This document shows, piece by piece, positions 1 through 34,222 of a DNA stretch of 34,222 nt (the first letter of the stretch is position 1; the number at the start of each line of letters is the position of its first letter). The notes beneath the pieces are model-generated. The model had not been told where the DNA came from. It made no database searches and saw only the letters and a program-made list of their open reading frames with translations. A program made the translations under genes and the position numbers. Origin of the DNA: Balneolaceae bacterium (GTDB lineage: Bacteria > Bacteroidota > Rhodothermia > Balneolales > Balneolaceae); contig JAFIFB010000125.1 in NCBI GenBank assembly GCA_020832285.1, forward strand, positions 1 to 34,222. Reading direction: 5' to 3'.

Positions 1-1
1 C

Positions 2-127
2 ACAATGATGCAAATTCTCAGCGTGGCTATATTGGGCCGTATGACGCTTAAACAGCTATTTTCCGATGAATCACTCACGGATTATAACCCCCAATCCCGT
101 AACCAATTGGGACTCTTTGACTTTTAA
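2..127 (+). CDS. C-terminal end of a probable IS4-type transposase (partial, runs off window start)
   Basis: An open frame enters from the left edge and stops with TAA at 125-127, giving about 41 residues that end in NQLGLFDF. The segment QILSVAILGRMTLKQLF followed by a short linker and NQL-LF resembles, from memory, the extreme C-termini of Bacteroidota IS4-family transposases, which often read 'QILSVSLFEKTP...NQL-LF'. The catalytic DDE part would lie outside the window. There is an internal ATG, but a protein this short is unlikely to be complete. The assignment is tentative; it could be the tail of another protein. Confidence 0.4.
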   Translation, partial: TMMQILSVAILGRMTLKQLFSDESLTDYNPQSRNQLGLFDF

Positions 128-196
128 CCGGACACTACTGAGTTTATATATTTGTTTGTGAGTGGCCAATATTTTTTTGCCACCAATCTGATGATT

Positions 197-844
197 CTAC
201 TTTTCATAGATTAATACATGCCAAATAAATGTCTTTTCGTGGCTGTTCATAGTAAACCCGTGACTACGTATGATGGAATCCACTTTTTGAAATGGATACT
301 TGTAGGTACGAAAATCACTTTTTCGAAGCCTGAACCAGAGGTTTCCAAGTCTTATTCCGATGCGGATATAGAATAGTTCGCGGGGGAAAACAAGCGCATA
401 CATTTTTTCAGCTTTCTGAAGGGAACGGTCGAGCAGTTTCTCAAGATCGGGGTAGCAGCAGATCACGCGGTCCAGGGTTACAATTTCGGCAGAAGGCAGA
501 TCCGGAGCCAACTCAGTAAAATCCCCAAAATGATATTCAGTCTTATCTTCCAGGCTGCGTTTTATTATCTCTTTTTTGGAGATGCGCTGATATGCTGCAG
601 AAGCGTCCACATTAACCGATCTGCCCAGTCCTTTTTTGAATAGCTCCAGCTGAATGGCCCCGATACCTCCGCCGATGTCGAGCAGTGAGGCGCTATGAAT
701 ATGAAGACTTTGTCTGGTGATGGCCTCCAGCAAAAGGCGCGTGGATTTGTTCGGACCTTTTCTCAGGTACCGGCGCATCTCTTTTTTTGCAGTACGTTCA
801 TTGAAGAAGTCTCCAGCATCCCGGCAATGTCCGCAGCAGCTCAT
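197..844 (-). CDS. Class I SAM-dependent methyltransferase
   Basis: The 215-residue protein carries the glycine-rich SAM-binding motif LLDIGGGIGAIQLEL at about residues 54-68, the acidic end of strand beta-2 (VNVDAS, about 78-83), and a motif resembling a post-motif II acidic turn (FGDFTELAPDLPSAEIVTLDRVICCYPD). This order is that of a Rossmann-type class I methyltransferase. The N-terminus begins MSCCGHC, a Cys/His-rich patch that could bind metal or be a substrate site; its role is unknown. The substrate cannot be told from sequence; small-molecule O- or C-methyltransferases have this length. It starts at ATG 844 without an obvious ribosome binding site and is read in the same direction as the next gene, about 110 nt away. 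Confidence 0.8.
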   Translation of the reverse strand: MSCCGHCRDAGDFFNERTAKKEMRRYLRKGPNKSTRLLLEAITRQSLHIHSASLLDIGGGIGAIQLELFKKGLGRSVNVDASAAYQRISKKEIIKRSLEDKTEYHFGDFTELAPDLPSAEIVTLDRVICCYPDLEKLLDRSLQKAEKMYALVFPRELFYIRIGIRLGNLWFRLRKSDFRTYKYPFQKVDSIIRSHGFTMNSHEKTFIWHVLIYEK

Positions 845-954
845 GGAAACAATTGAATTAGAATATGTTTATTGGATTTGTTCAGAAAAAATTACCATTC
901 AGGCCTTCTGTTTTTATGAAGCCAGTTTTAATCGAGACTGGCATGAGTCCCGGT

Positions 955-1983
955 TTACAGGCGGAGCCTCAGCAGATAGTTGTTGGCAGTCATGTAGATG
1001 GTTTCTTCGGTTTCATCAAACGCGAGGTTTGAAATGAATTCACCGGTTTTGATCTGACCAAGCGGCCGTCCATCCGGTGTAAAAATCCAGACACCACCGG
1101 GACCTGTGGCAAAAATGTAACCGTCACTGCGCACTTTCATGCCATCGGGCAGGCCTGGTTCCGTTCCCACATATTCAGTGGTATCGTAAAACAGGCGTCC
1201 ATTCTCAATATCTCCGTTCTCCATTACATCATATACCATCCATATTGAACGGTTATTATCGGAGTTGGCCACGTAGAGCAGGCTTTCATCAGGTGAAAAA
1301 GCAAGGCCGTTTGGACGGCTCAAATCATCCGTCAAAAGGGTGACATTTCCGTCCGGATCAGCCCGGAAAACACCCTGGATCTCCATCTCCCTGGCCGGGT
1401 CATCAGCATACCCTTCAAGGCCGTACGGAGGATCTGTAAAATAGACATTTCCGTTGCTGTGCTGAATAAGATCATTCGGACTGTTAAACTTCAGCCCGTC
1501 ATAGTTGTCGGCAACGGTGGAAAATTCTGGTGAGGGGTGATTCAGCGGGGCATCCATACGGGCAATTCTGCGGTCGCCGTGCTGGCATAAGATCAGTTCA
1601 CCATCATTCCCGATAATCAGTCCATTTGAACCGATACCACCGCCCCTGCCGGATGAGCCGGTGTAGCCCGATGGTTCAAGGTAAGGCTCCACGCCAGACT
1701 CCTTTGTCCACCGGTAGATGGTGTTGGCAGGTACATCGGAAAAGAGAAGAAAACCATGCTCCGCCACCCAGACAGGCCCTTCAGACCACTCAAACCCTTC
1801 GCCAATAATTTCAGGCTCAGCGTCTGTGTTCAGTACATTTTCAAGTTCATTGTCCAGTATTTCAATGTAACCGAGGGTTTCATATGGTGTCTCCTGTTCG
1901 CGTTCTGATCGGGGATCATCACTGCAGGAAGTAATTGCGATGAGCAGGAATGTATAAAGAAGGGCAGGCCAAAAATTGTTCAT
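955..1983 (-). CDS. SMP-30/gluconolactonase/LRE-family lipoprotein
   Basis: Probable periplasmic or outer-membrane-anchored six-bladed beta-propeller hydrolase. I chose ATG 1983 over the upstream ATG at 2064 because it places a lipoprotein signal (hydrophobic run, then ITSC with Cys20) at the N-terminus; the extra 27 residues of the long form look like non-coding DNA. Family signatures are EWSEGPVW (metal-binding Glu), SPNDL (metal-binding Asn), TDPPYG, RPNGLAFSPDE (Asn) and LPDGMKV (catalytic/metal Asp), in the usual order. Members of the family hydrolyse sugar lactones or other lactones/esters with a divalent metal; the actual substrate is unknown. The mature length of about 320 residues is normal for this family. 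Confidence 0.85.
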   Translation of the reverse strand: MNNFWPALLYTFLLIAITSCSDDPRSEREQETPYETLGYIEILDNELENVLNTDAEPEIIGEGFEWSEGPVWVAEHGFLLFSDVPANTIYRWTKESGVEPYLEPSGYTGSSGRGGGIGSNGLIIGNDGELILCQHGDRRIARMDAPLNHPSPEFSTVADNYDGLKFNSPNDLIQHSNGNVYFTDPPYGLEGYADDPAREMEIQGVFRADPDGNVTLLTDDLSRPNGLAFSPDESLLYVANSDNNRSIWMVYDVMENGDIENGRLFYDTTEYVGTEPGLPDGMKVRSDGYIFATGPGGVWIFTPDGRPLGQIKTGEFISNLAFDETEETIYMTANNYLLRLRL

Positions 1984-2071
1984 GGATAACAAATTTTCTT
2001 GATTTGAGTTGAACAGTTTAAGTAAAGCAGAGTTTTTTTGAAAGACAACAATCTTTTTGAGCAAAAAATCC

Positions 2072-2645
2072 GGGTAACGGGCAGGTAGCTGTTGTACACC
2101 GGACAGCCTGTCCGGTACCTCGGTTTTAGATTTAAGATCATCTGTTCTATGGCTTCGAAATTATGAATCGTTCTTTCGTACAACTCAGGTGTTTGCTAAG
2201 ATCATCAATAACGGGTCGGTGACTCATTGTACGCCGGACAGCTTGTCCGGCACTTCGGGATTGTGCATGATAGGTGAGTTGGGTTGGGGAAGTGATCTTG
2301 GATTATGGTTAGTAGGGAAAATGTTTATGTGCGAAGATGTGGGTAACGGGCAAGCTGCCCGTTGTACGCCGGGCAGCTTGCCCGGCACCTCGGAATTTTG
2401 CATGAGAGGTGAAGTGGGTTGGGGGAGGTGATTTTTGATTATGGTCAGTAGGGGAAAGAGTTATTGTGCGAAGATGTGGGTAACGGACAGGCTGCCCGTT
2501 GTACGGTGGGCAGCCTGTCCGGCACTCCGGAGTTAGATACAACATCATCTCTTCTACGGTATCGGGATGATGAATCATTCTTTCGTACAGCTCAGGGGTT
2601 TGCTAAGATCATCAATAACGGGTCAGCGACCCGTTGTACGGGTGG
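2072..2645. repeat. Cluster of five REP-like palindromic units within a larger direct duplication
   Basis: Five related units of about 50 bp lie at 2072-2123, 2208-2258, 2341-2393, 2478-2530 and (truncated) 2615-2645. A unit reads roughly GGGTAACGGGCA...TGCCCGTTGTAC...CGGGCAGCTTGCCCGGCAC...CGG. Each half is a hairpin, and in units 3 and 4 the two halves also pair with each other as a 13-14 bp stem (2347-2360 with 2371-2384; 2484-2497 with 2508-2521). Flanking DNA is duplicated too: about 2126-2231 resembles 2533-2639, and about 2291-2350 resembles 2430-2487. The cluster fills the space between two leftward lipoprotein genes and supplies the last codons of the upstream one. Open frames across it are translations of the repeat, not genes. 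Confidence 0.85.
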
Positions 2646-3435
2646 TTACGATTGATCCATCTTCAAATAGTCTTTTTTCAAGCAGGTTTCCATCGGAGTC
2701 CCATTTTTTGTGAGTTCCGTGTGGTTTGCCGTCTTGATACATTTTCTCCTCTATCAGGTTTCCGTCAGAATCCCAGGTTAGCTGAGGGCCGGCCGGCATT
2801 CCTGTTTCGTAAACTTTTTTTGAAATCAGGTTGCCCTCCTGATCCCACTCTTTAAATGTACCGTGCTGTTTATCGTTTTTGAAGTGGCTTTCGGCTGCTA
2901 TCTTTCCGTTATCGTGCCATGCAATTACTTTTCCATCGATTTTTCCGTCAATCAGCTCAGATTCCATTTTTAACTGGCCGTTTTCGTGCCACATTCTTGA
3001 AATTTCCCGGTTCGATTGCAGGGAGAGAGTGCCGTCATCAAACCATGTGGCTGCGCCTGCCGGGCTGACCGGATTGTCGTCAAATAGAAATTCGGCAACA
3101 GGCTGACCGTCTTCATTTAATATGGTCTGTTTATAATAACCATCTTCATAACGGTACTTCATCCGGAGAACTCCGTCTTCACTCCAAATAAAGCCGGAGG
3201 AGATCATTCCGTTCTCGAAGTTCAGATCGGTCTGACGGGTTTCATCATCAAAAAAAGAAGTTAAATGGCCACTGACCGGATTTCCTCTTGGGTCGGAATA
3301 AAGATTTGTCTCATCGGAAATGTGAATTTCATCGAAAATCTCTGTGATGTGATCGGACTGAGAGGAGCTGAATTCATCGCTGCATGAAACCATTAATACA
3401 AGGAAGGGAATCAACAGAGTTGTCAGTTTTTTCAT
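2623..3435 (-). CDS. YwqK/MORN-like repeat lipoprotein
   Basis: The 270-residue protein starts at ATG 3435 with a lipoprotein signal peptide (MKKLTTLLIPFLVLMVSC, Cys18). The second half holds several tandem copies of a 20-24 residue unit of the type W-x-x-x-G-x-L-x-x-x-x-x-x-x-x-G-K-x-H-G, for example WHENGQLKMES, WHDNGKIAAES, WDQEGNLISKK, WDSDGNLIEEK and WDSDGNLLEKR. These are the MORN-variant repeats of the YwqK family (often annotated 'toxin-antitoxin system YwqK antitoxin'), which form beta-hairpin strings and probably mediate surface or protein contacts. No toxin partner is adjacent. The last residues (about TTRTTGR) are encoded by the palindromic repeat described at 2615-2645, so the original C-terminus appears to have been replaced. 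Confidence 0.8.
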   Translation of the reverse strand: MKKLTTLLIPFLVLMVSCSDEFSSSQSDHITEIFDEIHISDETNLYSDPRGNPVSGHLTSFFDDETRQTDLNFENGMISSGFIWSEDGVLRMKYRYEDGYYKQTILNEDGQPVAEFLFDDNPVSPAGAATWFDDGTLSLQSNREISRMWHENGQLKMESELIDGKIDGKVIAWHDNGKIAAESHFKNDKQHGTFKEWDQEGNLISKKVYETGMPAGPQLTWDSDGNLIEEKMYQDGKPHGTHKKWDSDGNLLEKRLFEDGSIVTTRTTGR

Positions 3436-3665
3436 AACAGAAAAGTTAAAAGAGGGAGAGAAAAATGTGATTTTTGAATTTGCTTTTAACTGCTTGAAGA
3501 ATATCTCTGCAGATATTTTAATAAATTATTCAACAAAATCAAACTGTTATGAGTCAAGCGGGTTCAGGAGACCAATTTTAGTTTAAATCATTAGGATCTA
3601 CCGGAAAAGTCCCGGCTTTGCTCACTGTGCCCTGGGCTTTGTTATGGCGCCTTTTCAGGGCTTAG
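3436..3665. other. Intergenic DNA with one copy of a dispersed hairpin repeat
   Basis: No gene is seen between the YwqK-like gene and the open YceI frame. The stretch 3621-3662 (core GCCCTGGGCTTTG...CAGGGC, 3629-3662) matches 7356-7397 with only a few differences. Both copies can fold, pairing GCCCTG with CAGGGC. The copy ends close to the 5' side of the YceI frame. Confidence 0.7.
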
Positions 3666-3758
3666 CAAACACAACCTTATTCGGGAAGTGGATTTCAATT
3701 ATCTCAAAAAACTACCACAACAAAAACATTATGGAAGATTGACCCGACACACTCGGAA

Positions 3759-4247
3759 GTGCAATTCAAAGTGAAGCATTTGGTTATCTCAACCGTAACC
3801 GGAAATTTTGGCTCATTCGACGGGCAAATTGAAGCAGATGATGACCATTTTGAAAATGCCGAAGCAAGTTTTACTGCTGATATCGACAGCATATCAACCA
3901 ATAATAATGATCGCGATCAGCACCTGAAATCAGACGATTTCTTCAATGCAGAAAAATTTCCTCAGCTTAAATTTGAGTCGACGAAATTTGATAAGGTTGA
4001 CGACGGTCAATACAAAGTAACCGGTGACCTGACAATTCGTGACATAACCAAAGAAGTTGTGCTGGATGTGGTTCACGGTGGTACAGTGGGCGATCCGTAT
4101 GGACAGACCAAGGCAGGGTTTGAGGTTTCAGGCTCAATCAACAGAAAAGAGTTTGGACTCACCTGGAATGCCGTAACTGAAGCAGGAAACGTGGTTGTGG
4201 CCGATAAAATTAAACTTCAGCTGAATGTGCAGTTTGTGCAACAATAA
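3759..4247 (+). CDS. YceI family protein (start codon unclear)
   Basis: The translation VQFKVKHLVISTVTGNFGSFDGQIEAD... with DIDSISTNNNDRDQHLKSDDFF and the C-terminal GLTWN...KIKLQLNVQF is a clear YceI domain. This family has a lipocalin-like barrel, and some members bind polyisoprenoid quinones. The coordinates begin at the first standard start (GTG 3759), but the frame is open back to 3666 and upstream residues read TLWKIDPTHSE, which is the conserved first strand of YceI proteins. No ATG, GTG or TTG lies in frame between the TAG at 3663-3665 and 3759; the nearby ATG at 3731 is out of frame and stops after three codons. Hence the true start is non-canonical, or a small mutation has damaged the 5' end. 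No signal peptide is present, so it may be cytoplasmic. Confidence 0.75.
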   Translation: MQFKVKHLVISTVTGNFGSFDGQIEADDDHFENAEASFTADIDSISTNNNDRDQHLKSDDFFNAEKFPQLKFESTKFDKVDDGQYKVTGDLTIRDITKEVVLDVVHGGTVGDPYGQTKAGFEVSGSINRKEFGLTWNAVTEAGNVVVADKIKLQLNVQFVQQ

Positions 4248-4256
4248 TTAATAGTG

Positions 4257-4380
4257 TCGTGTCATCGGACGGGCCGACCCGGGATCATCCCAAAATAGTA
4301 TTGCCCCGCTCTACTACGTTACCCACTACGTTAAAACTTCGAAGAGCAGGCTTTTGGGCAAGTTTAGGGGCTTGACACGA
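4257..4380. repeat. Short element bounded by 8-bp terminal inverted repeats
   Basis: TCGTGTCA at 4257-4264 and TGACACGA at 4373-4380 are perfect inverted repeats bounding 124 bp without an open frame. Related ends occur at 10000-10010/10175-10185 and at 17921-17935 in this window. Size and ends resemble a miniature non-autonomous element; no transposase of matching type is present. Confidence 0.45.
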
Positions 4381-4404
4381 AAATTGCTTAATCATAGAGT
4401 CAAG

Positions 4405-4436
4405 CGGATATTTTGATTGGGATATCCGTTTTTTTA
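4405..4436 (+). terminator. Probable rho-independent terminator
   Basis: CGGATAT (4405-4411) pairs with ATATCCG (4422-4428) around a 10-nt loop and is followed at once by seven T residues. It lies about 160 nt downstream of the YceI stop, with the small repeat element in between, and about 310 nt before the Crp/Fnr-type regulator. It would therefore separate the two transcription units. Confidence 0.65.
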
Positions 4437-4577
4437 TTTCCTGATTTTCGGCGTAATTTCTGGAGGTGAAACGTTTAACCCGGATATCTCACAGTAAATA
4501 TGTTAAACGTAATGAAACCTTTTGATATGTAATACTTTATGATTCAAATTTGGTATCTTAAAACAATAGAACCTGAT

Positions 4578-4735
4578 TTTTCTGCGACATTTTCTCATCA
4601 GCTGCGTTCGCCAAAGGCATGCCCGTGGCAGAAGCTAAAATGTCGTGCTCAACGTACTCAGGTACGTTTCCGCTGCCATTTTATCTTCGCCTTAGTGAGG
4701 AAAAAATCTCTTGGTGAGAAATCCGGTTTAACACG
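4578..4735. repeat. Structured intergenic repeat-like sequence upstream of the regulator gene
   Basis: The segment contains several inverted pairs, for example CGACATTTT (4584-4592) with AAAATGTCG near 4637, and CGTAC-TCAG-GTACG near 4654-4667. One frame stays open across it (4539-4793) and runs into the regulator gene, but its translation is rich in Arg, Cys and Ser and looks like no protein. I regard it as non-coding, possibly a dispersed element; only one copy is seen in this window. Confidence 0.4.
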
Positions 4736-4747
4736 AAGCAATTTTTT

Positions 4748-5323
4748 ATGTTTGAACGGCTCAAAGAAAGCTTATATGAGCATGTCGAATTAACTGATGA
4801 GGAGTGGGAACTGTGCAAAAACAGTTTTCGGCCCAAAAGGATGCTCAAACGACAATTCCTGCTTCAGGAGGGAGATATTTGCAGGGATTTGGCTTTTGTA
4901 GAAAAGGGAGCACTTTACTCGTACTCCGTGGATTCAAAAGGAAATCAGCATGTGATTCGGTTTGCTTTTGATGGCTGGTGGATGGCAAACCTGGAAAGCT
5001 TTTTCACCAATACTCCAAGCAGGATAAATATTGAGGTTCTGGAAAATAGTGAGCTGCTGGTTCTGGATAAAAATAATCACGAAAAGCTGCTGGAAGAAAT
5101 TCCTGCTTACGAACGTTATCATCGTATAATTATTCAGAATGCGTATGTAGCGCTGCAACAACGAGTAGAAAATGCGTTAGGCCTTACTGCCGATGAAAAA
5201 TATGCCCGCCTGATTGAGCAAAGTCCGGAGTTTCTGAATCGCGTACCCCTGAACCTGGTAGCTTCATACCTGGGAGTTAGCCCGGAGACGTTAAGCCGGG
5301 TTCGTACGAACTTCAGCCGTTAG
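4748..5323 (+). CDS. Crp/Fnr-family transcriptional regulator
   Basis: The 191-residue protein has an N-terminal cyclic-nucleotide-binding-type barrel (about 25-115, with LLQEGDICRDLAFVEKGAL) and a short C-terminal helix-turn-helix, LNLVASYLGVSPETLSRVR (about 168-186). The recognition helix has E180-x-x-S183-R184, the same E-x-x-S-R arrangement that in E. coli FNR reads the TTGAT half-site. It lacks the N-terminal four-cysteine cluster of oxygen-sensing FNR (only Cys23 and Cys45 are present), so the signal is unlikely to be sensed through a [4Fe-4S] cluster of that type. The next gene starts 105 nt downstream, and an FNR-type box lies between them, so it probably controls that gene and the 7653-8963 pair. 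Confidence 0.88.
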   Translation: MFERLKESLYEHVELTDEEWELCKNSFRPKRMLKRQFLLQEGDICRDLAFVEKGALYSYSVDSKGNQHVIRFAFDGWWMANLESFFTNTPSRINIEVLENSELLVLDKNNHEKLLEEIPAYERYHRIIIQNAYVALQQRVENALGLTADEKYARLIEQSPEFLNRVPLNLVASYLGVSPETLSRVRTNFSR

Positions 5324-5337
5324 GAAGTAGGCAGATA

Positions 5338-5360
5338 TTGACATTCTTGATATATGTCAA
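5338..5360. promoter_or_regulatory. FNR-type operator before the ring-cleaving dioxygenase
   Basis: TTGATATATGTCAA at 5347-5360 matches TTGAT-N4-ATCAA except for one base. It also sits inside a wider inverted pair, TTGACAT (5338-5344) with ATGTCAA (5354-5360). It ends 68 nt before the start codon at 5429 and lies just downstream of a regulator whose recognition helix fits this site. Binding is inferred. Confidence 0.65.
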
Positions 5361-5428
5361 TTTAAGGGAAGAAATAATTTATTAGTTTAACATTAAACAA
5401 ATAAACTTATAAGTAAAATCAAAATCCA

Positions 5429-6361
5429 ATGGAAAAACATAATAAAGGTATCCATCATATTACTGTACTATCGGGAGATCCTCAGCGTAATGCTGATTTC
5501 TATGTAAAATCACTGGGTATGCGCCTGGTAAAGAAATCAGTAAATCAGGACGACCCCAGTACCTACCACCTGTTTTATGGAAATGCGAATGGTTCACCGG
5601 GATCAGGAATTACATTTTTCCCCTGGCCGATGGCACGGCAGGGAAAACCCGGTTTGGGTGAGGCCGTCAAAGTGGCGTTTGCTGTGCCTTCCAACTCTAT
5701 TGATTTTTGGGTTGAACATTTTGGGGGATCAGATATCGACTTCGATGGTCCCTATGACTGGTTTGGTCAGCAGGCGATCGGTTTTAAAGATCCTGACCGA
5801 CTGCAGCTGGAACTGGTTTTTGATGAAAAGGTGGATGAAATGCCCGGATGGACAAAAGGCACCGTACCGCCCGAATACGGAATACGGGGATTTAAGGGAA
5901 CGACACTGAGGCTGCAGGAACACGGGTCAACAGCCGAGATATTAAAAAGCGTTTTTGAATTTGAGGAAAGCGGTCAAAAGGATAATGCCTGGCTCTATAC
6001 TACAGATGCTCCAATCGGAGGATCGGTTATTATTGAGGAGGGAGAACCGAAACTTTCAGCAAATGGCCGTGGAACCGTCCACCATGTAGCCTTCCGTGCG
6101 AAAGATGATGAAGAGCTGGACAATCTGCGTGAAAAAGTGATTGAGATGGGGTTTAATCCATCTGATATTATAGAACGGCACTGGTTCCACTCGGTTTATT
6201 TCCAAACACCGGGCGGAGTACTGTTTGAGATAGCAACCGATGGCCCGGGCTATGATGTTGACGAGGATCCCGATAAACTGGGTGAGAAACTTGTTTTGCC
6301 TCCCTGGCTCGAATCAAAAAGGGAAATGATTGAAAAGCGTTTGCCTGAAATAAAATTATGA
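5429..6361 (+). CDS. Ring-cleaving dioxygenase, MhqO/MhqA type (two VOC domains)
   Basis: The 310-residue protein is two vicinal-oxygen-chelate domains in tandem. Domain one begins GIHHITVLSGDPQRNADFY (H9/H10), and domain two has VHHVAFRAKDDEEL (H218/H219) and ends LFEIATDGPGYDVDED (E267). Two His and one Glu in these positions are the usual Fe(II)/Mn ligands of extradiol dioxygenases. The overall layout (HHIT, GSPGSGITFFPWP, FEIATDGPGY) is that of MhqO/MhqA proteins, which in Bacillus are induced by quinones and hydroquinones and are thought to open the ring. Cytoplasmic; no signal peptide. An FNR-like box lies upstream. Assignment to the family is firm; the substrate is inferred. Confidence 0.87.
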   Translation: MEKHNKGIHHITVLSGDPQRNADFYVKSLGMRLVKKSVNQDDPSTYHLFYGNANGSPGSGITFFPWPMARQGKPGLGEAVKVAFAVPSNSIDFWVEHFGGSDIDFDGPYDWFGQQAIGFKDPDRLQLELVFDEKVDEMPGWTKGTVPPEYGIRGFKGTTLRLQEHGSTAEILKSVFEFEESGQKDNAWLYTTDAPIGGSVIIEEGEPKLSANGRGTVHHVAFRAKDDEELDNLREKVIEMGFNPSDIIERHWFHSVYFQTPGGVLFEIATDGPGYDVDEDPDKLGEKLVLPPWLESKREMIEKRLPEIKL

Positions 6362-6726
6362 ACCTTTTTTTCTAAGAGGTGAGGATTATATAATTCTGTA
6401 ATAACAGGAGTTACCCCACTTTTAAAAACATTTCCCTAACGGTGGGTGCTGCTGGGCGACGGAAAAATTTCAAGGCCAATTTAGTTCAAATCACTTCATA
6501 ACATTAATTTACGGCTGATGAAATTTTTCTATACGTCACCCATCAGCCACCCTTCTACTACGCCGAGGCTTCGAAGAACAGGTGTTCCCGCCAACCGATT
6601 CAAGACCGGTTATAATATATCTCAACCGATTTCCACGTATTGTAATTCATAAAGTTATATTTTCACTATTCTTACTTAGATTGAATTTAAAATTTTCTGG
6701 TAACTTCTCTGAAATAAATTCTGACA
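6362..6726. other. Intergenic DNA holding a modular dispersed repeat (copy 1)
   Basis: No gene is seen. The interval 6444-6611 is a copy of a modular element: it begins GGGTGCTGCTGGGCGACGG, has a 54-bp core at 6499-6552 that is exactly inverted at 9084-9137, and ends CCCGCCAACCGATTCAAG near 6587-6604. The tail and the AT-rich DNA after it (6583-6655) also match 18273-18350 in direct orientation. Confidence 0.75.
6499..6552 (+). repeat. 54-bp core repeat, inverted exact copy at 9084-9137
   Basis: Read by eye, all 54 bases are identical to the reverse complement of 9084-9137. It begins TAACATTAATTTACGG and ends CATCAGCCACCC. Together the two copies bracket about 2.6 kb carrying the cupin, Rossmann and FrnE-like genes. 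Confidence 0.85.
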
Positions 6727-7077
6727 ATGAAAATTACTCGACTATACACTGGTACCGATAATGAATCTCACTTTGAAGAAGTGGAGATCGAACTCGAAAA
6801 TGCCGGCGATATCGGTGAGCTCTCTGAAAAGGTTGATGCTACCGGTATCATTTTCCGGAGAACGGGGCCTGGATATGATTATGACTGGCATAACGCACCT
6901 CAGCGGCAGTATATCATTATGCTGGATGGTGCGGTTGATGTGGAGATCGGAGATGGAACAGTTCGGCGATTTTCAACCGGTGACATATTACTTGCAGAGG
7001 ATACCACAGGCCGCGGGCATAAAAGCAGAGCTGTGAATAATGAACCTCGTTTGTCTGTATTTGTGACACTGGATTGA
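6727..7077 (+). CDS. Small single-domain cupin protein
   Basis: The 116-residue protein folds as one cupin: WHNAPQRQYIIMLDGAVDVEIGDG (54-77) and RRFSTGDILLAEDTTGRGHKSRAVN (80-104) correspond to cupin motifs 1 and 2. Only part of the usual metal set is kept: H55 and H98 remain, the second His of the HxH pair is Asn57 (N56 is between), and the Glu position is Gln61. Catalysis by the classic site is therefore doubtful, and a binding or sensory role is possible. It stands alone, about 365 nt after the dioxygenase and 575 nt before the next gene, and no operator was recognised upstream. Start at ATG 6727. Function unknown. Confidence 0.75.
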   Translation: MKITRLYTGTDNESHFEEVEIELENAGDIGELSEKVDATGIIFRRTGPGYDYDWHNAPQRQYIIMLDGAVDVEIGDGTVRRFSTGDILLAEDTTGRGHKSRAVNNEPRLSVFVTLD

Positions 7078-7652
7078 ATAAGTGGGTGTGCCTTTTTTAT
7101 AAATGAGAGAAGGTTCTGCTGGAATTGTTGCAGGTAAATTGATATGATTTCTACTTTATCGCCCCCTCTTACCTGCCCTGACAGATTCGGTTCAGTTTAC
7201 CCTTTTGCATCAATCTGCCAACTGTTTTCCTTTCCGGGTTCCAATGACAACCCCTCGAAACTGAGTGTTGTAACTATTCGGGGTGTTTTTATGTTACATT
7301 TTATCCCAGGGCGTCGTTCGCGATGCCTGCCATACGAAGCTTTAGCGTAGGCTGGCTCACTGTGCCCTGGGCTATGTTATGGCGCCCTTTCAGGGCTTTG
7401 TTAACAAAAATCCTCTTCAGTCAATAAATCACGACAAGTGTGTTACTTGTTTAGGGGCATGATAGCCTTGACTTTTTTCCTTTGGTGTCAAAAGGACAAT
7501 ACATGCGAGGTCGGTAAATTTGATTTCTAAATCAAAAAATGGGGTAATTTCTCAATTCTGATCTCTTGATATATATCAAGGGTTTTTCTTAGCACATATC
7601 AATGTGAAGGAAGCTTTTTCGCCTTAAGTTTGTATTAGCAAAATGAAACTGA
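7078..7652. other. Intergenic DNA with two dispersed repeats and the promoter region of the next pair
   Basis: No credible gene is seen; the 68-codon frame at 7144-7350 has no protein character. The hairpin repeat at 7356-7397 matches 3621-3662. The stretch 7478-7551 matches the reverse complement of about 18039-18117, including the AAATCAAAAAATGGG core. The FNR-type palindrome at 7565-7580 follows. Confidence 0.7.
7565..7580. promoter_or_regulatory. Perfect FNR-type palindrome before the Rossmann/FrnE pair
   Basis: CTTGATATATATCAAG is a 16-bp perfect palindrome containing the full FNR consensus TTGAT-N4-ATCAA (7566-7579). It ends 73 nt before the start codon at 7653, nearly the same spacing as the box before the dioxygenase. 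A second short palindrome, CACAT-ATCA-ATGTG, lies at 7593-7606. The Crp/Fnr-type regulator at 4748-5323 is the obvious candidate to bind it. Confidence 0.7.
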
Positions 7653-8204
7653 ATGCAAAAAAATATGTCACCCATTACAAAACAGACCATAGCAATTATC
7701 GGGAGCAGCAGTAAGGCCGGTACATCCATAGCAAAAGGATTGTGTAAAGGAAACTACAGGCTTTTGCTTTTTGATGATAATTGTGACGAAGCCAGGTTAC
7801 TCTCTGATGAGATCAACAAATCTGTTGATGGGGCTGACGTTGATTGTTTAGAATGCACACACCAGGCGAGCTGGGAGGCAGACATCATTTTTATTACAAT
7901 GAATACGGATACACTGAAAGAGATCTCCGAAAAAATAGTAAACGTTGCTACACAGAAAACCGTAGTTGTAGCACTGGAAAGTGAAAGAAAAACTGACCTG
8001 AAAGATGTTGAGTCACACTTTCCAAATTCCAAAGTAGTCGGAATGATCTCTTCAAAAAATAAACCTGGTTATATCATTCTGATCTCTGAACATACAAGTG
8101 CACTGAATAGTATTCAGGAAATGCTTTTCCAGTCAGACATTAACACATCATTAATTGAGCAAACAAAATACACTGGAATACAGGTGCAAACACCAGGAGT
8201 ATAG
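7653..8204 (+). CDS. Rossmann-fold NAD(P)-binding protein (prephenate dehydrogenase/F420-reductase-like N-domain)
   Basis: The 183-residue protein begins with a beta-alpha-beta dinucleotide fold, TIAIIGSSSKAGTSIAKGL (12-30), and has a second strand ending in LLFDDN (37-42). The following ADIIFITMNTDTLKEI resembles the middle of 6-phosphogluconate-type and NADPH:F420-reductase-like N-domains. It lacks the C-terminal helical domain those enzymes use to dimerise and bind substrate, so the activity is unclear. Start at 7653 or at ATG 7665 (MSPITK) are equally possible; neither has a strong ribosome binding site. It is followed after 21 nt by the FrnE-like gene and preceded by a perfect FNR-type box, so the two genes are probably one operon. 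Confidence 0.7.
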   Translation: MQKNMSPITKQTIAIIGSSSKAGTSIAKGLCKGNYRLLLFDDNCDEARLLSDEINKSVDGADVDCLECTHQASWEADIIFITMNTDTLKEISEKIVNVATQKTVVVALESERKTDLKDVESHFPNSKVVGMISSKNKPGYIILISEHTSALNSIQEMLFQSDINTSLIEQTKYTGIQVQTPGV

Positions 8205-8225
8205 ACAATAAAACAGGACGTACTT

Positions 8226-8963
8226 ATGAGTAAACTTAAAAACATAACTCCCGGGAAAAAAACAGATACTATTTTTGTAGATGTATGGTCAGATATTGTC
8301 TGCCCATTCTGCTACATCGGAAAACGAAACCTCGAAAACGCCCTTGAAGAGTCTGGATTAACGGAGTTTGTAAAAGTAGTCTGGCACAGTTTTGAACTGG
8401 CTCCGGATGCCCAAACCAATTCCGGTGCCACCATTTATGAAGAGCTTGGCAAACGAAAAGGGTGGAGCACGGAGCAATCATTACAGATTCACAAACAGAT
8501 GGAGCAGAGGGCGAAAGAGTCTGGCCTGGATTATGACTTTGATCAAACCGTTCCGGCTAACAGCTTTAAGGCACACCGTTTACTGCATCTTGCCAAAAAC
8601 CGCAATGTCCAAAACGAGGTGAAGGAAAACCTTCTTAAAGGCTATTTTACGGACGGGAAAAATATAGATGATGAAGAATATCTCATTGAAACGGGCAGGG
8701 AGGCCGGACTGGTAGATGATGAAGTTCGCAACGCGCTGCAGAGCGATACCATTGAGAAAGAAGTCCGCGAAGATATTGAAAATGCACGAAAACTGGGAAT
8801 TCAGGGAGTCCCGTTTTTCATCCTGAATCAAAAATACGCCCTTTCGGGGGCACAGCCTGTTGAGGTGTTTGTTCAAGCTCTTGAAAAAGTAAAGGAGGAG
8901 ATGGGAATTCAATCTCTTAACAGTGATGATACCGCCTTCTGCGGGCCGGACGGGAACTGCTAA
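8226..8963 (+). CDS. DsbA-family oxidoreductase, FrnE-like
   Basis: The 245-residue protein has a thioredoxin-fold active site CPFC (Cys26-Cys29) in VWSDIVCPFCYIGKRNLENAL, a helical insertion, and the cis-Pro region GIQGVPFFILNQKYALSGAQP (about 193-213). This is the FrnE/2-hydroxychromene-2-carboxylate-isomerase-like branch of DsbA proteins, which are cytoplasmic and work as thiol-disulfide oxidoreductases; Deinococcus FrnE aids oxidative-stress tolerance. A second cysteine pair closes the protein: FCGPDGNC, with Cys239 and the final residue Cys245. Such C-terminal pairs occur in FrnE relatives and could shuttle disulfides to the CPFC site. It is the second gene of the pair downstream of the FNR-type box. 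Confidence 0.88.
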   Translation: MSKLKNITPGKKTDTIFVDVWSDIVCPFCYIGKRNLENALEESGLTEFVKVVWHSFELAPDAQTNSGATIYEELGKRKGWSTEQSLQIHKQMEQRAKESGLDYDFDQTVPANSFKAHRLLHLAKNRNVQNEVKENLLKGYFTDGKNIDDEEYLIETGREAGLVDDEVRNALQSDTIEKEVREDIENARKLGIQGVPFFILNQKYALSGAQPVEVFVQALEKVKEEMGIQSLNSDDTAFCGPDGNC

Positions 8964-9457
8964 AGCAGATCGAAATGGTTGATAGATTGAAATTAACTCT
9001 TAGGCTGTCCAAAAAGTCATATTTAAGTTTATTTCAATTTATTAGTTGAGTTTTGCCCGGCCTTGAATCAATTGGCGGGAACAGGGTGGCTGATGGGTGA
9101 CGTATAGAAAAATTTCATCAGCCGTAAATTAATGTTAAGAGGGAATTTAAGTTCTATCGGCCTTGCCCCAAAGGGATGCCTTGGGCAAAATTTTTCCGTC
9201 GCCCGGCAGCACCCGCCGCCAGGTGATTCACAGCCTTGATCTTTTGGTTCGTTTTGGATCAAGCCAAAATGAACAAAAAATCCAACGAACGCATAAAATC
9301 GTTGCGCTACAATACTTTATGTATTATATAATAATATTATGTGTAATGTCAGCCCCAGCCCCTCCACGAATGGTCGGGGCAGGCTCTTCATAATGAGGAC
9401 AGATTTATGATTAATGATTTTAAAAAAAAGAATAGTAGTTTAATTTTTAATTGAGAT
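8964..9457. other. Intergenic DNA with an inverted copy of the modular repeat (copy 2)
   Basis: No gene is seen. The segment 9060-9213 is copy 2 of the modular element in reverse orientation, including the exact 54-bp core (9084-9137) and the GCGACGG...GGGTGCTG end (9191-9213 on this strand as its complement). The adjoining 9228-9290 is rich in TTGATC-x-TTTGGTTC and GGATCAAGCC arms that form a hairpin similar to one at 18094-18137. Confidence 0.75.
9084..9137 (-). repeat. 54-bp core repeat, inverted exact copy of 6499-6552
   Basis: It reads GGGTGGCTGATGGGTGACG at its left end and is the exact complement of 6499-6552. With that copy it forms inverted flanks around the cupin-Rossmann-FrnE segment. 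Confidence 0.85.
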
Positions 9458-9949
9458 ATGTCTACAACATATAAAGCACCAGCCGGTACCACAGTCGGCC
9501 ACATACACTTGAAAGTAACCGACCTCGATAAAGCTCTGAAGTTCTATCGCGATCTGCTTGGGTTTGAACTGACCACCATGTATGGAGACCAGGCAGCATT
9601 TTTATCGGCCGGCGGATATCATCACCACATCGGGCTGAACACCTGGCACAGCAAGGGAGGGTCTCCGGCACCTCTGCGTGCTGCAGGACTCTATCATACC
9701 GCATTTCTCTATCCCACACGAAAAGACCTGGCCGTGATCGTGAAACGACTTATTGACCACGGCTACCCGATTTCCGGGGCGAGTGATCACGGTGTTTCCG
9801 AAGCGATCTACCTGAATGATCCGGACGGAAATGGTGTGGAGCTGTACCGCGACAGGCCTCAGGAAGAATGGACTTACCTGGAGGATGGAACTATAGAGAT
9901 GGTTACAGATCCGTTTGATGTCCGCGGTCTGTTAAAGGAACTGGACTGA
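9458..9949 (+). CDS. VOC-family protein (glyoxalase/extradiol dioxygenase-like)
   Basis: The 163-residue protein has a two-module VOC fold: VGHIHLKVTDLDKALKFYRDLLGF (13-36), LYHTAFLYPTRKDL (79-92) and the closing NDPDGNGVELYRDRP (120-134). Likely metal ligands are H17, H80 and E128. The family includes glyoxalases, extradiol dioxygenases such as CatE, and resistance proteins. The layout, with a WHSKGG loop and the C-terminal EEWTY, resembles CatE-type proteins of quinone-stress regulons. No FNR-type box was found upstream. Its last 66 codons plus 28 nt of downstream DNA are repeated at 14102-14326, on the far side of the restriction-modification gene. Confidence 0.85.
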   Translation: MSTTYKAPAGTTVGHIHLKVTDLDKALKFYRDLLGFELTTMYGDQAAFLSAGGYHHHIGLNTWHSKGGSPAPLRAAGLYHTAFLYPTRKDLAVIVKRLIDHGYPISGASDHGVSEAIYLNDPDGNGVELYRDRPQEEWTYLEDGTIEMVTDPFDVRGLLKELD

Positions 9950-9974
9950 TGGAGATAACAATAAAGCCAATCAA
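9750..9974 (+). repeat. Direct repeat, left copy (3' end of the VOC gene)
   Basis: These 225 nt align without gaps to 14102-14326 with about 27 mismatches by hand count (about 88% identity). All mismatches fall in the coding part; the last 28 nt, from the stop codon onward, are identical. The pair brackets the restriction-modification gene. Confidence 0.9.
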
Positions 9975-10778
9975 TTCTTTTTTGTGAAAAAAAGATTAAT
10001 GTCGTGTTAACGATAAATCATCGGGTAAAACCCGTGCCAAGGGCATCACTTTGGGGCAAAGTTTCCTTTCTGTATTTGTCACATTCTTCAGAATTGGAAG
10101 ATTTTAAATAAAAAAAACTTTGCGGGTTTCGTTTCACGGGAATCGCTGCGCTCGGTGCTTACGAAACTTCAGACTTGACACAACAGTAGGCTTGCGCCCT
10201 CTTCGGGGCTTTCTGCCGCCCGCTAGTCTATGTTCACAGGGCGGTGCCCTGTGTTGGTGATTCCGCCCGCTTCGGGGCTGTCTATGGCCTGTCACTGTTT
10301 TTCAGAATTCGGCAAGAAAAACTGTAAGGCATTGGCTCATTTTGGTTCATATAAGTAGAATCCAATTTTTGAAAAGCCCCTAAAGGGGCATCAGCATCAA
10401 CGCAGGGCAGCGCCCTGCGCCATATGCAGGAACCCTAAAATAGCTCTGAAGGAGCGTCATCCTTAACCAAGTTCAAATCGATGCCACAATCTCTTTCCAA
10501 AGCCTATATTCACATCATCTTTAGTACAAAACCCCAGAACTGAATGGCTTAACAGGATTTTTTGCTGATTGAATATAAAGTTGAAGGATTAATGAACAGA
10601 CATTCTGATAATGTAATTTCTAAGTTATTCTGCTCATTCAGAAGTAGTTAAATTAGAAAATATGCAAATTACGATGTGCCAATATCTATACTAATCGCAA
10701 CTTGAAAATCTAAAAAGTTATAGTAGCTTATTTGTAAATTAATTTCCCATACGGCCTAACTCAAAGACATACAGCTAC
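9950..10778. other. 829-nt intergenic region rich in hairpins, before the restriction-modification gene
   Basis: No gene is seen. An element with imperfect ends (TGTCGTGTTAA at 10000-10010, TTGACACAACA at 10175-10185) comes first. Then come four short perfect hairpins: CACAGGGC-GGT-GCCCTGTG (10235-10253), GCCCC-TAAA-GGGGC (10376-10389), CGCAGGGC-AGC-GCCCTGCG region (10401-10419) and GCTC-TGAAG-GAGC (10443-10455). From about 10480 to 10778 the DNA is AT-rich and probably holds the promoter of the next gene, but no clear motif was recognised. Confidence 0.7.
10235..10455. repeat. REP-like hairpin cluster
   Basis: Four GC-rich hairpins with 3-5 nt loops lie in 220 nt, at 10235-10253, 10376-10389, 10401-10419 and 10443-10455. 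The CAGGGC/GCCCTG arms recall the hairpin repeats at 3629-3662 and 7364-7397. No RAYT-type transposase is in the window. Confidence 0.65.
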
Positions 10779-13700
10779 ATGACCATATCGGAGTACATTA
10801 AAAACGTTAATCAGCGCTACAAAACAGGAATTTCAAGGGAACACAGCTACCGGGGGGATTTACAAAACCTGCTGGAAGCGATGCTGAAAAATGTACTGGT
10901 AACCAATGAACCGGCACGAATCGAGTGCGGTGCACCGGATTTTATTATTACCCATAAAGACGTTCCGATTGGATATATCGAGGCAAAAGATATCGGGGAA
11001 CCTCTGACCGGAAAAAAGCACAAAGAACAGTTTAGCCGGTATAAAGAATCGCTGGATAATCTTATTTTTACAGATTATCTCGATTTTCACTTTTACAGAG
11101 AAGGTGAATTTGTCGTATCTGTACGGCTGGCAGAGATTGCCGGGGATTCAGTCCGGGCGGTGCCAGAGAATGAAGAGAAGTTCCGGCAGATGATCAACGA
11201 TTTTGCCACACACTCCCTGCAGACGATCAAATCGGCCTCCAGGCTCTCCAAAATGATGGCGGCCAGAGCGCGGCTGCTCTCCGAAATTATTGAAAAGGCT
11301 TTGAATGAAGATGAAAGCAGGACAGGATCGGATACGTCACTTCGCTCCCAGCTTTCAGCCTTTCAGAACGTGCTAATGCACGACATTGACGAAAAAGAGT
11401 TTGCCGATATTTACGCTCAGACCATCGCCTACGGAATGTTTGCCGCCCGCTTACACGACAAGAACCTCGAAACCTTCTCCCGGTTTGAAGCTGCCCGTCT
11501 GATTCCCAAATCAAACCCATTTCTGCGAAAGCTGTTTCAGTACATTGCCGGGTACGACCTTGACGAGCGGATTGACTGGATTGTGGATGCCCTGGCCGAT
11601 ATTTTCCGCGCAACGGACGTAGACGGGCTGTTGAACAACTTTGGGAAATCAACACAACAGACCGACCCGATTATTCACTTCTATGAAACCTTCCTGGCCG
11701 AGTTCGATCCCAAATTGCGTAAAAAACGAGGGGTTTGGTACACCCCCGATCCGGTGGTGAATTTCATTATAAGAGCCGTAGATGATATTCTGAAAACAGA
11801 ATTTGGCCTGAAAGATGGCCTGGCCGACACCTCCAAAACAACTGTGAAGGTGAAAGTACCTACGCATGACAAGCGCCATAAAGATAATATGGTATTCGAA
11901 GAACGGGAAGTGCACAAAGTACAATTGCTTGACCCAGTCGCCGGAACCGGGACGTTCCTGGCAGAAGTCATCAAACAGATTTACCAAAAATTTGAAGGAC
12001 AGCAGGGCATCTGGCCTGATTATGTTGAGAACCACCTCATCCCCCGCCTGAACGGGTTTGAGATTTTGATGGCCAGTTATGCCATGACCCACCTGAAGCT
12101 GGATCTGCTCTTAAAAGAAACCGGCTACGACCGTGAAAGCACTCAGCGGTTCCGGGTGTATTTGACCAACTCGCTCGAAGAGCACCACCCCGATACCGGA
12201 ACTCTCTTTGCCGGATGGCTTAGTGACGAAGCCAATGAAGCCAACCACATCAAACGTGATACTCCTGTGATGGTGGTGTTTGGGAATCCGCCGTACAGTG
12301 GTGAAAGCCAGAACAAGGGAGAGTGGATTATGAACCTGATGGAAGATTACAAAAAAGAGCCGGGTGGAAAGGAAAAATTAAAAGAACGAAATCCCAAATG
12401 GATCAATGATGATTACGTGAAATTTATGCGCTTCGGGCAGCATTTTATAGAAAAAAATGGGGAAGGGGTTTTGGCATTTATTAATCCGCATGGATTTCTT
12501 GATAACCCAACATTTCGGGGAATGAGATGGAATCTGTTGAAAACATACGATAAAATTTACACGATTGATCTTCATGGAAACAGCAAGAAAAAAGAAACGG
12601 CTCCGGACGGTTCACCGGATGAAAATGTTTTTGATATTCAACAAGGCGTTTCCATTAATTTGTTTGTAAAAAATAAAAACAAGGCATCTCAGACAAATAA
12701 ACTGGGAGTTCTTTACCATTATGATCTATTTGGCAAGAGAAAATACAAATACAATTATTTAGAGAATGAAAGTTTATCCTCTATTGGATTTAAAAAAATC
12801 AACCCATTTAAGAGTTATTATTTATTTAAAGATATTGATGAAGATTTACTTCTTAAATATGAACATGGCATAGATCCTACGAGTTTGTTCCAAATAAATG
12901 TTATGGGCTTTCAAACCCATCGAGATGATTTTGCAATAAGTTTTGATAAAAAAGAAATAATAATTAGAGCAAATGATTTAAGGAATCAATTAATTAAAGA
13001 ACATGATCTTCAAAAAAAATATGCGATTAATGATAATCGAGATTGGAAGCTTGTGGAAGCAAGAAAGAAAATTCAGAATGATTCTGATTGGTTAAATAAA
13101 GTATCACTTTGTAACTATAGACCATTTGACAATAGGTACTGTTATTTCAGTGATGTTATGATGGATTACCCAAGAAGAGAATTGTTAGATCATGTACATG
13201 AGAAAGATAATATTATAATCGGAATAGGCAGACAAGGTCTTGCTGTTGGGGATATAGACTGGTGCTTAACAACAGTTTCTAAAAGACCAGTTGATGCAAA
13301 TATATTTCGTAGGGGTGGCATTAATCTATTCCCTTTATACAAATATGATGATACAAATCAAGTTGATCTCGATGGTATAATTTCTCGCAAACCCAACCTC
13401 GATTCAAAAATCGTCAAAAAAATTGCGACCGGACTTGGGTTGAGTTTCACACCCGAAAAACAGGACAAAGAAGGAACCTTTGCCCCGATCGACCTGCTCG
13501 ATTACATCTACGCTGTGCTGCACTCACCAACCTATCGGGAAACCTACAAAGAGTTTCTGAAAATTGATTTTCCGCGCGTTCCCTACCCTGACGACCCGGA
13601 ACAGTTCTGGAAACTTGTAGATCTGGGCAGCGATCTGCGGCAAATACATCTAATGGAGCACCCGGTTGTGAATGAGTTTATTACAACCTATCCAAAGGCT

Positions 13701-14039
13701 GGAAGTAATACCATAAGCAACCGTCTAACTAAAAATGATCCTGGCTTTATACCGTACGACAAAAACCAGGAAAACCACACCACACCTGGCGATCACAGCT
13801 ACCCCGGAGAAAAACTTGGCAAAATACAGATCAACGATGAGCAGTATTTCGGCAACGTCCCTCTGAAAGCCTGGGAGTTCTATATCGGTGGCTACCAACC
13901 GGCCGAAAAATGGCTCAAAGATCGCCGCGGCCGAACTCTAAGTATGGAAGAGATTCAGCACTACCAGAAGATTATTGTGGCACTGATGGAGACGGATAGG
14001 TTGATGAGGAAGATTGATGAGATCGAGATTGTGAAATAA
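10779..14039 (+). CDS. Single-chain restriction-modification enzyme, Type ISP-like without helicase (Type IIG-style)
   Basis: This 1086-residue protein should both cut and methylate DNA. The N-terminus has a PD-(D/E)xK nuclease core: D54 in APDFII and E68-A-K70 in GYIEAK. A helical region follows, then an N6-adenine methyltransferase: VWYTPDPVVNFIIRAVDDIL (about 319-338), SAM motif DPVAGTGTF (385-393) and catalytic NPPY (503-506). The C-terminal part (LLDYIYAVLHSPTYRETYKEFLKIDFPRVP, FWKLVDLGSDLR) matches what I know of the Type ISP (LlaBIII/LlaGI) specificity domain. The SF2 helicase of true Type ISP enzymes is absent. About codons 590-865 are much more AT-rich than both ends, suggesting an exchanged target-recognition domain. 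No separate specificity or antirestriction gene is adjacent. Confidence 0.85.
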   Translation: MTISEYIKNVNQRYKTGISREHSYRGDLQNLLEAMLKNVLVTNEPARIECGAPDFIITHKDVPIGYIEAKDIGEPLTGKKHKEQFSRYKESLDNLIFTDYLDFHFYREGEFVVSVRLAEIAGDSVRAVPENEEKFRQMINDFATHSLQTIKSASRLSKMMAARARLLSEIIEKALNEDESRTGSDTSLRSQLSAFQNVLMHDIDEKEFADIYAQTIAYGMFAARLHDKNLETFSRFEAARLIPKSNPFLRKLFQYIAGYDLDERIDWIVDALADIFRATDVDGLLNNFGKSTQQTDPIIHFYETFLAEFDPKLRKKRGVWYTPDPVVNFIIRAVDDILKTEFGLKDGLADTSKTTVKVKVPTHDKRHKDNMVFEEREVHKVQLLDPVAGTGTFLAEVIKQIYQKFEGQQGIWPDYVENHLIPRLNGFEILMASYAMTHLKLDLLLKETGYDRESTQRFRVYLTNSLEEHHPDTGTLFAGWLSDEANEANHIKRDTPVMVVFGNPPYSGESQNKGEWIMNLMEDYKKEPGGKEKLKERNPKWINDDYVKFMRFGQHFIEKNGEGVLAFINPHGFLDNPTFRGMRWNLLKTYDKIYTIDLHGNSKKKETAPDGSPDENVFDIQQGVSINLFVKNKNKASQTNKLGVLYHYDLFGKRKYKYNYLENESLSSIGFKKINPFKSYYLFKDIDEDLLLKYEHGIDPTSLFQINVMGFQTHRDDFAISFDKKEIIIRANDLRNQLIKEHDLQKKYAINDNRDWKLVEARKKIQNDSDWLNKVSLCNYRPFDNRYCYFSDVMMDYPRRELLDHVHEKDNIIIGIGRQGLAVGDIDWCLTTVSKRPVDANIFRRGGINLFPLYKYDDTNQVDLDGIISRKPNLDSKIVKKIATGLGLSFTPEKQDKEGTFAPIDLLDYIYAVLHSPTYRETYKEFLKIDFPRVPYPDDPEQFWKLVDLGSDLRQIHLMEHPVVNEFITTYPKAGSNTISNRLTKNDPGFIPYDKNQENHTTPGDHSYPGEKLGKIQINDEQYFGNVPLKAWEFYIGGYQPAEKWLKDRRGRTLSMEEIQHYQKIIVALMETDRLMRKIDEIEIVK

Positions 14040-14100
14040 TCATCCATCTTTTGCGGGTATTAAAGACGTTGTTAGATTTTATACCGGTTCTGAATCTAAG

Positions 14101-14301
14101 TTTATTGACCACGACTACCCGATTTCAGGTGTGAGTGATCACGGAGTTTCCGAAGCGATCTACCTGAATGATCCGAATGGAAATGGTGTGGAGCTGTACT
14201 GCGACAGGCCTCAGGAAGAATGGACATACCGGGAGAATGGTATCATAGAGATGGTTACAGATCTGCTTGATATTCAGAGCCTGTTGGAAGATTTGGACTG
14301 A
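14101..14301 (+). pseudogene. Truncated second copy of the VOC gene 3' end
   Basis: The frame IDHDYPISGVSDHGVSEAIYLNDPNGNGVELYCDRPQEEW...LEDLD ends in TGA at 14299-14301 and corresponds to about residues 98-163 of the intact VOC protein at 9458-9949. The frame is still intact and includes the metal-ligand Glu, but the N-terminal half with the His ligands is missing and the reading frame upstream runs into the restriction-modification gene's end. It is therefore a fragment. Differences from the intact copy include many synonymous or conservative changes, which suggests two diverged tandem paralogues before truncation. Confidence 0.8.
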
Positions 14302-14326
14302 TGGAGATAACAATAAAGCCAATCAA
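14102..14326 (+). repeat. Direct repeat, right copy
   Basis: It is the partner of 9750-9974, in the same orientation and without gaps. It starts 62 nt after the stop codon of the restriction-modification gene and extends 28 identical nt past the VOC stop codon. Confidence 0.9.
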
Positions 14327-14361
14327 CTTTTTTATGAATAATACAGACCAAGTTATTCTGC

Positions 14362-16644
14362 TTACTCAGATAACCGTTTGGCAAGAGCCGCTTTTAAAGT
14401 CCAGTGTTTGTGCTGCTTACCGCGGATCATCACCACGTTAATATTATCTTTTTTGGCAACCCGAGCAGCAACAGATCCATACAATATTTTGGCAAATGTA
14501 CTCTGTTCTGAAATTCCAAAAAATACGGTATTAAACGATTCGACAGCCTCGTTTATCGCCAGCTCAATGTTGTTACTGACAAGCACTTTGGCCTCATATC
14601 CATCAGCAGGAATTCCAGCCTTTTCTGCAAGTGATGCGATCACCTCGCGGCCTTCTTCTTCAGGGTCAGTCATTTCTCCATCCTTCTGCTGAGATGGCCT
14701 TTGAACATTCATTAGAGTGAGTTTTTGGTTATCGAGCAGTGCAAACTCATAGGCGCGTTGTATGGCTTTCGGTGAGTGGGGCCCCGGCCCGGCAAGGGCT
14801 AAAACAGATCCCCGGTCTTCTCTCTTAAAGTTGACCAGAGTTACATCACACGGTGCTAATTTGATGATGGGATCCAGATTGGAACCGAAAATATAGTTAC
14901 GATGATAATCCTGTGGATTCCATCCAATCACGAGCTGGTCAGCCCCCTGCTGTTCGATATAGGCTAAAACCGATTTAAAGATACTTCGTCCGATAATCAC
15001 CCGGGTTTTCAGATCCACACCCAGTTCCGAACAGATCTCCCTTCCCACCTCCAGAAGCTCCCGTTGTTTCTCAATCTGTTCATATTCGAACTGTAAATTT
15101 TGTTCGAGCGAGGTTTGCACCGGTACTTTTATAATATTCAGTGCCAGCACCTGTGGCCTGGCCTCCCCGCGATGGTATTGGGCACTCGCAGCCGCCAGCC
15201 TTAGCAAGTCTGCCTGTGTTTTAGGATTCGCAACGGAAACAGCAACCCGGTAGAGTGCCTCTCCATCCTCATCCACAGGTTTGGTTTCTATGGACGATCT
15301 CACAATTGCATCTCCTACCAGGTTATCATCTGAAATATGTTTACTTGAGTAGAAAAAGTACCAGGCACATGCCAGAAAAATGATACCTATTCCAATCAGG
15401 ATAACGGCTACATCCATTTGCGATATTACAACGAAGGAGAGCAAAACTCCGAGAATAGGCAGTATCGGGAAGAGTATGGAAGGTATTTTAAAATCGGGTT
15501 TGTAGTATTCAGGCTGTGCCTTTCGAATGACGATGACCGCAACGTGAACCAGAGCATACGATATCAGAAAGCTGAAGCTCGCAACTTCTGCCAAGAGAGC
15601 TACAATCTGCTCAACCTGGAGGCCAAGGGCAACCAACAGAGCGGTGATACCGCCAGTAGCCAAAACGGCACGGTGCGGTGTGCGAAACTTCTTGTGTGTA
15701 GCATTCATCCAGTCGTTCACCTGTTTGTCGCGCCCCATGGCAAAAACTACCCGGGCTGCGGAGAGTACGGATGAATTAGCGCTGGATATCGCCGCAACGG
15801 CAGCGGCAAAAATGATGGCTACCACACCAACTGTACCCATGCTGATGAGTGCGACATCAGAAACGGGAACGAGTGAATCGGCAAGATTAGCATAAGGAAC
15901 CACACCTGTGGTAACAATCATGACCATGACATATAGAATCGTCACCAGCACAACAGATAAGATCATGGTTAGAGGGATGATTTTACCCGGATTTTTTATC
16001 TCCTCGGCAACGGTGGCAATAATCTCAAATCCCAAAAACGTGACGAATACGATTCCGGTTGTGGCCATAATACCGCTCGCACCCATCGGAGCGAATGGCT
16101 GGAGGTTGTCGAGATCAACATAAAAGTATCCAAATCCCAAAAAGGCGAGAATAATCAGCGTCAAAACACCGATGGTCCAGTTCTGGAATTTGCCAGACTC
16201 TTCAGTGCCCATATAATTTACCCCTACCAGGAAGGTTAAACCAATCAAACCAAAGAGCACGACCAGAAATCTGCCATCGAGAAACTCAATACCGCCAACG
16301 ATGTATTGTCCGAAACCGATCATGTAAAAGGCACTTGCAAACATCAGTCCGGTCCACATTCCCCAGCCCACAATGCTTCCCAGGAATCCGCCAAGGGCAC
16401 GGTTCACATAGTGATAGCTTCCGCCGGCGACCGGCATTCCGGTGGCAAGTTCTGAAAGGGAGATCGCTGCGAGAAGGGCTACAACTCCTGCAATGGCAAA
16501 GGCGAGTGAACTGGCAGGACCCGCATTGGCTGCTGCGACTCCCGGCAGGATAAAAATTCCGGCACCGATCATGGCGCCTGCTCCCAGCGACATCGCTTCA
16601 AGAAAACCTATGTTTCGGGCCAGCTCACTTTTTTCGGGGGCCAT
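14362..16644 (-). CDS. APC-superfamily permease fused to two universal stress protein domains
   Basis: The 760-residue protein is an amino-acid/polyamine/organocation transporter with a cytoplasmic tail. The membrane part (about 1-430) starts with the family signature GAGAMIGAGIFILPG (21-35) and contains about a dozen hydrophobic helices. The tail (about 455-755) has two UspA-type domains. The first ends VIGWNPQDYHRNYIFGSNLDPII...CDVTLV and the second ends FGISEQSTFAKILYGSVAARVAKKDNINVVMI; both have the conserved GS before the last helix. Usp domains bind ATP/AMP in many relatives and may gate transport in response to energy state. Substrate unknown, possibly amino acids. It starts at ATG 16644, faces away from the following cupin, and is not in an operon. 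Confidence 0.9.
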   Translation of the reverse strand: MAPEKSELARNIGFLEAMSLGAGAMIGAGIFILPGVAAANAGPASSLAFAIAGVVALLAAISLSELATGMPVAGGSYHYVNRALGGFLGSIVGWGMWTGLMFASAFYMIGFGQYIVGGIEFLDGRFLVVLFGLIGLTFLVGVNYMGTEESGKFQNWTIGVLTLIILAFLGFGYFYVDLDNLQPFAPMGASGIMATTGIVFVTFLGFEIIATVAEEIKNPGKIIPLTMILSVVLVTILYVMVMIVTTGVVPYANLADSLVPVSDVALISMGTVGVVAIIFAAAVAAISSANSSVLSAARVVFAMGRDKQVNDWMNATHKKFRTPHRAVLATGGITALLVALGLQVEQIVALLAEVASFSFLISYALVHVAVIVIRKAQPEYYKPDFKIPSILFPILPILGVLLSFVVISQMDVAVILIGIGIIFLACAWYFFYSSKHISDDNLVGDAIVRSSIETKPVDEDGEALYRVAVSVANPKTQADLLRLAAASAQYHRGEARPQVLALNIIKVPVQTSLEQNLQFEYEQIEKQRELLEVGREICSELGVDLKTRVIIGRSIFKSVLAYIEQQGADQLVIGWNPQDYHRNYIFGSNLDPIIKLAPCDVTLVNFKREDRGSVLALAGPGPHSPKAIQRAYEFALLDNQKLTLMNVQRPSQQKDGEMTDPEEEGREVIASLAEKAGIPADGYEAKVLVSNNIELAINEAVESFNTVFFGISEQSTFAKILYGSVAARVAKKDNINVVMIRGKQHKHWTLKAALAKRLSE

Positions 16645-17234
16645 GTACTGCCAGTAATTTGATTAGATTAAAACTTTATGAGTATATGCAATTGTCTGCA
16701 GAAAATAAAAATTGGCATTTGAGAATTTTTATGATTCTGGTTTTCTGAAGGTAAACTTGGAAAGATGAAGGTGCGGGTTGCGGGATACTGGACACTGGTA
16801 GCTGGTTTGGATTTTTTGGAAATTGTGAATTGTCAACTGCCTACTGCCCCTGTCAACTTTTTACGATTCAGGTTGCGAGTTTCGGGATACTGGGTGCAGG
16901 TAGCTGGTTTGGTATTTGAAAATTGAAATTTGTGATTTTGTCTTTGAAACTTCAAACGGTGTCTATCATTAGTATAGCTTGACCGCAATAAACCCGACCA
17001 CTATCCCTGTGCCTTGAAGCCTGAAAAGGTTGCGCTAAACCTCTCCATAAGCTATACTGCTTGTGAACAAGTTGTTGGCGTTACATTCGGGTTAACAGGA
17101 TTGATAGCCGGCCAGTATTTGAATAAAAAGTAACATTTCTGGTGTTGAGAGGGGGTTTTGGGTAAATAGAAGAAAATGGCAATTATCCAATACTGCCTAA
17201 GAGACAACCGCTAAAAAAAATTAAAATCATAATC
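16645..17234. other. Intergenic DNA with a duplicated GGTTGCGGG-type repeat and a long-range inverted repeat
   Basis: No gene is seen. 16773-16810 and 16871-16912 are imperfect copies of a sequence with the parts GGTTGCGGG, GGGATACTGG and GGTAGCTGGTTTGG; GGTTGCGGG recurs at 34201-34222. Further on, AGTATAGCTT (16971-16980) is exactly inverted as AAGCTATACT (17049-17058) around 68 nt. After this, a short frame ending GQYLNKK-stop near 17133 could be a gene remnant, but I cannot identify it. Confidence 0.6.
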
Positions 17235-17792
17235 ATGCCAATAAAAGGACAAATATCTGCCAACCCGACAAATGGAGATTCATATGAATTTCTTGAAACT
17301 GCCAGGGACACTGACGGTAAACGTATAACATTGAAAGCAACGATTCAGAGCAAAGGGCAACTTGTACCTAAACATTTTCACGTTTTTCAAGACGAAACTT
17401 TTGAAGTTATTTCAGGGCAGCTGACTATTTGGTTAGACGGAAAAACAAGAACATTATCTTCGGGAGAAAAAATCACCTTGCTCAAAAACATTCCCCACAA
17501 CCATTTTAACAATGAAGATGAACCGTTGTGTTATATCCATACAGTCACACCAGCATTAGACTTTGACTTTTTAATAGAAAACTTAATTGGACTTGCCGCT
17601 GATGGTAAAAGTAAAGATGGAAAATATGGCTTGATTCAAGAGTTAGTGACACTTAAATACCTTGACAGTAAAACGTTTCTTGCAGACATTCCAATAGGTG
17701 TTCAAAAAATATTAATGAATACCATCGCACCTATTGCAAGGTTATTCGGTTATCGTGCTATTTATAAAAAATATTCAAAGATTGAAAAATAG
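17235..17792 (+). CDS. Cupin-domain protein
   Basis: The 185-residue protein has a full cupin motif 1, GQLVPKHFHVFQDETFEVISG (41-61, with H47, H49, E54), and a second-motif His pair in IPHNHFNNE (H88/H90). It therefore keeps a complete metal-binding set, unlike the cupin at 6727. The C-terminal third is helical (FLADIPIGVQKILMNTIAPIARLFGYRAIYKKY) and hydrophobic enough to lie against a membrane or partner. Codon use is AT-rich compared with the permease and the QEGLA operon, which may mean recent arrival. It starts at ATG 17235. Function unknown; single-cupin proteins of this size are often described as quercetin-dioxygenase-like. Confidence 0.8.
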   Translation: MPIKGQISANPTNGDSYEFLETARDTDGKRITLKATIQSKGQLVPKHFHVFQDETFEVISGQLTIWLDGKTRTLSSGEKITLLKNIPHNHFNNEDEPLCYIHTVTPALDFDFLIENLIGLAADGKSKDGKYGLIQELVTLKYLDSKTFLADIPIGVQKILMNTIAPIARLFGYRAIYKKYSKIEK

Positions 17793-18471
17793 CTGCTGCT
17801 GTTTATCAAGCGTTGCAGGCAAATTCAACTATTTTATGATAAAGTTAGCGCTATGCCCCCGGCCCTTCCTTTCATAATATAAGTGGGGGGAGAACCTTTA
17901 GCTCTCTCACACCTTTACAGTTGACACGACACTAACTCAAATTCCTATAGATCTTAAAAATCGACCTTAATGGCTCGTAACCAACGATTTGTAGTGCTAC
18001 ACCAATAATATTCAAAAATCTCAATACATTTTATTTTTGAAAAGTTAACCCATTTTTTGATTTTGAAATCAATTTTATCGACCTCACTTAAACTGTCCTT
18101 TTGGCTTGACCCAAAAGGACCAAAAAGTCAAGCCCCGACGGCGGTCGGGGTTGACGGCGGGCTTTTCATCGACGCGGCACCCTTTTCCCCGGGTAATGGT
18201 CCATCACACTCATTGACCGTAATCAAAGATCCGGCCGGTATAAAATGCTGCCATAGCGTCGCTGAAAACACCCTGATCCCGCCAACCGATTCAAGGCCGG
18301 TTAAAATATTTCTCAAACGATTTTCACTTACTTAAATTCATAAGTTATTATTTTGAATAATCTAATTTAGCTAAAATCTAAAATATTGGAGTAACTTTTT
18401 ATTTTTTTGTAGCCACTACATCACTATAATTCGGAACTTGAGCTAAGTTAAAAAACACGATACAAGGTTTT
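17793..18471. other. 679-nt intergenic region with modular repeats (copy 3)
   Basis: No gene is seen. TTGACACGACACTAA at 17921-17935 matches, inverted, the left end of the element at 4257-4380. The interval 18039-18117 is an inverted match to 7478-7551. A hairpin, TTGGCTTGACCC with its partner GGACCAAAAAGTCAAG, lies at about 18100-18136, and a second, CCCCGACGG/CGGTCGGGG, at about 18136-18151. The end CCCGCCAACCGATTCAAGG (18278-18296) with following AT-rich DNA to 18350 matches 6587-6655. Confidence 0.7.
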
Positions 18472-18978
18472 ATGAAAATTAAAGCGATCTCTCTCGGATT
18501 AATCTTGCTGGTAGTTGGTTGCAATTCAGAACAGCAGGATGTAACGGAGACAGATGATGCAATTGAGAATAATGAAAGTGATTCTGTGAGTTCGGTGATT
18601 TATGATCCATCAGAAGCAATTTGGAGTTATGAACAGAACCAACAGACCCGGGAACTTGAAGTAAAACAAATACGGCCGGTTGACAGAGATACCTTAACGG
18701 GTGAGACTTTAGAGAAAATCATTAATAGAACATGGCCAAGAGTACAGATAAAATTTATTGGAACTTCAAACGATACGGTATTTATATCCATTCCGGACAG
18801 TGAAGTAATGACACAACAAATGGGATCAGCGGGTGCGGAGAGTTTTATGGTTACAACAACCTATTCGTTCACGGAATTAAGAGGGATTGATTACGTTTCG
18901 TTCGGCTTTGAAGAAGGTGACCATGGCGTTCCGGGGGTTTATCACCGGCATTCATGGGATAAGAATAATGATCAATAA
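18472..18978 (+). CDS. Hypothetical lipoprotein
   Basis: The 168-residue protein starts at ATG 18472 with a lipoprotein signal peptide (MKIKAISLGLILLVVGC, Cys17), then an acidic, Asn/Ser-rich linker to about residue 45. The folded part, WSYEQNQQTRELEVKQIRPV ... RVQIKFIGTSNDTVFISIPD ... ATTYSFTELRGIDYVSFGFEEGDHGVPGVYHR, looks to me like a family of Bacteroidota exported proteins with the pattern 'ELxGIxYVxFxFxEGDHxxPG'. That pattern recalls GerMN-type folds, but I cannot name a function. It stands about 175 nt before the amidohydrolase gene and could share its transcript, with no direct evidence. Confidence 0.75.
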   Translation: MKIKAISLGLILLVVGCNSEQQDVTETDDAIENNESDSVSSVIYDPSEAIWSYEQNQQTRELEVKQIRPVDRDTLTGETLEKIINRTWPRVQIKFIGTSNDTVFISIPDSEVMTQQMGSAGAESFMVTTTYSFTELRGIDYVSFGFEEGDHGVPGVYHRHSWDKNNDQ

Positions 18979-19153
18979 AAAATAATTGATGTAACAGTTA
19001 TCGGGGAAGATTTTAGGATATTGTTGCATAGATTCGTTTCTATGCTGAAAGAGTGAGAGATAGAAGTTTCAAGAGAGCAGGTTTGTTAATGCAGACTAAC
19101 AAGTAGTTATTAAAAATTAAGAATTTAAGAGAGAATTAGTTTTCTGGAGTTAA

Positions 19154-19966
19154 ATGATGCCCAGTAATTCATACCGTTTTTATGCCGGGGAAGGCCCGGT
19201 TGTTGCTGTTGCACTCCATAGCGGTCATGTTGTTCGTAGCGATCTCAAGTCCCACTTCAATCTCAGTAATTCGGAACGGTTGCGAGAAGAAGATCCTCAT
19301 ACAGATATCCTCACAGCTATTGTCCCTGCGCGTATTGTTGTCCGCAAATCCCGGTTCGAAGTAGATCTGAACCGTGAACGCAGTTTAGCCGTTTACCGTA
19401 CCCCGGAGGATGCATGGGGCCTCAAAGTCTGGAAAGAAAAACCGGATGAAGAAGAGGTAGAGAAATCTCTGGCCATATATGACAAATTTTATGCAGATTC
19501 GAAGGTATTTCTCAAGGGTATTATCCTCAAGTATGGTTACGTTGTGGTTTTTGACATTCACTCCTATAACCATATGCGTGAGGGGCCGCATGCTGAGCCG
19601 GCCGATCCAGCTGCCAATCCCGATGTAAACCTGGGCACAGAAAATCTGAACAGGGATGTATGGGGGCAGGTTGTAGACGGGCTGGCTGAAGACCTTCGGT
19701 CGTTTGAATACCCGGGAGGTCAACTTATAGTGGGGGAAAATATCCGGTTCAAGGGTGGTCATTATTCACGCTGGATAGAGCAGCAATTCGGCGACCAGAG
19801 CTGTGCCATTGCAGTTGAGTTTAAAAAAATCTTTATGGATGAATGGACTCATGAATATGATCCGGTAAAAGTGAGTGCACTTTTCAATGCCCTGAATTAT
19901 GCCCTCCCGGCAGTGTTGATTCACAGTAACAATATTGCAGTAGAGCGTGCAGGAGTATTGAAATGA
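19154..19966 (+). CDS. N-formylglutamate amidohydrolase-family protein
   Basis: The 270-residue protein has the fold markers of the family: HSGH (22-25) in VVAVALHSGHVV, RFEVDLNR (67-74), DIHSYNH (134-140) and GGHYSRWIEQQFG (201-213). The His and Asp/Glu residues of these motifs would bind the catalytic Zn. Known members release formate from N-formylglutamate in histidine breakdown, but no hut genes are near. It is instead translationally coupled (ATGA overlap at 19963-19966) to the QEGLA peptidase and followed by an ATP-grasp ligase, which points to a different N-acyl-glutamate or glutamyl-peptide substrate. ATG 19154 and ATG 19157 are both possible starts. No signal peptide. Confidence 0.8.
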   Translation: MMPSNSYRFYAGEGPVVAVALHSGHVVRSDLKSHFNLSNSERLREEDPHTDILTAIVPARIVVRKSRFEVDLNRERSLAVYRTPEDAWGLKVWKEKPDEEEVEKSLAIYDKFYADSKVFLKGIILKYGYVVVFDIHSYNHMREGPHAEPADPAANPDVNLGTENLNRDVWGQVVDGLAEDLRSFEYPGGQLIVGENIRFKGGHYSRWIEQQFGDQSCAIAVEFKKIFMDEWTHEYDPVKVSALFNALNYALPAVLIHSNNIAVERAGVLK

Positions 19967-21894
19967 AAAAGTCCCAGGCTTCAAATAAACCTATTGAAGA
20001 GATAATCGCGGATGTCACTCAAAAGCTGAAGGAGGGGAAAGAGTTGCGAATGGAATTACCGGATGGCGGTTTGCTTCACTTTGATCGTCCACTTCCCTTT
20101 TTGGTGGTGTTTCGTGAGTCGGAGAATGAGGATAACAGGGCAGTTAGCCTGTTGGTACGCTCCCAGACCTCTTTTTTGATTGCTCCGGCCAGCAGCAAGC
20201 CGGCAAACCTGAAGGCACTCGTACATGCGATCGCCAAAACAATTTCCAAGAAAAGTGGTGCATTTTTGATCATTGAGCTTTGGGCCAAAAAATCCAAACC
20301 CAAATCCGGAGAGACTTCTCAGGCTGGTGATGGCGAATCTGCGGACGTATCAACGAAAGCAGAATCTGCGGCAGACTTTCACATACGGGCTCCGTCTAAA
20401 GTTTCCTATTCAAGTGTGGACTCACTCAAGAAAAATCTGAAGAATATCCGAATTGAATATAAAAATGCAACTGCAGAGATTGCCCTGGATGATCGCCACC
20501 CTCCGGGGCTTGAAAAATTGCTTGAAGCGGATGATCTCAAAGAACTGGGAGCCCTGCTGATCGGACTGGAGATCCGGCCGTTTTATATCAACCCTGAATC
20601 AGGTACTCCATATCCGCTTCTACTCAGAAAACTTGCCCGGGAGCTCTCTACTGCGCTGAAAAGGACATTCTTCGAATTCGTCAGGGTACAAACAAACCTG
20701 GAGGTTTCGCATTTTCATATGCTGGGACGCCGTATTATGACGCCTCCGGCCCGCGAAATAGACGCTAAACTGGCCAAAATCGACGACAGTTTCAGTTTTC
20801 TGCTGCTGCTGACACCCATAAATATTCAGGAAGCCTGGTTGTACTTCAAAGAAAATAATTACAGGAAAAAGCCTGCATTCCATTATCGGTTGATGTCGGA
20901 AGACCCGGAGATCCTCAAGCGAGAGCTCTACAATTTATCAATTGATCGCGTAGAAGACCCGACCCTGGAGTTTATGTTCAGGGAAAAAAGGAGCGAGCTC
21001 GACAAAATGCTGACCTTACTTACGGAGCGTGGAAAGCCCGAGTTCATGCCGGGAAGTATGCAGTATTACGGGCCGCTTGATGAATCGGTGACCAAACTTG
21101 CTGCAGAACTGTTGACGGCCATTCCCTCAAATTCTGATAGTAGTGAGAGCAGCATTATAATGCCGGAGGAATTTGCCGTAATGGCCCGAAAAGAGATCGA
21201 TCACTACCGCAGTCAATATGAGCACATTAATGCCGAGGTATGCGTGCAGGACGATATCGCCGGATTGCTCGTCACGAACGGGAATTTATATATAGGTACG
21301 GATGCCCGCATCTCAACTGTGAGGGCAGAGGCATTGATACAGCATGAAGTGGGTACCCATATTCTGACCTATTACAACGGCCGGGCCCAGCCACTCAAGC
21401 TGCTCTATTGCGGACTTCCCCGTTACGAAGAACTGCAGGAGGGCCTTGCGGTGCTAAGTGAATATCTTGTCGGCGGGCTAACGGCGAGCCGTCTTCGGCT
21501 TTTGGCTGCAAGGGTTATTACCGTTCAGGCGATTATGCGTGGTGCAGGCTTCGTCGAAACGTTTCATATTCTGCATGAAGATCACGGATTTGATTCCATG
21601 CAGGCATTCACTATTACGATGCGTGTATACCGCGGGGGAGGACTTACCAAAGATGCGATCTATCTGAAAGGCCTGATGCGTGTTCTTAAATGGCTGGAAG
21701 ATGGTAATGAACTTGAGCCACTTTTGATCGGGAAAATCCGTGAAGACTATGTGCCGCTCATTAATGAGCTGCTATACCGGCGCATGCTTCTGCCTGCACC
21801 ACTTAGTCCGCGCTACCTGGAATTTCCGGGAGTCAGGTCGAAACTTAAGCAGCTAAAAAAAGGATCATCCGTTTTAGACCTGCTGCAAGGATAA
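19963..21894 (+). CDS. QEGLA-motif metallopeptidase (DUF1704, MATCAP-like tyrosine/glutamate carboxypeptidase family)
   Basis: The 643-residue protein carries the zinc site HEVGTH (461-466) in EALIQHEVGTHILTYYNG and, about 30 residues on, YEELQEGLAVLSEYL with E493 as third ligand. These define the 'flavohemoglobin expression-modulating QEGLA motif' family, whose eukaryotic relatives (MATCAP) remove the C-terminal tyrosine of tubulin. Bacterial members have no established substrate. The first 130 residues form an extra domain (LRMELPDGGLLHFDRPLPFLVVFR) followed by a low-complexity linker (SKPKSGETSQAGDGESADVSTK, roughly 105-130). Cytoplasmic; no signal peptide. It overlaps the upstream amidohydrolase by 4 nt, and the ATP-grasp gene follows 42 nt downstream. 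Confidence 0.88.
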   Translation: MKKSQASNKPIEEIIADVTQKLKEGKELRMELPDGGLLHFDRPLPFLVVFRESENEDNRAVSLLVRSQTSFLIAPASSKPANLKALVHAIAKTISKKSGAFLIIELWAKKSKPKSGETSQAGDGESADVSTKAESAADFHIRAPSKVSYSSVDSLKKNLKNIRIEYKNATAEIALDDRHPPGLEKLLEADDLKELGALLIGLEIRPFYINPESGTPYPLLLRKLARELSTALKRTFFEFVRVQTNLEVSHFHMLGRRIMTPPAREIDAKLAKIDDSFSFLLLLTPINIQEAWLYFKENNYRKKPAFHYRLMSEDPEILKRELYNLSIDRVEDPTLEFMFREKRSELDKMLTLLTERGKPEFMPGSMQYYGPLDESVTKLAAELLTAIPSNSDSSESSIIMPEEFAVMARKEIDHYRSQYEHINAEVCVQDDIAGLLVTNGNLYIGTDARISTVRAEALIQHEVGTHILTYYNGRAQPLKLLYCGLPRYEELQEGLAVLSEYLVGGLTASRLRLLAARVITVQAIMRGAGFVETFHILHEDHGFDSMQAFTITMRVYRGGGLTKDAIYLKGLMRVLKWLEDGNELEPLLIGKIREDYVPLINELLYRRMLLPAPLSPRYLEFPGVRSKLKQLKKGSSVLDLLQG

Positions 21895-21936
21895 ATATTT
21901 ATAAAATAGATCAACAATTAAAAAACCGAGAGAGAA

Positions 21937-22983
21937 ATGAGAATCGCACTAATCATCAATGATATTGAAACTGAAAAATCAGTATATACGTCTGTTTACC
22001 TGGGGCTGAATATGCATAACCAGGGCCACGAAGTTTATTTTACCGGTGTCGGCGACCTGGTATACTATCCGGACGGCCATATGGGGGCAACAGCAAAAAG
22101 GGCTCCCGGTAATAAATACAAAACCACAGATACCTATTTACAGGCAATCAAAGGTGATAAGGCAATCGTGGAAAAAGTAACGGCGACCGATTTAGATGTG
22201 CTGCTGCTGCGCAACGATCCCGCCTCAGAATCCGTCGGTCGGGGATGGGCTAAAAACGCCGCTTTGATTTTCGGTCAGCTTGCCCTCAGGCATGGTGTGA
22301 TCGTCCTTAATGATCCCAACAGTCTGTCGGAAGCGGTTAACAAGATGTATTTCCAGCATTTTCCTGAATCCGTGCGGCCACGGACACTCATCACGCGAGA
22401 CCCGAAAGAGATCCATAAATTTCATGAAGAACAGGGTGGCAGTATGATCGTGAAACCGCTTCAGGGCTCCGGCGGTGCAGGTGTTTTCATGGTAAAAGAA
22501 GATGATGCGGTAAACCTGAACCAGATGATCGAGGCGATAAGCCGCGACGGATATGTAATTGCCCAGGAATATTTACCGAAAGCCACAGATGGTGATGTGC
22601 GGTTATTCGTGGTAAATGGTAAAGCGCTTAAATGGAAGGGGAAATACGCCGCGATCCGCCGTGTAAATAAAAACGAGGATATGCGCAGCAACATGTCGGC
22701 CGGCGGATCAGCCGAGAAGGTAAAAATAGATGATACGATGCTTGAAATCGTCGATATAATCCGGCCTAAACTTGTGCTTGACGGTATGTTCATGGTTGGG
22801 CTCGATATCGTAGGCGATAAGCTTATGGAGATTAATGTATTTAGTCCCGGAGGGCTGCAGGGTGCAAGTAAACTGGAAGGTGTGGATTTTTCAATCCCTG
22901 TAATCCGTGCGATCGAAAACAAGGTTCAGTATCGAAAAGAATACGCAGATCAATTCAACAATAAGCTCCTGGCTACGATTTAA
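21937..22983 (+). CDS. GshB/RimK-like ATP-grasp ligase
   Basis: The 348-residue protein joins an N-terminal pre-ATP-grasp Rossmann-like domain (MRIALIINDIETEKSVYTSV, LDVLLLRNDPASESV) to an ATP-grasp domain: GGSMIVKPLQGSGGAGVFMV (adenine/phosphate-binding Lys), IAQEYLPKATDGDVRLFVVNGKAL and GLDIVGDKLMEINVFSPGGLQ (Mg-binding Glu and Asn). The 'DGDVR' and 'EINV-SPGG' signatures are closest to glutathione synthetase GshB. No gamma-glutamylcysteine ligase is present, so the product is probably not glutathione itself but an amide or peptide bond on another carboxylate. It is third in the operon with an N-formylglutamate amidohydrolase-like enzyme and a carboxypeptidase-type enzyme. A hairpin (22992-23013) lies after the stop. 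Confidence 0.85.
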   Translation: MRIALIINDIETEKSVYTSVYLGLNMHNQGHEVYFTGVGDLVYYPDGHMGATAKRAPGNKYKTTDTYLQAIKGDKAIVEKVTATDLDVLLLRNDPASESVGRGWAKNAALIFGQLALRHGVIVLNDPNSLSEAVNKMYFQHFPESVRPRTLITRDPKEIHKFHEEQGGSMIVKPLQGSGGAGVFMVKEDDAVNLNQMIEAISRDGYVIAQEYLPKATDGDVRLFVVNGKALKWKGKYAAIRRVNKNEDMRSNMSAGGSAEKVKIDDTMLEIVDIIRPKLVLDGMFMVGLDIVGDKLMEINVFSPGGLQGASKLEGVDFSIPVIRAIENKVQYRKEYADQFNNKLLATI

Positions 22984-23278
22984 CCGGGCTATTTTGCCTG
23001 TAATTTCAGGAAAATACAAGAGTCTGAAAGCCTAAGAAATTCCAGTCCAAGGTATAATAAGTATTTAGCGGATCGAATTTAACAACCTGAGAGCACCCAC
23101 CTGATCTGTCAGCGTTGTGAACCAAAAATAATTCCCATTGACACTGATCCCGAAGCGAAAGTGCCACAAGGCGCTAAACAGAGTCTTGGTCCGTTCAAGC
23201 AGGTGGTTGGATGTTAAACACGGAATGAAATCTGAACATACATTCGGGAGAAACCGACTGTAATTGTTTTTCAATAAC

Positions 23279-23722
23279 TTACTTGCGTGTGACAATCTCA
23301 ATGACGCCATTTCCGCCCCTCACACCATAAATGGCGGCATCACTTCCTTTCAGAACCCTAACGTAATCGATGTCACGCACATTAAGGTTGCTGTTTACCT
23401 GGGAGTAGCTGCTTCCTGCAACCTGGCCGTCAATCACAAAAAGCGGTTCAATTCCAGACTGGAAGGAGTTGATGCCCCGAATCGTCACAACTGCATTGCT
23501 GCCTGAGCCTCTAACATTCACTCCGGGAACACGGTACAAATAATCGGCAAGATTACGGTAATTGTCTCTGTCATCCGAAATTCCATCGGCCGGCCGGATA
23601 TTTTCGAGCTCAACGTGTGTCGTCTCACTCCCCTCCTGTGCAGAGCTGACAGATTCTGTTGAAGAGCAGCCTGCAACCAATAAAAGTGTGGAGATAAGAA
23701 AAAAATGTAGTGCCTGTTTCAT
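23279..23722 (-). CDS. Stand-alone TonB-receptor plug-domain lipoprotein
   Basis: I start this at ATG 23722, which gives a proper lipoprotein signal (MKQALHFFLISTLLLVAGC, Cys19); an upstream ATG at 23821 adds 33 residues of no protein character. The 147-residue product is only a plug domain: NLADYLYRVPGVNVRGSGSNAVVTIRG, then PLFVIDGQV, then DIDYVRVLKGSDAAIYGVRGGNGVIEIVT, the classic end of a SusC/RagA-type plug. The 22-strand barrel is missing, and nothing downstream encodes one. Small plug-only lipoproteins do occur in Bacteroidota; they may be periplasm-facing decoys or partners for a barrel or the Ton system. It is not in an operon with ilvE, which it follows by about 140 nt. Confidence 0.85.
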   Translation of the reverse strand: MKQALHFFLISTLLLVAGCSSTESVSSAQEGSETTHVELENIRPADGISDDRDNYRNLADYLYRVPGVNVRGSGSNAVVTIRGINSFQSGIEPLFVIDGQVAGSSYSQVNSNLNVRDIDYVRVLKGSDAAIYGVRGGNGVIEIVTRK

Positions 23723-23863
23723 AGCGATTCCGTAATAGTTTGATGTCATCAACACACGGAAAACGGGATCTGAACTTCTTTTGTTGTAAGTCCTTTTGCA
23801 GTCTGGGCCAAGAAAAGTCACCCCGTAAAGGGATTCATATAGAGAATGCTGCAGATTGAAACC

Positions 23864-24949
23864 TTACTGAAGAACAGATGAACGAACGTCCACAGGATGC
23901 ACCCATCCGTGGGCATCTTTTAGTTTTCCGTACTGTATTCCGGTGATGGTGTCGAACATTTTTTTGGCAAACGGTCCAACTTTTTCCTGATCCAGTGTAA
24001 GAGTTTGGCCCTGGTGATGAATCAGGCCTACAGGTGAAATTACGGCTGCAGTTCCCGCCCCGAAAACTTCTTTCAGTGTACCATTACTGTCCGCTTCAAA
24101 TACTTCATCAATCGAAATTTTGCGCTCTTCCACATCCACATCCCACTCTTTGGCAAGAGCAATTACCGAACGGCGTGTGATTCCCGGCAGAACTGTTCCG
24201 CTTAATTTCGGGGTGACCAGTTTATCACCAATCAGAAAGAAGATATTCATTGTGCCCACTTCTTCCACATATTTGTGCTCGTTTGCATCCAGCCAGAGTA
24301 CTTGAGTGTACCCTTTTTTCTGGGCATTCCGGGCAGGCAGAAAGCTGCCGCCGTAATTTCCTGCCGCTTTGGCTTCACCGGTGCCGCCTTTCACAGCGCG
24401 CACATAATTTTCTGATGTGGTCAGTTTTACCGGATTAAAACCTTCACTGTAGTATGCCCCCACAGGGCTGGTAATAATTAAAAACTTATACTCTTCAGAT
24501 ACTTTCGCCGCGAGGTACTCTTCGGTAGCAAACATCACCGGGCGGATGTAGAGTGCCTGCCCGTGTTTTTTTGGAACCCATGTATGATCGAGCCTCATCA
24601 GTTCTTCCAGCGCTTCGATGAAGAGAGATTCTTCAATTTCGGGCATACAAAGTCTTCGCGCAGAGTTGTTTAGCCGCTGGTGATGATCGCGCGGACGGAA
24701 AAGGTTGATGGTGTTATCATTTGCATAATAGGCCTTCATGCCTTCAAAAACCGCCTGCCCGTAGTGCAGGGCCATCATCGATGGTTCAAACGTAATGGGG
24801 CCGTAGGGTTTTATTTCGGCAGACTGCCATGCTCCGTTGTTGTAGACCATTTCCAGCATATGGTCGGAAAAAATCCGCCCGAATTCGAGATTATCGAAAT
24901 CAAATTCCGAAATTCTGGTTTGACTTGTTTTGCTGATTTGAAGTTTCAT
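23864..24949 (-). CDS. ilvE: Branched-chain amino acid aminotransferase
   Basis: The 361-residue PLP enzyme interconverts Leu, Ile or Val with the branched 2-oxo acids using glutamate/2-oxoglutarate. Family features are ALHYGQAVFEGMKAY (60-74), RLNNSARRLCMPEI (92-105), the PLP-lysine region VKGGTGEAKAAGNYGGSFLPA with K194, EEVGTMNIFFLIG, and TVLPGITRRSVIALAKE near the C-terminus. Length and motifs fit the long, eukaryote-like class of BCATs common in Bacteroidota and Firmicutes, not the E. coli type of about 309 residues. Cytoplasmic and complete at both ends. It starts at ATG 24949; no leader peptide or attenuator was seen upstream. Confidence 0.95.
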   Translation of the reverse strand: MKLQISKTSQTRISEFDFDNLEFGRIFSDHMLEMVYNNGAWQSAEIKPYGPITFEPSMMALHYGQAVFEGMKAYYANDNTINLFRPRDHHQRLNNSARRLCMPEIEESLFIEALEELMRLDHTWVPKKHGQALYIRPVMFATEEYLAAKVSEEYKFLIITSPVGAYYSEGFNPVKLTTSENYVRAVKGGTGEAKAAGNYGGSFLPARNAQKKGYTQVLWLDANEHKYVEEVGTMNIFFLIGDKLVTPKLSGTVLPGITRRSVIALAKEWDVDVEERKISIDEVFEADSNGTLKEVFGAGTAAVISPVGLIHHQGQTLTLDQEKVGPFAKKMFDTITGIQYGKLKDAHGWVHPVDVRSSVLQ

Positions 24950-25563
24950 GAAGGGTTTATTTGATCCGAGGGTGTTTCAATTGGAATAAAATGCTATGCT
25001 TTCAGTTCTTGAAATTACGAACGTATCAGCATCATTCGATTGAAAATATAACCTGCAAGATAAGATGATTTTTCGAAAGGGGTTAACATTTTTTGATGAT
25101 TTATGATACCAGTAGTTTTGGAGTTAGGAACAGGTGAAATCGGATATCATTCGATTGAACGATTGAGGAGATACTCGATATTCGATTTATAATTCTCAAA
25201 CTATCTGCGATCAGCATACTGATTCCCAAATGCATTCAAACAGCCAGTCAAATGGTGCCGAAACAGGCATGTATATTAATTATGATATTCTCCGAAACCA
25301 GTCATATTTTTGTTCCGCTTGTAATTCGGTAAATATCATCTTGTCATTACAGTAGCCTGATGGAATAGGATTGGGCCCTGTTTTGTTTGACTGGGTAGTA
25401 CCATTGCAGTTTTGATATTGCCGTGGGTTTTATCCTGTACTCTATCGTTGACGCAAGATCAGGTGTTCTTAAAAAATCAAAAAAATTCTGTAAGGAAATC
25501 CCGTTTCCGGTATCATACATTATAGAAGATTACACTAAATATCACAGAAAAAAATTAATTTCG
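24950..25563. other. Divergent intergenic region, ilvE to recQ
   Basis: About 610 nt of AT-rich DNA lies between two divergently read genes. The recQ frame is open upstream to GTG 25423, but codons before 25564 show no RecQ homology. I saw no repeat copy, RNA gene or clear operator here; promoters for both genes must lie within it. Confidence 0.55.
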
Positions 25564-27741
25564 ATGATTCAAAAAGCAAAAGAGATTCTTCAAAAAACAT
25601 TTGGTTACAATGAGTTCCGTCCGCTTCAGGGCGACGCCATTGATAACATCCTGAATAAGAGAGACTCACTCGTAATCATGCCAACAGGTGGCGGAAAATC
25701 GCTCTGCTACCAGATTCCGGCATTACTATTTAACGGACTCACCGTGGTGGTTTCCCCGCTGATTTCCCTGATGAAAGACCAGGTGGAGCAGCTTGAAGAG
25801 TTCGGTGTTCCGGCCCTTTTTCTGAACAGTACACTCACCCCCGAGCAATACCGCCAGAATGTAAACCGTCTTCGTGCAGGGGAGGCAAAACTGCTATATC
25901 TCGCACCGGAAACACTGATGATGGAACCAACCCGCCAGCTTCTCTCCGAACTCACAGTAGACTGTTTTACGATTGATGAAGCTCACTGCATCTCGGAGTG
26001 GGGACACGATTTCAGGCCGGAGTACCGTCAGCTTGCCCGGGTCCGGAAAGATTTTTCAGATGCCGTTTGTGTGGCACTGACAGCCACGGCAACCCCGAGA
26101 GTACGGGACGATATTCAGCAGATTCTGGAGATGAAAGACTCGGACCGGTTTGTGGCCAGTTTCGACCGGAAAAACCTGGTATTGCGCGTGGTGGATAAAG
26201 AAAATCCGCTCGATCAGATTCTTGATTTTCTCTATACCCGGCCTAAACAGTCGGGTATCATCTACTGTTTTTCGCGGCGGCAGGTGGATGAGCTCTACAG
26301 CGACCTGAAACATGAAGGACATTCCGTACTTCCATATCACGCCGGATTGATGGAGGGTGAGCGAACCCGAAATCAGGAAGCCTTCATCCGCGACGATGTG
26401 AATATTATCGTGGCCACCATTGCTTTCGGGATGGGAATCAATAAGCCCGACGTCAGGTATGTGATTCACCACGATATGCCGCAGAATATCGAATCGTACT
26501 ACCAGCAAATCGGACGGGCCGGACGCGACGGGATCAACGCCGATTGTATGCTGCTCTACAGTTACAGCGATAAGCAAAAGATCCAGTATTTTATCAATCA
26601 AAAAGAAGGAACCGAAAAAGAGGTGGCAGAAAAGCACCTGGATGCACTTCTCAACTATCTCGACTACGGAAAATGCCGCCGAAAACCACTGATAAACTAT
26701 TTCGGTGAAGAATACGATAAAAAAGACTGCGGAATGTGCGACAACTGCCTCAGGCAGAAAGACGATCTCCAGGATTTTACCGTACAGGCTCAAAAATACA
26801 TGAGCTGTGTTGCGAGAACCGAACAGCTTTACGGCGCATATCACATTGCTGATATTTTACGCGGATCGGAGGCTAAAAAGATCAAACAGAACGGGCATGA
26901 TAAACTATCTACTTACGGAATCGGGATGGAGTGGTCGAAAAATCAGTGGGTTCAGCTTTCTCGCCTGCTGATCCGTAACGGTTTTCTTGAAAAAGATCAG
27001 AACCACGGAAGTTTACTGATCACTGATGACGGAAAAGAGGTACTGAAAGGTGATAAAAGAGTGATGGGCGTCCTGGATCGCACCAAAACCACGACCGATG
27101 GAGAAGCCCGTCCTCGCACCAGCAGTGATGTTGAGAAGAAATACAACGAGCACCTGTTTGAGGAGCTGCGCAAGAAACGAAAAGAACTGGCTGATGAACG
27201 TGATATTCCGCCTTACGTGATTTTTCCCGACACTACACTGATGGAAATGTCATACTTCTACCCGATGAGTGAAGAGAGCCTGATAGCGATTTACGGCGTA
27301 GGTTCCTCAAAGCTGAAAAAATATGGCGATGATTTTTTACCGCTGATACGGGAATTTTGCAAAAAAAATAATCTTGAGGAGCGATCACGGGTTCTGGACA
27401 AAAAAGTGAGTAAACACTCTTCCGGGAAAAAGCATCACCTGGTGGGTGAAGAGTACAGCTCCGGCAAGACGATAGATCACCTTGCTGAACAGTTCGGAGT
27501 AAAAAAAGTGACCATTCTGAGCAACCTCAAAAAATATCTTGATGAAGGCCATTCGCTGGATCCGGGCGGGTTTCTGGGCGCTTCGTCGCTTTCAGAGCGC
27601 AAAAAGGATGAGGTCTTTGCTTCAATGAAAAAAGTGGGTCCGGAACTGCTGAAGCCAATCTACGAAGAGCTGGACAAAACGGTGGATTATAATGAACTGC
27701 GAATTTTGCAACTGGCTTATATGGCTCAAAACGGGGAGTAG
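25564..27741 (+). CDS. recQ: ATP-dependent DNA helicase RecQ
   Basis: I start this at ATG 25564, where MIQKAKEILQKTFGYNEFRPLQ gives the conserved N-terminus, for a 725-residue protein. Motifs are the Q-motif FGYNEFRPLQ, Walker A MPTGGGKS (39-46), DEAH box (138-141) in IDEAHCISEWGHDFRPEY, motif V/VI VATIAFGMGINKPDVRYVIHHD...QQIGRAGRDG, and the RecQ-Ct zinc cysteines C371, C389, C392 and C395. An HRDC domain (FEELRKKRKELADERDIPPYVIF... about 520-600) and a C-terminal helix-turn-helix (TIDHLAEQFGVKKVTILSNLKKYL) complete the usual long RecQ layout. It unwinds 3'-5' in repair and recombination. A uracil-DNA glycosylase gene follows 41 nt downstream, probably on the same transcript. Confidence 0.95.
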   Translation: MIQKAKEILQKTFGYNEFRPLQGDAIDNILNKRDSLVIMPTGGGKSLCYQIPALLFNGLTVVVSPLISLMKDQVEQLEEFGVPALFLNSTLTPEQYRQNVNRLRAGEAKLLYLAPETLMMEPTRQLLSELTVDCFTIDEAHCISEWGHDFRPEYRQLARVRKDFSDAVCVALTATATPRVRDDIQQILEMKDSDRFVASFDRKNLVLRVVDKENPLDQILDFLYTRPKQSGIIYCFSRRQVDELYSDLKHEGHSVLPYHAGLMEGERTRNQEAFIRDDVNIIVATIAFGMGINKPDVRYVIHHDMPQNIESYYQQIGRAGRDGINADCMLLYSYSDKQKIQYFINQKEGTEKEVAEKHLDALLNYLDYGKCRRKPLINYFGEEYDKKDCGMCDNCLRQKDDLQDFTVQAQKYMSCVARTEQLYGAYHIADILRGSEAKKIKQNGHDKLSTYGIGMEWSKNQWVQLSRLLIRNGFLEKDQNHGSLLITDDGKEVLKGDKRVMGVLDRTKTTTDGEARPRTSSDVEKKYNEHLFEELRKKRKELADERDIPPYVIFPDTTLMEMSYFYPMSEESLIAIYGVGSSKLKKYGDDFLPLIREFCKKNNLEERSRVLDKKVSKHSSGKKHHLVGEEYSSGKTIDHLAEQFGVKKVTILSNLKKYLDEGHSLDPGGFLGASSLSERKKDEVFASMKKVGPELLKPIYEELDKTVDYNELRILQLAYMAQNGE

Positions 27742-27782
27742 GCAGAAATGAAAATTTGTCTGGGAATCCTTACCATTAGGGT

Positions 27783-28457
27783 ATGATTCAATCCTACATC
27801 AAGTCGCTCAGACAAACACCGACAGGTCTTTTCAATCCCTGGTACCATCAGGATAAAAAGCACGATCTTTTGCCAGAAGCACCAGAGATCCGGCGAGGCC
27901 AGTTACAGGCTTATCTCACTGAACGGCAAAAGCGGGCCCGGTTTCTCTTTATTGCCGAGGCGCTTGGTTACCAGGGCGGACATTTTACCGGTATTGCCAT
28001 GACCTCCGAGCGTATTTTACTGGGGCACCAGGAGGATAAATATGGCGTAAAACCGGAACATGTGTTTAGAAATGCCGAGCCGGCAAGAACCAGCCGACCT
28101 GATTTTATTAAGAAGGGAATGAGCGAACCTACGGCCACAATTATGTGGGGTGCTATGATTGATCTGGGCATCGATCCCTACGATGTGGTTCTCTGGAACG
28201 CTGTTCCGTGGCATCCCTACAACCCCGAAAAAGGGCTGTTAAGCAATCGGACACCTCTTTCAGGCGAGATGGAAGCCGGACTAAAACACCTGAAAATGTT
28301 TATCAGCCTGTTTGATGGTGTAAAAGTGGTTGCTGTAGGAAGAAAGTGCGAACAGAGTTTAACAGAACTGGGCGTGGACCACACCGGAGTACGCCATCCT
28401 GCGAACGGGGGCGCTCCAAAATTCAGAATGCAGCTTCAGAAATTGGTGGGAGAGTGA
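27783..28457 (+). CDS. Uracil-DNA glycosylase family protein
   Basis: The 224-residue protein has a UDG-fold layout: a strand with the catalytic/phosphate loop FLFIAEALGYQGGHFTG (55-70), a middle strand DVVLWNAVPWHPYNP (about 149-163), and near the C-terminus the Leu/His loop GVRHPANGGAPKFRMQL with H205. These match UDG motifs 1 and 2 (G-E-x-x-G and H-P) loosely. This suggests one of the less-known uracil-DNA glycosylase families rather than Ung. It would remove uracil or other damaged bases from DNA. It starts at ATG 27783, directly after recQ, giving a repair pair. The substrate range cannot be told. Confidence 0.72.
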   Translation: MIQSYIKSLRQTPTGLFNPWYHQDKKHDLLPEAPEIRRGQLQAYLTERQKRARFLFIAEALGYQGGHFTGIAMTSERILLGHQEDKYGVKPEHVFRNAEPARTSRPDFIKKGMSEPTATIMWGAMIDLGIDPYDVVLWNAVPWHPYNPEKGLLSNRTPLSGEMEAGLKHLKMFISLFDGVKVVAVGRKCEQSLTELGVDHTGVRHPANGGAPKFRMQLQKLVGE

Positions 28458-28545
28458 AATCATTTTCGGAATGATCGGAATGAGGGATAAGTTAACTATC
28501 TTGGAGCCGCAAAACGTTCAGAATTATAAATGTAGAGATTAGCCC

Positions 28546-29394
28546 ATGAAAAAAATACTGCCTCTTCTTGTACTGTTCCTGTTTTTAACAAGTTGTGCCC
28601 TTATCAGAGATTATGCCGATGTGCAAAGGCCATCTGTAAATTTCAGCAAGATGTCCATACAAAACATCTCTTTCGATGGGGTAACTCTGCTTTTTGATTT
28701 TGATGTAAATAACCCAAACAGGTTTGGTGTATCGGCCGATCAGTACAGCTACGAATTCTTTATTAACGACAACTCTTTTCTGTCTGGCACCCAGCAAGAG
28801 AATATCAGGATCAGCCGTGAATCTTCCAGTGTTGTTCAGGTTCCGGTTTCGCTTAACTTTTCGGATGTGTTTAGCACATTCACCTCCCTTGTGAGGCGCG
28901 ATTCTCTTTCCTATAAAATCGCAACCGAAGTTCAGTTTGATATTCCCGGCTTGGGCCGGCAGAGGGTGCCCGTCAGCACAGCCGGAGAGCTTCCCATTCC
29001 CCGTATGCCGCGGATAGAATTCAGCGGCCTGAATGTGAGAAATTTATCACTTTCCGGTGCGGATATTGACCTGGGTTTTCGTGTGTCAAATCCCAACAGT
29101 TTTGGAATTTCCTTATCGAATGCGGCTTATGTATTTCGGGTTAACGGACGGGAATGGCTCGATACACGTCTGGGCGATCGCATTCGCATTGGCGGCTCAC
29201 AGAGTGACACCGTTACAATTCCAGTACGGCTTAATGCCTCGCAAATGGGTTCCGTTTTACTTGATTTGATCGGTGGATCAACTCAATTCGACTATAATTT
29301 AAGTGGTTCGGCCAATATTTCAGCAGAACTGGAAGGGTTTCAGGATGGAGAAACCATACCTTTCGATGTGAGCGGGCGTCATACAACAAACTGA
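28546..29394 (+). CDS. LEA type 2 (WHy-domain) lipoprotein
   Basis: The 282-residue protein has a lipoprotein signal (MKKILPLLVLFLFLTSC, Cys17), then two tandem WHy/LEA-2 domains. The first reads FSKMSIQNISFDGVTLLFDFDVNNPNRFGV and the second FSGLNVRNLSLSGADIDLGFRVSNPNSFGI, about 130 residues apart; the 'NPN-FG' turn is the family hallmark in both. These beta-sandwich domains occur in desiccation-related plant proteins and in many bacterial envelope lipoproteins; their bacterial role is not established. It starts at ATG 28546. The space after its stop has a T-rich run (29400-29416) without a strong hairpin. Confidence 0.87.
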   Translation: MKKILPLLVLFLFLTSCALIRDYADVQRPSVNFSKMSIQNISFDGVTLLFDFDVNNPNRFGVSADQYSYEFFINDNSFLSGTQQENIRISRESSSVVQVPVSLNFSDVFSTFTSLVRRDSLSYKIATEVQFDIPGLGRQRVPVSTAGELPIPRMPRIEFSGLNVRNLSLSGADIDLGFRVSNPNSFGISLSNAAYVFRVNGREWLDTRLGDRIRIGGSQSDTVTIPVRLNASQMGSVLLDLIGGSTQFDYNLSGSANISAELEGFQDGETIPFDVSGRHTTN

Positions 29395-29544
29395 AATCAT
29401 TTTTTATTTTTTTTAGAGATAGCTATAAACAAAATAAGTTTATAATTAAGGCCTGCATCTAATTATAAATTGTAGAATTTGTTATGTTTCTAATAAAGGA
29501 TTTTCGTAATCTTATTAGATATAATGATATCATAATGAAAAACA

Positions 29545-32500
29545 ATGTTGATTCTAAAAAAAATAAAATCAACGTGGAAGGCTCATCTTTGCATTGCTCT
29601 GTTTTTGCTTTATGCTAAGCCGGGAGCGGGGCAGATTGATACATCATCAACCGAAGACTGGATAAAAAATCAGTATATAATTGAAAGAGTACTGAATACA
29701 GAAAACGGACTTCCTGCTAATGGGGTAAACTCTGCCATACAAGATTCCAGAGGTTTTATATGGTTTGCTACTTTCAACGGTCTTGTTCGGTATGATGGTA
29801 ACAGAGTGTTGGTATATAACACGAATAATATTTCAGGCCTGCCTACAAACAGGTTTACAACAGTTAGAGAAGGACCGGATGGTGAAATTTGGGGAGGGTT
29901 AGAGTACGGCGGATATGTAATGATTGATAAACAGCGTAAAGAAGTTTATCAAATCGATGATAACCTATTGGGAACCAATGCTTTTGTAAATCAGATTTTT
30001 GTGGATGATGACAGAAAAGTATGGGTTGGGACAAATTTTGGGCTGTTCATTTTTGAGAATGAAGAGTATAGAAAAATTGAAGGTGTACCCGATGAGGTCT
30101 TGCAACAAATCCATCAGGAAGATGATCAGATTTATTTGCTTTTCGAGTACGGCCTGTTCAGAATTGATCAGGATGGAGCGAATCCTGAAAGCGTGTTTGA
30201 AATATCAGACCTTGAAATCATTTTCAATTCAGATCGAACCGGAGAGTACCTGGAGAATTTTGATCGTTTTTGGAAAGCAGACTGGAAAGGGAATTCAATT
30301 TATGCAGCCCATGAGCATGGTGTTCTTGAAATAGGGGAAAATCATTTTGAAAATGTTCTGAGTAATGCAGAAGCAGGCCTGTCTGTGTTGCACGGTGTTA
30401 AATCCGATGAGGAGTACTTTTACATTTACGGTGCCGACGGCCTGAGACGGACCAGTAATATTCACACTCTTGAAAATAAAGAGGTTATTACGACAAATTA
30501 TCGAGTTTTGGATTTGATGTTTGACCATGAAGGGTCGGTATGGGCTTCAACAACAGGCCACGGAGTGATTCAATTTGCTGAAACTCCGGTTTACCAGGGA
30601 GAACAATTCGACTTCTTGCTGAGTGTGCCAGTTACGGCGGTACTGGAAGACCGGCAGGGATTTCTATGGACTGGTACAAATTGCGATGGGCTATATTCTC
30701 TGCAAAATGACAATATCCGCCAATACGGAATAAGTGAAGGAATTGAAAATCTCTGTGTCTGGAGTGTAATGGAACAATCCGATGGTACAATCTGGGCGGG
30801 AACATGGGGTGACGGAGTCTTCTATCTGAATGAAAATGAAGACCGGTTTGTGCGTTTTATACCCGATGCTTTTGAAGATGTAACTGCAGTTCTATCCATT
30901 TTTGAAGATTCTGCCGGTAATATTTGGTTTGGTTCATTCGACAGTGGAGTGTTCCATTTTGATGGAAACGTTGTTGAATCGGTGAAAAATGAATCGGGTG
31001 GAAATATCAGTGCCACAAGAATGTTTTTCGAGAATGAAGACGGAAATATATTATTTGCTACAGACAGAGGGATCGGATATTACGATAATGGAAGAGTTAT
31101 TAAACCGGAAGAGTTTAAACAGCTCCAGACAGATAACTACAGAGTAATTAAAAGCGACAACTTTGGGCGAATTTGGTTCGGGAGTTATGGTGGAGGAATG
31201 TTTGTACTTGATAATTCAGGAAGCATCTTCAAAATCACAGAAGAAAACGGGCTTTTTGATAATACCGTTTCTCAACTCGAATTTGATGCTGATGATAATC
31301 TCTGGCTTGCCGGGAACCAGGGAGTATTTTTTATCGAGAAGGAACAGATAAATCGTTTTTTTGATGGAGAGATAAGCGAGTTGAGAGTTGCGAGGATTGG
31401 CGTGGATGAAGGCCTTCAAACAAGGGAAACTACAGGTGGCTTTATGCCGTCGTCGTATTTGAATGAAGAAGGTGAATTGTTTATTCCCACTGTACAGGGG
31501 CTGGCAATGCTTCAAACAGGCAGAATGGAACTCAACAGAAAACAGCCGAATATTATTTTAAACGAAGTTGAAATTAATGGCATCCAATACTCACCGGAAG
31601 AGATCACGGAAATTCCGTACGATTCACAGCGGATTTTTTTCAGGTTCACTGCACTGAGCTTTAAAAATCCTGCTTACGTAAAGGTGCAATACAAACTTGA
31701 AGGGTTTGATACCAATTGGCAAAACGCTGACCAGTCCAGGGAGGCGATCTATACCTCACTGCCACACGGTGATTACACTTTACTTTTAAGAGCTGCAAAC
31801 AACGATAGTTTCTGGAATGAAGATAATTTTACCTTTTCTTTTATGGTTCCGCCACCATTTTGGATGACATGGTGGTTCTATTTGCTGATTTTTATTCTCA
31901 TATCGGGAGCCAGCTTGCTTTTTATTCAATACAGAACGCGCAAAATAAAGCTTTATAACGAACGTCTTCAAAAATTGATTGGTGACCGAACATCGGAGTT
32001 GAAGGCATCCAATCAGGAGTTAAAAAAGCTTGTTGAGGAAAAGAATAAAATGATGTCCATTTTAGCCCACGATCTGCGCAATCCTTTTACAGGAATCCTG
32101 GGATATATTGAATTACTCAAGATCGATTACGAAGAAAAAAAGGATCAGGAAAAACTGGAAATGATGACCATGCTGCTCGACTCCGGCCGTAATACTCTGA
32201 ATCTTCTGGAAAATCTGCTGCAGTGGTCTGGGTCAAAAGAGGGAGGACTCGACCCAAACCTTGAGATAATCGACATCAGCGAACTTGTACGAGAGGGAAT
32301 TGCTATGACCGAAGCGCAATCAGCCTATAAAGATGTTAAAGTGATTTACACTAACGACCAGCCTTATTTTGCAAAAGCTGATCGCAACATGATGTTGTCA
32401 GTTGTCAGAAACCTTATGTCAAATGCTATAAAATTTTCAGGTATGAACAGTAAAATTTTTGTGGATATAGAAGAGAATGGAGATGAATTAGTTGTATCTG

Positions 32501-32751
32501 TAAAAGATGAAGGGATGGGAATTGAATCAAAAGAGCTGGAACATCTTTTTTCATTAAATGGTAAGCCGCAAAAACTGGGTACAAAAGGTGAAAAAGGCAT
32601 CGGAATGGGCTTGCAGTTATGCAAAGAGTTCATAGATAAACACGACGGAAAAATTTGGGCAGAAAGCACTCCCGGTAAAGGAAGTACATTTTATTTCTCA
32701 CTCGAAAAAGCCAGACATCCCTTTAAGGAAGAGCAAATAACTGAAAAATAG
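29545..32751 (+). CDS. Two-component propeller sensor histidine kinase (no receiver domain)
   Basis: The 1068-residue membrane sensor begins with a signal peptide (hydrophobic LCIALFLLYA, cleavage near KPGAG-QID). A periplasmic seven-bladed propeller pair follows, built of repeats such as IQDSRGFIWFATFNGLVRYDG, VLEDRQGFLWTGTNCDGLY, MEQSDGTIWAGTWGDGVF and FEDSAGNIWFGSFDSGVF. A Y_Y_Y domain (YKLEGFDTNWQNAD, starting about 714) and one membrane helix (about 773-796) come next. The kinase has H842 in LAHDLRNPFTG, the N-box NLMSNAIKFS, and G-boxes DEGMGIESKEL and GEKGIGMGLQLCKEF. Unlike hybrid kinases of this class it stops there, with no receiver or AraC-type output, so a separate response regulator is needed; none is in the window. 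The ligand is unknown; relatives sense polysaccharide breakdown products. Confidence 0.92.
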   Translation: MLILKKIKSTWKAHLCIALFLLYAKPGAGQIDTSSTEDWIKNQYIIERVLNTENGLPANGVNSAIQDSRGFIWFATFNGLVRYDGNRVLVYNTNNISGLPTNRFTTVREGPDGEIWGGLEYGGYVMIDKQRKEVYQIDDNLLGTNAFVNQIFVDDDRKVWVGTNFGLFIFENEEYRKIEGVPDEVLQQIHQEDDQIYLLFEYGLFRIDQDGANPESVFEISDLEIIFNSDRTGEYLENFDRFWKADWKGNSIYAAHEHGVLEIGENHFENVLSNAEAGLSVLHGVKSDEEYFYIYGADGLRRTSNIHTLENKEVITTNYRVLDLMFDHEGSVWASTTGHGVIQFAETPVYQGEQFDFLLSVPVTAVLEDRQGFLWTGTNCDGLYSLQNDNIRQYGISEGIENLCVWSVMEQSDGTIWAGTWGDGVFYLNENEDRFVRFIPDAFEDVTAVLSIFEDSAGNIWFGSFDSGVFHFDGNVVESVKNESGGNISATRMFFENEDGNILFATDRGIGYYDNGRVIKPEEFKQLQTDNYRVIKSDNFGRIWFGSYGGGMFVLDNSGSIFKITEENGLFDNTVSQLEFDADDNLWLAGNQGVFFIEKEQINRFFDGEISELRVARIGVDEGLQTRETTGGFMPSSYLNEEGELFIPTVQGLAMLQTGRMELNRKQPNIILNEVEINGIQYSPEEITEIPYDSQRIFFRFTALSFKNPAYVKVQYKLEGFDTNWQNADQSREAIYTSLPHGDYTLLLRAANNDSFWNEDNFTFSFMVPPPFWMTWWFYLLIFILISGASLLFIQYRTRKIKLYNERLQKLIGDRTSELKASNQELKKLVEEKNKMMSILAHDLRNPFTGILGYIELLKIDYEEKKDQEKLEMMTMLLDSGRNTLNLLENLLQWSGSKEGGLDPNLEIIDISELVREGIAMTEAQSAYKDVKVIYTNDQPYFAKADRNMMLSVVRNLMSNAIKFSGMNSKIFVDIEENGDELVVSVKDEGMGIESKELEHLFSLNGKPQKLGTKGEKGIGMGLQLCKEFIDKHDGKIWAESTPGKGSTFYFSLEKARHPFKEEQITEK

Positions 32752-32789
32752 AATTGCATTTACAAAGTGCTGGCCTGTAATTATGCGGT

Positions 32790-34148
32790 TCAAACTCCCA
32801 TTTCGCCTGTTTTTTTGTAGAAACGGATGTTGTGAAGAATACCGGCAACAGTAAGACCGGCGATGAGGCCCATCCAGAGTCCGGGAGCTCCATAACCGGC
32901 AACAAAGCCCATATACCAGGCAAACGGAATTCCAAGCAGCCAGTAAGCTACAAGGTTTACATACATAGGAATTTTGGTGTCTTTCAGGCCGCGGAGCGCA
33001 CCAAATCCGCTCACCTGTAATCCGTCGGAGATCTGAAAAACAGCCGCCATAAACAGTAGCTGTACGGCGACTTCAATTACCGGTAAATCATCGGTGTAGA
33101 TTGCGGCGATCTGTTCAGGAAAAAGAAAAATTATGGTCGCAGTAATCGTCATAATACAGCAGGAAACTCCCACGCCCACAAAACCCCGGAAACGGGCTTC
33201 ATCGGGTCGTTTACGCCCAATCGAATTCCCTACGCGGGCTGAAATTGCTACTGACAGGCCAAATGGAATCATGAACATCATCGCGGCAAAGTTGATGGCA
33301 ACCTGGTGCCCGGCAATGGCAACCGTACTGATCGTACTGACCAGCAGACTTACGACTGCAAACATAGTCACCTCCATTGTAGAGCTGATGCCAATGGGAA
33401 CACCAATCTGAAGCAGCTCCTTCAGATATTTTTTCTCAGGCAGGCGAATGCGACTGAAAATTTCAAACCGGTAATAAGGTTTATGAGAATAGGTGAACCA
33501 AAACATCCCGATAAACATGACTGTGAATACGATGGCTGAGGCGTAACCGGTTCCGACGGCTCCGAGCTGAGGAAATCCAAGCTTGCCAAACATCAGAACG
33601 TAATTTGCCGGGATATTAATCAGCGTACCGATCAGGGCCACAAACATGGCAGGTCGTGTTACACTTAACCCTTCGTTGAAGTAACGCAGAGCACCGTAAG
33701 CGTAAGCCGGAAAGATACCCCAGGAAATCGCCTTCAAATACCCGGAAGCGATCGGGATTATATCTTCCGTTACACCGATGAGCAGGAAAGCTCCATCAAG
33801 ATTGCGAAGGACAAAAAAGCTGGGCAGAGCAAGAATCTGGCTCAGCCACAGTACCTGGCGTGCATTTTTCCCGATTCGGTGCAGTTCCCGGCCACCCATA
33901 TTCTGTGCAACGATAGGTGTAACTGCCATCATACAGCCGAGACAAAGCACCACAAAAGGCATGAGGATACTGGAGCCTACAGCAACTGCGGCCAGGTCTT
34001 CGGGGGAGAGACGGCCGGCCATCACTGTATCCACAAAGCTCATGCTCATCTGCAGAAGCTGTGCAAAAATGACCGGTGTGCCGATCTTCAGAAGTGTTGA
34101 AACCTCCTGCCTGATTTGTTGACGGTATGTAATGTTTTCGGTAGACAT
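32790..34148 (-). CDS. MATE-family multidrug efflux transporter
   Basis: The 452-residue membrane protein has about 12 hydrophobic helices and the two-fold MATE pattern: LLKIGTPVIFAQLLQMSMSFVDTVMAGRLSPEDLAAVAVG at the start of the first half, then LKELLQIGVPIGISSTMEVTMFAVVSLLVSTISTVAIAGHQVAINF in the second. These match the NorM branch, which exports cationic drugs with Na+ or H+. It starts at ATG 34148, is complete, and converges with the sensor kinase gene with only 38 nt between the two stops; no strong terminator hairpin was noticed there. Confidence 0.92.
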   Translation of the reverse strand: MSTENITYRQQIRQEVSTLLKIGTPVIFAQLLQMSMSFVDTVMAGRLSPEDLAAVAVGSSILMPFVVLCLGCMMAVTPIVAQNMGGRELHRIGKNARQVLWLSQILALPSFFVLRNLDGAFLLIGVTEDIIPIASGYLKAISWGIFPAYAYGALRYFNEGLSVTRPAMFVALIGTLINIPANYVLMFGKLGFPQLGAVGTGYASAIVFTVMFIGMFWFTYSHKPYYRFEIFSRIRLPEKKYLKELLQIGVPIGISSTMEVTMFAVVSLLVSTISTVAIAGHQVAINFAAMMFMIPFGLSVAISARVGNSIGRKRPDEARFRGFVGVGVSCCIMTITATIIFLFPEQIAAIYTDDLPVIEVAVQLLFMAAVFQISDGLQVSGFGALRGLKDTKIPMYVNLVAYWLLGIPFAWYMGFVAGYGAPGLWMGLIAGLTVAGILHNIRFYKKTGEMGV

Positions 34149-34190
34149 ATGAAGGGCAGATGGTACGAAAAAATGAAGAAAAAGATGTAT

Positions 34191-34222
34191 GGTTTTTTGT
34201 TGGCGGGTTGCGGGTTGCGGGT
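34191..34222. repeat. GGTTGCGGG tandem repeat at window end
   Basis: The last 22 bases hold CGGGTTGCGGGTTGCGGGT, about three tandem heptads. The same GGTTGCGGG core appears at 16776-16784, so this is probably the edge of another dispersed repeat copy; it is cut by the window end. Confidence 0.55.

Follow-up and report, generated by a model that had tools for sequence, protein, structure and literature searches.

A conserved FGase, MATCAP and ATP-grasp ligase gene trio from Balneolaceae as a candidate reversible carboxyl-modifying module

We found that three adjacent genes in a Balneolaceae contig (the window, which here means the whole 34,222-nucleotide stretch analyzed) form a gene neighborhood that is preserved across phyla and combines an FGase-family amidohydrolase, a MATCAP-type (QEGLA) metallopeptidase with a degenerate FGase domain and a GshB-like ATP-grasp ligase. 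Our leading explanation, to which we give a little less than an even chance, is that they constitute a reversible cytosolic carboxyl-modifying module, comparable to RimK/RimB or TTL/MATCAP, that is used on salinity or osmotic change.

Architecture and conservation of the gene trio

The trio begins with a predicted active zinc amidohydrolase of the FGase family (270 aa; 19154..19966), whose gene overlaps by 4 nt that of a 643-aa QEGLA/MATCAP-type protein (19963..21894), followed after a 42-nt gap by the gene for a 348-aa GshB-like ATP-grasp ligase of the PRK12458 subfamily (21937..22983). This layout, with all three ORFs on the plus strand, is as described in the first-pass annotation, whose family calls (FGase-like, MATCAP-like and GshB-like) agree with the matches to PF05013, PF08014 and PRK12458. 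The trio is also conserved in other genomes, the opposite of the outcome that the first-pass annotation named as refuting its reading: an FGase and a ligase both lie within ~5 kb of the QEGLA gene, on either strand, in 73 of 80 genome-contig relatives and in 45 of 52 without the 28 from Pontibacter (the ORF caller was simple and gave spurious frames in G+C-rich loci, and some FGases were found only in this later neighborhood count). Because the neighbors are kept across phyla, the grouping is not a matter of chance. Both partners are near the QEGLA gene at 12 of 15 places from the window's phylum and at 12 of 51 from Pseudomonadota, and 35 of these 51 are short-type QEGLA genes with neither partner; MATCAP can thus work without the ligase. 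Of 53 listed PF08014 places, 51 were taken in (all but G571 and G444:C132). Within the window's family, PF08014 turns up in just 5 of 92 genomes, so the trio is dispensable.

Across 38 loci, the distances for each protein of the trio track those for the other two (rho 0.78-0.85; the highest of 500 shuffles was 0.49). The alignments took in 51 of the 80 loci for the QEGLA protein, 42 for the FGase and 45 for the ligase, most Pontibacter copies being left out as near-duplicates and others for a cut or badly called gene. Small-ORF clustering within 1.5 kb of the trio yielded no broadly conserved small ORF, on which ground a dedicated small protein substrate encoded there was rejected; the 12 clusters shown, as far as inspection by eye can tell, correspond to termini of the trio genes or to segments that lie within adjacent genes or on their opposite strand, except for one small protein at four Pseudomonadota loci. 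No substrate gene is encoded beside the trio, and the ligase and hydrolases could be successive steps. Promoter and terminator scans gave 6 and 5 hits, versus 6.0 and 4.6 in shuffled sequence. An anti-phage defense system was rejected, as none of the three proteins matched PADLOC defense models at E 0.001, and phage carriage of the QEGLA protein was rejected on a tblastn search that returned no match in 50,697 phage records.

The active and degenerate FGases and the MATCAP domain

The first protein scores 77.1 bits against PF05013 (FGase; cut-off 28.9) and is placed in this superfamily by both model and predicted fold. With its AF2 model (pLDDT 95), Foldseek returned the FGase 2q7s as the top match (E 7.1e-14), followed by 2odf and carboxypeptidase A-type chains; against PDB sequences, the single protein had no match at E 1 and its profile none at E 0.1. 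H22, E45, E46, D47, H136 and E222 are each present in 43 of 43 aligned rows, and the putative zinc-binding residues lie among them. HutG identity is ruled out by a score of 33.2 against the N-formylglutamate deformylase model TIGR02017 (cut-off 278.75), and this, together with the ligase scores given below, agrees with the earlier view that the textbook roles do not suit these genes.

The QEGLA protein displays two domains, of which the second (residues 295-629; 20845..21849) is a MATCAP metallopeptidase domain. The protein scores 294.3 bits against PF08014 (cut-off 27) and 324 bits against the QEGLA hypothetical equivalog TIGR02421, just short of its cut-off of 338.65, and is therefore claimed here as a PF08014 member only. 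In the AF2 model (pLDDT 89), this domain superimposes on human MATCAP 7z6s (VIA-align Z 24.5, 291 residues, 20% identity), and its profile matches 7z5g (E 7e-10). HEVGTH (residues 461-466; 21343..21360), the motif for zinc binding and catalysis, aligns with the HEIGTH of human MATCAP, and in the QEGLA motif (residues 492-496; 21436..21450) E493 is aligned to a glutamate of the human EEG motif. H461, E462, H466, Q492, E493 and G494 are identical in 52 of 52 aligned rows and include the HExxxH motif and downstream glutamate expected of a MATCAP (H461, E462, H466 and E493). Human MATCAP is a carboxypeptidase, according to sections of PMC10499314, and we infer this activity for the QEGLA protein. 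The database name 'flavohemoglobin expression-modulating' gives no functional pointer, and we found no reported substrate for bacterial MATCAP (QEGLA) proteins.

The QEGLA protein also has an N-terminal segment that had lacked an assignment (residues 33-244; 20059..20694); it is a degenerate FGase domain, an identification that is new in the present analysis. By hhalign, positions 47-242 of the QEGLA protein align with positions 78-261 of the FGase alignment (probability 93.5, E 2.4e-7), and VIA-align superimposes it on the FGase 2q7s (Z 14.8, 181 residues, rmsd 3.0). The equivalent of the FGase H136 is position 107 of the QEGLA protein, which instead has W, F or Y (W in 48 of 52 rows), and the FGase segment with H22 and E45-D47 falls outside the aligned region. 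Elsewhere, at nine loci from Photobacterium and others, the MATCAP domain carries, in place of the degenerate half, a complete FGase as a fusion, and the two hydrolases therefore probably share one substrate. An apparent ligase-MATCAP fusion at one further locus was rejected as an ORF-caller artifact in another frame (the frame being derived by hand from the coordinates).

A candidate modification cycle and its alternatives

The ligase scores 439.7 bits against NF009110 (PRK12458; cut-off 408), which assigns it to that subfamily, and 176.7 bits against PF02955 (GSH-S_ATP; cut-off 23), with K136, K173, D220, R222, R250, N252, D290, E298 and N300 each found in all 46 rows of an alignment that has one row for every locus. 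In none of the three families do the putative active-site residues vary among the relatives aligned, which is compatible with the first-pass proposal that one enzyme makes an amide and two undo it; its glutamyl or tyrosyl substrate is a supposition, and that the enzymes oppose one another rather than act in a linear pathway we infer. In the mechanism that we favor, the three genes would form a mobile cytosolic module for the reversible modification of a carboxyl group, analogous to RimK with RimB or to tubulin tyrosine ligase (TTL), likewise an ATP-grasp ligase, with MATCAP. The ligase would convert a carboxylate to an acyl phosphate and join it to an amine, probably that of an amino acid; the MATCAP enzyme, acting as a zinc carboxypeptidase, would take the terminal residue off again; the FGase-fold enzyme would hydrolyze the same or the next amide; and the degenerate FGase half could serve as a non-catalytic recognition or docking domain. 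Such a module would be used when salinity or osmotic pressure shifts, above all downwards. A bolder version, which we consider unlikely, is a bacterial cycle resembling the tubulin code, in which the carboxyl end of a cytosolic protein or peptide would receive a single amino acid from the GshB-branch ligase and lose it again to the MATCAP-family carboxypeptidase and its FGase-fold partner, as a switch for adapting to falling salinity. If this were true, eukaryotic MATCAP would either be a descendant of such bacterial tag-removing enzymes or have a common origin with them.

A linear pathway, in which the ligase builds a small peptide-like metabolite for trimming or salvage by the two hydrolases, with neither a protein tag nor any opposition between the enzymes, is a possible if somewhat doubtful alternative. 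It would suit the finding of no dedicated protein substrate encoded nearby, the two to three ligases at three loci, as successive ligations would need, and the sodium:dicarboxylate symporter gene near a second ligase type at nine loci, including three of Flavobacteriaceae (one of the nine was Pfam-checked). However, two hydrolases with a single ligase, without a modifying or export enzyme, would be odd for biosynthesis, and the MATCAP relatives of known activity described in sections of PMC10499314 work on protein carboxyl ends. We judge it improbable that the substrate is the poly-alpha-glutamate tail made by RimK on ribosomal protein S6, or free polyglutamate, which the trio would cap and trim, even though RimK is co-induced 52-fold with a GshB/QEGLA pair in Photobacterium damselae at 1% versus 3% NaCl (PMC10308900), a rimB-rimK-AstE/AspA locus is present elsewhere in the window's genome, and glutamate-rich tails are targets of human MATCAP-family enzymes (sections of PMC10499314). 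RimK exceeds its curated cut-off in only 23 of 50 trio genomes (28 if ~200 bits is accepted) and is present in all 20 genomes entered from the window's family that lack PF08014; it is thus neither required by nor specific to the trio, and its distribution leaves RimK-made polyglutamate unsupported as a universal substrate. The trio itself is not a RimBK system, its ligase scoring 52.7 bits against NF007764 (cut-off 331) and a retropepsin being absent.

Ordinary synthesis of glutathione or of a thiol resembling it, in which the hydrolases would serve for breakdown, is very improbable. The NCBIfam subfamily is named 'glutathione synthetase', the ligase is clearly akin to E. coli GshB, with R92 where GshB has R86, and three scanned ligases of the second type score 279-292, above the PRK05246 cut-off of 272 but below that of TIGR01380. 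The window ligase, in contrast, falls below both glutathione-synthase equivalog cut-offs (198.6 against 299.05 for TIGR01380; 213.3 against 272 for NF003573/PRK05246), which goes against the possibility, raised earlier as a refuting one, of an ordinary glutathione synthetase. Further, both ligase types read SPGG, or nearly so, in place of the SPTCIRE of E. coli GshB, the one reference sequence compared (SPGG in the window ligase; P304 and G305 in all 46 rows, G306 in 42), with the stretch being family-defining in our own reading. As to the partner enzyme, glutamate-cysteine ligase, the PF04262 profile has no match in the window's genome and the PF04107 matches there are confined to two other ligase loci, one of the RimK-like/FGase and one of the CBS-domain kind; across trio genomes, 25 of 51 have PF04107 and 1 of 50 has PF04262. 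On these curated cut-offs, the SPGG stretch and the apparently missing partners, glutathione synthesis was rejected. Accidental neighborhood of unrelated genes for peptide or histidine catabolism, as the naming of FGase for N-formylglutamate hydrolysis might suggest, along with a second FGase that has an aromatic amino acid lyase (PF00221) nearby at one further ligase locus of the genome, is scarcely credible in view of the low HutG score, the neighborhood preserved over phyla and the fusions.

Links to salinity and osmotic change

The osmotic part of the reversible-modification reading draws on P. damselae, in which, at 1% versus 3% NaCl, 'GshB' RS17020 is up 38.4-fold and QEGLA RS17025 27.5-fold among 1,808 changed genes of this single species (PMC10308900), the two genes being assigned from how they are labeled, from their adjoining locus tags and from gene order in two further Photobacterium records rather than from sequence. 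This low-salt induction of a related gene pair hints at a reversible chemical tag. Other transcriptome genes labeled glutathione synthetase GshB may belong to the trio module, as is probably so in this low-salinity response. For a second salinity data set, the available main text (PMC8775919) makes no mention of trio-type genes. The conserved ligase-plus-hydrolase module, taken with this expression lead, makes the question of the QEGLA substrate testable in ordinary strains. In the laboratory strain Sinorhizobium meliloti 2011, for example, pSymB bears the genes for the QEGLA protein and the ligase, and in strain ml28 the annotated pSymB has the full trio.

Among the neighbors within 10 kb in 50 genomes, three families selected post hoc, after looking, recur: MscS in 9 (1.6 expected), an SLC12-like permease in 6 (0.19) and CorA in 5 (0.33), where 'SLC12-like' is a loose label for an amino-acid permease query (PF00324) with an SLC12 match of 22 bits (cut-off 27). 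The 50 genomes leave out fused-type, short-form and solitary ones and all Pontibacter but one; those scored as hits were compiled by hand, one (G424) being dropped as an MscS genome as its MscS adjoins a lone long QEGLA gene. After Poribacteria and four Pseudomonadota genomes (G368, G424, G444 and G504) are collapsed to one unit per set, P is 0.02 for MscS, 0.0009 for the SLC12-like permease and 0.04 for CorA, and we accordingly treat the recurrence of MscS and the SLC12-like permease as weak osmotic evidence. The enrichment rests on whole-genome copy numbers in place of near/far counts, which were not used as evidence because transporter clusters span both zones: in 91 non-Pontibacter loci, MscS is no commoner near (7 at 0-3 kb versus 9 at 4-10 kb), and the corresponding counts are 6 and 3 for the SLC12-like permease, 6 and 0 for CorA, 5 and 0 for YihY, 9 and 0 for the dicarboxylate symporter and 11 and 4 for ABC transporters.

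Relationship to known ligase-peptidase systems

The putting on of a tag by a ligase and its removal by a peptidase is a known kind of system, of which the trio is a variant with a GshB-like ligase, a MATCAP and an FGase. RimK/RimB, which acts in S6 polyglutamylation, likewise couples an ATP-grasp ligase to a protease that removes its addition and has a patchy distribution (sections of PMC11957791 and PMC12239564), and that of the window's genome also adjoins an AstE/AspA gene; it differs in having a retropepsin and RimK rather than a MATCAP metallopeptidase and a GshB-like ligase. The tubulin tyrosination cycle (TTL, MATCAP/TMCP) similarly sets a ligase against a MATCAP-family carboxypeptidase (for MATCAP/TMCP, sections of PMC10499314 and PMC12393276), and the trio's remaining enzyme, the FGase, has a fold resembling carboxypeptidase A; the trio, however, has no tubulin, a MATCAP domain of 20% identity and a ligase of the GshB branch. 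In the Rlo operon of Pseudomonas aeruginosa, an ATP-grasp enzyme and a peptidase are tied to hypo-osmotic tolerance, and deletion of the ATP-grasp gene restores salt-free growth of a peptidase triple mutant, but the operon, as described in sections of PMC12239564, has retropepsins that are secreted and a membrane protein with an inactive transglutaminase, and no MATCAP or FGase.

Beyond the trio, the window's genome has three further ligase loci. Iyer et al. reportedly described in 2009 amidoligase-peptidase operons that resemble the trio in clustering an ATP-grasp ligase, an FGase and a peptidase. The same three kinds of enzyme are united in the L110 locus of the window's genome (RimK-like/GCS2/FGase/C39), which differs from the trio in the presence of GCS2 and in having a C39-like peptidase instead of a MATCAP.

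Gene content and genomic setting of the trio

Three forward-strand genes encode an N-formylglutamate amidohydrolase-like protein (FGase; 19154-19966; 270 aa), a MATCAP-like QEGLA peptidase (19963-21894; 643 aa) and a GshB-like ATP-grasp ligase of the PRK12458 subfamily (21937-22983; 348 aa). An ORF check returned the same positions, 4-nt overlap and 42-nt gap as the first-pass annotation, and its three family calls are upheld by Pfam and NCBIfam. As judged by eye, none of the three proteins begins with a signal peptide, and the module is thus probably cytosolic. The window is one of the 130 contigs of a 5.3-Mb genome. A fusion of an amino-acid permease with universal stress protein (Usp) domains lies 2.5 kb upstream of the trio (14362-16644, reverse strand), and a type ISP-like restriction-modification enzyme is found at 10779-14039 on the forward strand (PF18135 plus N6 methylase matches).

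Conservation and phyletic distribution

We kept the best 80 of the 233 relatives that a genome_contigs scan with the long QEGLA protein recovered; Pontibacter accounts for 28 of these 80, and the nearest relatives found are loci from Balneolaceae bins with 80-82% identity. The anticipated conservation of the three-gene neighborhood is borne out in this set: 73/80 loci (45/52 without Pontibacter) have both an FGase and a ligase no more than ~5 kb from the QEGLA gene, whichever the strand, and 78/80 have a ligase; in one of the seven loci without both partners (L073), the contig ends inside the ligase. The order is mostly FGase-QEGLA-ligase, with rearrangements in some loci (L086, L088, L091, L102), and the three rhizobial plasmids examined have this trio of genes in the order seen here. 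As these relatives were picked by similarity to the long protein, we added two less biased samples of the peptidase family PF08014. In the phylum of the window, it is found in 15 of 296 genomes (the window's own included), 12 of which have both partners. In Pseudomonadota, the phylum of the alphaproteobacterial relative L106, it is found in 47 of 398 genomes; 51 of the 53 listed places were read, with both partners in 12, the ligase only in 3 and neither in 36, 35 of the latter being classed as short type (within ~5 kb of two of these, L152 and L169, a weaker ATP-grasp match occurs).

The distribution is patchy, with PF08014 in only 5 of 92 genomes of the window's own family. Fifteen phylum labels appear in the tree, as given in the titles of the genome and bin records (Bacteroidota, Balneolota, Poribacteria, Chloroflexota, Nitrospirota, Calditrichota, Acidobacteriota, Actinomycetota, Planctomycetota and six others), and their mixing in places suggests, without proving, transfer. 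Across 38 loci, the distances of the three proteins are correlated (0.78 to 0.85), more strongly than in any of 500 shuffles, and shared species history contributes to this correlation.

Our literature search on QEGLA/DUF1704/MATCAP, ATP-grasp amidoligases and FGase returned no study of this operon among the matches listed. Iyer et al. 2009 reportedly surveyed ligase-peptidase neighborhoods of this type and may already have listed this one; hence, we do not claim to be the first to see these genes associated. What the present analysis adds is the degenerate FGase domain, the FGase-MATCAP fusions and the low-salt link described below.

Predicted activities and a degenerate FGase domain

All three enzymes look active, given their invariant putative active-site residues. 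The ligase retains the residues expected of ATP-grasp enzymes, which we take to play their usual roles, in 46/46 rows, and the FGase conserves H22, E45, E46, D47, H136 and E222 in 43/43 rows, its predicted fold being nearest to FGases 2q7s and 2odf, with carboxypeptidase A next. In the QEGLA protein, H461, E462, H466 and E493 (52/52 rows) align to the HExxxH and EEG residues of human MATCAP, as do R554, D564, Y567 (52/52), K563 (51) and R557 (50). According to PMC10499314, mutating two glutamates (E281, E316) strongly cuts activity in the MATCAP family, and TMCP1 removes Tyr, Phe or Ala from a C-terminus where the residue follows glutamate.

The textbook roles do not fit, as the first-pass annotation had held. 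In NCBIfam, the window ligase falls short of both glutathione-synthase equivalog cut-offs and exceeds that of the PRK12458 subfamily. A second ligase type from other loci is nearer to GshB (3/3 scanned over the PRK05246 cut-off, 0/3 over TIGR01380), and where E. coli GshB reads SPTC, the two types share SPGG or a close variant (SPGA, TPGG, APGG). PF04262 is found in 1/50 trio genomes and PF04107 in 25/51; in the window's genome, one locus with PF04107 members is of RimK-like/GCS2/FGase/C39 make-up, and the other holds CBS-domain proteins beside an AstE/AspA gene. On the ligase scores, the SPGG stretch and these two glutamate-cysteine ligase families, we reject ordinary glutathione synthesis as very unlikely, and likewise a HutG identity of the trio FGase, which scores far under the HutG cut-off.

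Pfam assigned no family to residues 1-294 of the QEGLA protein. In profile comparison, its residues 47-242 match residues 78-261 of the adjacent FGase (probability 93.5, E 2.4e-7), with no FGase match in the C-terminal part. The AF2 model (pLDDT 89) agrees: the N-terminal domain matches FGase 2q7s (Z 14.8, 181 residues) and the remainder human MATCAP (Z 24.5, 291 residues). Where FGase has H136, 52/52 QEGLA rows show W, F or Y, and the stretch of FGase that includes H22 and E45-D47 is left unaligned; R51 and E105 do not vary among the QEGLA rows, and E203 is present in 38/52. We infer that this domain is non-catalytic, kept for recognition or docking, and has presumably lost its zinc.

Architectures of the locus

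The loci compared display four forms: the FGase, long QEGLA and ligase of the window; an FGase and short QEGLA with the second ligase type (L017-L019 and L024 of the window's phylum); an FGase-MATCAP fusion with that ligase type (Photobacterium L116 and L117, six Pseudomonadota places and L020 of the window's phylum); and short-type QEGLA genes without partners. The L017-L019 and L024 loci have neighbors in common with the Flavobacteriaceae loci L103-L105, which combine the long QEGLA form with both ligase types. Three trio loci (L083, L084, L087) carry two or three PRK12458-like ligases, as if several ligations occurred in a row. In four Pseudomonadota trio loci (L183, L192, L197, L199), a small acidic protein of ~90-120 aa, whose start looks by eye like a signal peptide, is encoded upstream of the trio and could be a partner. 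On two Pseudoalteromonas plasmids (L118, L119), a short QEGLA gene stands alone close to a DUF3081 gene, the stretch covered having neither ligase nor FGase.

A proposed tagging cycle and its osmotic lead

By analogy with RimK/RimB and the rlo operon, we propose that the trio would run a tag-on/tag-off cycle with MATCAP as the remover; the tubulin cycle, with TTL as the ligase alongside MATCAP, offers a second analogy. RimB strips the glutamates added by RimK (PMC11957791), and the rlo operon pairs an ATP-grasp gene with peptidases, loss of the former rescuing loss of the latter (PMC12239564). The RimK product itself was rejected as the general trio substrate because RimK is over its cut-off in only 23/50 trio genomes, versus 20/20 of the PF08014-lacking genomes scanned from the window's family.

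In Photobacterium damselae RM-71 at 1% versus 3% NaCl, A0J47_RS17020 ('Glutathione synthase GshB') is up 38.4-fold, RS17025 (QEGLA) 27.5-fold and RimK 52-fold, within a response that is broad, as 1,808 genes change in total; the authors place GshB among the top upregulated functions and discuss it as glutathione synthetase (PMC10308900). The RS17020-RS17025 pair is most likely the module, since two other Photobacterium records have a ligase followed by an FGase-MATCAP fusion.

Transporter genes also recur around trio loci. Within 10 kb in 50 trio genomes, with expectations from whole-genome copy numbers, we found MscS in 9 genomes (1.6 expected), an SLC12-like permease in 6 (0.19) and CorA in 5 (0.33). 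By SLC12-like we mean related to the L064 protein, which is itself an amino-acid permease whose SLC12 match falls under the cut-off. Collapsing Poribacteria to one unit and four Pseudomonadota genomes (G368, G424, G444, G504) to another leaves 44 units, with 5 (P 0.02), 3 (P 0.0009) and 2 (P 0.04), respectively; this enrichment is a lead and no proof, as the families were picked after the loci were seen. Directly upstream of the second ligase type, L017-L019, L021, L022, L024 and L103-L105 have a gene for a sodium:dicarboxylate symporter (PF00375 in the L024 protein, the only one scanned).

Related ligase loci in the same genome

Three further reverse-strand ligase loci of the window's genome share a similar plan with the trio: each has an amide ligase alongside what we read as an M14-like hydrolase, a kinship that we presume for AstE/AspA. 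On contig 107 (5127-7446), rimB-rimK is followed by an AstE/AspA-type deacylase, giving a ligase, a protease and a second hydrolase. The contig 42 cluster (7701-11818) encodes a C39-like peptidase, an RLAN/RimK-like ATP-grasp protein, GCS2 and an FGase; ~0.2 kb outside this cluster, the opposite strand has the start of an aromatic amino acid lyase gene (PF00221; by eye, HutH-like). On contig 75 (4109-8635), an AstE/AspA-type gene sits beside two GCS2-like proteins with CBS domains, an unusual fusion. A further peptidase is found in two of these three loci.
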